From Candidatus Peregrinibacteria bacterium RIFOXYA2_FULL_41_18 (GTDB lineage Bacteria; Patescibacteriota; Gracilibacteria; UBA1369; UBA12470): a stretch of DNA of 63,389 bases. A program made the position numbers and the translations under genes. Location: the NCBI GenBank assembly GCA_001788795.1, contig MFXH01000008.1:13593-76981 (forward strand), given 5' to 3'. This document shows, piece by piece, positions 1-63,389 of this stretch. Numbering within the stretch: the first letter of the stretch is position 1; every line of letters begins with the position of its first letter. The notes under the pieces are model-generated. The model was not told the DNA's origin. It did no database searches and saw only the letters and a program-made list of their open reading frames with translations.

Positions 1-2
1 CG

Positions 3-1235
3 GCGGCATCCAAAGGAGGTCATTATTTTTTCTCCCTAGATATAGGGACCGAGTTTGTTAAGGCTTTGTTATGCGAATCGCGCGGTAAGACCGGAGCTGT
101 TTTGGGTGTTGGACGTCGCAGACAGAACCTCGGGGAGATGCAAAGCGGCGTCGTAACTGATATAGCTGGTGTTATCGAGAATTGTCGCGAAGCTATTTAT
201 GAGGCCGAAAAAATGGCCGGAGTTCATGCGGAACAGCTTATAATGGGTATTGCCGGAGAGCTTGTTAAGGGTGCAACTTCGACTATCAAATATACACGAA
301 GCGATCCTAGTGCGAAGATAAATCTCGAGGAGCTTAAGAATATAGTGCATAAAGTTCAATGGAAAGCGTTCGACAATGTTCGCGCACAATTGGCTTATGA
401 AAGCGGATACAACGAAATAGATGTTAAACTGGTGAATGCGGCGATTGTAGATGTTCGAATTGATGGATACAAAGTCTCAAACCCTGTCGGATTCCAAGGA
501 CGCGAAGTTATTATGAGCGTGTTCAACGCTTTTGCTCCACTCGTTCATTTTGGCGCGCTTCAAACCATTGCGGCCGAATTGGACATGGATCTGCTCGCGA
601 TTACCGCCGAACCTTATGCGGTTGCGCGATGCATGGGACATGAAGACGCAGGAAATTTCAGTGGAGTTTTTATAGATATCGGTGGCGGCACAACCGACAT
701 TGCTATTGTCAGAGATGGCGGAGTCGAAGGGACGAAAATGTTCACGCTTGGCGGAAGGACTTTTACAAAAAGACTCGCTCAAAGCTTGAATGTTTCATTT
801 CAAGAAGCTGAGGAAATCAAGCTTGCTTACTCAAACGATCAACTGGAAAAACAGTCGCATAAAATAGTCAAAGAAGCGATGACCAGCGACTGCGAAGTTT
901 GGCTTACAGGGGTCGCCTTGACGCTTAGCGAGTTTGTAAATGTAGATATTCTCCCCTCTCAAATATACCTGTGCGGAGGCGGATCGCATTTGCCTGAAAT
1001 AAAAGAGGCTCTCGACGGACGCGATTGGTATAAAAGCCTTCCTTTCGCCAGAAAACCGCAAGTCAGCTTCCTTAAACCTAAGAATGTCAGTAATATAATC
1101 GATGAAACAAAAAAACTAAAAGATTCACAGGACGTAACGCCGATGGCCATGGCTAATTTGGCCCTTGAGCTTGCCGGAGAAGAAAAAGTTCTTACAAAAC
1201 TTCTCAGGAAAGTTGTTAGGTTGATGCAGGTCTAA
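3..1235 (+). CDS. FtsA-like (SHS2/actin-fold) cell division ATPase, 5' truncated by window edge
   Basis: This is an actin-fold ATPase of the FtsA/PilM type, which normally acts at the inner face of the membrane in division or pilus assembly. A TTG at 66 could be read as a start, but the frame is open to the window edge, and the codons before it encode a conserved phosphate-1 motif (SLDIGTEFVKAL). The gene therefore begins outside the window. Other motifs are a phosphate-2/adenosine segment (FIDIGGGTTDIAIV, near residue 200 of the visible part) and a C-terminal LCGGGSHLPEI adenosine loop. The next gene follows after 41 bp and is probably co-transcribed. The exact role (FtsA or PilM paralogue) cannot be settled from this part. 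Confidence 0.85.
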   Translation, partial: AASKGGHYFFSLDIGTEFVKALLCESRGKTGAVLGVGRRRQNLGEMQSGVVTDIAGVIENCREAIYEAEKMAGVHAEQLIMGIAGELVKGATSTIKYTRSDPSAKINLEELKNIVHKVQWKAFDNVRAQLAYESGYNEIDVKLVNAAIVDVRIDGYKVSNPVGFQGREVIMSVFNAFAPLVHFGALQTIAAELDMDLLAITAEPYAVARCMGHEDAGNFSGVFIDIGGGTTDIAIVRDGGVEGTKMFTLGGRTFTKRLAQSLNVSFQEAEEIKLAYSNDQLEKQSHKIVKEAMTSDCEVWLTGVALTLSEFVNVDILPSQIYLCGGGSHLPEIKEALDGRDWYKSLPFARKPQVSFLKPKNVSNIIDETKKLKDSQDVTPMAMANLALELAGEEKVLTKLLRKVVRLMQV

Positions 1236-1276
1236 TAAGATTAAAGATAAGAGATAACAGATACGTATCAAAAATT

Positions 1277-3070
1277 ATGAAAGCAGAAGAAAACAAAAAT
1301 AAAAATCCGGAAGAAGCGCATGAGGAGCCTATTAAAAAGGTTTCCAAGAAAAAGGTTATTTACGTTGAGCTTGATGAAGAAATAACCTCTATTTATGACC
1401 GCGTGAAGAGACTTCAGATCGAGGATATGTATCTTGTCGTACCTGAGAGATCTGTGATCTTGCAGAGCGTTGTGAATTTGAAAATTTTGAGAAGAAAACT
1501 GTCCGAATTAGGCAAAAAGATTTTCATCATTACCACAGATCCCGTCGGCACCAAATTGGCGATTCAAGCCGGAATTAAGGTTTTTGATAAGATCGAAGAT
1601 AACAGCAAGGTGACTAAGGAAATCTTGAACCCTAAATTAAAAATACAGCCGATAAACGCTTCGGCGAACGAACTCGATTACGACTCCCCTTCCAGAATAC
1701 CGCAAAAGAAACTCTCGATTCTCGAATTGGTTAAGAGCGCAAAGGATGGGAAGAAAAGTTTCAGTTTCAAATCCTTGTGGGATGCTCGCAAAAAATACGC
1801 TAAGGCTATAAAAGATCGCAAACAATTTTCTTATGGCGGTCCGAATAAGAAAGCACTCACTACCCTCGTTATTGCGAGCGTTACTATGTTGCTGATTATT
1901 TTTTACGTTGCTCTTCCGGGGGCAACGGTTTATCTCACAGCCGAATCTAACGTATTGGAGGCAAGTGCAAATATTACATTGGCTGACGCCGATCTTAACA
2001 AGCTCGAACTCGATACGCACCCTTCTTATACAATAGCTTCTTATGAAGTTGAGGCGACTGTTTCTGTAAACGTCACTTATGATGCTACGGGTCAGTTGTT
2101 CAGCGGAGAAAATGCGACAGGCACAATCACTCTTACCAATGAAGCTGATTACAAGTGGGATTTGGTGGCTTTCACAAGGCTTCAAAGTCCCGATGGCATT
2201 GTTTTCAGAACACAGCAATTTGTTTCCATACCTGCCGCTACGGAAGCCGGCGCTTCAACGGTCGATGTCTATGTTATTGCGGATGAGAAAGATGCAAATG
2301 ATCAAGTTATCGGAGATCGCGGTAATCTGGCGGCAAATACTCATTTTATTCTGCCCGGGTTGAAAGAGAGCAGTCAAACTCTTCTGTATGGCACGAATGC
2401 GGCTCCTTTATCAGGAGGTAAAACCGTCGTTACCAAGTATGTTACCGCGGAAGATATTGAAGCTTCTTATTTGAGAGTAGAGTCTGAGTTAAACACGGCT
2501 ATTGAATCAACTCTCAACACCAAAGTTATCGAAATGAATTCCACTCAGGGAAGCGATGACTTGGTCTTACTTAAGGGGTATGGAGCTTTCGAAGCTGGAG
2601 AGCCTTATGTAACAACTCCATCTGTAAAAGACGGCGATCAGGTTGAGAACTTCCAAATATCCGGCACGATGAATGTCTCCGGAGTCGCTTACAATTCAAG
2701 CGAGCTTGTAAATATATTGAGAAATGAATTGAAGTTGCATAAAAGTCCGGAAAAACAACTTCAATCGATAGATGAAGGTTCTGTTTATTACGAAATAATA
2801 GATTTCGATGAATCTTCCGAAAAAATAAAAATCACCGCAACGATTAAAGGCGTAGAAGAGTATGTTCTAGATCCTGAAGAGGAGAGCGGTGCTCTTCTTA
2901 TAGAAAAAATCAAAGATCATGTAGCAGGAAAAACTATTGATGAAGCGAAAGATTATATCGAGAATTTACCTGAAATAAATAAGGTTGAAATCAAATCATG
3001 GCCAGTATGGGCTCCGACTATTCCGACCGTGAGAGAGAATATTAAGATAAAGGTTAGTGAGGAGGCATAA
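1277..3070 (+). CDS. Baseplate-J-like single-pass membrane protein
   Basis: The product has 597 residues. A charged cytosolic N-terminal region with a Rossmann-like pattern (residues about 25-110) is followed by a basic linker. One transmembrane helix lies at about residues 193-214 (TLVIASVTMLLIIFYVAL), and a long beta-rich extracytoplasmic part follows. The last 90 residues, with AGKTIDEAKDYIENLP and a closing KSWPVWAPTIP, match the baseplate-J-like proteins often found beside an FtsA/PilM-like gene in CPR genomes (recalled, not searched). It follows the FtsA-like gene by 41 bp. An envelope-assembly or pilus-related role is inference from the neighbour. Confidence 0.65.
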   Translation: MKAEENKNKNPEEAHEEPIKKVSKKKVIYVELDEEITSIYDRVKRLQIEDMYLVVPERSVILQSVVNLKILRRKLSELGKKIFIITTDPVGTKLAIQAGIKVFDKIEDNSKVTKEILNPKLKIQPINASANELDYDSPSRIPQKKLSILELVKSAKDGKKSFSFKSLWDARKKYAKAIKDRKQFSYGGPNKKALTTLVIASVTMLLIIFYVALPGATVYLTAESNVLEASANITLADADLNKLELDTHPSYTIASYEVEATVSVNVTYDATGQLFSGENATGTITLTNEADYKWDLVAFTRLQSPDGIVFRTQQFVSIPAATEAGASTVDVYVIADEKDANDQVIGDRGNLAANTHFILPGLKESSQTLLYGTNAAPLSGGKTVVTKYVTAEDIEASYLRVESELNTAIESTLNTKVIEMNSTQGSDDLVLLKGYGAFEAGEPYVTTPSVKDGDQVENFQISGTMNVSGVAYNSSELVNILRNELKLHKSPEKQLQSIDEGSVYYEIIDFDESSEKIKITATIKGVEEYVLDPEEESGALLIEKIKDHVAGKTIDEAKDYIENLPEINKVEIKSWPVWAPTIPTVRENIKIKVSEEA

Positions 3071-3119
3071 GGCAGAAGGCAGAAGGCAGAAGGCAGAAGG
3101 CAATAGGCAGAAGGCAGAA
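3071..3119 (+). repeat. GGCAGAA heptamer tandem repeat
   Basis: Seven consecutive 7-bp units begin directly after the stop codon at 3070. Six are GGCAGAA and the fifth is GGCAATA. Nothing coding is visible here. The repeat lies between the membrane protein gene and proS. Confidence 0.9.
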
Positions 3120-3176
3120 GGAATGGTAAAATGCTGGTGATTTTATTTTGTCTTTTATCCTTTAGCTTTTATCTTC

Positions 3177-4595
3177 ATGTCAAAAGTAACTCCGCAATCG
3201 CAAGATTTTTCCAAATGGTATCTCGATGTGGTTAAAGAAGCCGATATGGCAGATTATTCCAAGGTAAAAGGCTGCATGGTCATCAAGCCTTACGGATATG
3301 CTATTTGGGAAAACATTCAACAAGAGCTTAATCAACGAATCAAAGAAGCCGACGTTAAAAATGTTTACTTCCCTTTATTGATACCTGAGAGTTTTTTGAA
3401 TCGCGAGAAAGAGCATGTCGAAGGATTTGCTCCTGAATGTGCTGTTGTAACACATGGCGGCGGCAAGAAATTGACAGAGAACTTAGTTATACGTCCGACG
3501 TCTGAAACTATAATGTATGACACTTTTTCCGAGTGGATTCACTCTTATCGCGATTTGCCGCTCAAGATAAATCAATGGGCAAATGTTGTAAGATGGGAAA
3601 TGCGAACGCGTCCTTTTTTGCGTACAACTGAGTTTTTGTGGCAGGAAGGTCATACCGCTCATTCAGATAAAGCAGGTGCCGATACTGAAGCTCATCGCGC
3701 ACTTCAAATGTACAAGGATTTCGATCGTGAATTCCTAGCTCTCCCTGTACTAACAGGTGTAAAAAGCGATAAGGAAAAGTTTGCAGGTGCTCTATACACA
3801 TTAACAACAGAGGCTCTAGCAAGAGACGGAAAAGTCATTCAAGCCGGTACTTCACACAATCTTGGCACAACTTTTGCAAAGTCTTTCAATATCAAATATC
3901 AAGATGTGGATGGTGAATTAAAAGAGGTTTGGCAAACATCTTGGGGCGTTTCCACAAGACTTGTCGGCACTTTAATTGTCGTCCATGGTGACGAAAAAGG
4001 GCTCAGACTTCCTCCTAAAGTAGCACCTATCCAAATTGTGATTGTGCCTATTTATAAAACAGATGAAGAGCGTGATGCCGTATTGAAAGCTGCAAATCAA
4101 ATCAAAAACGATCTTAAAAGATTCCGCGTTCAAATCGACGAAAGGACAGGTGTGACTCCGGGATTCAAATTTGCAGAATGGGAAATAAAAGGTGTTCCTG
4201 CACGCATCGAAATCGGTCCTCGCGATCTTGCGAAAAGTGAATGTGTGATTGCCAGACGCGATACTGGCGAGAAGGTTTCTTATGAACAGTCTGAATTGTT
4301 TACCGCTATGCCTAAACTGCTTGATGAAATTCAGGAGAATTTATATCAACAAGCTCTTAAATTTCAACAGGACAATACTCGATCAGCTGACAACTATGAA
4401 GATTTCAAGAAAATCCTTGAAGAGAAAGGTGGGTTTATCATTTCCGGATGGTGCGGTAATGAAAAATGCGAATCAAAAATAAAAGATGAAACCAAGGCGA
4501 CTATAAGGGTAATTTCGGAAGAAAAACATTCTGGGAAGTGTCTAATGTGTGGAGAGAAGGCGGACAAGAAGGTTTATTTTGCGAAGGCGTACTAG
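3177..4595 (+). CDS. proS: Prolyl-tRNA synthetase, archaeal/eukaryote-type
   Basis: The enzyme charges tRNA-Pro with proline. At 472 residues it has the short architecture without the bacterial editing insert. Class II motif 2 is visible (WANVVRWEMRTRPFLRTTEF, near residue 140), as is the motif 3 region GVSTRLVGTLIVVHGDEKGL near residue 265. An anticodon-binding domain follows, and the C-terminal tail carries zinc-ligand pairs (CGNEKC and CLMCGEK), typical of the archaeal-type enzyme. The ATG at 3177 fits the family N-terminus (DFSKWYLDVVKEADMADY). The gene stands between two short tandem repeats. Confidence 0.95.
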   Translation: MSKVTPQSQDFSKWYLDVVKEADMADYSKVKGCMVIKPYGYAIWENIQQELNQRIKEADVKNVYFPLLIPESFLNREKEHVEGFAPECAVVTHGGGKKLTENLVIRPTSETIMYDTFSEWIHSYRDLPLKINQWANVVRWEMRTRPFLRTTEFLWQEGHTAHSDKAGADTEAHRALQMYKDFDREFLALPVLTGVKSDKEKFAGALYTLTTEALARDGKVIQAGTSHNLGTTFAKSFNIKYQDVDGELKEVWQTSWGVSTRLVGTLIVVHGDEKGLRLPPKVAPIQIVIVPIYKTDEERDAVLKAANQIKNDLKRFRVQIDERTGVTPGFKFAEWEIKGVPARIEIGPRDLAKSECVIARRDTGEKVSYEQSELFTAMPKLLDEIQENLYQQALKFQQDNTRSADNYEDFKKILEEKGGFIISGWCGNEKCESKIKDETKATIRVISEEKHSGKCLMCGEKADKKVYFAKAY

Positions 4596-4596
4596 G

Positions 4597-4639
4597 AAGA
4601 AGTAGAAGAAGTTGGAGAAGTGACATAGTGACGTAGTTG
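4597..4639 (+). repeat. GAAGT-rich repeat ending in a GTGACATA/GTGACGTA tandem
   Basis: The segment starts one base after the proS stop codon. It is made of GAAGTWGAAGAAG units followed by GTGACATA GTGACGTA GTTG. Nearly the same sequence follows the stop codon of the flavin reductase gene (44205-44245), and a shorter form crosses the end of the glycosyltransferase gene (14857-14880). Confidence 0.75.
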
Positions 4640-4659
4640 AAAATTTAAAATAAAAATAT

Positions 4660-6996
4660 ATGGGGAAAATTTCAAAAATACTTATTTGCATTTTTCTGTT
4701 CAGCTTTATCCCATACCGCGCTATGGCGACGGAATATGCGCCTGATGCAGCGGTTAGCGTTTCTCCAAGCAGTGGTTCTCTTGAAACGATTTTCGTATTT
4801 GATGCTTCCGAATCTGTAGATAGCAGAGGATTTCACAATACGCTTGAATACAGATGGAATTTCAATACAGGATCTTCCGACTGGACTGACTGGAGCAGTG
4901 ATTCGATTGTCACTCATCAATACTCCGAGGCCGGAACTATTAGCATAAAAGTAGAAGTAAGAGATGCCGATGGCTATACCGATTACGCATGGACTGAAGT
5001 AAAAGTCGATGAGGATATCCCATACGAAGCTGAGTTCACCGTCAATCCGGAAAAAGGTGATCTCGATACGGAATTCGCGTTCGATATAGACGTAACTACA
5101 AACATAACTATTCCATTATCCGAGTTTGAATACAGATGGGACTTCGACGGGGATGGCGAATATGATACAACTTCCTCAACTTCGGAAAATATGTCTCACT
5201 ATTACGGCACATCCGGAACTTATACCCCTATTCTCGAGATTACCGCACCTGACGGCACCGCTATGACGATCAGAGGTTATGAAACTGAAGATGCTTCAAG
5301 CGGAGGCAGTATTACAGTTTCCTCTTCTTATGACGACCCGAATGCATCTTTGAATTATTATCCTTCGAGTGGGAATGAAGACACCAGATTTTATTTCTCC
5401 GCAGAGGACTCTTTTGATACTGATGATTATTTCGATCTCGAATATAGATGGGATTACGAAGGCGATGGGCTTTGGGATACAGATTGGTCAAGCGAATCTG
5501 ATACAGATTGGAAATATTCAGTTGCCGGAGCGTACGAGCCTACGGTTCAAGTAAGAGATAGCGACGGAAATCTTGATCAAACAAGTATTAACATAACAAT
5601 CGGATCGGAAGGATTTGCGCCGGAGGCGAAATTTACAGTTAGTGTTGATAGCCGATTGGCGGATAAAGATGTCGGCACGACCGATACCGAATTCACTTTC
5701 AATGCCACAACTTCAAAAGACGAAGAGACCTCCGCCAGTGCTTTGCAGGTAAGATGGGATTATGAAGGTGACGGAGAATGGGATACGACTTTTTCAGATG
5801 ATACGAAGTACGCTTATCATACATATACCGAAGCCGCCGAATACATTCCTACTCTTGAAGTAATGGATTCCGATGGAAATGTTGCGACTTATGATTATGA
5901 GATAAGAGTTGTCGAGAATACTCCTCCGAATGCGACTTTTGATGTTGATCCCACCGAAGCTACTCCGGGGGTAGAATTCACTTTCGATGCAGGTTCTTGC
6001 TCCGATGATCAATACAAGTCAGCATATCTTGAAGTGAGATGGGATTATGAAGGTGATGGGACTTGGGACACGAATTTCTCCACCACAAAAAGTTCAAGAC
6101 ATTATTATGACGATTCGGGCACTTATGATGTCGTTGTGCAGGTGAAAGATCCTGAAGGACAAACCGCAGAAGCGAGTGAAGAAATTACCGTCTTATCGAA
6201 TACCGTTCCCGTTGCGGCATTTACAGTTTCTCCTGATAACGGAACTTATTCGACAGCTTTTGCTTTTGATGCGTCCTCTTCTTATGACGGACAGACAGAT
6301 TCCGCAAGTTTGTGGTACAGGTGGGATTTCGATTATAACGGCGACAGCGATATCACTTATGATACGAGTTGGACTCATACCAAGACCACTTCTCATTATT
6401 TTGATACTGATGAAGGCACCGGTGAAATTTCCGTTAGACTTGAAGTAAAAGATGAAGATGATGAAGTGGCGACTGCCGTTCAAACTGTTTCAATTCATTG
6501 GGCGTCTCCTTATCTCGAAGAGTTGAAAGATGCCGGAATAATGCGTGGATATTCAGGTGATATGAAACCCGATCAAAACATCACTCGCGCCGAGCTTTTA
6601 AAAATTGTTCTCGAAGGAGTCGATACGAATATGAACAGCATGACTTACAAAGGATATTTCACTGATGTTAAGAGCAGCGATTGGCATTGGAAATATGTGG
6701 AAAAAGCTTACGAGCTCGGAATAATAAGCGGATATACTGATGGAACTTTTCTGCCTAATCAAAATATAAATCGCGCCGAGGCCGTTAAAATAATTATCGG
6801 TGGATTCGGTGTTTTCACTGATGATAATTATGAAAAAGTTTTCGACGATGTTTCATCCGAAGATTGGTTCTTCCCGTACGTTATGGCAGCGTACGATAAT
6901 TCGTTCGTCAGTGGATATGAAGATGGAACTTTTGGACCTTCTAATAATATGACTCGTGGAGAGGCGGCAAAAGTCGTTTGGACTGCGATGGAGTGA
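4660..6996 (+). CDS. Secreted surface protein with six PKD domains and three SLH domains
   Basis: The product has 778 residues. A signal peptide covers about residues 1-23 (ending YRAMA). Six PKD-type immunoglobulin-like repeats follow at about residues 28-608; each has the YRWDxDGDGxWDT core and an xYxxxGxYxPxLEVxDxDG strand. Three SLH domains lie at about 612-655, 660-715 and 722-778 (ITRAELLKIV, INRAEAVKIII, MTRGEAAKVVW). SLH domains hold proteins on a pyruvylated cell wall polymer, so this is probably an S-layer or other surface protein. A CsaB-like pyruvyltransferase lies at 58288-59286. The gene is convergent with the next one, with 3 bp between their stops. Confidence 0.9.
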   Translation: MGKISKILICIFLFSFIPYRAMATEYAPDAAVSVSPSSGSLETIFVFDASESVDSRGFHNTLEYRWNFNTGSSDWTDWSSDSIVTHQYSEAGTISIKVEVRDADGYTDYAWTEVKVDEDIPYEAEFTVNPEKGDLDTEFAFDIDVTTNITIPLSEFEYRWDFDGDGEYDTTSSTSENMSHYYGTSGTYTPILEITAPDGTAMTIRGYETEDASSGGSITVSSSYDDPNASLNYYPSSGNEDTRFYFSAEDSFDTDDYFDLEYRWDYEGDGLWDTDWSSESDTDWKYSVAGAYEPTVQVRDSDGNLDQTSINITIGSEGFAPEAKFTVSVDSRLADKDVGTTDTEFTFNATTSKDEETSASALQVRWDYEGDGEWDTTFSDDTKYAYHTYTEAAEYIPTLEVMDSDGNVATYDYEIRVVENTPPNATFDVDPTEATPGVEFTFDAGSCSDDQYKSAYLEVRWDYEGDGTWDTNFSTTKSSRHYYDDSGTYDVVVQVKDPEGQTAEASEEITVLSNTVPVAAFTVSPDNGTYSTAFAFDASSSYDGQTDSASLWYRWDFDYNGDSDITYDTSWTHTKTTSHYFDTDEGTGEISVRLEVKDEDDEVATAVQTVSIHWASPYLEELKDAGIMRGYSGDMKPDQNITRAELLKIVLEGVDTNMNSMTYKGYFTDVKSSDWHWKYVEKAYELGIISGYTDGTFLPNQNINRAEAVKIIIGGFGVFTDDNYEKVFDDVSSEDWFFPYVMAAYDNSFVSGYEDGTFGPSNNMTRGEAAKVVWTAME

Positions 6997-6999
6997 TAG

Positions 7000-7671
7000 T
7001 TACAGCGGCATGTCCACCGAGCAAGTCGTGCTCGCTTCATGTTCACCGGTTTCGTCGCTATAAACCGTATTGAATACGCAATCTTTTACCAACGTGCTTC
7101 CTCCAGTCGATTTCAAAACGTAAACCGTTTCCCATCCGTTAGGACCGTCTCCCCCATTGCAAGAATAGACTAGGTCATCCCCAATATATCCACTCGTCTT
7201 GCAAACACCTATATCGCCCGATGCGTCATTATATTTTTCGTCTGTTACGAAATTTTTCTCATTATCGTATGTTCCTATGATGTTGTTATATTCAGAATTC
7301 CCATCAACGTATAATACGAACGATATTTTATCCAAATCCGGATTGTAACAAATTTCCGTACTCAAAATATCACCTTTTTCCTGCAATCCTTTCCAGTTCG
7401 ATCCGTTAAGAAATTCCAAGACCATTGTTTGAGCAGATGGAATAATTGCCAAATTATAAGTTTTTCTTATCTCTTCCTCGCTATCCGCACAGTAAAAAGA
7501 GTTCGCCAAAACATCTCCAAAACTTGCATAAACCGATACCATTTCGGTCTCTAAATTATTACGAATCTCCGTAATTTCAGAATTTTTCCATAAATAAACT
7601 CCCGATCCCGAAATTGCGGCAACGAGTAGAGATGTCATGATTACAAGAGTGATTGTTTTGTTTTTTGTCAT
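7000..7671 (-). CDS. Membrane-anchored or secreted hypothetical protein
   Basis: The product has 223 residues and I do not recognise a family. A hydrophobic N-terminal segment (residues 6-27, TITLVIMTSLLVAAIS) acts as signal anchor or signal peptide. The rest is acidic and polar with five cysteines outside the anchor, compatible with an extracytoplasmic domain with disulfides. The leader before the ATG is A-rich (TTTAACAAACAAAAA) and has no Shine-Dalgarno, like several other envelope genes here. Confidence 0.7.
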   Translation of the reverse strand: MTKNKTITLVIMTSLLVAAISGSGVYLWKNSEITEIRNNLETEMVSVYASFGDVLANSFYCADSEEEIRKTYNLAIIPSAQTMVLEFLNGSNWKGLQEKGDILSTEICYNPDLDKISFVLYVDGNSEYNNIIGTYDNEKNFVTDEKYNDASGDIGVCKTSGYIGDDLVYSCNGGDGPNGWETVYVLKSTGGSTLVKDCVFNTVYSDETGEHEASTTCSVDMPL

Positions 7672-7742
7672 TTTTTGTTTGTTAAATCGAATCCAATAAT
7701 AGACATAACCACCTATTTTGCAATTTTTTCATAGTTCGAGAG

Positions 7743-7771
7743 TTGCACTAGTGGCCGTTTCGTGGTACAAT
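7743..7771 (+). promoter_or_regulatory. Promoter for the 7801 gene
   Basis: TTGCAC (7743-7748), a 17-bp spacer and TACAAT (7766-7771). The ATG at 7801 follows an A-rich leader (TTTAAATCTAACCAAAATAA) without a Shine-Dalgarno. Confidence 0.6.
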
Positions 7772-7800
7772 AATACGATTTAAATCTAACCAAAATAAAA

Positions 7801-8961
7801 ATGAAGTTGCATCTAAACATTTCAAAAGTCCTTACGGGCTTTGTTGCAGGAGTCGTATTTATGGCTGCAGTAGGCACAACTTTTGCCGCCACAAGCACGG
7901 TTATACCGAATTTTACAGCCATGAAAATTGGAGACACTGCATTGGTTCCATCATCCGGTAATCTTGTAGTAAGCGGTACCGGAACCTTTGAGGGAGGTCT
8001 TCGTTCCACAGCCGGTGTTTTTACCAGTTATGTAAAAACAGGTACATTGGTGCCTTCCGCAAGTTCGATTTCACTTGTCGGGTCGTTGAGTGTTTCAGGC
8101 AGCACAACTGTCACAGGAGGGTTAACTGCAGGTACAATGGGATCTTTCTATACCGTTGTTGCCAATTGTGCGAGCGGTACTTGTCCGGCATATTCTTATA
8201 ATGCAGATTATAACTTGGTGAAAACATACTGTGCTACAGGTGATTATGCAGTCGCATGTTTGGATTCACCTGTTGGATTATATTATTCTCAAAGTTGGTC
8301 AAATGGAGGTGCCGAATGCGACACATTGAGCGAATCAGATCATATATATGCACAGGCAATATGTTTCAGCCCTGATGGCGGAACCGGTCAAACAGGTACT
8401 ACAAACATATCGAGCGGAACAATAACTTCTTCAGCTTTTACGAATAGCTTAAGAACATTAACCCTTGATGATATGGGCGTCTCTACCACTATAGACTCTC
8501 GTCTTACCGATGCCGTCACAACCGCAGTTGCTTCATATGATTTTTCCCCACAAATATCAACGGCTTTGGAAGCAAATACAGATTTCACTACGCTCAGAGC
8601 AGAGTTAGCGCAAGCGCAAACTGACATAGAAGAAGCTAAAGCATTTATGGGCACATTGCCTACAGATCAGGACGGACAACTTGATCTTGCGACTTACTTG
8701 GATGTTAACAGTTACGCGCAAATGACAGATCTCTCTACCGCATTGAGCAGCTATGTTAGAACTTCAACACTAACAACAGCCCTCTCGAGTTATGCTACAA
8801 GAGCCACTGTAACAGCGTTGAGCACTACGGTATCCGACATGTCAACAACTATAGAGACTGCATTCACTAGCGTAATAAATTCAATTAGCACATTGAATAC
8901 TGCAGTCGATGGATTGAGCTCTACATTCAGCCCAACCACTCTTCGATCTTTCTCATTCTAA
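7801..8961 (+). CDS. Secreted Ser/Thr-rich fibre-like protein
   Basis: The product has 386 residues. A signal peptide covers about residues 1-30 (ending TTFAA). The part that follows, rich in G, S and T (SGTGTFEGGL, SVSGSTTVTGGL), resembles the short beta repeats of tail-fibre-like surface proteins. A cysteine-containing domain lies at about 115-195. The C-terminal 180 residues are helical, with repeated heptad-like STALSSYxxxSTLTTALSSY units that suggest a trimeric coiled coil. An intrinsic terminator follows at 8986. The exact function is unknown; a surface fibre or adhesin is an inference from composition. Confidence 0.7.
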   Translation: MKLHLNISKVLTGFVAGVVFMAAVGTTFAATSTVIPNFTAMKIGDTALVPSSGNLVVSGTGTFEGGLRSTAGVFTSYVKTGTLVPSASSISLVGSLSVSGSTTVTGGLTAGTMGSFYTVVANCASGTCPAYSYNADYNLVKTYCATGDYAVACLDSPVGLYYSQSWSNGGAECDTLSESDHIYAQAICFSPDGGTGQTGTTNISSGTITSSAFTNSLRTLTLDDMGVSTTIDSRLTDAVTTAVASYDFSPQISTALEANTDFTTLRAELAQAQTDIEEAKAFMGTLPTDQDGQLDLATYLDVNSYAQMTDLSTALSSYVRTSTLTTALSSYATRATVTALSTTVSDMSTTIETAFTSVINSISTLNTAVDGLSSTFSPTTLRSFSF

Positions 8962-8985
8962 AGTATCTTCAAGTTCCAAATAAAG

Positions 8986-9029
8986 AAGCGCCCGACTACG
9001 ATTTGATAAAAAGGTCCGGCGCTTTTTTC
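8986..9029 (+). terminator. Intrinsic terminator after the fibre-like gene
   Basis: Arms AAGCGCC (8986-8992) and GGCGCTT (9018-9024) pair. GAC/GTC extends the stem across a C:C mismatch. The tail TTTTTTCTTTT follows. Confidence 0.8.
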
Positions 9030-9031
9030 TT

Positions 9032-9406
9032 TTATTCTTTCTCTACTTCCGCAACGCAGGTTTCCTGATCCGATACGTTCTCCAGTTCGCCACACATCCC
9101 TTTATCTTTTGTACTTACGGCTTCATCATAGATAAATTTCTGTTCGCAAGTCTTCTTAAGTTCTTCATCTTCGATATTTGAACAATCGCTGCTATTTGCC
9201 GACGAGTCTATAATTATTGATTCAAGCGTTGTTAAATCCTGTTCAATTTCAGGATTAGATGTTTCTTCAGACACCTCTCCGCTCTCAACATCAACCTCAA
9301 CGTCCCCTGCCGTAATGCCATCATCCGTATCTTCTAACGAGTCTTCTCCGCATCCGAAAGATCCCAGCAATAATGCGAGCGCAAGTATGCTTATTGTTTT
9401 TTTCAT
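9032..9406 (-). CDS. Small acidic lipoprotein
   Basis: The frame is open up to 9499, but the ATG at 9406 gives a lipoprotein signal (MKKTISILALALLLGSFGC) and follows the A-rich leader TTTAATAAAAATAAA. I therefore chose it, giving 124 residues. The lipobox SFGC is slightly atypical. The mature part is strongly acidic and Thr/Ser-rich, then contains four spaced cysteines (SDCSN, KTCEQ, GMCGE, ETCVA). I recognise no family. It is likely membrane-anchored and extracytoplasmic. Confidence 0.75.
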   Translation of the reverse strand: MKKTISILALALLLGSFGCGEDSLEDTDDGITAGDVEVDVESGEVSEETSNPEIEQDLTTLESIIIDSSANSSDCSNIEDEELKKTCEQKFIYDEAVSTKDKGMCGELENVSDQETCVAEVEKE

Positions 9407-9543
9407 TTTATTTTTATTAAATTTTATTGAGAACTCTTTTAATTTAATATGTTTTATGCAAAATTGAAAGAAGAAGCGGAGTTTTACTCCGCAAAACAAA
9501 CTAACAAAAAGCTTAAACTAGATTCTTAATCTGCTGCCTGCTG

Positions 9544-10518
9544 TTATATCCCCAACTGCTTCTTGATATCATCAACTTTTGTAGCCTCTTCCTTTTTCTT
9601 CGACTCCTGAACGTACATGGATTCTATGTCTTGCCAATCGCGTTTATGTTCTTCTTCTAGTTTCTTAAGTTGAGCGGCATGTTTTGGAGAAAGCTCGATG
9701 AATTTTTCACGTTCCTCTTCAAGGATTTTCACCAATTCATCAACTTGTTCTTGTCTTAATTTAGGGATTGAATCGACAATCCTCTTCTTCTCGTCTCTTG
9801 TCAGAGATATCGAACCTGCGAGCAATTTAATGAAATAAGCTTCATCAAATTTAAGGCTATGAGCAGGTATTTTTATTGTAGTTTTGAAATCCTTCATGTG
9901 ATCCCAGAACTTGTAGTTGGCAAGCGCAGGATCAGGTTTCGCGCCTCCGAATCCGCCCCCTCCAAATCCGTCATTGAAGCCTCCTCCTCCAAATCCGCCT
10001 CCCATCGGAGGTGGCGGCATCATGGGTCTTGGAGCCGGTGGCGTATATGAACCGAACCCTCCTGTTTGAGCAGGTGGCGGCGTATAGCCTCCGAAAGGTT
10101 GTGCCGGTGGCGGTGGATTATAACCTCCGAAACCATTGTTTTGCGGCATTGCCGGTTGTACAGGTGGTGGCGGAGGAGTGTAGCCTCCGAAACCTTGTGT
10201 TGGAGCCGGTTGTTGAGCCGGTGGCATATATGCTGGAGCCGCAGGTCTAGGTGCAGGCATCTGTTGCTGCGGAGCAGCACCATATCCGTTACTGAATCCC
10301 GGTGTTTGAGGTTGAACAGGTGGCGGCGTCATCCCGAAACCCCCATTTGGGGATAAAGGTGCAGGCTGAGGCTGAACAGGTTGAACCGGTTGAGCTGGTG
10401 TAACAGGAGTAACTGGCGTTGCAGGAGTAGTATCATCATATTGAAAACTCCAACTTCCCGAGAAGCCTCCCATTCCTGAATCGTCTTGTTGTTGCCCTTG
10501 TGGATTTGAGCTATCCAT
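9544..10518 (-). CDS. Pro/Gln/Gly-rich protein with C-terminal EQV/W coiled-coil domain
   Basis: The product has 324 residues and no signal peptide. Residues about 30-190 are low-complexity with FGGYTPPP-type repeats and PVQPVQP runs. A Gly/Phe stretch (GGGFGGGGFNDGF) follows. A folded helical part lies at about 200-324. Residues 236-305 share a clear pattern with the 137-residue protein at 26186-26599: S-x-T-x-x-E, then EQV-x-x-L-x-x-IL-x-x-E+E, then A-x-LK, then H-x-x-x-W++-x-E. A role is not known. The Pro-rich arm plus a coiled coil suggests a scaffold or adaptor. Confidence 0.75.
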   Translation of the reverse strand: MDSSNPQGQQQDDSGMGGFSGSWSFQYDDTTPATPVTPVTPAQPVQPVQPQPAPLSPNGGFGMTPPPVQPQTPGFSNGYGAAPQQQMPAPRPAAPAYMPPAQQPAPTQGFGGYTPPPPPVQPAMPQNNGFGGYNPPPPAQPFGGYTPPPAQTGGFGSYTPPAPRPMMPPPPMGGGFGGGGFNDGFGGGGFGGAKPDPALANYKFWDHMKDFKTTIKIPAHSLKFDEAYFIKLLAGSISLTRDEKKRIVDSIPKLRQEQVDELVKILEEEREKFIELSPKHAAQLKKLEEEHKRDWQDIESMYVQESKKKEEATKVDDIKKQLGI

Positions 10519-10615
10519 ATGATGAATTTATTTAAATTTTTCTAGATTTTTAATTTAATCTTCGCCCTGAAGACAGTCAATTCGTATTATCAAGACTTTA
10601 TTATACAACTAAACT

Positions 10616-10634
10616 AAAAACTTGTCCAGTTTTT
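10616..10634 (-). terminator. Possible terminator after the 10648 lipoprotein
   Basis: Perfect arms AAAAACT (10616-10622) and AGTTTTT (10628-10634) flank a 5-nt loop. The stem is AT-rich and works in either direction, but it sits just downstream of the minus-strand gene ending at 10648. Confidence 0.45.
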
Positions 10635-10647
10635 ATGCGTGAAGAAT

Positions 10648-11082
10648 TCACTTCTGCTCCGTTCGTTCATAAAGCTCTTTCACCTCTTGTCCCGCGTATA
10701 TTGCAGTTATCGTAAGAAGCGTGCCGTCTTCCGAGATATCATAAGTATAAACAATATAATCCGTAACAGGTCCGGGACAATTGCTGCTGGCGACTTTCAT
10801 GGTAAGTGCATTCCCTTCCGCCACAAGTTCTCCCGTTGTTGAGCATAATACAGTAAAAGCTTCGTAAGATTTATCCTTCATCTCAAGAGATGCCGGCTCG
10901 GCGGAAACCAATTCTCCATTAACATAACTACCCTGACGCATCCACATCCCGATATAACGGGTATCCGTTTCCTTAGATACATCCATGTCTTCAGTCGGAG
11001 TCTGTTCCATGGCCGGAAGGCAGCCGGATAAGGCTATTGCAGAAATCAAAAGAAGCGTAGGCAAGAAATGTTTGGTTTTCAT
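10648..11082 (-). CDS. Lipoprotein of unknown function
   Basis: The product has 144 residues. A typical lipoprotein signal ends in the lipobox LSGC at residue 21. The mature part (about 45-144) looks like a small lipocalin-like or META-like beta-sheet domain (YIGMWMRQGSYVNGE, LEMKDKSYEAF, DGTLLTITAIYAG). That resemblance is only from strand pattern. It is probably anchored to the outer face of the membrane. The leader is A-rich (TTTAAAAACTCAAAA). Confidence 0.75.
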   Translation of the reverse strand: MKTKHFLPTLLLISAIALSGCLPAMEQTPTEDMDVSKETDTRYIGMWMRQGSYVNGELVSAEPASLEMKDKSYEAFTVLCSTTGELVAEGNALTMKVASSNCPGPVTDYIVYTYDISEDGTLLTITAIYAGQEVKELYERTEQK

Positions 11083-11150
11083 TTTTGAGTTTTTAAAGAA
11101 AAGATACGATCAGTATAATGATTGATTTGATAAGTGTAAAAGATACATGG

Positions 11151-11226
11151 TGGTGGACGGTACTGGGTTCGAACCAGTGACCTCATCGACGTCAACGATG
11201 CGCTCTACCAACTGAGCTAACCGTCC
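11151..11226 (-). tRNA. tRNA-Val(GAC), CCA encoded
   Basis: Acceptor arms GGACGGT/ACCGTCC, D arm GCTC-AGTTGGTA-GAGC, anticodon stem CATCG/CGATG with loop TTGACGT (anticodon GAC), and T arm ACTGG-TTCGAAC-CCAGT. The 3' CCA is encoded. It is 76 nt long and all stems pair. Confidence 0.97.
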
Positions 11227-11282
11227 TTAACTTAGAAACGCGTCACGATTTTAGTGATTTTGCATTTTGGAAGCAAGGAAAG

Positions 11283-11302
11283 TTTTCTCCGCGCGGAGAA
11301 AA
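11283..11302. repeat. 20-bp palindrome TTTTCTCCGCGCGGAGAAAA
   Basis: Perfect palindrome located 25 bp after the stop of the NUDIX gene. An identical copy lies at 27040-27059, a 16-bp core at 15926-15941, and a CCCC/GGGG variant at 19177-19198. Confidence 0.9.
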
Positions 11303-11326
11303 CCGACCAGAGAGTCGTTCGCCATG

Positions 11327-11725
11327 CTACCGGCTTGCCGCCTTATCAAGCAACTCCTTTGCCGACTGGAAAGTCAGACGCTCATATGCTTTTGCATAAT
11401 TCAGCCATTCATAACCGATATGTTCGTGCGAAACCTTCACTTCTCCACCCTTAACACGACCTAAGAAAAACACGACGCGCTTAAAAGATTTTTCGCCATC
11501 TCTATAATAAAAATATTCCATCGCTTCATTGAATCCCTCGATGATTTCCACGCCCTTCAATCCCGTCTCCTCGCGCGTTTCGCGAATTGCCGCGTCCAAC
11601 TCCGACTCGCCCGCCTCAATATGCCCTTTCGGAAAATCCCAATGGCCCTGTGGATAGTGCAACAATAAATATAAGCGCTCGCCTGCCTCTTCCTTGTAAA
11701 TAATTATACCTGCTGAATTTTCCAT
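11327..11725 (-). CDS. NUDIX hydrolase, Ap4A-hydrolase-like
   Basis: The 132-residue product carries the Nudix box GHIEAGESELDAAIRETREE followed by TGL, matching GX5EX7REUXEEXGU. It begins with the SAGIIIYKEEAGERLYLLLHY strand pattern and WDFPKG, as in bis(5'-nucleosyl)-tetraphosphatases of the short bacterial type. It probably hydrolyses a nucleoside diphosphate derivative such as Ap4A; the substrate is an inference from subgroup features. It is divergent from comF, with 63 bp between the start codons. Confidence 0.9.
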   Translation of the reverse strand: MENSAGIIIYKEEAGERLYLLLHYPQGHWDFPKGHIEAGESELDAAIRETREETGLKGVEIIEGFNEAMEYFYYRDGEKSFKRVVFFLGRVKGGEVKVSHEHIGYEWLNYAKAYERLTFQSAKELLDKAASR

Positions 11726-11788
11726 CTTTTTTTAATGTGAATGTGCTTTTTTATCGTATGTGATAAATAATTTAACCGCAATAAAAAA

Positions 11789-12466
11789 ATGAGTTTTGCA
11801 TTCGCAAAACAGCCTAATAATAAGGCGCGAGGACCGCTTCGCTTCCTTGCGCTGATTCTCGACCTCTTCTTCCCGCGCAAGTGCGTTGCGTGTAACACGT
11901 TTGGCGAATCGATTTGCAAGAATTGTTTTGCCCGTATAAAAAAAATTCATGAGCCGCTTACGATACCGAACCTTGATTGTGTTTATGCGATTTACCGCTA
12001 TGAGAAACATGGCGTTTTACAGATGGCGATCAAGGCGCTCAAATATAGATTTATTCGCGATATCGCTATTTATTTCCGGCAAGACTTGGGGGATTTTTTA
12101 ATCGAAAATTTTTCCAAAAAAGATTGCGTGCTTGTACCGATTCCTCTCCATCCAAAAAGAGAAAAATGGCGCGGATTCAATCAGTCGGAAGAGCTGATTC
12201 GCGGGCTTGCATGGCCGATAATTAAACCGCTCAAACGAACTCGCAACACAATTCCGCAGGCTGAACTCGATAGAACAAAAAGACTTGTAAATTTGAACGG
12301 AGCTTTTGCGATTCGTGAAAAAATCCAGACACGATTCTTGAACAAAAAAATTGTTCTTATCGATGATATTTCCACTACCGGAGCGACTTTATGCGAATGT
12401 GCCAAAGTTTTGAAACAGGCTGGCGCAAAAGAAATTTACGGGGTAATATTGGCACATGGCTCTTAA
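11789..12466 (+). CDS. comF: ComF-family phosphoribosyltransferase-like protein
   Basis: The product has 225 residues. An N-terminal zinc ribbon has pairs CVAC and CKNC (about residues 32-50). A phosphoribosyltransferase fold follows, with the PRPP-binding motif VLIDDISTTGAT at about 190. The family motif RGFNQSEEL lies near 130. ComF proteins serve in DNA uptake (natural competence) or as PRTase-like proteins. In CPR bacteria, which are thought to scavenge nucleic acids, the uptake role is plausible. The next gene starts 11 bp after the stop. Confidence 0.9.
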   Translation: MSFAFAKQPNNKARGPLRFLALILDLFFPRKCVACNTFGESICKNCFARIKKIHEPLTIPNLDCVYAIYRYEKHGVLQMAIKALKYRFIRDIAIYFRQDLGDFLIENFSKKDCVLVPIPLHPKREKWRGFNQSEELIRGLAWPIIKPLKRTRNTIPQAELDRTKRLVNLNGAFAIREKIQTRFLNKKIVLIDDISTTGATLCECAKVLKQAGAKEIYGVILAHGS

Positions 12467-12477
12467 ATCTTGCCACC

Positions 12478-13560
12478 ATGATAATCGCCATAGACGCATC
12501 AAGATACGGCCACTCTCAAGCAACCGGAACGGAAAGATATTCTTTTGAAATAATCAATCGCGTTTATGCTTTGGCGAAAGCGGAAGGCCATGAAGTTCGT
12601 ATGTATGTAAAAGAGTATCTGCCTAATTTTCCGGAAGAGGTTCAATACCCTATTCGTTTGAAATTCTTGTGGACGCTTTGCGGCTTAAGTCTGAAAATGC
12701 TACTCAACAAGCCTGATGTTTTATTTGTTCCTGCTCATGTTTTACCACTTATTAGAGCCAAGAAGAATGTTGTAATGATTCACGACATAGCGTTTGCGAG
12801 ATATCCGAAAATTTATACTTGGTGGCAGAGAAAATATCTCAATTGGAGTACGAAATATGCGGTTAAACACGCCGATAGAATTTTGGTACCGAGCCAATTC
12901 ACATCTGATGATTTAAAAGCGGCATTCCATTGTCCTTGTGAAAAAATCGAGGTCATTAGGCACGGCGTAAACGAATTCCCGACTTATACTCCGGCGGATA
13001 AAACCGACTGTTTCAAGAAATTCGAATTACATCCGAGTGATAAATATATGTTTTTTGTCGGCAGGATCGAGCAGAAGAAAAATGTTGCAAGAATAATTAA
13101 GGCTTTTTCCTCCATGGCAAACAAGGGATGGAAGCTTGTGCTTGGCGGCAAGCCCGGATATGGATATGAAAAAATTCGCGAGCTCGCCAAAAAATCTGAT
13201 GCTTCAGACAGGATAGTTTTTACCGGATATATAAGCGAAATCGAGAAGACGATTTTACTCAAAAACGCTTCAATGTTTTTGTTCCCTTCCATTTATGAAG
13301 GATTCGGGATGCCGGTTCTTGAAGCTTTCCGCGCACATGTGCCGGTTATCGCTTCAGGCATTCCGGCGCTATATGAAATCGGAGGGACGGCATGTTATTT
13401 CGTCGATCCGTTGAGCGAGGAGGATATAACAATGGCGATTTTTGAACTTATTCGCGATCCGTTGATGCGCAAAAGAATGGTCGAGTTCGGTAATAAACAA
13501 CTCGGCAAGTTCAGTTGGGATAAAAGCGCGGAAAAGACCTGGGCTGCGCTTCAACATTAA
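12478..13560 (+). CDS. Glycosyltransferase family 4 (GT-B)
   Basis: The 360-residue product starts at the ATG at 12478 (IIAIDASRYGHSQATGTERY). The frame is open further upstream but would overlap comF by 76 bp. The C-terminal GT-B half shows FVGRIEQKKNVARIIKAF, then FPSIYEGFGMPVLEAFRAHV, the nucleotide-sugar binding E-x7-E motif of family 4. The N-terminal half has IHDIAFARYP. It transfers a sugar to a lipid or polysaccharide acceptor on the cytosolic side. It likely works with the GT at 13778. Its 3' end overlaps a small opposite-strand ORF by 4 bp. Confidence 0.9.
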   Translation: MIIAIDASRYGHSQATGTERYSFEIINRVYALAKAEGHEVRMYVKEYLPNFPEEVQYPIRLKFLWTLCGLSLKMLLNKPDVLFVPAHVLPLIRAKKNVVMIHDIAFARYPKIYTWWQRKYLNWSTKYAVKHADRILVPSQFTSDDLKAAFHCPCEKIEVIRHGVNEFPTYTPADKTDCFKKFELHPSDKYMFFVGRIEQKKNVARIIKAFSSMANKGWKLVLGGKPGYGYEKIRELAKKSDASDRIVFTGYISEIEKTILLKNASMFLFPSIYEGFGMPVLEAFRAHVPVIASGIPALYEIGGTACYFVDPLSEEDITMAIFELIRDPLMRKRMVEFGNKQLGKFSWDKSAEKTWAALQH

Positions 13561-13682
13561 GCCTTTTTCTCAGGCGTAGGCTGATGAGGTTTTTGATGAG
13601 TCAAAACGTCCTCTTCAGGATGATTCATGTCTTTTGACATTCTGTGATTATCAGGCTTGTGAGCTGCGAATGGCCTATCCAT
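13557..13682 (-). CDS. Possible 41-residue His/Pro-rich small protein
   Basis: An ATG-started frame of 42 codons reads from 13682 to a TAA at 13557-13559. It fills most of the 217-bp gap between two glycosyltransferase genes. The product has five His and five Pro (e.g. HPEEDVLTHQKPHQPTPEKK). The start is preceded by an A-rich stretch (AACAAAAATAAAC) like other genes here. I recognise no family. Coding status is supported only by this leader and by absence of another use for the gap. Confidence 0.4.
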   Translation of the reverse strand: MDRPFAAHKPDNHRMSKDMNHPEEDVLTHQKPHQPTPEKKA

Positions 13683-13777
13683 GTTTATTTTTGTTAATTA
13701 TTACTTCGTGTAATTATAACAGCAGGCGTCTAATCCGTCAAGTTCCCTTCTATCTCTGTATTCGGTATTCTGTGTTC

Positions 13778-14872
13778 ATGCAAATTGCACTCGTACATGA
13801 TTTTTTGGTCAGGATGGGCGGCGCGGAACGCGTACTTGCTGAGTTCGCGAAGATGTATCCGAAGGCGCCGATTTTTACGATCTTATATGATGAAAAACTG
13901 GCCGGCTCAACTTTCCCTCGCGAGAGGGTCATTACTTCCGGTCTGCAGAAACTTCCAAGTTTTATTAAGAAGAGGCATAAATATCTTTTCCCTCTAATGC
14001 CTGCGCAAGTCGAGCAGTTCGACCTGAGCGGATATGATCTTGTCATCAGCTCGAGCAACGCTTACGCGCACGGGGTCGTCACGAATTTACGCACTAAACA
14101 TATCTGTTATTGCCACTCGCCTATGCGCTATGCGTGGGATTGGACTCATAATTATATGGGTGAACAGCGGCTTAATGGTGTGGCAAAAATGTTTGCAATG
14201 AAACGGCTTGAACAAGTCCGAATGTGGGATATGGCGGCGGCGGATCGGGTTGATAAATATATTGCAAATTCTCGCACTGTGGCAGGAAGAATCCAGAAGT
14301 ATTACAGGCAGGACTCGGAAGTGATTTATCCTCCTGTTGATGTGCGTAGATTTTCTCCCAAGAAGACCAATGAAAATTATTTTTTGATTGTTTCGACTCT
14401 CACGCCTTACAAGAAGATTGATTTGGCTATTTCCATGTTCAATAGACTCGGGCGACGGCTCGTGATTATCGGAGACGGAAGCGCGCGCGGATATCTTGAA
14501 CGAATGGCTGGACCCAGTATTGATTTTTTAGGATTTAAGAGCGATGCGGTGATTAAGGATTATATGGAAAATTGCCGTGGCGTCTTGTTTCCCGGTGAGG
14601 ATGATTTCGGAATTGTTCCAGTCGAGGCGATGGCTTGCGGAAAACCCGTCTTGGCTTATGGAAGGGGTGGGGCTACGGAGACTGTTATTCCCGGAGTTAC
14701 GGGAGAGTTTTTTTACGAACCGACTTTTGAATCGATTGAGGACGGCTTGGCTAGGTTGTTGCTAAATGAGCCGAATTATCAATATATGAAGATCAGGAAG
14801 CACGCGTTGGAGTTTGATCGGGAGGTGTTTGTGGAGAAGTTTAAGAGAGAGTTAGGGAAGTTGAAGAAGTGA
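13778..14872 (+). CDS. Glycosyltransferase family 4 (GT-B), mannosyltransferase-like
   Basis: The true start is probably the ATG at 13778, giving MQIALVHDFLVRMGGAERV, the usual N-terminus of this GT4 group. An upstream in-frame ATG at 13634 adds 48 non-conserved residues. The 364-residue product has ICYCHSPMRYAWDW (about residues 108-122), STLTPYKKIDLAI, and the E-x7-E motif in FPGEDDFGIVPVEAMACGKP. It probably extends a surface polysaccharide. The last codons and stop lie in a GAAGT-type repeat. Confidence 0.9.
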   Translation: MQIALVHDFLVRMGGAERVLAEFAKMYPKAPIFTILYDEKLAGSTFPRERVITSGLQKLPSFIKKRHKYLFPLMPAQVEQFDLSGYDLVISSSNAYAHGVVTNLRTKHICYCHSPMRYAWDWTHNYMGEQRLNGVAKMFAMKRLEQVRMWDMAAADRVDKYIANSRTVAGRIQKYYRQDSEVIYPPVDVRRFSPKKTNENYFLIVSTLTPYKKIDLAISMFNRLGRRLVIIGDGSARGYLERMAGPSIDFLGFKSDAVIKDYMENCRGVLFPGEDDFGIVPVEAMACGKPVLAYGRGGATETVIPGVTGEFFYEPTFESIEDGLARLLLNEPNYQYMKIRKHALEFDREVFVEKFKRELGKLKK

Positions 14873-14880
14873 CATAGTGA
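14857..14880 (+). repeat. Short GAAGT/GTGACATAGTGA repeat across a stop codon
   Basis: The 24 bp GAAGTTGAAGAAG...GTGACATAGTGA contain the last codons and TGA stop of the glycosyltransferase. They match the repeats after proS (4597) and after the flavin reductase (44205). Confidence 0.6.
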
Positions 14881-14907
14881 AGGCTTTCCTAGGAAGGCGG
14901 AACAGAT

Positions 14908-14934
14908 TTGCCCCGAGCCAAGAATTCGTATAAC
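14908..14934 (+). promoter_or_regulatory. Promoter, GATTTGCCCC type
   Basis: TTGCCC (14908-14913), a 15-bp spacer and TATAAC (14929-14934). The ATG at 14944 comes only 9 nt after the -10 box. The 14-bp block AACAGATTTGCCCC is repeated before dnaX, and a near copy precedes the protease gene. Confidence 0.6.
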
Positions 14935-14943
14935 CATTATTTC

Positions 14944-15144
14944 ATGAAAAAAACTCTACTTCTCACTTCATTACTACTATTAATTTCCGGATGCGCTCCT
15001 TCCTCGCAAGATCTTGAAGCGTATTGCAATGCGTCCGCAGCCTGTGGTGATGAAAGCCAATGCCAATTTTGTGGCGAGACAAAAGTCTCGAGTTACGCCG
15101 GTTGCCACAGCAAGGAGTTCTGTGAGAATACCCCGATGGAATAA
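14944..15144 (+). CDS. Small Cys-rich lipoprotein
   Basis: The ATG at 14944 gives a clean lipoprotein signal (MKKTLLLTSLLLLISGC), so an upstream in-frame start at 14908, which lies inside the promoter, is rejected. The product has 66 residues. Besides the lipidated Cys it has six more cysteines, in spaced pairs (AACGDESQCQFCGE, AGCHSKEFC), suggesting disulfides or metal binding outside the cell. The stop codon is directly followed by the ATG of the VanW gene, so the two are co-transcribed. Confidence 0.75.
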   Translation: MKKTLLLTSLLLLISGCAPSSQDLEAYCNASAACGDESQCQFCGETKVSSYAGCHSKEFCENTPME

Positions 15145-15948
15145 ATGACTATACGCAGATCAAAAATCAGAATTTTTCTCGGTACCATATATTTTAGCCT
15201 GAAAAAACATTTTTATTGGAATTTTTCGCGTGCAAAATTCGGCCAAATTACAGATCAGAAATTGCCGATCGAGATTTTTTCCAAAAAAACTCCTATGCGC
15301 AGGAAATTAAAAGATGTTGATATGTGGATGCAGGAAAACAAAATAAACAACTTGCGAATTGCGATCGGAAAACTGAACGGTTTGGTTCTAAAACCCGGTG
15401 AAGTATTTTCTTACTGGCGGCAAATCGGGAAGCCGACAAGACGAAAAGGTTATCTTGAAGGGATGGTACTACATAATGGGCAAGTCATCTCCGGTATTGG
15501 AGGCGGACTTTGCCAATTATCAAACCTGATTTACTGGATTACGCTGCATACTCCCCTAACGGTTATCGAACGATGGAGGCACAGTTATGATGTTTTCCCT
15601 GATGTAAGGCGCGATCAGCCTTTTGGAAGCGGTGCGACTTGTTCGTACCCGAACATTGATTTGCAAATCCGGAATAATACCGCGCAGAAATTCCAATTGT
15701 CGCTTGAAATCGATAACGAGTATTTAATAGGCAAATGGTTTTCCGATAAGCCGATAAGATTTAAGTATAAAATTATAGATAGGGATCATGAGATCAAAAG
15801 CGAACTTTTTGGCGGATATTCAAGAAACAACAAGCTTTTCCGAAAAGTTATCGATAAAAACACTAATGAAGAGGTTGCCGAGGAGTTCATTACAGAAAAT
15901 CACGCGATGATGATGTACAGTCCGCTTCTCCGCGCGGAGAAAGACTAA
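15145..15948 (+). CDS. VanW family protein
   Basis: The 267-residue product contains the VanW core: NGLVLKPGEVFSYW, GGGLCQLSNLIYW, a HSYD motif and PFGSGATCSYPNIDLQIRNN. VanW was named from vancomycin-resistance clusters but its reaction is unknown; it is common in Gram-positive and CPR envelopes. There is no clear signal peptide, only a basic, partly hydrophobic N-terminus. The C-terminal LLRAEKD is encoded by the palindrome at 15926-15941. Start and upstream stop are adjacent (TAAATG). Confidence 0.9.
   Translation: MTIRRSKIRIFLGTIYFSLKKHFYWNFSRAKFGQITDQKLPIEIFSKKTPMRRKLKDVDMWMQENKINNLRIAIGKLNGLVLKPGEVFSYWRQIGKPTRRKGYLEGMVLHNGQVISGIGGGLCQLSNLIYWITLHTPLTVIERWRHSYDVFPDVRRDQPFGSGATCSYPNIDLQIRNNTAQKFQLSLEIDNEYLIGKWFSDKPIRFKYKIIDRDHEIKSELFGGYSRNNKLFRKVIDKNTNEEVAEEFITENHAMMMYSPLLRAEKD
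15926..15941. repeat. 16-bp palindrome TTCTCCGCGCGGAGAA inside the vanW-like 3' end
   Basis: Perfect palindrome that encodes part of LLRAEK at the C-terminus of the VanW-family protein. It is the core of the 20-bp element at 11283 and 27040. Confidence 0.9.
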
Positions 15949-15953
15949 CAGAT

Positions 15954-15981
15954 TTGCCCCGAGACGCGCCCGTGCTACTAT
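15954..15981 (+). promoter_or_regulatory. dnaX promoter, GATTTGCCCC type
   Basis: TTGCCC (15954-15959), a 16-bp spacer and TACTAT (15976-15981), preceded by the shared block AACAGATTTGCCCCGAG. The leader to the ATG at 16031 is about 42 nt and contains the small inverted repeat GGATT/AATCC. Confidence 0.5.
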
Positions 15982-16030
15982 GGACACGAACTTTTTAAAG
16001 GATTAAAATCCTCTCCTCTAAACTATCCAC

Positions 16031-17533
16031 ATGGCGGAAGTCGCATTGTATCGTAAATATCGTCCTCAGAACTTTGGAAATCTTGTTGGACAAGATCATA
16101 TTCGCCAAACGCTTCTGAATGCGATTAAGAATAGCGGGGTTTCGCACGCGTATCTTTTTTGCGGGCCGAGAGGGACCGGAAAGACGACAAGCGCCAGATT
16201 GGTCGCGAAGGCGATAAACTGTTCCGCTCTTCAGGAGAACGGCGAGCCGTGCGATAAGTGTGATTTTTGTGTTGAGGCGACGGAAGGACGGCTCATAGAT
16301 ATGATTGAGATCGATGCCGCTTCCAATAGAGGTATTGATGAAATCCGCGATCTTAAGGAGAAAATTAAATTCTCTCCGACCCGCGCGAAGGCAAAAGTTT
16401 ATATTATCGATGAGGTGCATATGTTGAGTAAGGATGCTTTTAATGCGCTTCTTAAGACTCTCGAGGAGCCGCCTTCACATGTCTATTTCATTTTGGCGAC
16501 TACCGAGTCGCATAAGGTTCCGGAGACGATTATTTCGAGATGCCAGCGGTTTGATTTCAAGAGAGTTGATATCAAGTCGATTGTTGCGCGCCTTGGGTTT
16601 ATTGCGCAACAGGAGGGAGTCGAGGCGGAATTGGATGCGCTCGAGCTGATTGCGCGAAATGTTGATGGAGGGCTTAGAGATGCGATCGGGCTTATGGAAC
16701 AGCTGACTTTTGATGGAAAATTGACTTATGAATTTGTGAAAAAAAGTCTCGGCCTCACCGGCCATAAAGCAATCGAGCAATTATTTGCGCACTTGATTGA
16801 AAAAGATGTCCAAAAAGCGCTCGCGACCATAAACGAAATCCATTTTGACGGATATGATTTGAGCCAATTCACAAAAGATTTTTTGGAATTTTTGAGAGGA
16901 AAAATGATTGAGGAAATTCGCACGGGCAACTCTGCGGGCGTGCCTCTGCTATTGAATATGATCGAGAAATTCCAAGATGCTTACGAGGCGCAAAGAGGCG
17001 CTCTAATCCCGCAGTTGCCGCTTGAAATTGCGGCGGTGAAGATATGTCTTGGGGAAGTAAGAGAAGTTGGGGAAGTAGAAGAAGTTGAAGAAGTGAAGAT
17101 TGAAGAGAAGAAAGAGGTGAAGAGAGTTAAGAAGGAAGAGCCGGAAGAGGCTCCGCTTGTTGAAGCGGTGCAAGAGCGTGCGGCGGATGCGGTACTTGAA
17201 ATGTCACTCGATAGCGTGAAGAGAAATTTCCCGAGGATACTTGAAAATATCGCAACCCCATCTGTTAAAAGGTCTTTCCAGACAGGTAATGCAATTAAGG
17301 TTGAGGGGTATGAGGTTACGATCGCTTTCGCGACAAATTTCCATCTCGAAAAGGTAAATAATGTGCAAGGACATGATGTGATCGAGAGGGCTTTTAAGAA
17401 AGTTTTTTCTCAAACAGTTAAGCTGAAATTTGAATTGGGTAAGGTAAATCTCCCCTCTTCGCTCGGCGCGTCAAAGGCAACGGAAGAGGTGAATAAGGCG
17501 GTTGAGGCGTTGGGGTGGGAAGTGGAAGGGTAA
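16031..17533 (+). CDS. dnaX: DNA polymerase III subunit gamma/tau
   Basis: This is the clamp-loader ATPase of the replisome. The 500-residue product has the Walker A motif GPRGTGKTTSAR at about residue 45, zinc-binding cysteines (C, CDKCDFC) at about 64-81, Walker B IIDEVHML, the LEEPP segment, and SRC sensor 1 (ISRCQRFDF). A charged low-complexity linker (EVGEVEEVEEVKIEEKKEVK) at about 345-380 is encoded by GAAGT-type repeats. A C-terminal domain follows, so the gene encodes a tau-like length. It follows the vanW gene by 82 bp and has its own promoter. Confidence 0.97.
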   Translation: MAEVALYRKYRPQNFGNLVGQDHIRQTLLNAIKNSGVSHAYLFCGPRGTGKTTSARLVAKAINCSALQENGEPCDKCDFCVEATEGRLIDMIEIDAASNRGIDEIRDLKEKIKFSPTRAKAKVYIIDEVHMLSKDAFNALLKTLEEPPSHVYFILATTESHKVPETIISRCQRFDFKRVDIKSIVARLGFIAQQEGVEAELDALELIARNVDGGLRDAIGLMEQLTFDGKLTYEFVKKSLGLTGHKAIEQLFAHLIEKDVQKALATINEIHFDGYDLSQFTKDFLEFLRGKMIEEIRTGNSAGVPLLLNMIEKFQDAYEAQRGALIPQLPLEIAAVKICLGEVREVGEVEEVEEVKIEEKKEVKRVKKEEPEEAPLVEAVQERAADAVLEMSLDSVKRNFPRILENIATPSVKRSFQTGNAIKVEGYEVTIAFATNFHLEKVNNVQGHDVIERAFKKVFSQTVKLKFELGKVNLPSSLGASKATEEVNKAVEALGWEVEG

Positions 17534-17586
17534 GGATCAAGACACAAGACACAGACAGCAGAGAAGAGAAAATGAGTGAGGCTTTT

Positions 17587-17615
17587 TTGACGTAACGGTC
17601 ATAAAGTGCTATAAT
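17587..17615 (+). promoter_or_regulatory. Near-consensus promoter placing the ATG at +1
   Basis: TTGACG (17587-17592), a 17-bp spacer and TATAAT (17610-17615). The ATG of the GNAT gene is at 17622, only 6 nt after the -10 box, so transcription should start at or within a base or two of the start codon. Confidence 0.8.
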
Positions 17616-17621
17616 TTGCAG

Positions 17622-18125
17622 ATGGATTTTGAGATAAAAAAATATGGTGCGGATGCTGTTTTACCGGTTGAAATTGCCGAACAGGTGGCAAGAATTTTCG
17701 AAGGGAATTATCCTTCCGCTCATACACCAGAAAATCGAGCTGAAGATGTTGCCAAACGAAATAGTCACGAAGCCTTGAATGATCTATTGGTGGAAGGCAG
17801 GGTTGTTTTTGTCGCGCAAGATGTTCGCGATCAAGTAATCGGTTTACTCGAAATGCGTGAAGTTGATCATGACGATGGAGTTTATATTCAATTGGTATGG
17901 ATAATTGTAGATGCGCTTTCGAGAGGTACAGGAGTTTCTTCCAAGTTGCATAATGCATTTTATGAAGAGGCGAAAGAACGCGCGAGTCACTTATCAAAAC
18001 CCTCCTGTTTATTATTGTCGGTTCACCCTGAAAATTCCTCTGCAATCTCCGTATATGAAAAATGGGGATACGCAAGGGGTGAAATCGGCAAAGACGGTAA
18101 AATGTTCATGTACAAAGATTTTTAA
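17622..18125 (+). CDS. GNAT family N-acetyltransferase
   Basis: The product has 167 residues from the ATG at 17622; a TTG at 17616 just after the -10 box is less likely. It has the GNAT fold, with motif A strand and acetyl-CoA loop in QLVWIIVDALSRGTGVSSKL (about 91-110) and the C-terminal SVHPENSSAISVYEKWGY block. It moves an acetyl group from acetyl-CoA to an amine; the substrate is unknown. It seems to be made from a leaderless mRNA. The FolC-like gene follows after 24 bp. Confidence 0.85.
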   Translation: MDFEIKKYGADAVLPVEIAEQVARIFEGNYPSAHTPENRAEDVAKRNSHEALNDLLVEGRVVFVAQDVRDQVIGLLEMREVDHDDGVYIQLVWIIVDALSRGTGVSSKLHNAFYEEAKERASHLSKPSCLLLSVHPENSSAISVYEKWGYARGEIGKDGKMFMYKDF

Positions 18126-18149
18126 TTCGGTTTTGGTATACTGTTCTTC

Positions 18150-19202
18150 GTGAACTACCAAGAAATCCTACAATCTCTTCCGAATTACGAGAAAACCGGC
18201 ATTGTTCCTGATTTCTCAGCCGGTCTTGAACGTGTTAAGCGCGTGCTTGCGAGGCTTGGCGATCCGCAGGACAAGTGTCCTCTTATTCATGTTGTCGGTT
18301 CGAAGGGGAAAGGCTCGACTGTCCGCTTAATCGAGCAAGGGCTTGTACAGATGGGATATAAGGTTGGGTCTTATTACTCGCCTCATATTTACAGATTGAA
18401 CGAGAGGATTCGGCTTAATGGTATGGAAATTTCCGATAGTGAACTTGATAGTGTGGCGGCGCGTGTTTATGAAATTGCGGAGGCGAGAGAGATGTCGTTT
18501 TTTGAATTTCTGACTGTTTGTGCGTTCTCATATTTTGCGGATTCCGGTTGCGATTATGCGGTTGTGGAGGCGGGAATGGGCGGTCGATTGGACGCGACCA
18601 ATTGCGCGCGTGAGCCTAAATGTGTCGTGCTTACGCGAGTCGAGCTCGAACATACGGAAATCTTGGGCGATACTATCGAGAAAATTGAGGTGGAAAAATT
18701 GGCCGTGCTGAGAGGCGGGGCGAAATTGTTTCGATATGGTAAGGATGGAAATTTAGGATTGGCAAAAGATGTTTTGGAATTCGTGTGTCCTTCTTGCGAG
18801 ATTGATTGGGCGAAGGTTGATGTGGCGCTTCCTGGCAGGTTCGAGAAGCGTGTTTGGCTTGGGAGAGAGGCGATTTTCGACATGGCGCATACGGTTGAGA
18901 GTGCTAAGTACTTAAGGAGAAGATTGGAAGAGGAATTTTTCGGAAAAAAATTCCTTTTTGTGATGAGTTTCTTAAAAGATAAAAATGCGCTTGGGATTAT
19001 TGAGGCGCTTAAAAAAGAGGAAGATCTTGTGTGGCTCTATCCGCTACAACACGAAAGGGCGATTGGGCGTGAGGAGTTGGAAAAGTTGGGGAAAGTTGTT
19101 GATAAGATTGAGAAGTTGCCAGAGGGGTTTGTGCCGGTGGTGTGTGGGAGTGGGTATTTGGTGATGGAGTTAGGGGTTTTTCTCCCCGGGGAGAAAAATT
19201 AA
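18150..19202 (+). CDS. FolC-like Mur ligase (folylpolyglutamate synthase family)
   Basis: The product has 350 residues, shorter than usual FolC (about 420). It shows VVGSKGKGSTVRLIEQGL (ATP P-loop), SYYSPHIYRLNERIRLNG, the GMGGRLDATN motif and the VLTRVELEHTEILG block of the FolC family. The usual DGAHNP motif before the C-terminal domain is altered to FDMAHT. It starts at GTG 18150. A possible -10 box TATACT lies at 18137-18142, only 7 nt before it, with no clear -35. It adds glutamate to folates if the family assignment holds; the altered motif leaves room for another substrate. The last codons are made by a palindrome. Confidence 0.8.
   Translation: MNYQEILQSLPNYEKTGIVPDFSAGLERVKRVLARLGDPQDKCPLIHVVGSKGKGSTVRLIEQGLVQMGYKVGSYYSPHIYRLNERIRLNGMEISDSELDSVAARVYEIAEAREMSFFEFLTVCAFSYFADSGCDYAVVEAGMGGRLDATNCAREPKCVVLTRVELEHTEILGDTIEKIEVEKLAVLRGGAKLFRYGKDGNLGLAKDVLEFVCPSCEIDWAKVDVALPGRFEKRVWLGREAIFDMAHTVESAKYLRRRLEEEFFGKKFLFVMSFLKDKNALGIIEALKKEEDLVWLYPLQHERAIGREELEKLGKVVDKIEKLPEGFVPVVCGSGYLVMELGVFLPGEKN
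19177..19198. repeat. 22-bp palindrome TTTTTCTCCCC/GGGGAGAAAAA in the folC-like 3' end
   Basis: Perfect palindrome with 11-bp arms coding FLPGEK at the C-terminus of the FolC-like protein. It is a CCCC/GGGG variant of the CTCCGC/GCGGAG element and may act as a hairpin at the transcript end. Confidence 0.85.
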
Positions 19203-19226
19203 TGTTATCGATTTCGATAACATTAA
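19199..19226. promoter_or_regulatory. 28-bp inverted repeat, possible operator or hairpin
   Basis: Perfect 13-bp arms TTAATGTTATCGA and TCGATAACATTAA are separated by TT. It overlaps the folC-like stop codon and lies 17 bp upstream of the -35 box of the protease gene. A U-tract is missing on both sides, so an operator is as likely as a terminator. Confidence 0.55.
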
Positions 19227-19242
19227 AATCCGGTTAACGGAT

Positions 19243-19269
19243 TTGCCCCAGGGCAATAATTCGTATAAT
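19243..19269 (+). promoter_or_regulatory. Promoter of the protease gene, GATTTGCCCC type
   Basis: TTGCCC (19243-19248), a 15-bp spacer and TATAAT (19264-19269). The box GGATTTGCCCC and the AATTCGTATAA -10 region are almost the same as at 14904-14934. The ATG is at 19294, without a Shine-Dalgarno. Confidence 0.6.
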
Positions 19270-19293
19270 CTTGAGTTGTTAATAATAATTTTC

Positions 19294-20208
19294 ATGCTTG
19301 TAAAAAAAGAAATTTTAGAATGTGTTGCTTATGTGTTGTACAAAGACAGCAAAGATTTTCTTCATTACGTTGGAACAGCTTTTTTTCTAGGTGATTTCGT
19401 AGAAGATATCGATAAAACATATATTTATATCATCACAGCCAAACATGTTATCGCTGGCATCAGAGGAAAAGACAATGATGGGAATGTCTATTTAAGAATG
19501 AATGCAAAAGAAGGTGGCATAAAATTAGCATCTATAAGTCTTGATGATTGGGCGTTTCATGATGAAGATCCTTTTGCTGATGCAGCAGTATTTTTCGGTG
19601 CGCCCGATACGTCTGAAGTAGAATATAAATGTCTTAAAATTAGTGAGTTTTGCCACGAAGAAATTCTTGAAAAAGAAGGTATTGGTATCGGAGACGAAAT
19701 CTGTTTAACAGGACTATTTATTAATCACTTCGGAGAACACAAGAATTTGCCAATTTTGCGCACTGGCAATATTGCAATGATGCCAGCAGAGCCAGTGCAA
19801 GCTCTTCTAGGAGACAAAAAAGTACCAATGGATGCGTATTTAATAGAATGTAGATCAATCGGAGGATTAAGCGGCTCCCCAGTCTTTGTACATCTTGGAG
19901 CTGACAGAAGGAGACTTAAAGAACCACACCCTAATAGAGATATTTTTTACTTATTAGGCCTGGCACAAGGACATTGGGATCAATCTTTTTACAAAGAAAA
20001 AGATCAAGTAGTTGATGATATAAATAATACTCTTGAGAAAGAAGCTGTAAATAAAGGTATTGCTATCGTCACACCAATTAAAAAAGTTATCGAAATAATA
20101 GAACAAGACCCAACTTCTACAGCTCGAAAAAAAAAGGAGGAAAATGACAGAAAAGAACTTAAAAAGAAAAAACAGGAAACTATTATTACCCCGGCTAACA
20201 GCGTGTAA
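19294..20208 (+). CDS. Trypsin-like serine protease, cytosolic
   Basis: The 304-residue product starts at ATG 19294; an in-frame TTG at 19243 lies in the promoter. The trypsin-fold triad is visible: His in YIITAKHVI (about residue 51), Asp in DPFADAAVFF (about 93) and Ser in GGLSGSPVF (about 193). There is no signal peptide, so it acts in the cytosol. A Lys-rich tail closes the protein. Codon use is more A/T-rich than in dnaX or folC, suggesting a different history. Trypsin-like modules without a signal occur as effectors in defence systems, but no partner sensor gene is adjacent. It is convergent with ligA. Confidence 0.75.
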   Translation: MLVKKEILECVAYVLYKDSKDFLHYVGTAFFLGDFVEDIDKTYIYIITAKHVIAGIRGKDNDGNVYLRMNAKEGGIKLASISLDDWAFHDEDPFADAAVFFGAPDTSEVEYKCLKISEFCHEEILEKEGIGIGDEICLTGLFINHFGEHKNLPILRTGNIAMMPAEPVQALLGDKKVPMDAYLIECRSIGGLSGSPVFVHLGADRRRLKEPHPNRDIFYLLGLAQGHWDQSFYKEKDQVVDDINNTLEKEAVNKGIAIVTPIKKVIEIIEQDPTSTARKKKEENDRKELKKKKQETIITPANSV

Positions 20209-20223
20209 GTGACTACATTCCCC

Positions 20224-22359
<2,136 letters not shown>

Positions 22360-22389
22360 TTAAGATAAAAAAACACAAAAAACAAACTT

Positions 22390-22806
22390 ATGGCATTCAA
22401 ACCAACAAAAAAGTACAATCCTTATCTCGATCCGGCGACAGACAATATGCCGATTTCGGATGAGGCTCAAAAAGTCGTAAACACTCCTGTAGAAAAGCCG
22501 AACGGGCTCGGACAGGATGACCTCTCTCTCGCCGAAATGATTGTGAAACTTGTTGATGAAGGCAAGATCAATCTTTATAGGCCTTCAAGCCTTCTAAATC
22601 AGGATGTTTATGACAAGCTCGACGATGCCAAGAAGGCAAAAATCGATAAGATGTCCTTCAACATGCTGACAACAGTCAGGGATATCTATAATTTTTACAA
22701 ATCACCATACTCGAATAACAGTTATCAGTTCGAGAATATGTTGCAAAAATTCAGGATCCTTAAGGAGGAAACTGAGAAAGAGTGCGGGGATGTTTATGTA
22801 TTATAA
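22390..22806 (+). CDS. Hypothetical protein, first gene of the signal-less cluster
   Basis: The 138-residue product is soluble, with no signal peptide or membrane segment. I do not recognise a family. The N-terminal 45 residues are likely disordered (KPTKKYNPYLDPATDN). The rest is helical (DLSLAEMIVKLVDEGKINLY; DDAKKAKIDKMSFNML; FENMLQKFRILKEETEKE). It ends 8 bp before the M23 gene and heads the cluster behind a good promoter. It may be an adaptor or chaperone for the proteins encoded next; that is only inference from position. Confidence 0.7.
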   Translation: MAFKPTKKYNPYLDPATDNMPISDEAQKVVNTPVEKPNGLGQDDLSLAEMIVKLVDEGKINLYRPSSLLNQDVYDKLDDAKKAKIDKMSFNMLTTVRDIYNFYKSPYSNNSYQFENMLQKFRILKEETEKECGDVYVL

Positions 22807-22814
22807 AAATTCAA

Positions 22815-24389
22815 ATGACACCAAATACACCTGAAAAACAAGTAACGGTCGAGCAGTCGCAAGAACCTGCCGTCGCAGCACCCGAAGCGGTTCCAACTAC
22901 GCCCGAGGCGCAAGAGGCCGATGCTGTTGCGACCGAAGCTACAGAGGCGCGAAAAGCCGACTCTGCATTAGAGCAGAAAGATCTTATCAAGATCAGCACG
23001 TTTCTGACTCCTGATGGCAAAGTAGATATGGAAAAGGTAAAAGAAAATGCCGCAGGTATCTCGAATGAGGTTTTTTATCAGATAGAGAAAAAACAACCCG
23101 GCGCTTTGCTTGAGGTTTTCGCCACACAAACCGGCGACACTTACGAGTTTGATTTCAAAGGAAATTCAACTGCTGAAAGCCGAATCGGATTGAGCTGGTT
23201 TTTCAAACACCTTCCAGAAATAAGGCAGATTGATGTTCAGTATCCTGAAGATCAAGGCGGAGAGGTGCGAAAAGGCGAAAGAAAAGGTCTTACCGGAAGT
23301 TTCTATGAAAACGGAGATTATCTTGAGGTTTTGACCGGATATAAGGTCACTGTTACCAAGAAACTTGATCGCGATTCGCGAGATCTTAAGCAGCTTCTTG
23401 CGAAAAAAGAGAAGGCCACAGCTAAATTCGAATCCGATAAGCAGGCAGGACTATTCACTTCTTTGCTGAACACTCTCGGTAATGAGAAATACAAAGATGT
23501 GAATGAGGTTTACGGTTCTCCTGAAGAAATCGCGCACCATATCATGGAGGCTTCTGCCGAAAACGACATAGACCCTTCGTTGACAATGTCGCTTCTGCAA
23601 GCCGAGAATGGCAATGACGGAAGATTTTTCGGCGTTATGGCTGGAGGCTGCAAGGGATTTGAAATGCAGCTCGAAATGGCCATCCGCACGATCAAGTCCA
23701 GCGAAGCCACTTATGAAGATGTTTCAGGCAAGAAAGCTGAAAAAAACGGCGTATATACAGTTGAGTTTATCGCTTTCTTCTCCGAAATTTATTCACCTTC
23801 GGAAGGCAATCCGAATCAATTTAACAATTTATACAAAAATTATTTCAAATATAGAGGCTCTTCTATCCCTGATTCGATTGATGATGCGCGAGATGAAGGT
23901 CGCAGGCTCGCCAATGCTCACCGCAACGGCGCGATGGATAGAAGGCAAGTTCGCGATCCTGTAACTGAAAAAGAGCGCCAAGACGTCTTGGTCGGCGGAG
24001 TTAATATACAGAAGCTCGTTCCCGGATGCAGACTCTCTTCCAGATATGGAATGCGCAATCATCCTATTTTGCACATAAGAAGATTGCATACGGGATTGGA
24101 TCTTAGCGCTCCAAAAGGCACTCCGGTTAAAGCATGGAAGGATGGAGTTGTCGTTAAGGCAAAAAGCAGTGGCGGATATGGGAAGCTGATTGTTGTAAGA
24201 CATACTGACGGATCTGAAACTTATTACGCGCATCTAAGAGGATTTAATGTTAAGAAAGGCGATAAGGTTGATGCCGGAGATCAAATAGGAGAAGTTGGAA
24301 GCACAGGGATGTCCACCGGACCTCATTTGCATTTTGAGGTTAGAGTTGGCGGACAGGCAATTAATCCTTTGGAAAATTTTAATAAATAA
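22815..24389 (+). CDS. Two-domain cell wall hydrolase: lysozyme-like plus M23 peptidase, no signal peptide
   Basis: The ATG at 22815 lies 8 bp after the previous stop; an ATG at 22782 would overlap that gene. The 524-residue product starts with an Ala/Pro/Glu-rich arm (about 1-55). A globular region follows, then a lysozyme-like segment (about 235-345: HHIMEASAENDIDPSLTMSL, LQAENGN, FEMQLEMAI). A complete M23/LytM endopeptidase closes it (about 400-524): HTGLDLSAP, YYAHL and HLHFEV carry the zinc ligands. It can cut glycan and peptide bonds of peptidoglycan. It lacks any export signal, so release must be by another route or the target lies inside. Confidence 0.8.
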   Translation: MTPNTPEKQVTVEQSQEPAVAAPEAVPTTPEAQEADAVATEATEARKADSALEQKDLIKISTFLTPDGKVDMEKVKENAAGISNEVFYQIEKKQPGALLEVFATQTGDTYEFDFKGNSTAESRIGLSWFFKHLPEIRQIDVQYPEDQGGEVRKGERKGLTGSFYENGDYLEVLTGYKVTVTKKLDRDSRDLKQLLAKKEKATAKFESDKQAGLFTSLLNTLGNEKYKDVNEVYGSPEEIAHHIMEASAENDIDPSLTMSLLQAENGNDGRFFGVMAGGCKGFEMQLEMAIRTIKSSEATYEDVSGKKAEKNGVYTVEFIAFFSEIYSPSEGNPNQFNNLYKNYFKYRGSSIPDSIDDARDEGRRLANAHRNGAMDRRQVRDPVTEKERQDVLVGGVNIQKLVPGCRLSSRYGMRNHPILHIRRLHTGLDLSAPKGTPVKAWKDGVVVKAKSSGGYGKLIVVRHTDGSETYYAHLRGFNVKKGDKVDAGDQIGEVGSTGMSTGPHLHFEVRVGGQAINPLENFNK

Positions 24390-24401
24390 AAAATAAATTA
24401 T

Positions 24402-26144
24402 ATGGGCGGAGAAAACACACCAGATAAAAAACCAGATGCCGTTGTTGCGCCACCACCCGTGGCTGATGCTGCACCAGTCGCACCGGAAGCTACTGAAAGC
24501 GCAGGGAATCCAGCTCTTGCAAAAGACATGCTCAGCGCGATGATAACTGCTGGCATTACTCAAGGTTTAGATGCAGGTTATGGAGAAAAAGTACGTATTG
24601 CCGCAAGCAGTTATTTGGACTCAACTCCGGATTATTTTAATAGTGAGCAAAAGGCTTTGCTGGCAAACACATTTTCCCAAGAAGACTTGAGGACAGCCTA
24701 TACAAACGCATTTACTGCGAATAAAGCTTTACTTGAACCTCTTGCCGATTGGGACTGGGGAGATAGTGCTGTTCAAACGGCAGAATGTATGGGACTGTTG
24801 AAACCTGCTTTTGAAAAAGTTTTTGAAGAGCTTGTTAAAATCAAAACCGCAGAAAAATCAAAAGAAACAGCATTAAGAACCTCGACTGAAGCGCTTGATA
24901 CAAAAGTTACAACTCCGTTGCAAAGACTTAAAGATCGTGAGTCAAAAGTAAAAAATGTTCCGGACTCCTTGATTACAGAAATCGACAAGCTGCAGACAGA
25001 CTTGACCGCTTTCAAAGGTACAGAAGATGCAAAAGATCCTACCAAGATGACTACCAAAACTAACGACTTTGAGACAGAATTCAATAAAATATTTACAAAA
25101 TATAAAACTGAGATAATTAAGAAATTTCCGGATAAAGGCTTAAATAAGGATGACAATTTTGAAGATTTCATGGCCGACCTCGAACAAGTTTCTCCCACTA
25201 CGGACGAACTGTCCGAGAAAACAGGCATAATTGAAGATGCAATTGAGACATTCGAAGCCAATTTCGACAAACTTCCTTCTGACAAGAAAGATGCAATTAA
25301 AGCAAAGGTGGCGAAATTAAAAACTGATTTCGAAGCCGCAAAAAAAGCTGCAGGCGGATTAACTGCTGCTACAGTTGAAAGTTTTACAACTCAAATGAAT
25401 GAGGTTTTTACGCCTTATAAAGAAGCTGTTTTGAAAACTCTAGACGAAGCAAAGCGAAAAACTCTTGAAAAAGTAAATGATATAACTGAGTTTTTCAATA
25501 ATCTCGAAGATAAAGCAGAAGCAAAAAGCAAAGGCATCATCGGTGCTATCAGCGACTGGTTCGGATTATCCGAAGAAGATATGAAGCCTTATATGGAAAA
25601 AATGGCGTGGTTGGCTCCGGTTTTCATGATTTTGTCCAAAATATTTCCGAGTTTGACGGATATGGTCATACAAAACTTCCCCGAAACCGATACACGAGAG
25701 GTTTTTGCAGATTTGAAGAATGAAGGACATTTCACTTATATAGATCACAAACCTGAAGACACGGAATGGAAATCAAATAGCGAAAAAGGCACGTCTTGGA
25801 TCACGTCTCTCGAGTCTCACAACAAAGGACGTGATGCCGCAATGGTCAAGTCGCTCACTTCCAGTACTTTTACAGTCGGCGATTTGAAAGGGTATGTAGA
25901 GAGAGGTGATAACAAAGAAAAACTCGAGATGGATGACATGCCAAATGAAAGTATGCAAAGCAGCTTCCCTCTTTTCGAAGAAGTTTATAATGAAGTTATG
26001 GCCGATCCAAAAATAAAAGACAGCAAAGATAATGACAGCATGAATCTTGCAGAATATATTGCCGGAAATTTATTACCGGAAGAAGAACCTGCAGTTGCGG
26101 CAAAAGAAGATGAAGAGGAAGGTGGAGGTGCCGCAGCCGCTTAA
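24402..26144 (+). CDS. Large helical/coiled-coil protein of the signal-less cluster
   Basis: The product has 580 residues and I do not recognise a family. A Pro/Ala-rich N-terminal arm (VVAPPPVADAAPVAPEA) resembles that of the preceding wall hydrolase. Residues about 130-370 are rich in Lys, Asp, Glu and Thr with long helices. A hydrophobic or amphipathic segment lies at about 398-425 (MAWLAPVFMILSKIFPSLTD). The tail is acidic and ends GGGAAAA. There is no signal peptide. It starts 12 bp after the M23 gene. A scaffold or secreted effector partner is possible but not shown. Confidence 0.7.
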   Translation: MGGENTPDKKPDAVVAPPPVADAAPVAPEATESAGNPALAKDMLSAMITAGITQGLDAGYGEKVRIAASSYLDSTPDYFNSEQKALLANTFSQEDLRTAYTNAFTANKALLEPLADWDWGDSAVQTAECMGLLKPAFEKVFEELVKIKTAEKSKETALRTSTEALDTKVTTPLQRLKDRESKVKNVPDSLITEIDKLQTDLTAFKGTEDAKDPTKMTTKTNDFETEFNKIFTKYKTEIIKKFPDKGLNKDDNFEDFMADLEQVSPTTDELSEKTGIIEDAIETFEANFDKLPSDKKDAIKAKVAKLKTDFEAAKKAAGGLTAATVESFTTQMNEVFTPYKEAVLKTLDEAKRKTLEKVNDITEFFNNLEDKAEAKSKGIIGAISDWFGLSEEDMKPYMEKMAWLAPVFMILSKIFPSLTDMVIQNFPETDTREVFADLKNEGHFTYIDHKPEDTEWKSNSEKGTSWITSLESHNKGRDAAMVKSLTSSTFTVGDLKGYVERGDNKEKLEMDDMPNESMQSSFPLFEEVYNEVMADPKIKDSKDNDSMNLAEYIAGNLLPEEEPAVAAKEDEEEGGGAAAA

Positions 26145-26185
26145 TTTGCTTTAATTAAATTTTATCAATAAAATAAACTTACATT

Positions 26186-26599
26186 ATGGCTGACACAAAA
26201 ACACAAACAACAACAGGCGCTACCGGCGCTACAACAGATGACAAATTCAAGATCCCTCCTGCAGTTATGCAGAAATATCCTGACTTGGTCGCGCTTATCA
26301 AGGAAACCGAGTCCATGACTGACGCGGAACGCACTTATTGGTTCCAAATTCTGCCTATCATGACTGACGAACAGGTGAATAAGTTGAGAGGAATTTTGGC
26401 TAAGGAAAAAGAACAATTGTCCAAGCTGGATAAGGAATACGAGGCCGAGCTTAAGAGAATCAATGATAAACACTTGCTTGAATGGAAGGAGTTCGAAACC
26501 AAAAAAGCGAGAGAAGAGAGAAAAAATGCGGAGGCGAAAGCCGAGGTTGAAGATAAGAAAGCCGAAGAAGATGTTTTGGCGCAATTGAATAATGTGTAG
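26186..26599 (+). CDS. Small helical protein with EQV/W coiled-coil domain
   Basis: The product has 137 residues. A Thr-rich N-terminus and a PPAVMQKYPDLVALI helix are followed by residues 43-105, which share their pattern with residues 236-305 of the Pro-rich protein at 9544-10518. Both have P-x-(x)-EQV-x-x-L-x-x-IL-x-x-E+E, then A-x-LK, H-x-x-x-W++-x-E. A charged coiled coil (AREERKNAEAKAEVEDKKAE) ends it. It is the last gene of the four-gene cluster. The function is unknown. Confidence 0.75.
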   Translation: MADTKTQTTTGATGATTDDKFKIPPAVMQKYPDLVALIKETESMTDAERTYWFQILPIMTDEQVNKLRGILAKEKEQLSKLDKEYEAELKRINDKHLLEWKEFETKKAREERKNAEAKAEVEDKKAEEDVLAQLNNV

Positions 26600-26608
26600 C
26601 GCGCTTAT

Positions 26609-27427
26609 CTATGGCGAACGGTATTTCTGCACGAGCCGATCGATTCGGTATTTCGGTTGCGTCTTGTCGGGTTGGGCAAGCAAGCGCCATTCGCAGGGTT
26701 GTCTTTGTTCATTGGCGATCAGACTGTGATGGGCAAGATGGTGATGTGATTTGCAGAGCGCGTGGATATGGGTAGGGTTATGTGTCGGGTCGAGGGCTTG
26801 TCTGTTGGCGTGGTGAAGTTCTTCTGCCGGCTTGTGGCATCCCGGATAGGAACAGATCCCGTTTGTCTTGGCTATGACGTGTTTTTTTATGCGAGTCGGG
26901 ACTTGTTTCGTTTGTGCAGGTTCGGGTTTCTGTTGGTTGTCGAGAAGTTCTTTCATGAAAGTATTCCAGTCTAGAGCGCCTTTCATCTTCCTGAGTTGGT
27001 CGGCAATCTTCGGGTCGAGAGACATTTCTATGGTTTCAGTTTTCTCCGCGCGGAGAAAATCAGTTTTATATTCTCGTACGTATGTCTCAAGATCATGTTG
27101 GTTCATTTCGGTTGCTTTCTCCGCCCAAAAGCTTGCTGTCTCTTTTGTTGCGATTGCAACTATCGGCTTAACACAATTGATTCCTTTTTCTTCAACCACT
27201 TTCTTTAACTCAGGCTTATCCTCGACAGCTCGAACAACCCATAACGCCGTATCTACTTGCGCCTTACTCATTCCAGCCAATTTGGCAGCGTACTCATATA
27301 TATTCGAGAATCCTTTTGCGCGCCAGATTTCTTGACGAGCGATCTCAGGCAGCAAGAGCGCGCACTGACGCAACCAATGCCGCGCGTTCGCACCATACTT
27401 AACGAATTTCTCATGCAGTTTTTCCAT
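26609..27427 (-). CDS. HNH endonuclease-domain protein
   Basis: The product has 272 residues. The C-terminal HNH nuclease domain (about 185-240) shows NGICSYPGCHKPAEELHH, NPTHIHALCKSHH and an intervening N. Cysteine pairs suggest the structural zinc. The N-terminal 130 residues are helical and resemble DUF222-like proteins that precede HNH domains. The 20-bp palindrome at 27040-27059 sits in the reading frame and encodes LRAEK, so it is an insertion in the linker. Function is unknown; such proteins are often mobile or defence-linked. It converges with the 26186 gene with a 9-bp gap. Confidence 0.8.
   Translation of the reverse strand: MEKLHEKFVKYGANARHWLRQCALLLPEIARQEIWRAKGFSNIYEYAAKLAGMSKAQVDTALWVVRAVEDKPELKKVVEEKGINCVKPIVAIATKETASFWAEKATEMNQHDLETYVREYKTDFLRAEKTETIEMSLDPKIADQLRKMKGALDWNTFMKELLDNQQKPEPAQTKQVPTRIKKHVIAKTNGICSYPGCHKPAEELHHANRQALDPTHNPTHIHALCKSHHHLAHHSLIANEQRQPCEWRLLAQPDKTQPKYRIDRLVQKYRSP
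27040..27059. repeat. 20-bp palindrome TTTTCTCCGCGCGGAGAAAA inside the HNH gene
   Basis: Identical to the element at 11283-11302. It is in frame within the HNH protein gene, between the N-terminal helical part and the nuclease domain. Confidence 0.9.
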
Positions 27428-27581
27428 AAAACGGAATTATCAAATAACACGACCAATATATCGCACCAACAGGAGAAATCAACCACTCTGACTGGACGAA
27501 ACGGCAAGTGATTGCGCGCTCACCTTTTCCGAATTGCGCCGAGCGAAAAAAGTGTCGCGAGTTTCCGCACCACGCCCCCCC

Positions 27582-28442
27582 CTACATCTCCTCCCCAATC
27601 AAAACTAACCTCTTCAAATTCGTCCCAACCGGCGTACAAGTCATAAGCGTTAATCGCTTCTCGCCGACAGGCTGTTCCAATACGTCAACTTCCGAAGGCG
27701 ACACCTCTTTTTTCTCGTTTATCGTATAAACGTATTTCTGCTGATTGTAATAAATAATCACTTCGTCGCCCACTTCCACATCTGACAACAGGGCAAAGAC
27801 ATCCTTATACTGACCTTCATCCCACAGATAATAACTGCTGTGACCCGTTATAAAAACATTACCTTCCTCGCCCGGCCTTGCCGTACCGGGATAACGCACA
27901 ACTCCATCCTTAAGCCCTTCCAAAATTTTATCATTAAGATTTGTCCAATCGCTTCCGATCACCTCGGAAGCAGGTACTTCCACGATCGGCACATTCTTGC
28001 CAATAGACGGGATAACGATTCTATTATCTGGCGCGGTCACCTCCAGCGCCAATGTTCCGAATTCCTGTTTTTGCGCGACAGGATCTTTACTCAAAACAAT
28101 CAATTCTTGCGTAACGGGTTCCGCCACCTCTATCTCCTCCACATTCGCGACAACATTCAGGATGTCGTTCTTGAGAATCTGATAATAAGCCGGTGCGTTA
28201 AATAAAAGGAAAAATATAAAAAATAAAACCACCGACACGATTCCGACCTTTGCCATCTGTATTATTTGCGCCGCAAAATTCACAGCCCAATTCGGCGAAA
28301 TCTCATAAGCAAGCGCTTCATTTATATCAAAAGGCTCCCCTTCAGGAGGAAAATCTATTCTGTAAAATTCGGTACGCTTCAAATGCGCCATTTTGGTGTC
28401 GAATTTTTTGACGAGTTGTTTTATTGAGGTTTTTTTCGCCAT
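27582..28442 (-). CDS. Sortase family transpeptidase
   Basis: The 286-residue product has one N-terminal membrane helix (about 64-87, VGIVSVVLFFIFFLLF). The extracytoplasmic sortase domain (about 135-286) has the catalytic His in VFITGHSSYY, the catalytic Cys in LTLMTCTPVG and Arg in NLKRLVL. It cuts a sorting signal and links the protein to a wall component. I found no LPXTG-type substrate in this window. The family class (D or E) cannot be fixed by eye. It lies 80 bp downstream of mnmA on the same strand. Confidence 0.92.
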   Translation of the reverse strand: MAKKTSIKQLVKKFDTKMAHLKRTEFYRIDFPPEGEPFDINEALAYEISPNWAVNFAAQIIQMAKVGIVSVVLFFIFFLLFNAPAYYQILKNDILNVVANVEEIEVAEPVTQELIVLSKDPVAQKQEFGTLALEVTAPDNRIVIPSIGKNVPIVEVPASEVIGSDWTNLNDKILEGLKDGVVRYPGTARPGEEGNVFITGHSSYYLWDEGQYKDVFALLSDVEVGDEVIIYYNQQKYVYTINEKKEVSPSEVDVLEQPVGEKRLTLMTCTPVGTNLKRLVLIGEEM

Positions 28443-28522
28443 TCCAAGGTATAAATATATCTATACATTATACCTTAAAAACGTCTCTTATTGAAGATAG
28501 CGGGGCTTGCCAAACCAAATAA

Positions 28523-29566
28523 TTATTCTACATGCATAATTCCTCCGCCTATAACCTTCGATCCCTTATAAAAAACTATCGATTGTCCTTCGGTGAAAGC
28601 CCTGATCGGTTTACTGAATTTAACTCGCGATCCTTCAAGAATGCATTTATCAAGATGTCCAAGATGTCGAACTCTCGCTTCGGCTCGCAATTTGCCTTTT
28701 GGCTTCAATCCGGATACAAAAGCAAGATCCGAGACGCCGATCTCGTTATGCCACAAATACTTATCCTCTCCAACAAGCAGTATGTTTTTTGACCTTTTCG
28801 TCCCGACTACATATAGCGGCTCCTTCAGCCCTCCTATCATGAGCCCTTCTCTTTGACCGCAAGTGTAATAAGGCAGTCCGCGATGGCGTCCGCGCTTATT
28901 GCCTTCCATATCAACTATCAACCCTTCCTTGAAATATTTTTCAGGTAAATTTCTCTTGAGAAAATCCGTATAAATCTTGTCAGGTATAAAACAAATTCCT
29001 TGGCTTTCAGGTTTCTCCTCCACGAATTGAAGTCCGATTTCACGAGCGATCTTCTTGGTTTCGACCTTGGTCATTTCACCAAGAGGGAAAAGTATATGCT
29101 TCAACTGGTCTTGTGAAAGTCTGTATAGAAAATAGCTTTGGTCTTTTCGCACGTCCGAGCCCTTGTGCAGCTCATATTTATTCCCGACCTTCTTGATGCG
29201 CGCATAGTGTCCCGTCGCCAAGTAGTCCGCTCCCATTTTGCGTACGGTTTTCAGAAGTTCGCCGAATTTGATTTCCTTATTACAGACAACGCATGGATTT
29301 GGGGTTTCTCCGTTTCTATAAGCCTTCAAATAATAATCGACTATTTTTTTCTTAAAAATATCTTTCAAATTCACCACGTGAAAAGGGATTCCTATACGTT
29401 TGCAAACTTCTTCGGCATGACGGGTGTTTATCTCTTTTGTTTTTGACGGAGCATCCGACCATAAGTCGAGATGAACTCCGAAACATTCATGTCCTTGTTT
29501 TTTCAGGGTTGCTGCCGTTACAGAAGAGTCAACACCTCCCGACATCGCCACAGCAATAGTTGCCAT
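28523..29566 (-). CDS. mnmA: tRNA-specific 2-thiouridylase
   Basis: The enzyme makes 2-thiouridine at position 34 of Lys, Glu and Gln tRNAs using ATP and a sulfur carrier. The 347-residue product has the PP-loop AMSGGVDSSV at about residue 10, first catalytic Cys in TPNPCVVCN (about 98), DYLATGHYARI, KDQSYFLY, second Cys in ESQGICFI (about 194) and the C-terminal beta domain. Its length is normal. It is divergent from the RelA/SpoT gene, with a 57-bp gap. Confidence 0.97.
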   Translation of the reverse strand: MATIAVAMSGGVDSSVTAATLKKQGHECFGVHLDLWSDAPSKTKEINTRHAEEVCKRIGIPFHVVNLKDIFKKKIVDYYLKAYRNGETPNPCVVCNKEIKFGELLKTVRKMGADYLATGHYARIKKVGNKYELHKGSDVRKDQSYFLYRLSQDQLKHILFPLGEMTKVETKKIAREIGLQFVEEKPESQGICFIPDKIYTDFLKRNLPEKYFKEGLIVDMEGNKRGRHRGLPYYTCGQREGLMIGGLKEPLYVVGTKRSKNILLVGEDKYLWHNEIGVSDLAFVSGLKPKGKLRAEARVRHLGHLDKCILEGSRVKFSKPIRAFTEGQSIVFYKGSKVIGGGIMHVE

Positions 29567-29623
29567 TGTAATTTATTTATTAAAAGCGATAATGATTTTA
29601 GCCTACCACTCGACTTCTGCAAA

Positions 29624-31669
29624 ATGAGAATATCCACCATAATAAAATCCGCGAAAGCGTATATGTCCGACTTGAACGAAAATCGGATTATTGATGCTTA
29701 TAAATTTGCCGAGGCTGCGCATGCTAATCAGAAGAGAAAAGACGGTAGTGAATATATTCATCACCCATTGAGCACTTGTGAAATACTCACTCATTTGAAG
29801 GTTGATGAAGACACTCTTGTCGCGGCGTTATTGCATGATGTACCTGAGGACACACACATTACTCTAAAAGAGATCGAAACCAAGTTCGGGAAGTCCGTTT
29901 CTTCCCTTGTAGAAGGCATAACCAAGCTCTCGAAAGTCCATTACAAGGATGACATGGCCGAACGGCAAATCGAGTCTCTTAAGAAACTTTTTTTTCATAG
30001 CGCAAAAGACCTTCGAATAATCCTTATCAAGCTTGCAGACCGCCTGCATAATATGCGCACTCTTGAACACTTGCATGATATTGGGAAAAGACTTCGCATA
30101 TCAAAAGAAACTCTCGAGATATATGTACCGATTGCGAATTTGCTAGGTATATGGGAAATAAAGTCCGAACTTGAGGATTTGAGTTTTATGCATATTTATC
30201 CGGCTGATTTCAAAAGGATTAAGAAGCTTGTTGATGAAAGTGCCCTGAAAAGAACAGATATCTTGAAAGAAACTCTCCATAAAATAAGATCTGCCCTTCG
30301 CACCAAGCACGTTAAGGCGGAAGTTCATGCGAGGCAGAAAAATCTCTACAGTATTTTCAAGAAAATGATGCTTACCGGTAAAACTTTTTATGATATTTAT
30401 GACCTTATAGCTCTGCGAATAATCGTCGATTCGATAGATGAGTGCTATAAATCTTTCGGAATTGTTCACCAGACTTTTCGCCCGAAACATAAAAGAGTAA
30501 AAGATTATATCGCCGTTCCAAAAGTTAACGGATATCAGAGTTTACATACAACGGTTTTCGGACCTGTCGGAACCATAATCGAATTCCAAATCCGCACTTA
30601 CAAGATGCATATTGAAGATGAGTATGGTATCGCGGCTCATTATTTTTATGACACATTGAAGGATAAGCGCGTCCGCAAGAAAAACTTGTCTGATGCGCTT
30701 AAGAAACACTCGGAATGGGCAAGAAAAATTCTCGATATCCAAAAAGGCATCAAGAGCAATTATGATTTCATGCAAGTTCTTAAATTCGACATTTTTCAGG
30801 ATAGGATTTTTGTCTTCACGCCAAAAGGCGAGGTTATCGACTTGCCTTACGGAGCGACCGCTATAGATTTCGCCTATGCCATACACAGCGATATCGGCAA
30901 CCATGCAGTTCTGTGCGAAGCAAATGGCGAAAGATTGCCAATGACAACCAGATTAAGAACCGGCAACACAGTCAAAATCATAACTTCCCAAAGTATAAAA
31001 GGTCCTCAAAGAGATTGGCTTACCATTGTAAAAACCGATGTCGCACGAACAAGAATAAAAGGATTTTTTAAACAGGAAAGCAGTAGCAAAAATTATCATG
31101 CAGGCATGGATTTGCTCAAAAAAGAACTCGCTCTTTTTGGTCAGGAAAAACTTAAAAAAGTGCCGAAACAACGGGAGAAAGAGATATTGGAAAAATTCGG
31201 ATCTGCAAATATGAAAAAGCTTATTACCGCAATGGGCGAAGGAACTGTAAACATAAAGGATGTTCTTAACGAATTCTATACAAACCGCGAACTGCTTGGA
31301 CGCCGTACTGCAGTTAACGACTATTTGGATAATGCGGAACGCGTATCAAGAGATCGTCTCGCAAATTCAATACCGATGATCTCCGGCAACGAGGAATTGA
31401 AAGAAAAAGCCAGTTCGAAATCTCTGCGTATTTATCGTGTTGAAATCAATATCATTTGTAAAGATCGTGTTGGGCTACTGCGCGATATTACCTCTACTCT
31501 CGCCGGCTTAAGCGTAAACATACATAATCTACGCGTTTTCGATACCGACACTCAATCCGTGAAAAAAATCGTTACAACAATCGAGGTATATGATCTCGAC
31601 CACCTTGAAAGAGCTTTGCGAGCATTATCGCTTATCGAGAATACAATCAATGTTTCGAAGTCCGTTTAA
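29624..31669 (+). CDS. Bifunctional (p)ppGpp synthetase/hydrolase, RelA/SpoT family
   Basis: The product makes and degrades the alarmone (p)ppGpp. The ATG at 29624 is chosen; the frame is open to 29471 but would run through the start of mnmA. The 681-residue product has the HD hydrolase domain with HHPL and HDVPED (about residue 71), so hydrolysis is likely active. The synthetase domain (about 220-340) has YDLIALRIIVDS and VPKVNGYQSLHTTVFGP. A TGS domain (about 389-450) and a C-terminal ACT domain (about 604-681) follow. It overlaps the trpR-like gene by 23 bp at the 3' end. Confidence 0.95.
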   Translation: MRISTIIKSAKAYMSDLNENRIIDAYKFAEAAHANQKRKDGSEYIHHPLSTCEILTHLKVDEDTLVAALLHDVPEDTHITLKEIETKFGKSVSSLVEGITKLSKVHYKDDMAERQIESLKKLFFHSAKDLRIILIKLADRLHNMRTLEHLHDIGKRLRISKETLEIYVPIANLLGIWEIKSELEDLSFMHIYPADFKRIKKLVDESALKRTDILKETLHKIRSALRTKHVKAEVHARQKNLYSIFKKMMLTGKTFYDIYDLIALRIIVDSIDECYKSFGIVHQTFRPKHKRVKDYIAVPKVNGYQSLHTTVFGPVGTIIEFQIRTYKMHIEDEYGIAAHYFYDTLKDKRVRKKNLSDALKKHSEWARKILDIQKGIKSNYDFMQVLKFDIFQDRIFVFTPKGEVIDLPYGATAIDFAYAIHSDIGNHAVLCEANGERLPMTTRLRTGNTVKIITSQSIKGPQRDWLTIVKTDVARTRIKGFFKQESSSKNYHAGMDLLKKELALFGQEKLKKVPKQREKEILEKFGSANMKKLITAMGEGTVNIKDVLNEFYTNRELLGRRTAVNDYLDNAERVSRDRLANSIPMISGNEELKEKASSKSLRIYRVEINIICKDRVGLLRDITSTLAGLSVNIHNLRVFDTDTQSVKKIVTTIEVYDLDHLERALRALSLIENTINVSKSV

Positions 31670-31949
31670 GCGCAATCACGTACCCGTTTTCACCGTCCTT
31701 CAGCCATGCTGCGACTCTTGTTATAGTTGCTGTGCTTATTCCTGTTTCTCGAGCTATTTGGCGATAAGGTATGCCTCGTTTTATCATTCGCGCAGCTTGC
31801 CATCTTTCAGTCATCGCCTGTATTTCGGTTATCGTGCATAGATCTCTAAGAAATCTTTTGCATTCCGAAACTGTTTTCATCGACAAAAACGCGTTGCACA
31901 AATCAGGCAACTGTTTTTCCCACTCATTAGATGTTTTGCTCTTTTGCAT
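31647..31949 (-). CDS. TrpR-like repressor (YerC/YecD family), last gene of the his operon
   Basis: The product has 100 residues from the ATG at 31949, 16 bp after the hisIE stop; an ATG at 31991 would overlap hisIE by 26 bp. It carries the TrpR-family helix-turn-helix: CTITEIQAMTERWQAARMI, then IPYRQIARETGISTATITRV. Members of this family (YerC/HisR) have been proposed as histidine-biosynthesis repressors in Gram-positive bacteria, and its place in this operon agrees. A candidate operator is the inverted repeat at 40058-40075. Direct binding is inference. Confidence 0.85.
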   Translation of the reverse strand: MQKSKTSNEWEKQLPDLCNAFLSMKTVSECKRFLRDLCTITEIQAMTERWQAARMIKRGIPYRQIARETGISTATITRVAAWLKDGENGYVIALKRTSKH

Positions 31950-31965
31950 ACTGCCTAGATAATAG

Positions 31966-32559
31966 CTATTTCTGCCGAGTCCGCAACTCATTTAATATCG
32001 ACTCAAGCGATATACCTCTAGCCACAAGCAAGACTAACAAATGATAAATAAGATCCGACACCTCCTCGATCATACGCTTTTTTGATCTGTTTTTTGCGGA
32101 TATTACGACTTCGACAGATTCTTCTCCTACTTTCTGAGCTATTTTATCAATACCCGACTTGAATAGTGATGTCGTGTAAGAATTCTCGGGTTTCCGCTCA
32201 AACCTATCTCTTATAAGTGAATAGAGATTCTTAATAAATCCTATGTCGTTTTCTCTCTTTAAATTGAAGCAAGAGTATGTACCCTTGTGACATGTCGGAC
32301 CTTGAGGTTTCGCCAAAATCAATACCGTATCATTGTCACAATCCGCCATTATCGATACCACGTTAAGCGTATTGCCTGAAGACTCGCCTTTCATCCATAT
32401 TTTTTGACGTGTTCTGCTCCAGAAAACAACTTTTTTAAGTTTCTGCGTTTTTCGAAAAGACTCTTTATTCATAAAACCTACCATCAACACGTCTTTTGTA
32501 TCCGCATCTTGTATTACAGCCGGAATCAGTCCGCCCATTTTTGAGAAATTTAATTTCAT
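31966..32559 (-). CDS. hisIE: Bifunctional phosphoribosyl-AMP cyclohydrolase / phosphoribosyl-ATP pyrophosphatase
   Basis: This enzyme does steps 2 and 3 of histidine synthesis. Residues about 1-105 are HisI: WSRTRQKIWMKGESSGN, MADCDNDTVLI and GPTCHKGTYSCF with metal-binding cysteines. Residues about 110-197 are HisE: SLFKSGIDKIAQKVGEESVE and EEVSDLIYHLLVLL. The 197-residue length is normal for the fused type. The ATG overlaps the end of the hisA-hisF gene by 4 bp, indicating coupled translation. Confidence 0.96.
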   Translation of the reverse strand: MKLNFSKMGGLIPAVIQDADTKDVLMVGFMNKESFRKTQKLKKVVFWSRTRQKIWMKGESSGNTLNVVSIMADCDNDTVLILAKPQGPTCHKGTYSCFNLKRENDIGFIKNLYSLIRDRFERKPENSYTTSLFKSGIDKIAQKVGEESVEVVISAKNRSKKRMIEEVSDLIYHLLVLLVARGISLESILNELRTRQK

Positions 32560-34028
32560 ATATTTACGTTAATATTGTTTTCCCACAGATAATTCTTCAA
32601 TTCTTGTATTTTTATATCCCCATAATGGAACACGCCGGCTGCCAGCACCGCATCAACTTTTGCTTTATCCAAAACGTCTAGGAAATCTTGCAAACATCCA
32701 GCTCCGCTTGATGCTATAACAGGGATCTTCACCGTGTCGGTTATTTTTTTGAGCAACTCAATATCAAAACCTTTTTTGGTGCCGTCCCTGTCCAAACTGT
32801 TAACAAGCAGTTCGCCTGCCCCACATTCCTCCATCATGCGAGAGAATTCTATTGCTTCCAAATTTGTCTCTTCGGTTCCCCCTTTTATATAGAGTTTCCA
32901 GCCGTTCTCCGCCTTCTTAGCATCCACCGATATCACAATGCACTGATTGCCAAAAGTTCTGGAAGCTTCTCTCACCAAATCCATATTTTTGACAGCAGCG
33001 GATCCTATCGAAACCTTATCAGCGCCTGCATTAAGTAGCCTTCTGATATCTTCAACCGTTCTTACTCCTCCGCCAACCGTAAACGGTATATTGATCGTCT
33101 TGGCTATTTTTTCAACCAATCCGCAAAGCGTATTCCTATTCTCCAATGTTGCCGATATATCCAGAAAAACCAGTTCGTCCGCACCCATGTCCGAATACAA
33201 CTTCCCAAGTTCAACCGCATCTCCCGCATCTTTTAACTCCTTGAAACAAGTGCCTTTTACCACTCTGCCGTCTTTCATGTCCATGCACGGTATAATCCTC
33301 CTCGCCAAATCGTTCTGCGCTTCTTGTATCGTCACCGTTCCCTCATATAACGCCTTTCCTATAATGATTCCGGCGAGATTGTTTTTCCGCAAGAGCGCTA
33401 TATCTTTTTGTGAAGATACTCCGCCTGCAACAATCACATTAAGTCCGTTTCCGGAAAACTCATTAATCATTGCGAAATTCGGACCATTCATCATCCCATC
33501 CTTCTCTATATCCGTAACAATTATCGTCTTAACGCCTGCTTCTTTTACCGATTCCAAGAAAACTTTTAATCCCATGTCGCTTTCGTTTAACCATCCTCTC
33601 GTGGCGATTTTCCCTTTTCTCACGTCAATAGAAACAATTATCCTGTTTTCTCCGAAAGTGGTAATCAATCGTTTGAGAAGGCGTTTGTCTTCGAGCGCAG
33701 AAGTGCCGATTATAACTTTTGCCACACCGTTATTGAGCAGAGTCTCCGCCGATTCGAATGTTCTTATTCCTCCCCCAACTTGCAATTCCAGATTGGTGTT
33801 TTTCGCTATCGCCAAAATCGTTTCGAGATTAACCGTTTCTCCTTTTTTTGCTCCATCTAAATCTATAACATGCAAAAACTTCGCACCTTCTTCTTCAAAT
33901 TGTTTCGCGACTGATATCGGAGATTGCGAATATTCTTTTATGCGATTGTAATCTCCTTTTGTAAGCCTGACGCATTTACCTCCTATGATGTCTATTGCAG
34001 GAATAATGATGTTTTTCAGAGGCTCCAT
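32556..34028 (-). CDS. hisA-hisF: HisA-HisF fusion protein
   Basis: The product has 490 residues made of two (beta-alpha)8 barrels. Residues about 1-238 are HisA (ProFAR isomerase) with catalytic Asp in IIPAIDIIGGKCVRL, VGGGIRT, second Asp in VSIDVRKG and DIEKDGMM. Residues about 242-490 are HisF (IGP synthase cyclase) with RIIPCMDMKDGRVVKG, VGGGVRTVEDI, SVDAKK and ASSGAG. The junction is only a few residues (IQEAQNDLARRIIPC), and no start codon stands at the usual HisF N-terminus. HisF needs HisH (next gene upstream) for ammonia. The fused enzymes catalyse consecutive steps, so ProFAR product may be passed on directly. All catalytic residues are kept. Confidence 0.95.
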   Translation of the reverse strand: MEPLKNIIIPAIDIIGGKCVRLTKGDYNRIKEYSQSPISVAKQFEEEGAKFLHVIDLDGAKKGETVNLETILAIAKNTNLELQVGGGIRTFESAETLLNNGVAKVIIGTSALEDKRLLKRLITTFGENRIIVSIDVRKGKIATRGWLNESDMGLKVFLESVKEAGVKTIIVTDIEKDGMMNGPNFAMINEFSGNGLNVIVAGGVSSQKDIALLRKNNLAGIIIGKALYEGTVTIQEAQNDLARRIIPCMDMKDGRVVKGTCFKELKDAGDAVELGKLYSDMGADELVFLDISATLENRNTLCGLVEKIAKTINIPFTVGGGVRTVEDIRRLLNAGADKVSIGSAAVKNMDLVREASRTFGNQCIVISVDAKKAENGWKLYIKGGTEETNLEAIEFSRMMEECGAGELLVNSLDRDGTKKGFDIELLKKITDTVKIPVIASSGAGCLQDFLDVLDKAKVDAVLAAGVFHYGDIKIQELKNYLWENNINVNI

Positions 34029-34029
34029 G

Positions 34030-34614
34030 TCATAAGTTTAAAAAATTATTTAACAGTTGTTCTCCGGATGAACCTGATTTTTCGGGATGGAATTGAACTC
34101 CATAAAAATTATCCTTGTGCACAACAGATGCAAAACACCTCCCGTAATTTGTAACCGCCACTTCGTTTTGCAACTTCGCCTTGAAATAATATGAGTGTGC
34201 GAAATAGAAGAAACTCCCATCCTGCACTCCTTTCATCAATGGATCGATTTTGCGTAAACTAACCTTATTCCATCCAATGTGAGGCACTTTTAAATCAACA
34301 TCCAGTCTTTCAACAGATCCTTCTATAACAGACAATCCTTTCGTACTGTCTTCTTCGGAAAAATCACTAAGCAATTGCATGCCCAAACAGATTCCGAGAA
34401 AGGGGTTTTTTATGCTTTTTATAACCTTATCGAGACCTGTCGCCTTCATCTGTTCCATCGACGACCCAGCCCTTCCCTGACCGGGGAAAATGACTTTTTC
34501 GGCTTCCAAAATCATTTTCGCATTCGCAGTCACAATACATTCAAATCCCAACCTCTCCACTGCGTTTTTTACAGATCCGACATTGCCCGAATTGTAATCT
34601 ATTATTGCTATCAT
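34030..34614 (-). CDS. hisH: Imidazole glycerol phosphate synthase glutaminase subunit
   Basis: HisH supplies ammonia from glutamine to HisF. The 194-residue product is a class I glutamine amidotransferase with nucleophile Cys in [11 protein letters not shown] (about residue 76) and the HxE pair in [13 protein letters not shown] (about 176). The N-terminus [14 protein letters not shown] is typical. It overlaps hisB by 4 bp (ATGA) and ends one base before the hisA-hisF start, so partner subunits should be made together. Confidence 0.97.
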
Positions 34615-35201
34615 AATTTTCCTTTTGTTGATGGTAATATGTTTTTTCCTCTTTCGGTTTTGCCAGCAGCCATTCTCAACGCTCGCGCGAACGCCTTGAA
34701 GATGCCTTCCGCCATGTGGTGCTCGTTTCTCCCGTATTTGATATTGATGTGCAGATTTGCACTCATACCATCTGAAACAGCCTTGAAAAAATCCTCAAAC
34801 ATTTCTGTCGGCATATCACCGATTTTTTCACGCTTAAATTTCACATTCCAGACCATATACGGGCGACCTCCCAAGTCTATTGCAACTTCTGCCAAAACTT
34901 CATCCATCGGCAACAAGAACCCATATCTCTCGATACCTTTTTTATCACCCAGAGCTTCTTTTATGGCTTGTCCAAGGCATATACCCACGTCTTCAATCGT
35001 GTGGTGTTCGTCAACATTCAGATCTCCTTTCGCCTCTATGTCTAAATCTATCAAAGAGTGTTTCGAGAAAAGCTCAAGCATGTGATCCAGGAACCCTATT
35101 CCTGTTTCAATTTTATAAACACCTTTTCCGTCCAGATTGAGAGACAGTGTTATTTCCGTTTCCTTTGTCTTTCTGGATATTTTTGCAATACGTTTTTTCA
35201 T
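34611..35201 (-). CDS. hisB: Imidazoleglycerol-phosphate dehydratase (dehydratase domain only)
   Basis: The 196-residue product is a stand-alone dehydratase for step 7. Metal-binding motifs are [10 protein letters not shown] (about residue 71) and [17 protein letters not shown] (about 167); [15 protein letters not shown] is at about 35. The phosphatase half found in the E. coli HisB is absent here and is fused to HisC in the preceding gene. It overlaps both neighbours by 4 bp. Confidence 0.97.
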
Positions 35202-36742
35202 AATGATTTATTTAATGATGCAATTAAGTTTCCGTTTGTCGGAATTGATACGAATTTAATCCCTACGTTCTTCGCGAACTCTTCGTCAGTCTTCCTGTCG
35301 CCACACATGAATGAATTCTTGAAATCGATCTCTTTCAGAAAATCTTTGACAAGTCCTGTCTTCGGCTTACGACAAGAGCAGTTCTCCTCCTTGAAATGAG
35401 GACAGATTAATATTTTACTAAATTCGATCCCGTTTTTTTTGAAAATTTTCAACATCGCGTTTTGCGGTTCTTCAAAAGTTCTCTTCGGAAAAGATTTCGT
35501 GCCAAGACCATCCTGATTGGAAATCATAACCAGTTCATATCCTAGCGTTTTTAGCTTCTGCAAGCCCTCTATCGCGCCATCAAGAATCTCGAGCTTATCA
35601 ATGCTGTCTATCTGAAAAGTATCCTGAGGTTCAAAAATTAAAGTCGCATCTCTATCCAAAAATGCGTACTTTTTCAAACGAGGCAAGCAGTTTACTCGAT
35701 ATACATCAATGAATTTCTTCATTTGATCGACAGTTCCAATGCTGACTCTCAAAGTGTTTTCGATATTTGTCCTGTTTTGCGGACGAACAAGCACCCCTTT
35801 TTCAATAAGTTTTTTATAGGTTGCATCAGCCTTTTCCGGCTTGAACAATATGAAATTCGACCCTGACTTGTAGTACTTGACGTTATTCTTTTCGAAAAAC
35901 TGTTCAACCATCGGCTTTGCTTTTTGCATGACCTCATTTGCGTAGTTTTTCATTTCATCAATATCTTCGATTACAGCAAGCGCAGCAAAATAGGCCGGCA
36001 TGTTTACATCGTAAGGCCCTCTCACCTTCATCATCTCATCTATGTGCGTTTTTGAAGCTACGACATAACCTATCCTTAAAGATGGCAGACCAAATGCTTT
36101 TGAAAATGTTCGCGTAACGATTATGTTCGGATATTTCTTGATCAATCCTGCGGCAGTTATCCCGCAGAATTCGAAGTATGCTTCATCTACATATACGACG
36201 GCATTCTTTGCTTTTTCGGCTATTTTCTTGATCGTATCCAAGCTTGCAACCGTCGCCGTAGGATTGTTCGGATTGCATATGACGATAATTTTCACTCTAT
36301 CATCAATCATTTTCAAAACTTCATTTTCAGGGAATGACAGATCTTCTTTTTTGTATAAAGGAGTCAGTATCTCGTTCCCAGAAATCGACGCGCATTGATA
36401 GAACATTGCGAAACTCGGTGTTGGAATTATCGCTTTGTCTCCAGCCTCGGTAAAAGTTCTGAATATAATATCCATACCGTTGTCAGACCCGTTCGTAAGC
36501 ATTATCTGATTTTTTTCCACTCCGACATATTTGGCGATTTTTTCGCGCAAAGTGAAATATTCCGGATAGACTTGTACTTTTGATTTCTTGATAAATTCCT
36601 CCAAAGCTTTTATAGCTTTTTTATTAACCTGCACCGTTCTTTCGTTGAAATCCAGCAAAATGCCTTTGAAGCCGGACCTCCCGTTAAGAGGAGGGCTGTA
36701 AGGTGTCATTTTTTGGATTCTTTTGATTGCGAGATTTTTCAT
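35198..36742 (-). CDS. hisC-hisN: HisC-HisBN fusion: histidinol-phosphate aminotransferase plus histidinol-phosphatase
   Basis: The product has 514 residues. Residues about 1-350 are a PLP aminotransferase: [16 protein letters not shown], and the PLP lysine in [16 protein letters not shown]. Residues about 354-514 are a HAD phosphatase of the HisB N-terminal type: nucleophile motif [18 protein letters not shown], zinc ligands in [15 protein letters not shown] and [11 protein letters not shown]. HisC makes histidinol phosphate and HisBN removes its phosphate, so the fusion joins consecutive steps 8 and 9. In E. coli the same phosphatase is fused to the dehydratase. It overlaps hisD and hisB by 4 bp each. 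Confidence 0.95.
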
Positions 36743-38019
36743 AAATTTGTGGTTAATCTTATTTCCATAGCTTTTTCATGTGCATCCAGACCTTCCTGCC
36801 TTGCCATCTGAGAAACGATTGGGCATAGAGCCTTTGCACCTTGTTTTGTTATCTCTTGAAATGTTATGGACTTCTGAAAACTTGAAACCGAAACTCCGCT
36901 ATACGCCTTTGAGTATCCGTAAGTAGGCAACGTGTGATTTGTACCGCTCGCGTAATCGCCAGCGGATTCGCATGAATATTGCCCAAGGAATACCGATCCG
37001 GCATTTATGATTTTCGAAATGTACTCATTAGGATTTTCCACATTCAATATCAGGTGTTCGGGAGCATATTTATTCGCAAACTCAAGAGCTTCCTCAATAT
37101 CTTCAACAATCAATGCAAAACTGTTTTTTATAGCTTTCATAGCTATCTCCTTTCTCTTCAGCGTTTTAATCTGACGATTTACTTCTCCAATTATCATTTC
37201 GGCATTGTTGTCATCCGTACAAACTAAAACTGCCTGAGAATCCTCTCCGTGTTCGGCCTGTGACAACAGATCGCTTGCAACAAACTCCGGACGCGCATAT
37301 CTATCCGCTATAACCAGAACTTCCGATGGTCCGGCCGGCATATCTATCCCAGCACCTTCAGGATCGATCGAAACAAGCATTTTCGCGGCAGTCACATATG
37401 AATTCCCCGGACCGAATATCTTATAAACCTTCGGTACGGATTTCGTACCGTAAGCCATCGCTGCAATGGCTTGAGCTCCGCCAATTTTGAATATTCTTTT
37501 GATTCCGCAAATCTGCGCTGCAAAAAGAATTATATTCGGGACTTCACCTTTTGAATTCGGCGGCGTACACATAATTACGTCCTTACATCCTGCAATTTTC
37601 GCCGGAATCCCTAACATCAAGACCGTGGAAGGCAAAGGCGCCGTTCCTCCCGGTATATATATTCCAATCTTCTCTATACCTCTACTTTCAACAAAACATT
37701 TTACTCCTTTCATTGTCTCGACCGATTGTCTGCCGAGCAATTTAAGAGAATGAAATTTTTCTATATTAGACGCTGCAGATTCAAAAGCTTTCTTTGTTTC
37801 ATCAGGAATCGATTTTGTCGCTTTTGCGATTTCCTCATCTGATACTTCAAGCATTTGCAAGTCCGCATAATCAAATTTCTTCGCGTAATCGAACAAAGCG
37901 GAGTCGCCCCTGTCTTTCACATCCGCGATTATAGCCTGCGCCGTACTGAATGATCTTGCAAAATTCACTCCACTTCTTCTGCATAAATTTTTCGCATCTC
38001 CGAAATAAAGTTTTTTCAT
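36739..38019 (-). CDS. hisD: Histidinol dehydrogenase
   Basis: The enzyme makes the last two NAD-dependent oxidations to histidine. The 426-residue length is normal. Signature segments are VYKIFGPGNSYVTAAKMLVS, DMPAGPSEVLVIAD, DLLSQAEHGEDSQ (zinc/catalytic) and YAPEHLIL with catalytic Glu-His; the C-terminal SAGDYASGTNHTLPT block is present. It starts 5 bp after hisG and overlaps hisC by 4 bp. Confidence 0.97.
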   Translation of the reverse strand: MKKLYFGDAKNLCRRSGVNFARSFSTAQAIIADVKDRGDSALFDYAKKFDYADLQMLEVSDEEIAKATKSIPDETKKAFESAASNIEKFHSLKLLGRQSVETMKGVKCFVESRGIEKIGIYIPGGTAPLPSTVLMLGIPAKIAGCKDVIMCTPPNSKGEVPNIILFAAQICGIKRIFKIGGAQAIAAMAYGTKSVPKVYKIFGPGNSYVTAAKMLVSIDPEGAGIDMPAGPSEVLVIADRYARPEFVASDLLSQAEHGEDSQAVLVCTDDNNAEMIIGEVNRQIKTLKRKEIAMKAIKNSFALIVEDIEEALEFANKYAPEHLILNVENPNEYISKIINAGSVFLGQYSCESAGDYASGTNHTLPTYGYSKAYSGVSVSSFQKSITFQEITKQGAKALCPIVSQMARQEGLDAHEKAMEIRLTTNL

Positions 38020-38024
38020 ATATT

Positions 38025-38612
38025 TTAATTTAAAAATTCTTTATCTGAAAAACCGTTCTGTATCAGACATGCTTCCGACTCAAATATATCTATAATTTTT
38101 TTCAACCCGTTTTCTTTCAGCGTTTCACCGGTTTGCGTTATGTCACATATTGCATCCGAAAGCCCTAGCAAAGGCGATATCTCAACCGATCCTCTGACCT
38201 CTATAATCGAGGCATTGATTTCATTTTCCTTCAGAAACCTTTTCAAACTGTTCGGATAAGAAGTCGCAATTCTTTCTCCTTCAAGATCAGAAATTGTTTT
38301 TATACCTGAATTTTTCGGGACCGCTATAACAAGCTTACATTTTCCGAATCCGAGAGATTTGTTCTTTTTCACATAGAACTTACGCTCGTTGAGAACATTC
38401 GCGCCAACAATCCCAAAATCTGCAGCTCCGCTCTGTACATAAACCGGAATATCACCATGCCTTACATATAGAATCTCCACGTTTTGCCCTTCGCACTTTC
38501 CGATTAATCCTCTATCACTATTTAATATTTTCAACCCGAAACTCTTAAGGAATTCAACGCTTTCCTCCTTTAGTCTACCCTTGTTTTGTATTGCAATTCT
38601 AATTGGCTTCAT
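38025..38612 (-). CDS. hisG: ATP phosphoribosyltransferase, short form
   Basis: HisG does the first, committed step, joining ATP and PRPP. At 195 residues it lacks the C-terminal ACT-like regulatory domain, so it is the short form (HisGS), which in studied bacteria needs the HisS paralogue HisZ. Visible: RIAIQNKGRLKEESVEFLKS at the start, ADFGIVGANVL, and the C-terminal DAICDITQTGETLKENGL for PRPP binding. No hisZ is present here, and the gene overlaps hisS by 14 bp, so HisS itself may be the partner. Confidence 0.96.
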   Translation of the reverse strand: MKPIRIAIQNKGRLKEESVEFLKSFGLKILNSDRGLIGKCEGQNVEILYVRHGDIPVYVQSGAADFGIVGANVLNERKFYVKKNKSLGFGKCKLVIAVPKNSGIKTISDLEGERIATSYPNSLKRFLKENEINASIIEVRGSVEISPLLGLSDAICDITQTGETLKENGLKKIIDIFESEACLIQNGFSDKEFLN

Positions 38613-39894
38613 AATATCCTTTTATGTATTCGACAAGCTGACTGTCCGGAATAGTCTTCTGTTTACCGGTATCCATACGTTTAACGGTTACCGTCTTTGC
38701 CAGTATTTCTTCCGGACCTTGTATGACAACAAAAGGGATTTTCTTTTTGTCCGCATACTTGAACTGTTTATTCAACTTATCCAAACCCAGATATATTTCC
38801 GAATTGATTCCCGCTTCCACAAGCGAGTTATATGCTGACAGAGATTTTTTCAATGCGGATTCATCAAATACTGTCACCAAAACATTTGAACAAGATTTAT
38901 TTTCAACAACAAGCATCCTCTCTTTAAGAAGCATCATTATCCTTTCAAAACCGAAAGCCACTCCGACTCCCGAGAAATTCTGGTCGCAAAACATCGAACA
39001 CAAATCATCATATCTTCCGCCCGCGCATATCGCCCCAAGAGAAGAGTTTTCGCTTACGACTTCATATATTACCCCTGTGTAATAATCCAATCCTCTCGCC
39101 ATCATTGGATCGAACTGTATCCATTTATCGTCAACCCCGAGATCCGAGGCGTATCTCATAAAAGTCTCCAATTCTGAAACATCAGAGTCTCTCAATTTAT
39201 CCATAGTCTCCTTATTAGAGTTCATCGGTTTCAGGCGACTCAAAACTTCCAGACCGTTTTCCACTCCAATATTACTCAATTCTTGGACCATCTGCTCTTC
39301 TCCTATTTTGTCTTTTTTGTCTATGATCCTGATCATCGGAGTTACCTTCGAATCCGGGATCCCAAAAGACTTCAGAATCGCATTTATAAGCCTCCTTGAG
39401 TTTATTTTAATCTTAAAATCATCTATCCCCAGTTCTAGAAGAGTGCTGACTATTATTTTTGCGATTTCAGCTTCGCAAATAAGGCTCTTTGAACCGATAA
39501 TATCTATATCGCACTGATAAAATTCTCTTAACCTGCCTTTTTGAGGTTTCTCCGCCCTCCATACCCTTTGTATTTGGTATCTTTTGAAAGGCACTTCAAG
39601 ATTGTTGTAATTCGCCGCGAAATATCTCGCGAAAGGCACCGTAAGATCATAAGGGAGAGCAATTCCTCTACCTCCCGCATCTTTGAAATTGTAAGTTAAT
39701 TTCTCGCCTTCTTCTCCATATTTTCCAAGTATTGTTTCAGCAGGACACAGTATAGGCGTTTCAACTGGAACATATCCGAATTTCTCGAACATTTTCTGTA
39801 TAATATCCATGATTTTCTTCCTTTGAATTACTTCTGAAGGCAAGAAATCTCGCGTTCCTTTCAGTATTATCGGACTGATTTTTTTTGCATTCAT
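38599..39894 (-). CDS. hisS: Histidyl-tRNA synthetase, first structural gene of the his operon
   Basis: The enzyme charges tRNA-His. The ATG at 39894 gives the family N-terminus (PIILKGTRDFLPSEVIQRKK); an in-frame start at 40002 lies inside the attenuator and is rejected. The 431-residue product has motif 2 (VWRAEKPQKGRLREFYQCDID), the histidine-specific motif RGLDYYTG (about residue 285) and a C-terminal anticodon-binding domain. Those features mark a real HisRS rather than a HisZ paralogue. It is co-transcribed with hisG and lies just behind the attenuator, so charging capacity and synthesis share control. Confidence 0.95.
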   Translation of the reverse strand: MNAKKISPIILKGTRDFLPSEVIQRKKIMDIIQKMFEKFGYVPVETPILCPAETILGKYGEEGEKLTYNFKDAGGRGIALPYDLTVPFARYFAANYNNLEVPFKRYQIQRVWRAEKPQKGRLREFYQCDIDIIGSKSLICEAEIAKIIVSTLLELGIDDFKIKINSRRLINAILKSFGIPDSKVTPMIRIIDKKDKIGEEQMVQELSNIGVENGLEVLSRLKPMNSNKETMDKLRDSDVSELETFMRYASDLGVDDKWIQFDPMMARGLDYYTGVIYEVVSENSSLGAICAGGRYDDLCSMFCDQNFSGVGVAFGFERIMMLLKERMLVVENKSCSNVLVTVFDESALKKSLSAYNSLVEAGINSEIYLGLDKLNKQFKYADKKKIPFVVIQGPEEILAKTVTVKRMDTGKQKTIPDSQLVEYIKGYYEAN

Positions 39895-39907
39895 TTTATA
39901 TTGAGAT

Positions 39908-39946
39908 AAAAAATAAAAAGACCGCTTATATAAGCAGTGAACGGTC
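39908..39946 (-). terminator. His attenuator terminator
   Basis: In transcript order the arms GACCG (39946-39942) and CGGTC (39924-39920) close a stem that can be extended by TT/AA past a bulge. The T-rich tract TTTTTATTTTTT (39919-39908) follows directly. The first arm shares GACC (39943-39946) with the antiterminator hairpin, so the two structures exclude each other. It ends 13 nt before the hisS start codon. Confidence 0.8.
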
Positions 39947-39978
39947 ATAAATCGAGAATCAATTCTCGACCTACGACC
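39943..39978 (-). promoter_or_regulatory. His antiterminator hairpin
   Basis: In transcript order the arms are GGTCGTAGGTCGAGAA (39978-39963) and TTCTCGATTTATGACC (39958-39943), with loop TTGA. All 16 positions pair, three of them as G-U. The leader peptide stop codon UAG (39973-39971) lies inside the first arm. When this hairpin forms it uses GACC and blocks the terminator. Confidence 0.8.
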
Positions 39979-40054
39979 TTGCGATATGATGATGAACGTC
40001 AAAACCGGATGGCGTAATTGCCCTGTCGCTGATTGTTGTTTTTCCGGTCTTCAT
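39971..40054 (-). CDS. hisL: His operon leader peptide with three consecutive His codons
   Basis: An ATG at 40054 opens a frame of 27 codons ending in TAG at 39971-39973. Near its end are three CAT codons in a row (39994-39986), within GFDVHHHIARS. It lies between the promoter (40084-40110) and the antiterminator/terminator pair, and the gene behind is hisS. This is the layout of a HisL-type leader. Ribosome stalling at the His codons would leave the first antiterminator arm free; reading to the stop codon would cover it. No Shine-Dalgarno is visible. Confidence 0.8.
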   Translation of the reverse strand: MKTGKTTISDRAITPSGFDVHHHIARS

Positions 40055-40057
40055 AGT

Positions 40058-40075
40058 GTTTTAACGTATTAAAAC
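40058..40075. promoter_or_regulatory. Candidate operator for the TrpR-like regulator
   Basis: Perfect inverted repeat GTTTTAA-CGTA-TTAAAAC lies just downstream of the predicted his transcription start, between the -10 box and the leader ATG. The operon ends with a TrpR-family gene, so it is a candidate binding site. It could also be a 5' hairpin of the leader RNA. Confidence 0.5.
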
Positions 40076-40083
40076 GTTGTCAT

Positions 40084-40110
40084 GTTATACCAAGCCCGAA
40101 AACTTGTCAA
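40084..40110 (-). promoter_or_regulatory. His operon promoter
   Basis: Minus strand: TTGACA (40110-40105), a 15-bp spacer and TATAAC (40089-40084). The -35 box is consensus; the spacer is short. Predicted start is near 40077. Confidence 0.75.
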
Positions 40111-40115
40111 ATGTT

Positions 40116-40829
40116 TTAGTATTTCTCGATCATATCGCTTAGATCCAATACATCTTCCATGAAAGCGCGGCTCACTATTACACCTGCCGCACCGGCATCT
40201 TTTAATAATTTAATATCATATTCGTCCGCAATGCCTCCGGAGCTGTAAACGGCGATTCTTCCATCGGTTTCATAAATCAACCTCTCTATCTCGTCAAAAT
40301 TCGGATGGTATAGCGCACCTTCCATTTCCAAATCCTTGTAAATAATCTGCGTCACACCTGTTTTCTCAACCTCTTTTGCCAATTCGGTTACTTCCGGCGC
40401 AGAGCCTTCAAGTGTTAAATCCGTATCAACCATATTTTTTCTTCCTTTTATACCAAAAATTATTTTATCACTGCCGTATTTTGCCAGAGCCTCTTTTAAA
40501 ATACGTATCGCAGATACACCCAAAATCACCCTTGATACCCCAAGTTTGAAAGCTTTCTCCACAGAGTCCATGTCTCTTATTCCGCCAGCCAGCTGTATTT
40601 CCGAATCAACTCCCGAGCAGATTTTTTTGATTATTGTCGTATGGTAAAGGCTTCCCGTTTTACTCCCATTCAAATCTGTTATTTGTATTGTTTTTGCGCC
40701 TTCCGACTCAAATAATCTTGCTGTATGAAAAGGCTCTTTATAATAAACTCTCTTTTGCTCGTTCTCTTTCCCCTTGTAGAGCGACACGCATTTACCGTCC
40801 AGCAGATATATGTTTGGAATTATTTTCAT
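40116..40829 (-). CDS. HisA paralogue lacking both catalytic aspartates
   Basis: The 237-residue product aligns over its full length with HisA. The N-terminus reads IIPNIYLLDGKCVSLYKG where HisA has PAID; the catalytic Asp is Tyr8. The second catalytic Asp (VSID in the fused HisA) is Lys128 in IIFGIKGRKN. The phosphate-binding loops stay recognisable (QLAGGIRDMDS; YSSGGIADEYD; AAGVIVSRAFME). It was thus kept as a folded ligand-binding barrel but cannot work by the normal HisA mechanism. It has its own promoter, 6 bp before the his promoter. A pseudoenzyme, regulator or altered isomerase are possible. Confidence 0.85.
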   Translation of the reverse strand: MKIIPNIYLLDGKCVSLYKGKENEQKRVYYKEPFHTARLFESEGAKTIQITDLNGSKTGSLYHTTIIKKICSGVDSEIQLAGGIRDMDSVEKAFKLGVSRVILGVSAIRILKEALAKYGSDKIIFGIKGRKNMVDTDLTLEGSAPEVTELAKEVEKTGVTQIIYKDLEMEGALYHPNFDEIERLIYETDGRIAVYSSGGIADEYDIKLLKDAGAAGVIVSRAFMEDVLDLSDMIEKY

Positions 40830-40837
40830 GTATTAAA

Positions 40838-40864
40838 AGTATACTAAAAGGTTTTTGCAGGCAA
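40838..40864 (-). promoter_or_regulatory. Promoter of the HisA paralogue
   Basis: Minus strand: TTGCCT (40864-40859), a 15-bp spacer and TATACT (40843-40838). The ATG at 40829 is 8 nt after the -10 box, suggesting a leaderless mRNA. Confidence 0.65.
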
Positions 40865-40884
40865 CTTCTCTACTCTTATTAAAA

Positions 40885-40917
40885 AAATGACCGAACTCCT
40901 TTCAGAGCCGGTCATTT
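40885..40917 (-). terminator. Intrinsic terminator after the 40935 lipoprotein
   Basis: Arms AAATGACCG (40885-40893) and CGGTCATTT (40909-40917) form a 9-bp stem. On the minus strand the 3' side continues in Ts. It separates the lipoprotein gene from the HisA paralogue. Confidence 0.85.
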
Positions 40918-40934
40918 TATCTAAATTACAACTT

Positions 40935-41405
40935 TTAGTAGCTGTATTCGCTGTAGCTTACGTCGATCGTTGTTCCAAGGTATTCCCATTGGCTGTAATA
41001 AACCGAAACGTATTTAGAATCTCCTTTTTCAAAACTTACAGATACTGAATCTCCGTAGTCAGCTGATGATGAATCTGTGAAAGAATATTCCGTCCATCCT
41101 TCAGCAGCTAAAGCATCTCTGTAATATTGAACGACTTCATCCTTCGTGCAAGAATCGCAAGATTGCGTCTTGGATATATAGATACTGTCTTCATAACTTG
41201 TGTTAGAACTGCCTGTTACTTCCCAAGCAGGGTTCAATGGAACATCTGAAGGCCAGTCCGTGGAAATACTTGAAGATGTGGTTGTTGTCGTCGATGTCGT
41301 TGTCGTAGCAGGAGTATCTTCTCCGCCATCAACAGTGACGCTGAAGCAACCAGCAAAAACCGTGAGCATCCCCATCAACAGGGCTGTCCCAAGAAGTTTT
41401 TTCAT
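40935..41405 (-). CDS. Lipoprotein with Thr-rich linker
   Basis: The 156-residue product has a lipoprotein signal ending FAGC (Cys20). A long Thr/Ser linker follows (about 32-48). A globular domain (about 50-156) contains WPSDVPLNPAWEV, a QSCDSCTKDEVVQYYRDAL helix and a strand-rich end. The pattern of a helix that pairs with AAEGWTEYSF resembles small lipoproteins of Gram-positive and CPR bacteria, but I assign no family. The leader before the ATG is TTTAATAAAACCAAA, with no Shine-Dalgarno. Confidence 0.8.
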   Translation of the reverse strand: MKKLLGTALLMGMLTVFAGCFSVTVDGGEDTPATTTTSTTTTTSSSISTDWPSDVPLNPAWEVTGSSNTSYEDSIYISKTQSCDSCTKDEVVQYYRDALAAEGWTEYSFTDSSSADYGDSVSVSFEKGDSKYVSVYYSQWEYLGTTIDVSYSEYSY

Positions 41406-41560
41406 TTTGGTTTTATTAAATTATAAATTCGCAGGTTTTATTTTATATTAGGCATGGGGCATTAGGCAATACCTAAATTCCGATTCCGAAAGAAAAACTC
41501 GCCTCATTAGAAAATTAGAAGTCTGTTCTTATGAACAGAATATCTGAATTCTCTATTCGG

Positions 41561-41757
41561 CGTCCTTCGCTCTCAGAAGGCTTGACGGAGCTCGCCTTCT
41601 TATCGCTTCGGAACAGATTTCTCGCTACTTATTCAATAGGGATTTGCTCGATTTTTTGCGAAATAAGAAACTTATTTCTTGAAAATCGTTGTCCGCTCCG
41701 AGAAAGCTTAGCGGAGCTCACCTTCTCTCCGCTACCAAACGCAAATCTCGCTACTTC
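41561..41757. repeat. Degenerate direct repeat of about 70 bp, two copies
   Basis: Copy 1 is 41561-41630 and copy 2 is 41690-41757. Both contain a GTCC..CTC..AGAA.GCTT..CGGAGCTC.CCTTCT core and end with TCTCGCTACTT. They lie in the 345-bp gap between the lipoprotein start and the ychF stop. The gap also holds a hairpin TCTGTTC-TTAT-GAACAGA (41522-41539) and AAATAAG/CTTATTT (41661-41677). I see no convincing gene: the one long frame (41531-41767) only reflects the repeat and overlaps ychF. Confidence 0.65.
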
Positions 41758-42845
41758 GAAAACCTAAAATGCATAACGTCGCCATCTTTTACCTCATAAT
41801 CTTTACCTTCGACCCTTAATGCTCCTTTTTCTTTCGCACCTGTTTCTCCACCATGATTAACATAGTCGCCATATCCTATAACTTCCGCCCTTATGAATCC
41901 TTTCTCGAAGTCGGTATGTATAACACCGGCCGCTCTTGGAGCCAAATCGCCCGCCTTGATAGTCCAAGCCTTCACCTCTTTCGGACCGGCTGTGAAATAT
42001 GTCCTTAAGCGAAGCAATTCATAAGCATTTCTTATAAGCGAATTCAAACCTGTTTCCGTAAGCCCGAGTTCATGCAAGAAATTATCAGCCTCATCTTTTG
42101 AAAACCCTACCAATTCTTCTTCTATTTTCGCCGAAATCGGTATGAGAGTCGCCCCTTCCGGTATCCCTATGTCTTTCTTGATTTTTTCAATATCGATTTT
42201 TGAAATCTCTCCTTCATGAACATTCGCGATATACATAAACGGCTTGGCGGTTATCAGATGCAAATCGCGCAAAAGTTCTTTTTCTTCAGGTGTTAATTTT
42301 ATATTACTTACAAGTATTCCGTTTCCCATTTGTTCATAAACTCTATCAAGCAAATCTGCGTAATCCTTGTCCTCTTTTTTACCGGACTTTGCCGAGGATT
42401 TTGCCTTACTTATGCGGTTTTCCATCGTTTGCATATCCGCAAACAACAACTCCGATTCAATTATTTCAATATCTCTTTTCGGATTCACTCCGCCGTGCAC
42501 ATGAATGATATTTCCATCTTCAAAAACTCTAACAACCTGCGCGATCGCATCGCATTCTCTTATATGAGATAAGAATTTATTACCCAAACCTTCTCCTTTA
42601 CTCGCACCTTCCACCAAACCCGCAATATCCACGAATTCTATAATCGCAGGAACTATTTTCTCGGGAGTCACGATCTTCGCCAGATGGCCAAGTCGATCAT
42701 CAGGTACTTCTACAACTCCAACGTTCGGCTCGATTGTACAGAAAGGATAATTCGCAACTTGAGCCCCTTTTGTTCTTGTTAGTGCATTGAAAATCGTTGA
42801 TTTGCCGACATTCGGCAGTCCTACTATTCCTATTTTGAGTCCCAT
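41751..42845 (-). CDS. ychF: Ribosome-binding ATPase YchF
   Basis: This is the universal YchF/OLA1 P-loop protein. The 364-residue product has G1 [13 protein letters not shown]2/G3 region with [11 protein letters not shown] and [19 protein letters not shown], a central coiled coil, the [10 protein letters not shown] segment and the C-terminal TGS domain ending [15 protein letters not shown]. It binds ribosomes and hydrolyses ATP. The start lies one base after the aroD stop, so the two are probably one operon. Confidence 0.97.
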
Positions 42846-42846
42846 A

Positions 42847-43512
42847 TTATTTCCAGTAATTAATTAATTCTGCATGTGTAAGCTGTCCTTCCGCCGTTGA
42901 ATTTTCTTTGGTCAGCGGCGCATAGTATAAGTAATTGCCCAGTTTGGGCGCAAGTATGCGAGTGATTTTCCCCTTCTCTCCCATCCCGAGCGTTATGATA
43001 GGCTGCGCGTCTTTTTCAGCTCGGATAATCATACCGAAAAGCACGCCTATATCTGTAGATTTGTTTATTTTTACGGCGAATTTGATCACGTTCGGCTTGT
43101 GCTTCCTCATGCGTGCATAAATATTTGCGAGCGTTGCTGCAGAAGGTGTTTTTTTGAAATTATGATAGGAAATTATCGTTTTCACATGCTTCTTACGAGC
43201 TGTTGCGATTAGATCTCCGATTGATGTGCGCGTCTTTATGCCGACATCTATATAGCTCGCACCGAAATCCAGAGATTTTTTCAATAGAGCTATTCTTTCT
43301 TTCTCCGTTCCTTTAAATGCACCTTTCTCGGATTTTGGCTTAAGGACATATAAGAATGGTTTTTTGATTTTCTTTTGGAGTTTTTTTAAAGCTTGAAAAT
43401 CCAACTCTTCAAATTGATCTAACCAAATTTCTATAATATCGGCATACGGTACGCATGTCGCTTCGAGCTCTTTTATAGTTCTTGCCTTAATTGGTAAACA
43501 ATATAAACTCAT
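42847..43512 (-). CDS. Type I 3-dehydroquinate dehydratase-like protein
   Basis: The 221-residue product matches the type I (AroD) barrel. Visible are EIWLDQFEE near residue 27, IISYHNFKKTPS with the catalytic His (about 118), the Schiff-base Lys in PNVIKFAVKIN (about 143) and ITLGMGEKGKITRILAP. It would convert 3-dehydroquinate to dehydroshikimate; no other shikimate gene is in the window. Its start codon overlaps that of an upstream ATG of the divergent reductase frame by two bases. It is followed directly by ychF. Confidence 0.85.
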   Translation of the reverse strand: MSLYCLPIKARTIKELEATCVPYADIIEIWLDQFEELDFQALKKLQKKIKKPFLYVLKPKSEKGAFKGTEKERIALLKKSLDFGASYIDVGIKTRTSIGDLIATARKKHVKTIISYHNFKKTPSAATLANIYARMRKHKPNVIKFAVKINKSTDIGVLFGMIIRAEKDAQPIITLGMGEKGKITRILAPKLGNYLYYAPLTKENSTAEGQLTHAELINYWK

Positions 43513-43528
43513 GACGAAATTTAATTAC

Positions 43529-44206
43529 ATGAAAGAATTTAAAGCAAAACTCGTCTCCGCGAAAGGTTTAACGGCAGATGTTAAGCATTTTGTGTTTGAG
43601 GCGGAAGAAGATTTTCCTTATGAATCAGGGCAGTTTGTGATGGTTGAAATCACGGACGGTAAGGATCCTTCGGGCGTGTCTCGCGCATATTCAATTGCAT
43701 CTGCACCTGACGGAAAAAGATTCGAATTACTGGTCAAGATTCTGCCGGATGGACGCGGTTCTCAATTTTTGAACGGTCTTCAAGACGGTGCAGTCTTGAA
43801 TTTCAAAGGACCTTTCGGACATTTCTTAATGGATACTTCATCCAAAAAAGATGTTTTATTTGTGGCGACAGGAACTGGACTTGCTCCTATTAGAGCGATG
43901 ATAAATGCTAATATTTCGAGCGGGCGAAATGTGAAGTTGTTTTTTGGCGTTAGATATTTGGCGGATATTTTTATGGAAGAGGAATTTAAGGATTTGGGTA
44001 TGAATTATAAAATCTGCGTCTCGAGACCGGAAGGTGCTTATAGTGGATTCGTCGGACGCGTTACCGATCTTATCGAAAAAACGGATTTTGATTATAAAAA
44101 TCTTCAAGTCTATATCTGCGGAAGTAAACAGATGTCAGATAGCGTTAGAACTTATTTTTTGGGGAAAGGTGTCTTGCCGGAGGACATAAAAAATGAAGTG
44201 TTTTGA
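43529..44206 (+). CDS. Ferredoxin-NADP reductase-type flavoprotein
   Basis: The 225-residue product has an FAD domain (YESGQFVMVEI; RAYSIASAP) and an NAD(P) domain (LFVATGTGLAPIRAM; VYICGSKQMSDSV). No iron-sulfur domain is fused. It passes electrons between NAD(P)H and a carrier such as ferredoxin or rubredoxin; a rubrerythrin is encoded 6.6 kb away. I prefer the ATG at 43529 (MKEFKAKLVSAKG), since the one at 43511 overlaps the divergent aroD start and lies 3 nt from a TATAAA box (43502-43507). The 43511 start stays possible. Confidence 0.9.
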   Translation: MKEFKAKLVSAKGLTADVKHFVFEAEEDFPYESGQFVMVEITDGKDPSGVSRAYSIASAPDGKRFELLVKILPDGRGSQFLNGLQDGAVLNFKGPFGHFLMDTSSKKDVLFVATGTGLAPIRAMINANISSGRNVKLFFGVRYLADIFMEEEFKDLGMNYKICVSRPEGAYSGFVGRVTDLIEKTDFDYKNLQVYICGSKQMSDSVRTYFLGKGVLPEDIKNEVF

Positions 44207-44245
44207 AGTATGAGAAGTATGAGAAGTGACATAGTAACGTAGTTG
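44205..44245 (+). repeat. GAAGTATGA repeat ending in GTGACATA/GTAACGTA
   Basis: The segment begins in the stop codon of the reductase gene. It has two GAAGTATGA units followed by GAAGTGACATAGTAACGTAG, nearly identical to the element behind proS (4597-4639), in the same orientation to the upstream gene. Confidence 0.75.
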
Positions 44246-44302
44246 CGGAACCTATTGTTTATTGGTATAAGTTGTATGTTTTAAATTTAATCAAAAATAA
44301 AA

Positions 44303-45232
44303 ATGAAAAAATTACTGATTGCGATCTGCGGCGTGGCTATATTGTTAACAAGCGGATGCTCTCTTTTCGCAATGGACGAGATGACTTACTACAACACATA
44401 TATAGACTATATTAATCCGTTAGCCGAACAACTCGACAATGGTTATATAGACTACATAAATACCGTACCTGAGAATGCGACTGCGGATATGGAGATTGAT
44501 TTTTATGGGTCTTATTATATGACTGCAATTGCCGATTTGGCTGATGCAAGAGCCAGTCTTTTCACGAGTGATATGATTATTCCAGATACTACCAAGCAAA
44601 CTGCGCTCGAGGCCGCAACGAACAGTTATTTTGATTCTTTTGAAGTTTTCTTCGAGAAATATAACGAAGCTGCAACTTACTATGGCAATGATACTTACAA
44701 GACGAATATCGAATACGCTCTTGAGCTGGATAATGCTGTAATAGATAGTTACTATAATGCCTTGGACTTGCAAAATACTCTGTTCGAATTGATCAGCGAA
44801 TATCAGGTTTCCGCAAGAGGAGAATTGAATGAGGATACGACCGACCCTGTCGAGAAAATCGGCGTTTCAATAACGCTTCTTTCAGATAAGGTTGATGAAA
44901 TTCTGGATGTCTTGAACTATTGGGATTTTGTTAATCCTGATGTTGCGGGATTAACTTCTCTTTATGATGGATTGGTTGCAAAACATCAAGAAGAAAAGAC
45001 GGAACTTGATGCTATAACAACTGATGAATACAAGAGCTTGATTGATACCTTCAATAGCGGATATCTATCTGTTTTAACAGGCTTCGAAGTAGAGGTTAAG
45101 AAACTTATCGACGATGCGAATGCCGGACTTGTAACTGAAGAAAACAGCGCGGATTACAACATTGTTTTTGACTATTACGATCAACTTATCGATGCACATA
45201 ATTCGACTATCGATTTGTTGGAGATGCAGTAA
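44303..45232 (+). CDS. Helical lipoprotein
   Basis: The 309-residue product has a lipoprotein signal ending in TSGC (Cys19). The mature part is acidic, Tyr/Asp-rich and almost all helical (ALEAATNSYFDSFEVFFEKY; VEVKKLIDDANAGL), possibly a helical bundle. I recognise no family. The start has a leader TTTAAATTTAATCAAAAATAA without a Shine-Dalgarno. It is convergent with the 1155-residue gene with a 4-bp gap. Confidence 0.8.
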   Translation: MKKLLIAICGVAILLTSGCSLFAMDEMTYYNTYIDYINPLAEQLDNGYIDYINTVPENATADMEIDFYGSYYMTAIADLADARASLFTSDMIIPDTTKQTALEAATNSYFDSFEVFFEKYNEAATYYGNDTYKTNIEYALELDNAVIDSYYNALDLQNTLFELISEYQVSARGELNEDTTDPVEKIGVSITLLSDKVDEILDVLNYWDFVNPDVAGLTSLYDGLVAKHQEEKTELDAITTDEYKSLIDTFNSGYLSVLTGFEVEVKKLIDDANAGLVTEENSADYNIVFDYYDQLIDAHNSTIDLLEMQ

Positions 45233-45236
45233 GGAG

Positions 45237-48200
45237 CTACGCTGCTTCCCTTTCCCAAATCAATACACCGTCTTCATAACCATATGTTCCTCCAAGTTCA
45301 TGCTTTTCACCAAATCGAACAATCTTTAGTTGGCCATCTTGATCTCTAAGACGAGAAGCCTTGAGAAGATCTGGGAAGTCTCCGCCTCTGTTTGTACAAG
45401 CTCCTAAAATTTGACCATCTTGAGATGGGACAACTATTCCATCAAATCCGTTTGCTCTAGCAAATTCAACCGCAATTGAATACTGGTAACGATAACATTG
45501 TTCAGAGCTAACTTGCCCCAAAAAGCCTTCAAAAGGATTTGGACCAAACCACAAATATTTCTTGCCATTTTTAGCATCAATTCGCAGCAGCATTGTAAGC
45601 CCAACACATTTCCCCGTATCTTCATCCTTCATAACCATTTCAAAATAGTTCGGGTTTTTCCACATCTTCTCGTCTCCGGCAATGCAAAGATAAGCCCCCA
45701 TTCTTGCGTTCGCGGTTTCTTTGGTTTTTGTAAAATAACCTCTTATATTGCGTTTTTTAGCTGATTTTTCAACCACTCTTGAGCGATCACCACCCATAGT
45801 GGTTTGCTTTGCTTCGACTTCCAGTACCTCATCAAACTTAGCAATCTCCTCATTGATTCTGTTGATATCATAAGAAAACAAATTCTCTAACCTTGAATTG
45901 ACATCGAGAACATATCTCTGTCGCATTACCAGCAGTTTCGGGACAGATGTCTCGAAAAAATAAGCTTTCTCCATTCTCCCAACAGAAGCTAACTCTTGCA
46001 GAACATTATCAAGTTCCGCATCAAAAGATGTCCTTGCTGCATCGCTACCAAATTTAATATTCGCACCAAAAATACGAACACACTGTCCTTGCAATACACT
46101 TCGTTTTTTCCCATGTTGAATTCTCTCATTATCAAAGGTCTGAGCAAGTGTATCCCGCTGTTTGCTTTTTAATTTCAGATCTTCTCCGTCGCCTGGCATA
46201 GCACGAGAAAAACATTCCTCCAAAGCCGCCGTATTCCCACCTTCTTTACTAAGCTCGCCAAAAATATCATGACGCAAAATATGCTTAACGTTTTCACCAT
46301 AAATAGTAGAAAGCTCTCTCCACAATACGAAATGTTGGCTTACCTCATCTTTACCTTTACGAGCCTCGTCAGCCGTTCGTACAACATAAGCCTCAAGATC
46401 TTCTTGAAAAGCATATTTGTATTCTACTATAAGATCTGTAACCTCGGCATCAGGCTTATAAGAAGCACTTTCTTTCGCCTTCCTAATCACTTCCGTGAGA
46501 AACAATGCAAGCATTTGTTCTTTTACACTTAGATTTGGCAAGCTGGCAAAAGCTCTCGCTTTGGATTTAAACATCGCTTCGACTTTCTCTTCAAAAGCTT
46601 TCCGAAGAGCTTTGTTATCGGGTCCTCTACTGGCAACAAAACTACGAATACCATTTAGTCTTCGCTGATAACTCTCAAGCTTATCAACGTCTTCTTCCGC
46701 ACCATCCTTCAACCTGTATCCCAAAAGCCCTGTCATCTGAACCGGATACCCCTGTCTATCGTAATGATATCCGCTTAAGTGCTCAAGATTATCTCCGCAT
46801 GCAACATTTTTATCATGATCGGAATAATTCCCCTTCGGGAAAACTCGCTTTACATAAAACATATACTCCCGAGCAGCTCGTAACTCTTCTGGTAAAGATG
46901 AACCGATAAGAGTTTTTGATTTTTCAACCTGATCATCCAAATAATCCCGTGCTGCAGGCTCTCCCCCTCTCTCATACTCTTCAATAAATCTTGCACAAGC
47001 AGCCGTATCAGATACTGGAGATTTTCTTAAGAAAAGAACAACGATTTTAAATCTATCCATGCTGTCACCATGCAAATCTTTTAAAGCTTTGAGATCATTA
47101 ACGTTTTTCGGATCTAAACTTATTAATTCGTCCAAAACCGTACTCAGCTTATCCACATCTTGACCGAACAGGTTTTTATAATTTTCGATATGAATTTCGC
47201 GATCCATTATGCCCAATTTTGCCCCAACAGCTTTAATGAAAGCCTTAAATTTATCAAAATCACCACGATAAAAATCGGCCAAATCTCTTAAACGACCTGC
47301 ATCATGAGCATGCCCACCTAAACCATTCAAACAGTCCAAAACCTCATTTAACTTACTCAAATCATCACCAAATAAGTCTTGATAATCATCAATATCAACC
47401 ATGTGATGCAGAGAGTCCAGCCTCCCTCCACTATCTCTAATTAGCAAACCGAATTTAGAGGGATCTGTTCTGTAAACACCTGCTAATCTCACTAACCGAA
47501 TAACCAGCTGTGAAAAATTACGACCTGGATATAAACTGGATAGATCTCTATATATTTGCATCATAGATTCATCATCCAAAACGGCCGAGTCAAACATTGC
47601 GAAAATTACGACGAGCTCCCTTGAGAAATAAGCATCTCGCTTGTTATCTTTTACAAATTTGGCGCTTCTTAAAAGCATGTCTTCAGACATAAGAAGAAAC
47701 TCCTGACAAGGGTAACAGTTATTTAAAGTCTGCATTAAAACACAATAAGCTTTAAATTTAGGCAAATTTTCGCGAAAAGTATCATTAATACCCCAAGGTA
47801 AATCATTCTTAAACGTACTTCGTATTAAACTGAAAGCCTGCTCAAACTCGTCAACATCCCCTGGTTTGGCAACGCTTATGGCCAAATCAAACAAGCCATG
47901 AGATAAACCAGATCTGTATTCTTTATCTAAAACGCCATAAACTCTTCTGAGTTTTACCATGTCTTCTTGATAAATCTTATTAAAATTTTCTGATTTTGAA
48001 CATCCGAAAACCGACAAATTCATATCAGCTAATTCGTCGAAAATCTTGCGATCCCCTTTAAAAACTTTTGTCAATTTGGCAAATTGAAATGCCCAACTTC
48101 CATAATGTCGATCTGGCCTTTTCGTCGATTCCCATTCTGTTTTATTTTTCAAACATGTATCTAAATATATATCTAACATCCCGTCCGATTCTATTTCTCT

Positions 48201-48704
48201 AAAATTACGACCAAATTCATCACAACTTGCTTTTACAGCATATGTCGAAGCCCCGTTGTTGTAATACCGCATGAATTCCAACAATTTCTCGAAACGTCCG
48301 TCTTCACCTTGAAATAAATGAAATTCTTCCAATAAAAATAATAATAAAGGATTGGTAAGTGATTGTGCTTTAGATTTTCCCAATTCTGTTTTTAAGGCAC
48401 TCCATTTCCGTATATCTTTACCTAAAGAACGAACCATTCCTCTGTGTTTTTTCTTGTCAAAAACATCAAAAAACTCATCCGAAACCACACTTATAAATGC
48501 TTGTTCATCCCTCTCGACATGCCTAATAAGGCTAATTCGACGACGTTCCGTTTCATCGGTTAAAGAGAGAACCCTCCTCTGAAAAGCCCCTGTAAAAGTT
48601 GCCACGGCATGAACATCTTCCGGCGTCATATCCGCCTCTTGCAAAAGCGCACGCGTTTCAGGCGTATAGATGTCTGGGTCAGGTTGTCCTTCCTCAATTG
48701 GCAT
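45237..48704 (-). CDS. 1155-residue protein of unknown function
   Basis: This is the largest protein here and I do not recognise it. It has no signal peptide or membrane helix, so it is cytosolic. The first 400 residues are helical. At about 396-560 there are imperfect tandem repeats of about 75 residues: DYQDLFGDDLSKLNEVLDCL corresponds to NYKNLFGQDVDKLSTVLDEL, and LADFYRGDFDKFKAFIKAVG to VYRTDPSKFGLLIRDSGG. The last 165 residues form a compact domain (YLWFGPNPFEGFLGQVSSEQ; VEFARANGFDGIVVPSQDG) that may have a GNAT-like fold. A -10 box TATAAT lies on the minus strand at 48729-48734. It is divergent from the 48841 gene. Confidence 0.85.
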   Translation of the reverse strand: MPIEEGQPDPDIYTPETRALLQEADMTPEDVHAVATFTGAFQRRVLSLTDETERRRISLIRHVERDEQAFISVVSDEFFDVFDKKKHRGMVRSLGKDIRKWSALKTELGKSKAQSLTNPLLLFLLEEFHLFQGEDGRFEKLLEFMRYYNNGASTYAVKASCDEFGRNFREIESDGMLDIYLDTCLKNKTEWESTKRPDRHYGSWAFQFAKLTKVFKGDRKIFDELADMNLSVFGCSKSENFNKIYQEDMVKLRRVYGVLDKEYRSGLSHGLFDLAISVAKPGDVDEFEQAFSLIRSTFKNDLPWGINDTFRENLPKFKAYCVLMQTLNNCYPCQEFLLMSEDMLLRSAKFVKDNKRDAYFSRELVVIFAMFDSAVLDDESMMQIYRDLSSLYPGRNFSQLVIRLVRLAGVYRTDPSKFGLLIRDSGGRLDSLHHMVDIDDYQDLFGDDLSKLNEVLDCLNGLGGHAHDAGRLRDLADFYRGDFDKFKAFIKAVGAKLGIMDREIHIENYKNLFGQDVDKLSTVLDELISLDPKNVNDLKALKDLHGDSMDRFKIVVLFLRKSPVSDTAACARFIEEYERGGEPAARDYLDDQVEKSKTLIGSSLPEELRAAREYMFYVKRVFPKGNYSDHDKNVACGDNLEHLSGYHYDRQGYPVQMTGLLGYRLKDGAEEDVDKLESYQRRLNGIRSFVASRGPDNKALRKAFEEKVEAMFKSKARAFASLPNLSVKEQMLALFLTEVIRKAKESASYKPDAEVTDLIVEYKYAFQEDLEAYVVRTADEARKGKDEVSQHFVLWRELSTIYGENVKHILRHDIFGELSKEGGNTAALEECFSRAMPGDGEDLKLKSKQRDTLAQTFDNERIQHGKKRSVLQGQCVRIFGANIKFGSDAARTSFDAELDNVLQELASVGRMEKAYFFETSVPKLLVMRQRYVLDVNSRLENLFSYDINRINEEIAKFDEVLEVEAKQTTMGGDRSRVVEKSAKKRNIRGYFTKTKETANARMGAYLCIAGDEKMWKNPNYFEMVMKDEDTGKCVGLTMLLRIDAKNGKKYLWFGPNPFEGFLGQVSSEQCYRYQYSIAVEFARANGFDGIVVPSQDGQILGACTNRGGDFPDLLKASRLRDQDGQLKIVRFGEKHELGGTYGYEDGVLIWEREAA

Positions 48705-48840
48705 ATTTTAGTATGATTCAATCCTGTAATTATACCATAAAAACGATAGCGCCGGAAGCCTGCCTCTTCTGTTGCTTTACCTCCCCACCCTTGACAAAAC
48801 GCAATATCGTGATACTCTACTACCTTATTAAAAACCATTT

Positions 48841-49455
48841 ATGAATCTTACACCTCAAGAACAAATCATAACGAATGATATTTTAAAAAACCCTCCTCTC
48901 GATAGAAGACTTTTGCGGGCACTTTTACGCGGGACAACCAAAGATGAAGTTCCATTCATAATAAATGATGGGATGGAGGTTGTAAGTGCAATGAGGGGTG
49001 GCGTAGGAGAAGCTGATGTTGCTGAAATTCAATCTGTTGTGCAACCTAGCGCATTATGTTTAAGAGAGCGCCCTATTCAAACCACTCGTTTGGCAATCCT
49101 TTATGCAGTTTGGCGAGCTATGGGTGTATTAAAAGGACAAACCGGCGAATGGAGTCAGGAAACGGAGGAGGCACAAGGAATAAATGTGGTTACTTCCACT
49201 TGTCAGGATGTGCGCGGTTTAGGCCTGCGTATAGTTTCAGAATATTTTGACGGGATGGATGCTCCTTTCAGGTGTGAAAGCGATTTAGGCAAGTTGATAG
49301 AGCCTGATTCCAGAGTTGTCGGGGTACATTTTAATTATGACCAAGGTGGACCTGTTGATCGCGATACTGTTTTTGATCCGCGTCATGGTAGACGTATGAC
49401 TATAAAAGACGGTTTGAGTTGGGCCGAAGGTATGAGGTCGGTTAAAAATCGCTAA
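48841..49455 (+). CDS. Hypothetical protein
   Basis: The product has 204 residues, soluble, and I recognise no family. It contains an N-terminal helical part (LTPQEQIITNDILKNPPLDR) and a central strand/helix part (RLAILYAVWRAMGVLKGQTG). A -35 box TTGACA (48791-48796) with a weak -10 (TACTCT, 48813-48818) precedes it. It is divergent from the 1155-residue gene across a 136-bp gap, so the two may be regulated together. Confidence 0.65.
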   Translation: MNLTPQEQIITNDILKNPPLDRRLLRALLRGTTKDEVPFIINDGMEVVSAMRGGVGEADVAEIQSVVQPSALCLRERPIQTTRLAILYAVWRAMGVLKGQTGEWSQETEEAQGINVVTSTCQDVRGLGLRIVSEYFDGMDAPFRCESDLGKLIEPDSRVVGVHFNYDQGGPVDRDTVFDPRHGRRMTIKDGLSWAEGMRSVKNR

Positions 49456-49469
49456 GGCCGCAACCACTC

Positions 49470-50378
49470 TCAGCTCAGGAAATTAAACAGATATCCGATT
49501 ATCACAATTCCTGCGGCAACCATGCCGAAGAAGATTCCGATAAGTTTTATGCTTAATACCCTCTTGAGCATTACGGCTTCTGGCAGCGATAATCCGGCTA
49601 TAGCCATCATGAACGCAAGCGATGTTCCGAGCGGAACGCCATTTGCAGTTATTGAGAAGATAATAGGTACTAGCATCGAACAGCCTGCATAAATCGGCAC
49701 GCCGATAAGAACAGCTATAGGTACGGACAGCATTTCATATTTGCCGACGTACTTCATGAAAAACTCTTGAGGAACATATCCGTGGATGAGAGCACCCATC
49801 ATTACACCCGCCAATATGTATGGAAAAAGTTTCTTAAGCGTTGTCCAGCCTTCTTTAACTGCATATTTGCTTTTCGCATCAAAAGTCTTCGGCAAGAAAT
49901 CCGGTTGCATTATCTTAGGCCCTCTCTCCAAAATTATTTCTTTTTCCACCCCTATTAAATCTATAAGTATTCCACAAACAACACCAAGTACGATTCCTGA
50001 AACTGCATATAGTGTTGCCAAGCGCCATCCGAACATTCCTCCCATTATTACAAATGCAACTTCATTAACGAGCGGTGACGTGATCAAGAATGAAAACGCA
50101 ACTCCCGCCGGTACTCCGGCCTTAATGAATCCTATGAAAATAGGTATTGAAGAGCAAGAACAGAACGGGGTTACGGCGCCGAACATTGAAGCTATAAGAT
50201 TGCCAGATCCATACTTGGCCTTCGCCATAAATGCTTTCGTTTTTCCCGGAGCAAAAAACGTTCTTATGAAAGCGATTACCGTTACAACTGCGAAAACCAG
50301 CGTCAAAATCTTGATCGAATCATATATAAAGAAGTAAATCACTTCCGTTTCGCGAGAGCCTGTTTGCAAGCCCATCAT
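49470..50378 (-). CDS. Permease of the UPF0718/ArsP-like family
   Basis: The 302-residue product has about eight membrane helices. The signature TPFCSCSSIPIFIGFIKAGV lies near residue 80, and a second inverted half has GVPIYAGCSMLVPI. The family includes the organoarsenical exporter ArsP. The ATG at 50378 overlaps the arsR-like stop in an ATGA, so I chose it over the ATG at 50414, which would overlap by 40 bp. The neighbouring ArsR regulator suggests metal or metalloid-controlled export; the substrate is unknown. Confidence 0.9.
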   Translation of the reverse strand: MMGLQTGSRETEVIYFFIYDSIKILTLVFAVVTVIAFIRTFFAPGKTKAFMAKAKYGSGNLIASMFGAVTPFCSCSSIPIFIGFIKAGVPAGVAFSFLITSPLVNEVAFVIMGGMFGWRLATLYAVSGIVLGVVCGILIDLIGVEKEIILERGPKIMQPDFLPKTFDAKSKYAVKEGWTTLKKLFPYILAGVMMGALIHGYVPQEFFMKYVGKYEMLSVPIAVLIGVPIYAGCSMLVPIIFSITANGVPLGTSLAFMMAIAGLSLPEAVMLKRVLSIKLIGIFFGMVAAGIVIIGYLFNFLS

Positions 50379-50680
50379 AGAGTACACGATTTGCGAGGAG
50401 ATATATTCGAACATTTTTTGTGGGTTAAATTTTGTAAATTTTTGGCTAAAGAATTTATCGATTTTTTATTGAGAGAGTAATGTTTCCATTGCGCCTCGCA
50501 ACAAACGGTTATCAGATCCGCTTCTCTTAAAACTCTTAAGTGGTGCGACACAAGATTTTGCGGCAAGTCGAGTGCAGCTTCTATTTCGCATACGCATTTC
50601 TCGCCCGACGAAAGCAGTTCGACTATTTTCAATCTGTTAGGCTCCCCTATCGCCTTGAAGGCAGAGGCTGTTTTTTTCAT
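50375..50680 (-). CDS. ArsR/SmtB-family transcription regulator
   Basis: The 101-residue product is a winged helix protein (FKAIGEPNRLKIVELLSSGE; LPQNLVSHHLRVLREADLI). CVCEI in the alpha-3 region matches the arsenic/antimony sensing ELCVCDL motif; more cysteines (VCCEA, KKCSN, KSCTL) follow. It likely represses this two-gene operon until metalloid binds. Its stop and the permease start overlap by 4 bp. Confidence 0.92.
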   Translation of the reverse strand: MKKTASAFKAIGEPNRLKIVELLSSGEKCVCEIEAALDLPQNLVSHHLRVLREADLITVCCEAQWKHYSLNKKSINSLAKNLQNLTHKKCSNISPRKSCTL

Positions 50681-50803
50681 ATTCGTATATCAATAAGCGT
50701 TGATATACTATCATGCTCGAAAGGTGTGTGCAAGACAAGTTTTTGCAGATTCGCAATAGTGTAATGTATAATTTGTATGGTTTAAATTTTTAATAAAAAC
50801 AAA

Positions 50804-51445
50804 ATGAACGTTTCCAAGATATATCAAGGCTTCAAATGCTCGGTTTGCGGTAATGAAGTAGAGGTTCAACACGTCGGCGGAGGAGAGCTGGTTTGCTGTG
50901 GCAAGAAAATGGTTCTCACAACTCCTAAGTTGACGGATATATATCTTGCGAAGGCTTTTGCCGGCGAATCACAGGCTCGCAATAAATACGATTATTACGC
51001 CAAGCAGGCTAAGAAAGAAGGACTTGAACAGATCGCCGGATTTTTCGAGGAAACGGCTTTAAACGAAAAAGAGCATGCGAAAAGAGAGTTCAAGCTTCTT
51101 AATGGCATTCAAGCAACGCTTGCCAACTTGAAACACGCTGCAGAAGGAGAAAAATATGAATATACGACCATGTATCCCGAGTTCGCAGCTCAGGCAAAGG
51201 AAGAAGGCCGAAAAGATGTAGCCCTTGTTTTCTTGAATATCGCAAAGGCGGAAATTGCACACGAGAAGAGATATCTCAAACTTATGGAATTAATTCAGAC
51301 GAAAAAAGTTTTTAAGGCAGAAAAGAAAATCGAATGGAGGTGCCGAAATTGCGGATATGTACATGAAGGTGCCACTCCACCTCTTAAATGCCCAGCTTGC
51401 GATCATGAGCAGGCGTTTTTTGAGAGAAAGAGTGTGAATTACTGA
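50804..51445 (+). CDS. Three-domain rubrerythrin: desulforedoxin + diiron + rubredoxin
   Basis: The 213-residue product has an N-terminal desulforedoxin-like iron site (CSVCGNEVEV with VCCGKK, about 13-37). A rubrerythrin diiron four-helix domain follows (about 45-165; AGESQARNKYDYYAKQAKKE, EKEHAKRE, EIAHEKRY), then a rubredoxin site (CRNCGYVHEG with CPACDHE, about 179-200). It detoxifies peroxide using electrons from a reductase, in anaerobes or microaerophiles. A TATAAT at about 50768 and an A-rich leader (TTTAATAAAAACAAA) precede it. It overlaps the next gene, convergent, by 7 bp. Confidence 0.92.
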   Translation: MNVSKIYQGFKCSVCGNEVEVQHVGGGELVCCGKKMVLTTPKLTDIYLAKAFAGESQARNKYDYYAKQAKKEGLEQIAGFFEETALNEKEHAKREFKLLNGIQATLANLKHAAEGEKYEYTTMYPEFAAQAKEEGRKDVALVFLNIAKAEIAHEKRYLKLMELIQTKKVFKAEKKIEWRCRNCGYVHEGATPPLKCPACDHEQAFFERKSVNY

Positions 51446-51879
51446 TTGACTCTTAATTCACTCAATAATTTTTGCCACGCTTCAAAGTCGGCAGATACCG
51501 CACGCAAGATCTCTTCTCTTGGAGTTCCCAACGTGTCTTTGTATTTTTCTCTTACAGGCCTTCCAAAAATAAATCTGTCGCTACCAAGAGAATGCATGAA
51601 AATCCCCGACAATGGATGACTCCTATCTATTACTATACCATTTGCCTGAACAAGCCTACTCAGTTTTACCGGAGGTACTTTTATCGTTATAACCTTCACT
51701 CTATCTTTAAAACCCTTCCTATATCCTAATATGACTCTTCCATTTTCTACAATTTCCGTAATATCGTTCTCCTCTGCTTCCGATATCAATCTTTCAGCCC
51801 TAACGCAAAGAGGAGCCTGTCCTCCTCCCGGATGCGAGATGATTTCATAGCCCTCGGATATAATATCTTCAAATTCCAT
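51439..51879 (-). CDS. Hypothetical protein
   Basis: The 146-residue product is soluble and I recognise no family. Its middle part has a beta-rich pattern (VENGRVILGYRKGFKDRVKV, ITIKVPPVKLSRLVQANG). HPLSGIFMHSLGSDRFIFGRP is likely a conserved core, and EILRAVSADFEAWQKLLSEL a helix. It overlaps the rubrerythrin gene by 7 bp at the 3' ends. Confidence 0.7.
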   Translation of the reverse strand: MEFEDIISEGYEIISHPGGGQAPLCVRAERLISEAEENDITEIVENGRVILGYRKGFKDRVKVITIKVPPVKLSRLVQANGIVIDRSHPLSGIFMHSLGSDRFIFGRPVREKYKDTLGTPREEILRAVSADFEAWQKLLSELRVNQ

Positions 51880-51961
51880 ACTCTATAGTTATAGCTTTCG
51901 ATTTGCTTCTTAAAGACACAAGAAGAAACCATAAGTCATAATATGGCCTCTGTCAACAACG

Positions 51962-52036
51962 TGGTGCCGCGGGGCGGAATTGAACCACCGACGCAAGGAT
52001 TTTCAATCCTTCGCTCTACCACTGAGCTACCGCGGC
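51962..52036 (-). tRNA. tRNA-Phe(GAA), CCA encoded
   Basis: Acceptor GCCGCGG/CCGCGGC, D arm GCTC-AGTGGTA-GAGC, anticodon stem AAGGA/TCCTT with loop TTGAAAA (anticodon GAA), T arm GGTGG-TTCAATT-CCGCC, encoded CCA. It is 75 nt long. Confidence 0.97.
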
Positions 52037-52111
52037 ATAATGTTCCAGCTAGAGGGAGTTTATATAAAACCTTCCATTATTTCAACATATTTATATTCTC
52101 CTCCTGTATCT

Positions 52112-54148
52112 TCAATTCAGCGTCTCATCAAAATACCACTTGATGTAATCCCAATTCCCCCCGTAAGGGGTCAAAATATAAACAAAATTCTTAGTTTCGC
52201 ATACCCCCGTAGTTTCGTCACAAACCTCTTCTGCGGCCGAAGTGTTGTAATCCACGTATTCATGTTCGGATGCTAGAACATTTACCGTACTCATTACGTT
52301 TCCGCGCTCAATCGAGTAATTTTTATACTTAACATAATATGTAAGTGCTAAGTCCATTCCTATATCTGTTTCCGTATCTTCCAGAACCGTTTTCATTATG
52401 CCGAAAAGCGTTCCTGCATCCGCTATTTCCATACTTAAGGCTTTTTCCTTAATCGCTTCCAAAATCATCTGTTGGCGAGCCGCCCTGTCGTAATCCGAAG
52501 AATAATGGCGCGAACGCGCAACCCTAAGAGTCTGCGTACCGTTCAAATGATAATCCCCAGCCGGATAATAAAGCGTACTCCAAACACCGTTGTCGTAAGT
52601 TGCGTAACTCGGATCGATCAGGTCTTCTTCAAGCGTAATATCTATTCCGCCCATGAGATCGATAATATCCGCGAAAACGTACATATCCACCAGTATATAA
52701 TGGTCAACTTCTCGACCTGTTATTTCTTCGATTTGCGAAATAAATTCATCCATGCCGAAAAGCGCGTAAACGCTGTTAATCTTCCTGTCTTCATAGAACA
52801 AATCGCGCGGAATTGAAATCATCGTGACCTTTTGCTGATCGGGATTCACATTTGCAAAAATTATCGTATCGACGTTCGAACCGTTCTTGCCTAGGATAAG
52901 CATATTCATGGCTCCTTCGGCGTCGGCAGCGGAATGGTACTCGTCAGGCAAGGACGCGGGTAAATTTAGGTTTTTTTTTTGAGCGTCTGTATTATCTGTC
53001 ACCGCAGCGGAAAGTTCCGTCGAACTTGTACCATCAGGTTCGGAAACCATGACTTTGCCACTATGTTTATCTATATAAATAGTCTTAACAAGAGTACCTG
53101 TATCATCTGTTATATCATAATAAATTCCATTGTCGTCTTCTCGCGCCGTTGCGATCGACAAACTGCTTTCTTCAAGTATTTTCAAGAATCCCGCATCTTG
53201 AAGCATGCTCTCGATTTTTTCTTTTTTATCGCTTATATCATTTTGCAAAGCTGTGCTTCCATCGAGATCCGCAATCTTGGCAGATAACTCTTCTTGAGAG
53301 ATTGCAATATGCGCTTTTTCTCCTGTTGAAGCGTTATACCACATGATCGCATCCGGCAAGTCTTTTGCCAATCCGATGCTCGCAAGTAGGCTCTGATCCT
53401 GATTTATAATGTCGTAACTGAAGCCTGTATCCGTTTCGATTTCGTTATCGGCGGAAATGCCTTTTGCTCTCATAGCGTCATAAGTTGTTCCGGCCGAATA
53501 CAGGATGTTTTTCAAACTTGTTCGAGCCGATTCCGAAGTAGTAATTCTATCTGTAAGTTCTTGCAAGTTTGCAAGCGTACTCTCAATGGTTGACGTTAGA
53601 TTTGAAGTCGTGTTTTCAGATAATTCCACCTCTCCAAAATAGTCTTCCATTCCGTAAACTCCGTCACTCGACAAACTTATACTCATAATCGTAAGCCCGT
53701 TCGCATTCTGTATATTGTATGTATTTTCAGGATTTGCGAGATTGTTATTTGCAAGAAGCGCCTTGAACGTTTCCGATGCAAAATAAGCGTCCATTTCAGA
53801 TTTCTTCTGCGAATACTCTTTGCTTTTCGCCAAATCCGCTATGTACGTTGCTAGGTTTGAAATCAAAGGATCTTCTTCGGTTTGTTCCGTTACCTCTTCT
53901 TCATTTAAGCTATAATCTTTTTCCGGAAGCAGAAGCACTCCCCTTACTTCGTTCAAGTCGTTTGCGAACTCTTCGATTAGGCTTGTTGCCTGTTGCGCAT
54001 CATCTGTTGCTTGATAGGTTTCGGCGAGTTGATTTTTTACTGAAAAAATCTGCCAAGTGTTGAGTAGTATCAAGAAAATAAGGACTCCGAATCCTATTTT
54101 TGGAAGGAGTTTTTTATCTTCCGAAAGTATTGTGTTTTTGATGTTCAT
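52112..54148 (-). CDS. LytR-CpsA-Psr (LCP) family protein
   Basis: LCP enzymes link teichoic acid-like or capsule polymers to peptidoglycan. The 678-residue product has an N-terminal membrane helix (about 17-36) and a long helical stalk domain (about 40-400). The LCP domain lies at about 414-600: DTIIFANVNPDQQKVTMISIPRDLFY, VDHYILVDMYVFADIIDLMGGI, RVARSRHYSSDYDRAARQQ. The arginines and aspartates for lipid pyrophosphate binding are present. It fits with the SLH/CsaB-like genes, which need a wall polymer. Confidence 0.92.
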   Translation of the reverse strand: MNIKNTILSEDKKLLPKIGFGVLIFLILLNTWQIFSVKNQLAETYQATDDAQQATSLIEEFANDLNEVRGVLLLPEKDYSLNEEEVTEQTEEDPLISNLATYIADLAKSKEYSQKKSEMDAYFASETFKALLANNNLANPENTYNIQNANGLTIMSISLSSDGVYGMEDYFGEVELSENTTSNLTSTIESTLANLQELTDRITTSESARTSLKNILYSAGTTYDAMRAKGISADNEIETDTGFSYDIINQDQSLLASIGLAKDLPDAIMWYNASTGEKAHIAISQEELSAKIADLDGSTALQNDISDKKEKIESMLQDAGFLKILEESSLSIATAREDDNGIYYDITDDTGTLVKTIYIDKHSGKVMVSEPDGTSSTELSAAVTDNTDAQKKNLNLPASLPDEYHSAADAEGAMNMLILGKNGSNVDTIIFANVNPDQQKVTMISIPRDLFYEDRKINSVYALFGMDEFISQIEEITGREVDHYILVDMYVFADIIDLMGGIDITLEEDLIDPSYATYDNGVWSTLYYPAGDYHLNGTQTLRVARSRHYSSDYDRAARQQMILEAIKEKALSMEIADAGTLFGIMKTVLEDTETDIGMDLALTYYVKYKNYSIERGNVMSTVNVLASEHEYVDYNTSAAEEVCDETTGVCETKNFVYILTPYGGNWDYIKWYFDETLN

Positions 54149-54252
54149 ATCGAGTGGTAGTGTACGCAGGACAGGATATCAGAAAAACGGCTTTGGGCAA
54201 GCCGCTTTGGAAGTGTCGTATATATAGACTCAATCTTGATTGCGAATTGGTA

Positions 54253-54612
54253 TTAGCAACCTCCAACCGGCGATGATTCTTCTGTCTCGGGCATGACCTG
54301 TTCTATCCGAGGACATACTGTGTAAGATGTAGTTTGCGAATCATCATTAGCACGACCATTTCCATCTGATGGGTTCTCCCTACCCAACCTTCCATCCGAG
54401 AAGTCGTCAAACGACGGTGCGGATGTCGCTGCCGTCTTTACAATCATCGCCTTTATACGACCTGCAAGTCCATCAACGTCTGGATGAGCGATTAACACAT
54501 CATCACCTTGTTCTTCTACTTCAACCCCTCTCATTTGAAAAACAACATTACGAATTCCTTTCGCGCCACCGCAATGTTCATGAAGCTGTTTTCCTATTAT
54601 CAACGTGCCCAT
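54253..54612 (-). CDS. Hypothetical protein
   Basis: The 119-residue product has no recognised family, signal or membrane helix. The N-terminal half (IIGKQLHEHCGGAKGIRNVV) could fold; the rest from about residue 65 is polar and probably disordered, with a Cys near the C-terminus. Support for coding is a promoter in the right place, TTGACT (54668-54663) - 17 bp - TAATTT (54645-54640), and an A-rich leader. Confidence 0.55.
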   Translation of the reverse strand: MGTLIIGKQLHEHCGGAKGIRNVVFQMRGVEVEEQGDDVLIAHPDVDGLAGRIKAMIVKTAATSAPSFDDFSDGRLGRENPSDGNGRANDDSQTTSYTVCPRIEQVMPETEESSPVGGC

Positions 54613-54682
54613 GTGTTTTTTTTAAAGAAATAGGTGATAAAATTAGTCGCATTGACATAAAAAGTCAATATACCGCCATGTG

Positions 54683-57319
54683 CTACCACGTCACAGTCAG
54701 AGTTCCCTTCGTCTTCTGCAGTATTGAAAAATCCAAATCAATCGTTCGCCCAATTCTTTCCATTGTCAGAGTCCCATTTTCATTCGACATCATTTCATAT
54801 CCCAATCCTTCATAATATTCCTGCACAGCCGCTATATCGTCTTCTGTCACAACTCTACCAAACGCAAAGTCGAGCATCATCCCGTAAAAATTATCCCAAA
54901 GCTTAACCTCTCCGTCATAAAGTTCGTCCAAAATCGGCATAAGCTCATTATAGATTTCCCAACTCGTATCTGTTGTCGGCTCGACTTCAGCAACACCATC
55001 GTAATATACCTGCGCCCAATTTGTTTCGTCACTAATTCCTGTCGAATCACCGGAATCGACGTAACAAAGTGGTAAAGATGCTTCAACAACCGGATCGATG
55101 TCCCAAGTTGTTGCCGTATAAGATGGAGTAAATGGAGATTGATCTCTAACCGGCAAATCATAATCCTCAGACGTTGCTTCCAAATCGTTCATTTGAACAT
55201 AAGCCGTAACGTCTTCAGAAGAAGTCGATCCTTCATAATCAAAAACGAAACTCGAATCCGCGGTCGTATTTCCATTCGCATTTAATTTAACAACGTACAT
55301 ATATTCCGTGAAATCTTCATCAACGAAATCCCCGATTGAACCGATTATCGCTATCCCCTGATCATCAGTCATCGTCGCGTCGTTTGAATAAAACGCAGTA
55401 TCTCCGCCGATTTGCTCCACCCATTGCAGATTGAATTCGTCATCCGTTTTTATCACAAGAGAATTATATCTACTCGTATTGGTATACTCTTCCGGAATTT
55501 CACCATAGGCCTCAATCGCTTCATCCACAGTCAATTCGCCGTTGTCAAAAGCCTCATTAATTTCAAGAATTATGTCCATATATTCCGCATTTTTTTCATC
55601 CATATCATCATCCTGAGCCGTAAAAGCGCTTACCAAAATAAATCCGTTATCGGAAGTTGCCTCGACAAGCAAGTCGGCCTTAAAACTTGCCGTTTCCACA
55701 ACAAGAGTTTTCGCCCACTCCAAATTCCCATCACTATCCATTTTTACCGCCATAAGTGGCTGATCCAAGGTCGCTTCCATATCAATAGGAAGATTTAATC
55801 CGCTTGTTGTGAGAGTTGAAAACAATCCAAACGCAATATATCCGCCATCTGGCGTTTCTTTCACAAAATCAATCCATCCGGCCGGCATACGCCATTCGAG
55901 ATAATCCACCGTATATCCGTCACCGGCTTCATTCATAACAGCAGTCGGTATTTCAAAAGGGATCGCTTCTATACTTTTCGCCCACTCCAAATCCCCATTC
56001 CCATCCAGTTTCATCACGCCTTCCATTTCGCTATAACCCCATATATTGCCATCCTCATCCGGATAATTGATATTTCCGGTCAAAATAAATCCTCCATCGC
56101 TTGTTAAAGCGAAGGCCGAATTGTCGTCATCATCCGCGCTGATTCTCTTTACCCATTCCTCATCTCCATTACTGTCGAATTTTATAAGTTTGAGAGATGA
56201 ATATGGAAATTCATAATAAATATCACCACCCGCATCCTGCGTTTCCCATTCCGACATGTTTTCCAAATATATAAATCCTCCATCATCCGTCGGATAAATC
56301 GAATCTGTCAAATCCGTAGAGCCAAAAGGAAAATTTCTGCTCCATTGATAGTTACCTTCGGAGTCGAATTTTGAGAAAAAAGTTTTTAGCCGCGTGTAAG
56401 AAGTGCCTGCGATTTCCTCATCTGTTTCAAGTCCGGGCGTAAGTCCGCCCATCAAATAACCGCCATCATCCAATTGTATCGCCACGTATCCCTCATCTCC
56501 TCCGCTTCCTCCGGAAACCGTTTGTACGAGCCTTGTCCATTCAATAGCACCTTTGTCTGTTATTTTCGAGATATAAGCATCCGTATCGCACATTTCACAT
56601 TTGGGAATTGTAGTCCCTGTAACTATATATCCGCCATCGCTTGTTGCTGAGATCCCCTGACCCCATGTTCGATCCTTAACCGAATATTTTTTTGAAAAAA
56701 TTGTGCTGTCTATTAATTCTGCGTCATCCGAGAAAAACTTAGTGGAAGTCTTATCACTGACGTTTTCCATAAGCCTGTAAATCATCTCCGCCACTTCTCC
56801 GCGCGAAACGTATTGATCAAAAGAACAGATGCTCGTAGGTATTGCGCCTCTGTTTTCAAGTTCTTGCACGAAAGGTTTATACCAAATCTCATCAGCCCCG
56901 ACATTATATTGAAATGCACCAACCATTATTTTTGACGCTTCCGAGAAATTAATGTTATTTCCCGGTCTGAAAGTCGAATCGTCATATCCGGCTATGATCC
57001 CGTTGTTCGTCGCAACGCATACGTAAGGAGCGAACCATTCGTCGCCTGCGATATCCGTAAAGTTGCGTGTCGGTGTGCAGTTCGCAATTTCATCCGCTTC
57101 GAAAAGTGCATTTATGATTATCTTAACGAACTCCGCTCTATTGATTTTATTATTGGGTTTAAACTCCCCGTCCTCATATCCGTTCACGATTCCATGCACT
57201 TGAACGTAATCGATCGCATCGTAACTCGTACTGTTTTCCGATACGTCGGAAAATTCCGCATACGCCACGGAAAACATTATTACCGGCAAGATTATTACGG
57301 CCCAAAGTGATTTATTCAT
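54683..57319 (-). CDS. SLH-anchored surface protein with beta-propeller-like repeats
   Basis: The ATG at 57319 gives a signal peptide (about 1-21, ending VAYA) and lies 6 nt from a -10 box; an upstream start at 57409 would lie before the promoter. The 878-residue product has three SLH domains (about 21-75, 82-135, 140-190; INRAEFVKIIINAL, INFSEASKIMVG, VSRGEVAEMIY). Then come many DGGYIVTGTT/DGNLEWAKS repeats, typical of an extracellular beta-propeller. The C-terminal domain (about 740-878) is unknown. It is probably a S-layer-attached protein. Confidence 0.9.
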   Translation of the reverse strand: MNKSLWAVIILPVIMFSVAYAEFSDVSENSTSYDAIDYVQVHGIVNGYEDGEFKPNNKINRAEFVKIIINALFEADEIANCTPTRNFTDIAGDEWFAPYVCVATNNGIIAGYDDSTFRPGNNINFSEASKIMVGAFQYNVGADEIWYKPFVQELENRGAIPTSICSFDQYVSRGEVAEMIYRLMENVSDKTSTKFFSDDAELIDSTIFSKKYSVKDRTWGQGISATSDGGYIVTGTTIPKCEMCDTDAYISKITDKGAIEWTRLVQTVSGGSGGDEGYVAIQLDDGGYLMGGLTPGLETDEEIAGTSYTRLKTFFSKFDSEGNYQWSRNFPFGSTDLTDSIYPTDDGGFIYLENMSEWETQDAGGDIYYEFPYSSLKLIKFDSNGDEEWVKRISADDDDNSAFALTSDGGFILTGNINYPDEDGNIWGYSEMEGVMKLDGNGDLEWAKSIEAIPFEIPTAVMNEAGDGYTVDYLEWRMPAGWIDFVKETPDGGYIAFGLFSTLTTSGLNLPIDMEATLDQPLMAVKMDSDGNLEWAKTLVVETASFKADLLVEATSDNGFILVSAFTAQDDDMDEKNAEYMDIILEINEAFDNGELTVDEAIEAYGEIPEEYTNTSRYNSLVIKTDDEFNLQWVEQIGGDTAFYSNDATMTDDQGIAIIGSIGDFVDEDFTEYMYVVKLNANGNTTADSSFVFDYEGSTSSEDVTAYVQMNDLEATSEDYDLPVRDQSPFTPSYTATTWDIDPVVEASLPLCYVDSGDSTGISDETNWAQVYYDGVAEVEPTTDTSWEIYNELMPILDELYDGEVKLWDNFYGMMLDFAFGRVVTEDDIAAVQEYYEGLGYEMMSNENGTLTMERIGRTIDLDFSILQKTKGTLTVTW

Positions 57320-57325
57320 CTCGTT

Positions 57326-57354
57326 ATTATACCATGAAATGGCGTGGACGGCAA
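57326..57354 (-). promoter_or_regulatory. Promoter of the SLH/propeller gene, leaderless
   Basis: Minus strand: TTGCCG (57354-57349), a 17-bp spacer and TATAAT (57331-57326). The ATG at 57319 follows after 6 nt. Confidence 0.75.
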
Positions 57355-57502
57355 GCCTCTGTACCCTGTTGATGGACCAGTATTTCACGCTAAATATCTG
57401 ATAACGCACGACACATATTCACCATTAAGACAAACCGGAATCCTTTGGGATAATGGTGGTTTGCATTAAGCTTGTTGCCAATAAACTTTAACCTAAAATC
57501 TC

Positions 57503-57643
57503 ATGGAAGGCTATTGCGTAAAATGTAAGGCAAAACAGGAAATGTCTGATGCTAAAGAAGTAGAAATGAAAAATGGACGCAAGGCTATGAAGGGGAAATG
57601 CCCTGCTTGCGGCACAGGAATGTTTAGAATTCTTGGAAAGTAA
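57503..57643 (+). CDS. DUF5679-type small zinc ribbon protein
   Basis: The 46-residue frame starts at ATG 57503. It carries two Cys pairs, YCVKCKAKQEM and GKCPACGTGMF, separated by a MKNGRKAMKG segment. This is the DUF5679 pattern, a small zinc ribbon found widely in bacteria and archaea with no known role. It is a free-standing gene in the gap between the SLH gene and tRNA-Gly. Confidence 0.85.
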   Translation: MEGYCVKCKAKQEMSDAKEVEMKNGRKAMKGKCPACGTGMFRILGK

Positions 57644-57822
57644 AAAAGCAACTCATAGTTTTGGCGTTTTTTCGTTATGATACCAATTCGTAATGTTCTA
57701 ATTGCGAATTGGTATGAGTGGATTTATTGTTTCAAGTCCTATTTTAATAAATAAGTTTGCGCGAAATATTGCTACAAATATAAATGTGGGTTTGGGCGGG
57801 CGATAAAACGCAATTTGCTGTC

Positions 57823-57897
57823 TGGAGCAGGTGACGGGAATCGAACCCGTCTCTTCAGCTTGGAAGGCTGACATAATAGCCACTATACGACACCTGC
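57823..57897 (-). tRNA. tRNA-Gly(TCC), CCA encoded
   Basis: Acceptor GCAGGTG pairs with CACCTGC; anticodon stem TCAGC/GCTGA with loop CTTCCAA (anticodon TCC); T arm GACGGG-TTCGATT region pairs; discriminator T and encoded CCA. It is 75 nt long. Confidence 0.95.
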
Positions 57898-57983
57898 AAG
57901 TTTTTCCAATTTGCGAACGTAATCTTATACAATTATCAAAAAGCTTTCAACATCAAGTTGATTCAACGCCGTAACTTCATCTT

Positions 57984-58262
57984 TTATTTACTGACGTGTG
58001 AGTAGGTAGAAAGATTCGCATGATGCTTGCGAACCAACTCCTCAACATCTCCCGTATCAGATCCGGTATCTGTTTGTTCGGCAACGTGACAATTTCCATC
58101 ACAACTTGCTTCTTCATCTTCCATGTAATCATGACAACCCTGTGCACATTCATCCTGAGAAGCCCCTTGGGCCGTCGTCATGTTGTTACCTTCACCACAA
58201 GCGGTTAATAATGTCATTGCTGCCGCCATAACGGCCATTTTTCCATGATTCCCACTTTCCAT
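57984..58262 (-). CDS. Small Cys-rich lipoprotein
   Basis: The 92-residue product has a signal ending in the lipobox LTAC (Cys22). The mature part has two spaced Cys pairs (ECAQGC and SCDGNC) separated by an acidic segment (HDYMEDEEA), and several His. It is similar in style to the lipoprotein at 14944. It may bind metal or form disulfides outside the cell. I recognise no family. Confidence 0.7.
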   Translation of the reverse strand: MESGNHGKMAVMAAAMTLLTACGEGNNMTTAQGASQDECAQGCHDYMEDEEASCDGNCHVAEQTDTGSDTGDVEELVRKHHANLSTYSHVSK

Positions 58263-58287
58263 AGTATTTAGCTTAAAAAATAGGGGT

Positions 58288-59286
58288 TTATTTTAGCATT
58301 GAATTCTTGCGCGTCAAATCTCTGAATTTCTCTTTAATCTTTTCAACATCGACATCTTGTATTCCCATCGCGTATTGAGACTTGTCGTTTTCTTGGAACA
58401 TTCTTCTTACTTTATCCTCATATGCGAATCCTATGCATGGGATACCCATGATGAAACAAATTATACTTGCGTGGAGACGAAAATTGAGCGCGAAAGAGCC
58501 TTTTGAAAAAACATTCTCAAAATTATCAAAATCGATTTCGGTAATTTCCGCCTTATATGAAGTTATTTTTTTTGCAGTTCTCTCTGACATGTCCTGATCT
58601 GCTCGATCAAAAATCAAAAAACGAGCCTTCAGCCCAAATTCCGAATAAGCCCACTCAAGAAACTCCGACAAGACTTGCGAAAAATCTTTTTGTAAAAACT
58701 TCCAATCTCTTAATGCGACCAGAATTTCTCCACCTTTAGCCTTCTTCAATTTCATTGCGAAGACTGGATCCGGCGCAATTTCAATTTCTTTTTTCACGCC
58801 GATTGCACGCAGGATTTTTTCAGACTCACGATCACGCAAAATTATTTTATCAAATCGCGAGAAGATTTTTTTCACAATCCATTTCGAAAATTTCCCGCGA
58901 ATTTCCCCCACTCCTTGTCCAAAACAAATTATTTTCTTGCGCAAAATAATCGCCGGTAAAATTTGTACCGACCAAATCCAAATAGTAATCGGTTCTTCAC
59001 TTGTGAATAAAGTTCCTCCTCCGAAAATCACCATGTCCGATGTCGCGTAATATTTTATTGTCTTGAAAATTCGCCCCATAAAAATCGATGAAAAAAACGA
59101 GCGAATACCAGATGGGAACGGAAAACAACTATCAACTCTGAAATGCTCTTTTGTATAACGCGGAGAGGATGAGACGACACAGGATTTTCCTTCGTGAAAA
59201 ATCGTTAAAATATTTTTCAGAACGAGTTCATCTCCAAAATTATTCGCTCCGTAATTGCCGACAATCAGGATATTTTTTTTATTCAT
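58288..59286 (-). CDS. Polysaccharide pyruvyl transferase, CsaB-like
   Basis: CsaB adds pyruvate to the secondary cell wall polymer that SLH domains bind. The ATG at 59286 gives the family start (KNILIVGNYGANNFGDELVL); an ATG at 59484 would add a hydrophobic tail that is non-conserved. The 332-residue product has VIFGGGTLFT, CFGQGVGEIRG, ILRDRESEKIL, and the C-terminal FALNFRLHASIICFIMGIPCIGFAY. The two SLH proteins of this window are its logical beneficiaries. Confidence 0.85.
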   Translation of the reverse strand: MNKKNILIVGNYGANNFGDELVLKNILTIFHEGKSCVVSSSPRYTKEHFRVDSCFPFPSGIRSFFSSIFMGRIFKTIKYYATSDMVIFGGGTLFTSEEPITIWIWSVQILPAIILRKKIICFGQGVGEIRGKFSKWIVKKIFSRFDKIILRDRESEKILRAIGVKKEIEIAPDPVFAMKLKKAKGGEILVALRDWKFLQKDFSQVLSEFLEWAYSEFGLKARFLIFDRADQDMSERTAKKITSYKAEITEIDFDNFENVFSKGSFALNFRLHASIICFIMGIPCIGFAYEDKVRRMFQENDKSQYAMGIQDVDVEKIKEKFRDLTRKNSMLK

Positions 59287-59319
59287 CAATGCGATTTTAT
59301 CACATTTACAAAAAAGTAT

Positions 59320-59348
59320 TTGCAAAAAATAAATAATGAAAGTATGTT
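59320..59348 (+). promoter_or_regulatory. Promoter of the Lys-rich mini-gene
   Basis: TTGCAA (59320-59325), a 17-bp spacer and TATGTT (59343-59348). An A-rich leader (TTTAATTAAAAACAAAAACA) leads to the ATG at 59383. Confidence 0.5.
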
Positions 59349-59382
59349 TAATGTAGTTTTTAATTAAAAACAAAAACACAAC

Positions 59383-59472
59383 ATGGTTGTAAAAAAGAAA
59401 AAAGTAGCCAAGAAGGCTAAGAAAGTTATTAAGAAAAAAGTTGCAAAGAAGGGCAAGAAGGGTCGCAAGTAG
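59383..59472 (+). CDS. 29-residue Lys-rich basic protein
   Basis: A 30-codon frame starts at ATG 59383 and ends in TAG. More than half of the residues are Lys (VKKKKVAKKAKKVIKKKVAK), the rest mainly Val, Ala and Gly, ending in an Arg-Lys. It has the A-rich leader of expressed genes here and a strong intrinsic terminator 24 bp later, so it is a complete transcription unit. The composition recalls histone-H1-like or DNA/RNA-binding tails. The role is inferred. Confidence 0.75.
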   Translation: MVVKKKKVAKKAKKVIKKKVAKKGKKGRK

Positions 59473-59495
59473 TTTTCTTTGCAAATTGAAAAAAG

Positions 59496-59520
59496 CCCTC
59501 GCGTAATGCGGGGGTTTTTT
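59496..59520 (+). terminator. Intrinsic terminator after the Lys-rich gene
   Basis: Arms CCCTCGC (59496-59502) and GCGGGGG (59508-59514) with one U-G pair, loop GTAAT, then TTTTTT. Confidence 0.9.
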
Positions 59521-59659
59521 ATTTGCGTTTATCGTGACTGAAACGTTTCATCTTTCCGAAATACAAAGCGCTTTCAAGCCAATCAAGTTTCCCTTTTGTA
59601 CTAACTCGCTTCCAATGTTTAAGCAAATCCAAATCTATTTTTTGAGATTTTTTCTTCAT
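59519..59659 (-). CDS. 46-residue protein paired with the nucleotidyltransferase remnant
   Basis: The frame starts at ATG 59659 and overlaps the upstream stop in an ATGA, so it is translationally coupled to the frame before it. The product is basic (KSQKIDLDLLKHWKRVSTKG, then KLDWLESALYFGKMKRF). Small proteins with a DWLEEAxRF-type motif often accompany nucleotidyltransferase genes of toxin-antitoxin-like pairs. This link is from memory of such neighbourhoods. Its stop lies in the terminator T-tract of the opposite gene. Confidence 0.6.
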   Translation of the reverse strand: MKKKSQKIDLDLLKHWKRVSTKGKLDWLESALYFGKMKRFSHDKRK

Positions 59660-59850
59660 AAGCCTTTTAATTCAATTAATGCTTTTAAGTCCATGATGTC
59701 TTGATCTCTATTCGCTTTTTTCTTCATAGCAATTAAATCCTCAATCGATACTACCGGAATACGTACTCCGCTTATTAATTTTGTAATTTTGTTCTTTTTT
59801 AGCAAATTAAACCTCAATGATTCCTCAATTATAATATCTATTTGAAGATG
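59656..59850 (-). pseudogene. C-terminal remnant of a minimal nucleotidyltransferase (DUF6036-like)
   Basis: The frame is open up to 59994, but its 5' part runs through tRNA-Gly(CCC), so that part is not protein-coding. The conserved part is about 65 residues: QIDIIIEESLRFNLL and IPVVSIEDLIAMKKKANRDQ, then DIMDLKALIEL. That is the second half of the small nucleotidyltransferases of antitoxin-like pairs; the GSxxxD half is missing. No ATG precedes it in frame; a TTG lies near 59817. The loss next to a tRNA suggests a recombination end point. Confidence 0.6.
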
Positions 59851-59907
59851 TTCATATGGAGATTGCTTGCGCGATCGGCTTGATAGTATTGCGCTCTTCG
59901 AGCGCTT

Positions 59908-59981
59908 TGGAGCGGGGTACGAGAATCGAACTCGCGCTTTAAGCTTGGGAAGCTCACGTACTACCACTATACTAACCCCGC
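59908..59981 (-). tRNA. tRNA-Gly(CCC), CCA encoded
   Basis: Acceptor GCGGGGT/ACCCCGC, anticodon stem TGAGC/GCTTA with loop TTCCCAA (anticodon CCC), T loop TTCGATT with arms ACGAG type, discriminator T and encoded CCA. It is 74 nt long. It is the second tRNA-Gly within 2.2 kb. Confidence 0.93.
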
Positions 59982-60006
59982 ATACCGAGAGCATTATTTA
60001 TAAAAT

Positions 60007-60035
60007 TTGACTCTACGGCAAGCAGAACTTAAAGT
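60007..60035 (+). promoter_or_regulatory. rnhA promoter, leaderless
   Basis: TTGACT (60007-60012), a 17-bp spacer and TAAAGT (60030-60035). The ATG at 60042 follows after 6 nt. Confidence 0.6.
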
Positions 60036-60041
60036 TTCATC

Positions 60042-60650
60042 ATGACAAAAATACAAATTTATACCGATGGCAGTTCAAAAGGGAATCCCGGTCCGGGTGG
60101 ATGGGCTTTTGTCGTTTTGCATGATGGAAAAACCAAAAAAGCTTCCGGTGGCGAAAGTGCAACTACGAACAATAGAATGGAAATCATGGCCGCAATAGAG
60201 GCGCTTAAATGGGTTAAGAAAAATCATGCCGATGCGAAAATAGATCTGTTTAGCGACTCGACCTTGCTTATCAAGACCATGTCAGGTGAATTTAAATCCA
60301 AAAAAAATCTCGATCTCTGGCGCGAATTGTCAGGTTTGGCGGAAGGGCTTGATATCGAATGGAATTGGGTAAAAGGTCATGCTTCGGACAAATATAACAA
60401 TATGTGCGATAAATTGGCGCAGGAGGCGGCGGATAAAGTTGAGCCTGCGGATGTGCTCGAGGAAAAATGCGCGGAAGGTTTTTATTGCCCGAAATGCAAC
60501 AAAGAAACTGAAGGCGTATTAACACAAAAAACTCCCGACTCCCCTATCCGCGTGGACTGCACGCATTGTGGCAAATACATTAAGTTCGCGGAAAAAACGA
60601 AAGAAAATCTGGAAAGGATTTGCGATAATGCTGAACTGAAATTGTTTTAA
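60042..60650 (+). CDS. rnhA: Ribonuclease HI with C-terminal zinc ribbon
   Basis: RNase HI cuts RNA in RNA-DNA hybrids. The 202-residue product has the catalytic set: Asp in IYTDGSSKGNPGPGG, Glu in NNRMEIMAAIEAL, Asp in DLFSDSTLLI, and HASDKYNNMCDKLA. Residues about 150-202 are an added zinc ribbon with YCPKCNKETEG and VDCTHCGKYIKF, absent in E. coli RnhA. The ribbon may aid nucleic acid binding. It is convergent with the thioredoxin gene. Confidence 0.95.
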   Translation: MTKIQIYTDGSSKGNPGPGGWAFVVLHDGKTKKASGGESATTNNRMEIMAAIEALKWVKKNHADAKIDLFSDSTLLIKTMSGEFKSKKNLDLWRELSGLAEGLDIEWNWVKGHASDKYNNMCDKLAQEAADKVEPADVLEEKCAEGFYCPKCNKETEGVLTQKTPDSPIRVDCTHCGKYIKFAEKTKENLERICDNAELKLF

Positions 60651-60661
60651 ACGACCTTCTG

Positions 60662-60976
60662 TTATTTCAACTCTTTAATCTTCGCCTCAAGATCGGCTTT
60701 TGATTTCACACCTGTTGCTTGATGCACAACCTGTCCGTCCTTGAAAAATATGATTGTAGGAATACTCATTACTCCATATTGTCCTGCTAAATCACCGCTT
60801 TCATCGACATTCACTTTTCCGATTTTCACATCGGGATATGCCGCTGACAATTCATCTATAATAGGAGCCAACATTCTGCAAGGACCACACCAGTCAGCAT
60901 AGAAATCTACAACCGCTAAGCCTTTTCCGTTTAAAACTTCTTGCTTGAATGTATCCGATGTAAATATGTGAGCCAT
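60662..60976 (-). CDS. trxA: Thioredoxin
   Basis: The 104-residue product has the redox site DWCGPCRMLAP (Cys at about 30 and 33), the cis-Pro MSIPTIIFF and C-terminal GVKSKADLEAKIKEL. It is a cytosolic disulfide reductant of normal length. A -10 box TAAAAT (about 61016-61011) with TTGTGC 16 bp before it lies upstream, with a 35-nt leader. Confidence 0.96.
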   Translation of the reverse strand: MAHIFTSDTFKQEVLNGKGLAVVDFYADWCGPCRMLAPIIDELSAAYPDVKIGKVNVDESGDLAGQYGVMSIPTIIFFKDGQVVHQATGVKSKADLEAKIKELK

Positions 60977-61138
60977 CTTGTGTTTTAGGTTATGTGTTCA
61001 ACAATTTGATTTTAGCACGCATAGTTTTCGGCACAATATTATCCCATCTCAATCCTGTATTTTGTCAATTCCAATGTCGTATCAAGTCGAGCAAAAGTAT
61101 GTTATAATTTCTGGATGTAAGTTTTTAAAAAATCTCCG

Positions 61139-63389
61139 ATGCACATAGCCAAGAAAATTTCTGCAGCTCTGATTTTTACAATAATCGCTTCTCTTTTCTC
61201 ATATACGTTTATCTTGGAAAAAGGAGACGGCGTGAAAATCGGAACCGCTTACGATAGCATAGAGCTTTATCTCAATCCTGAATTGCAGGCTTCGACAACT
61301 TCCGCGCCCGCATATCAGAAAGATAAGGTTTTTATTTCGAATGAATTTCAAGCGGAGTTTCCGTTTAATGCGGTCTCCATAGAGTGGGATGAATCGATTC
61401 CGGATGCGACTTCGATAGATTTATTTATAAAATTTTTTGAAGTTGATACCGGCGAATGGACGGATTGGATAGCTCTTGATAACGAAGGTGGTCAAGATTA
61501 TGAGGGGTATAGCTTTGCTGTTACTAATACCGCGACGGCATTCCAATATAAGGTTTCCATGCATTCTGATGATAGTTCTCAGACACCTTATTTAAAAGAT
61601 GTAAGTTTTCAATATGTTAATACCGAAGATAATAATTTTGAAGAGCCTACCGCACTTCAGAAGCTTGAATTTTCCGATGGGTCTATCGATATAATCTCTC
61701 GCGCCGAATGGGGTGCTGATGAAGATTACCGTTTCTATGATGGAGATGAGGACGAGCTGGAAGATGATGATGGGAAATCTTCCGCAATCGAACAGGAATT
61801 ATGGGGAGGCTTATATGATGACGAGTTGGAAATAGCAGATACAACTATGTATGAAGACGGCGAACGTCTTACTTGGGCTCAAGAATATCCGGAAGATGTC
61901 ACTAAGATAATAATTCATCACACAGCGACAACTTCAGATCTTGATGATCCCGAGGCTGCAATTCGCGCAATCTATTATTACCACGCCATAAGCAGAGGCT
62001 GGGGCGATATCGGTTACAATTACATTATCGATCAATATGGAAATGTTTATGAAGGACGTGCAGGCGGCGAAGGTGTCGTCGGCGGCCATTCTGCAGGATT
62101 TAATGTCGGGTCGATTGGAATTTCCATCTTGGGAAATTATGAGGAGAGCGAACTATCTTATGATGCTCTTGTTAGCCTCATGGCTCTGATTCAAGATCAA
62201 GCGGAAGAGTTCGACATCGATGTTGAAGGATCTTCTTCTTTCAGAGATAGAATTCTTGAGAATGTTTCGGGGCATAAAGATTCGGATGCGACAGCGTGTC
62301 CCGGAGAGCATGTCTATGAATTACTTCCTTACATAAGATCTTCCATCGCAAGTGCGATCGAAGGAGATTACAGCTACGGTTCGACAACTGAATTCGCTTA
62401 TGAAGCTGTTGGAGATTGGGAAACCCTCAGTTTGGATCCTGAAGATGAACAAGAGTTTAGTTTTAAATTAAAAAATATCGGAACGGCGACATGGGACAGC
62501 AAAACTTATTTGGTCGCAAATGCGGATTATTCCGCCGATTTGATTGTTGATTTAAATAAAGATTCCAGTAAGAGTATTGCTTATTTGGATGAAACTTCTG
62601 TTGCTCCCGGAAATACTGGGACTTTTACTATAAAATTAAATTCCAATATTCAGGGCGGGTTCGTTTCATTTGACATCACTCCCCTTTTTAACGGATACAA
62701 AAAAACCTCCAATTACATAAATCTGCCTGTTTATGTCGAAGCTCCCGACTTGTCTTATGAAGTTGTAGATATTGATGTCGGCAGCAGCAGAATCGAGACG
62801 GGACATGAGGTTGCGGTTTCAATCAAGATTAAAAACAACGGGAATATAACTTGGAAAAACGATGGGGATTATCCTTTGTATTTGGGCGTACCTGACGACG
62901 GAGAGAGCGAGCTTATAGGAGGGTTCGACAAAACTAAATACGGACTCATGAATGAGGCCGAGGTTGCTCCGGGGGAAACTGCGACTTTTGATTTCAATAT
63001 AGAGGGACCTACCGCTTCCGGATATTACACTTCGTATTTCACTCCTGTGTTTGGTGACGTCGTCGAGGCTGATGCCACCGAGGACAGTTATTTCGAAATT
63101 CTTGCTTATGATAAGTCTAATAAGGCGGAATTCGTGTCGAAGAGCGACAAGACGGAATTTGAACCCGGAGAAAAAGAAGAGGTTTGGATTCAGCTTGAAA
63201 ATATCGGATATCAAACTTGGACTGATGACAATCTTACAGTCGGATTCGTGAAGCAGGTCGGTATAACAGTCAGCAATTATTATCTCTCAGAGTCCTCTGT
63301 CGAACCCGGAGAAACCGGCAAGATTAAATTCACGATAAGCGCACCCGGAGAAGAGGGCGATTACAAGATTTATATCAAGCCTCGTGTCA
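61139..63389 (+). CDS. Secreted N-acetylmuramoyl-L-alanine amidase with Ig-like repeats, 3' truncated by window edge
   Basis: The frame opens at ATG 61139, 30 nt after a TATAAT (61103-61108), and stays open to the window edge (about 750 residues). An N-terminal signal/anchor (about 1-25) precedes a beta-rich domain. The amidase_2/PGRP domain (about 240-400) has VTKIIIHHTATT, NYIIDQYGNVYEGR, VVGGHSAGFN and GHKDSDATACPGEH, which hold the zinc His and Cys. From about 415, CARDB/NEW3-like beta repeats follow (FKLKNIGTATW; IKIKNNGNITW; IQLENIGYQTW). It cuts the peptide stem from peptidoglycan glycan and stays on the surface. Confidence 0.9.
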   Translation, partial: MHIAKKISAALIFTIIASLFSYTFILEKGDGVKIGTAYDSIELYLNPELQASTTSAPAYQKDKVFISNEFQAEFPFNAVSIEWDESIPDATSIDLFIKFFEVDTGEWTDWIALDNEGGQDYEGYSFAVTNTATAFQYKVSMHSDDSSQTPYLKDVSFQYVNTEDNNFEEPTALQKLEFSDGSIDIISRAEWGADEDYRFYDGDEDELEDDDGKSSAIEQELWGGLYDDELEIADTTMYEDGERLTWAQEYPEDVTKIIIHHTATTSDLDDPEAAIRAIYYYHAISRGWGDIGYNYIIDQYGNVYEGRAGGEGVVGGHSAGFNVGSIGISILGNYEESELSYDALVSLMALIQDQAEEFDIDVEGSSSFRDRILENVSGHKDSDATACPGEHVYELLPYIRSSIASAIEGDYSYGSTTEFAYEAVGDWETLSLDPEDEQEFSFKLKNIGTATWDSKTYLVANADYSADLIVDLNKDSSKSIAYLDETSVAPGNTGTFTIKLNSNIQGGFVSFDITPLFNGYKKTSNYINLPVYVEAPDLSYEVVDIDVGSSRIETGHEVAVSIKIKNNGNITWKNDGDYPLYLGVPDDGESELIGGFDKTKYGLMNEAEVAPGETATFDFNIEGPTASGYYTSYFTPVFGDVVEADATEDSYFEILAYDKSNKAEFVSKSDKTEFEPGEKEEVWIQLENIGYQTWTDDNLTVGFVKQVGITVSNYYLSESSVEPGETGKIKFTISAPGEEGDYKIYIKPRV

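Follow-up and report, generated by a model that had tools for sequence, protein, structure and literature searches.

What controls the his operon in the genome of Candidatus Peregrinibacteria bacterium RIFOXYA2_FULL_41_18? The assembly (1.24 Mb, 99% complete) has among its nearest named GenBank relatives Candidatus Peregrinibacteria CG2_30_44_17 and Bin_503. A preliminary description of the 63,389-nucleotide stretch analysed here (the window) had placed a transcription attenuator in front of the operon. The present analysis points to two layers of control. It appears quite likely that HisR repression at a palindrome is combined with a His-codon attenuator downstream of it. The class of the latter, a ribosome-mediated His-codon attenuator in a Peregrinibacteria his operon, is well supported by sequence comparison.

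The his operon

The operon reads, on the minus strand, hisZ/hisS-hisG-hisD-hisC (fused to a HisB N-terminal phosphatase)-hisB-hisH-hisA::hisF-hisIE-hisR.

38599..39894, minus strand: first structural gene, HisS/HisZ-like, above the NCBIfam hisS cut-off and below the hisZ cut-off
31966..38612, minus strand: hisG, hisD, hisC-HisB-N phosphatase fusion, hisB, hisH, hisA-hisF fusion and hisIE
31647..31991, minus strand: hisR (TIGR02531, YerC/YecD family), the operon's last gene

The last gene matched TIGR02531 with 90.2 bits (cut-off 42.2). Its product ends in AWLKDGENGY and the gene lacks both the HH codons and the 3' pairing (P1, see below) known from the hisR genes of relatives. The HisS-like copy in the operon exceeds the hisS cut-off and retains the anticodon-binding domain, yet hisG is of the short form that requires HisZ; a second HisS-like gene lies outside the operon (G000:C10:48842-50068). 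hisA and hisF form a single ORF of 490 residues (32556-34028), and the hisC-phosphatase fusion occupies 35198-36742. Two neighbors flank the region: a RelA/SpoT-like gene (29471-31669, called from reading its translation), which adjoins hisR and converges on the operon end, and a HisA-like paralog (40116-40829; 173.7 bits, under the NCBIfam hisA cut-off of 228.95), which adjoins the promoter upstream and whose start overlaps a weak operator-like site, TTTTAATACATGAAAA.

No match to Rho above cut-off was found in this 99% complete genome. Intrinsic termination is thus the likely route, and Rho-dependent polarity was rejected for the same reason.

Promoter and predicted HisR operator

40082..40110, minus strand: promoter, TTGACA (40110-40105) with either TAACAT (40087-40082, 17-nt spacer) or TATAAC (40089-40084, 15-nt spacer)
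40058..40075, no strand assigned: predicted operator of HisR (YerC, TrpR family), GTTTTAATACGTTAAAAC, directly 3' of the -10 box

TTGACA-17-TAACAT scored best among the promoter-like matches in the scanned region (10 of 12 positions). The preliminary description had chosen TTGACA-15-TATAAC; both boxes are there, and the TATAAC alternative follows a TGG, in the manner of an extended -10, but TAACAT fits better because the his operon of a closely related genome (G001) has TTGACA-17-TATTAT at an equal distance from its palindrome. The 18-bp inverted repeat reported in that description lies at 40075-40058; what had been missed is its probable role. It holds TTTA-n6-TAAA, the published HisR core TTTAnnnnnnTAAA, and the 16-mer TTTTAATACGTTAAAA occurs without mismatch only once in the genome, at this site. 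The same layout of promoter and operator was seen at the other HisR-type promoters found, and many relatives have the element just past the -10 box of hisR or of the his operon. In the survey that described this motif for Firmicutes, Actinobacteria and Synergistetes (PMC9413887), which did not include the lineage of the window, histidine is the corepressor of HisR and histidine-dependent operator binding was demonstrated for R. gnavus HisR. On this basis we regard the palindrome as a predicted HisR operator, and such an operator would place the his operon under dual control.

A leader ORF with three adjacent His codons

39971..40054, minus strand: leader ORF of 27 codons, MKTGKTTISDRAITPSGFDVHHHIARS followed by a stop codon, sequence read directly
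39986..39994, minus strand: CAT CAT CAT, proposed sensor codons

The leader with its three CAT codons, as well as the position of its stop codon (TAG, 39973-39971) within the first arm of the downstream hairpin, agree with the preliminary description. A run of three His codons is expected with a probability of about 0.001 in a 27-codon leader of such composition. The start context, TTAAAACACTATG, is the same as at hisR starts of relatives; in several of them the order operator-TTAAAACACT-ATG, with which the window leader begins, opens hisR itself. No Shine-Dalgarno sequence precedes the ORF; most genes of the window lack one too, since only 6 of 47 have it and a control position scores 4 of 47.

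Rfam searches returned only tRNAs at gathering score in the window, and nothing significant in the leader. The His_leader family (RF00514) did not reach gathering score anywhere in the window and had no hit in the leader even at E<=10; the T-box model matched nothing in the window. A T-box or other Rfam family in the leader was rejected on these grounds. T-boxes do control his genes in some Firmicutes (PMC9413887), but given these searches another RNA regulator of this kind, T-box or riboswitch, is highly improbable in front of this operon.

Hairpin P1 and the terminator

39943..39978, minus strand: proposed antiterminator hairpin P1 with 16 pairs and a TTGA loop (arms 39978-39963 and 39958-39943)
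39920..39946, minus strand: intrinsic terminator, extended form GACCGTT...AGCGGTC, with GACC common to P1
39921..39938, minus strand: intrinsic terminator, short 7-bp form ACTGCTT-ATAT-AAGCGGT, compatible with P1
39908..39919, minus strand: T-rich tract TTTTTATTTTTT (T5AT6)

The 16-bp hairpin with its TTGA loop was found as first described, its consecutive pairs being 13 Watson-Crick and 3 G-U. Alone it folds with -21.6 kcal/mol, and in a scan of both strands of the 63-kb window for hairpins with wobble pairs allowed (at least 12 bp, loop 3-8) it came out longest. The complete leader is more stable in folding than shuffled versions of itself (z -3.35; 1 of 200 equally good). The first arm of P1 begins 16 nt downstream of the start of the CAT run. 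A ribosome reaches about 12 nt past its A site. With this footprint the arm is free when a ribosome stalls at the His codons and covered when it stands at the stop codon.

The terminator had been described as sharing GACC with P1. This holds for the extended form, in which GACC (39946-39943) pairs with GGTC (39923-39920) to give a stem of -8.0 kcal/mol that reaches the T tract, but the 7-bp hairpin (-6.3 kcal/mol) persists beside P1. The MFE structure contains P1 and the short hairpin simultaneously, and the latter keeps a probability of about 0.94 even with P1 formed, so that the two named hairpins do not strictly exclude each other and the predicted switch in the window is one between a stronger and a weaker terminator rather than on and off. 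The folding check suggested earlier returns P1 in a leader more stable than nearly all its shuffles, together with a coexisting terminator hairpin. Likewise, the order and spacing of the parts fit the proposed E. coli-like logic, but P1 removes only the GACC-extended terminator and strict exclusion of the E. coli type is unsupported by folding. The modelled switch would be partial, with a hairpin of -6.3 kcal/mol remaining before the T tract. We also noted that a 5' segment of the leader, AAGACCG (40049-40043), is complementary to CGGTCTT (39924-39918; terminator 3' arm and T tract); this pairing, or a pause-like hairpin at 40051-40002 in the MFE structure, may form part of the switch.

In the mechanism that we propose, HisR made from the last gene of the operon would bind the palindrome and repress the promoter, histidine presumably being its corepressor, and transcripts escaping repression would carry the attenuator. 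When His-tRNA is short, a ribosome would stall at CAT CAT CAT with its leading edge just before P1; P1 could then fold and weaken the terminator, and RNA polymerase would enter hisZ-hisG and onward. When His-tRNA is plentiful, the ribosome would proceed to the TAG inside P1 and cover the first arm, GACC would be freed, the terminator stem would extend to the T tract and transcription would stop.

Stand-alone leaders in related genomes

We searched 353 genomes of the class for an operator followed by ATG (pattern TTA-N5-TTAAAACRCT-ATG), and added one more operator site by hand. The exact matches included hisR starts (G236, G044, G076, G048), an unrelated ORF of 506 residues (G087) and four short ORFs; a fifth short ORF, in a genome of the window's own family (G002), came from the inspection of operator sites. 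There are thus five stand-alone leaders in five genera, the window (G000) among them, all at one position relative to the operator.

G001: MTQNQNNSTPRYMTHHHS, in front of the his operon
G002: MITLAVYKKHHPAHCR, in front of a radical SAM gene
G027: MNSLFLPSTRPITAAQPHHRGNGYLLVAS, in front of hisG
G031: MEDFLFINIVEILHHHTGGVRWAHP, in front of a gene without Pfam match

All five contain adjacent His codons (HH or HHH), and downstream of each come a paired region and then a terminator. By base shuffling the chance of HH is 2-5% per leader and about 6e-8 jointly. The peptides are otherwise unrelated, and homology between them was rejected, since those of the window and G001 have only HHH in common. 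In the leaders of G001, G002 and G031, about 10-16 nt separate the start of the first His codon from the first P1 arm, which, as in the window, puts this arm just beyond the edge of a ribosome stalled there; the stop codon falls inside or beside the arm in the window, G001 and G002. HHRGNGYLLV in the G027 peptide is similar to HHGxGGYxLVL, with which HisR ends, and might be a relic. Inspection by eye revealed no His leader upstream of five his-operon or hisS loci without hisR (L007, L112, L124, L009, L010).

hisR in the place of the leader

In most other relatives with a his operon, hisR itself is the first ORF, separated from hisZ or hisG by a terminator. The codons for GGYxLVL at the 3' end of hisR pair with the spacer directly before the terminator, or into it (this is P1 of the hisR loci), and the codons for HWLHHG stand just upstream. 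The longest such P1 has 24 continuous pairs (L002). When hisR ends were exchanged among 27 loci, own pairing (-25.7 kcal/mol) was 11 SD better than permuted pairing (-16.7 kcal/mol, sd 0.8; 0 of 20000 permutations), an excess seen despite the conservation of the HisR protein. Related hisR loci also show double compensatory changes in P1. The hisR form extends to other classes of the phylum (G389, G622, G433), and some hisR genes with HH and P1 precede non-his genes. The hisG-bearing operons of the order were distributed as follows; four further loci were cut or unclear (G062, G074, G068, G085).

Stand-alone leader: G000, G001, G027
hisR leader: G006, G010, G021, G024, G066, G076, G013, G058, G040, G042
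Neither form, operator present without leader or terminator: G017, G028 (family f16)

Relatives whose his operons lack the His run or the paired arms had been named as evidence that would speak against attenuation. The nearest relative, G001, keeps both and, across the order, three operons plus about ten have either form; only G017 and G028 clearly have neither. As a mechanism class, ribosome-mediated his attenuation has gained from the comparison, with HH in five leaders and a homologous layout inside the hisR of relatives.

P1 (z<=-2) was present in 20 of the 27 YerC genes with the first His of LHHG and in 3 of the 55 without it (82 genes scored; Fisher 2e-10). Most genes with HH and P1 belong to one weakly resolved clade and only two independent pairs lie on well-supported branches, so this count alone is no proof. 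The HH codons could instead have been kept for the protein, in contact with operator or histidine, their link to P1 being one of shared descent only, and other YerC clades do conserve C-terminal His clusters (HHH, HRHHR) whatever genes lie downstream. We think this improbable, though the least so of the alternatives. HisR lacks the combination exactly where a short HH leader stands in its place: in the five genomes with stand-alone leaders its ends read AWLKDG, RWLTHG, HWLKDG, HWLNHG and QWLKNG, and the first His with P1 occurs in 0 of 5 against 20 of 23 (p 6e-4). The His codons and P1 hence stay with the leader position and not with the protein. Moreover, the leaders are not HisR proteins, and conservation for the protein would touch the hisR form and not the window leader.

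The His clusters of other YerC families are a separate observation. In family f33 the protein ends, directly before the stop codon, in HHH or HH tails (GAHHHTNT, GGHHQS, LAHHHTSNPHEGRDMY, HHHPKSASPAGSGA), and f31 has HRHHR after the domain; in both families the clusters stand ahead of his and non-his genes alike. The f33 HHH tails (L136, L158, L167, L179, L186, L194) were considered as fused leader peptides and not counted as leaders, since they also precede non-his genes.

Coming back to attenuation, the hisR and stand-alone forms suggest a common scheme. We lean towards the view that hisR doubles as leader ORF in Patescibacteria and that a short His peptide takes over the RNA role when hisR leaves. 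The codons for HWLHHG would sense His-tRNA and those for GGYxLVL would provide one antiterminator arm, so that a single gene would act on the operon through its protein and also through its RNA. The leader ORF of the window occupies the very position at which hisR begins in most relatives, and has like parts; the most plausible reading is that hisR moved to another place in the operon and that this ORF was left behind or built anew. The parts themselves, the operator match, the recurring His leaders, the P1 pairing in relatives and a strong thermodynamic switch in several of them are seen in the data; we infer that the leader is translated, that it responds to histidine and in which direction this evolution went.

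Strength of the predicted switch

RNAs were folded from successive ribosome positions, and terminator probabilities with the P1 arm free and covered were compared. They rose from 0.09 to 0.99 in G002 and from 0.06 to 0.96 in G031; four hisR loci (L111, L003, L146, L204) went from 0-0.08 to 0.97-0.98 and L163 from near 0 to above 0.8. Exclusion was strong or clear in G002, G031 and about ten hisR loci, and about half of the hisR loci lack thermodynamic exclusion. G001 showed no switch in equilibrium folding, its terminator and P1 having no base in common. In the hisR loci and G031 the stop codon lies another 20-36 nt downstream (in hisR about 30 nt past P1), and the His-replete state must therefore rely on moving ribosomes instead of one at rest on the stop codon.

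These figures bear on two further explanations. HisR could act alone, with the ORF and hairpins a decayed remnant of the hisR site and the terminator constitutive and partial; operator and hisR are both present, P1 is compatible with a terminator hairpin in the window as well as in G001, and G017 and G028 retain the operator without leader or terminator. We judge this unlikely, for a remnant would not preserve neighboring His codons together with a stable hairpin and a terminator in five leaders of unrelated sequence, and exclusive folding is strong in G002 and G031. Slightly less likely still is that P1 serves the stability or processing of the leader or hisR transcript, termination yielding a short hisR mRNA or an sRNA. 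P1 is very stable, and several hisR loci have a gap of 0 to +15 between P1 and terminator with no shared bases, but in 11 of the 23 hisR loci with P1 it runs 1-9 nt into the terminator arm, and the short leaders, which encode no evidently useful protein, have the arm about 10-16 nt past the first His codon.

Comparison with known systems

The E. coli trp operon carries both the TrpR repressor and the trpL attenuator. The his region of the window resembles it in uniting a TrpR-family repressor and a leader-peptide attenuator on one operon; it differs in answering, as predicted, to histidine instead of tryptophan and in having the repressor gene inside the operon, a gene that in relatives appears to be the leader ORF itself. 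With the E. coli/Salmonella his leader (RF00514) it shares a short ORF with a His run, a stem arm just past the His codons and an intrinsic terminator. Its His run, however, counts three codons where the enterobacterial one has seven, only two competing helices are clear, P1 and terminator overlap little, and a repressor operator is present as well.

In Firmicutes, Ashniev et al. (PMC9413887) described candidate his attenuators in the B. cereus group, Peptostreptococcaceae/Lutispora and Erysipelotrichales, whose leader peptides have three to five consecutive His codons directly before the attenuator structures, as here. Those attenuators were found only in lineages without HisR (PMC9413887), whereas the window has leader and HisR operator together on one operon and its relatives appear to use hisR as leader ORF. 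The HisR (YerC) regulon of the same survey is alike in its TrpR-family regulator gene and TTTA-n6-TAAA palindrome at his promoters; in the window, from a lineage outside that survey, an attenuator follows the operator.

In the non-subscription literature searched, we found no paper on leader-peptide attenuation in CPR/Patescibacteria, in agreement with the novelty claimed in the preliminary description, and no report of a repressor gene serving as leader ORF. Ribosome-mediated attenuation requires tight coupling of transcription and translation. If the proposal is true, ultra-small Patescibacteria with reduced genomes, here without recognisable Rho, would keep a two-layer control of amino acid synthesis. 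With a repressor coding sequence that also serves as attenuator leader, regulation would be compactly organised, and leader peptides could originate along this route, as leftovers of regulator genes. For comparative work, the hisR loci and the five leaders form a ready set.

Finally, HisR-type operators with HH leaders were also observed before a radical SAM gene (L293, G002, ~2765-3890) and before SLOG, HisG-like and aminotransferase genes (L163, L165), and the YerC genes of family f31 sit before RibD-like genes. The HisR regulon of Patescibacteria seems, from these gene neighborhoods, to be wider than histidine biosynthesis.
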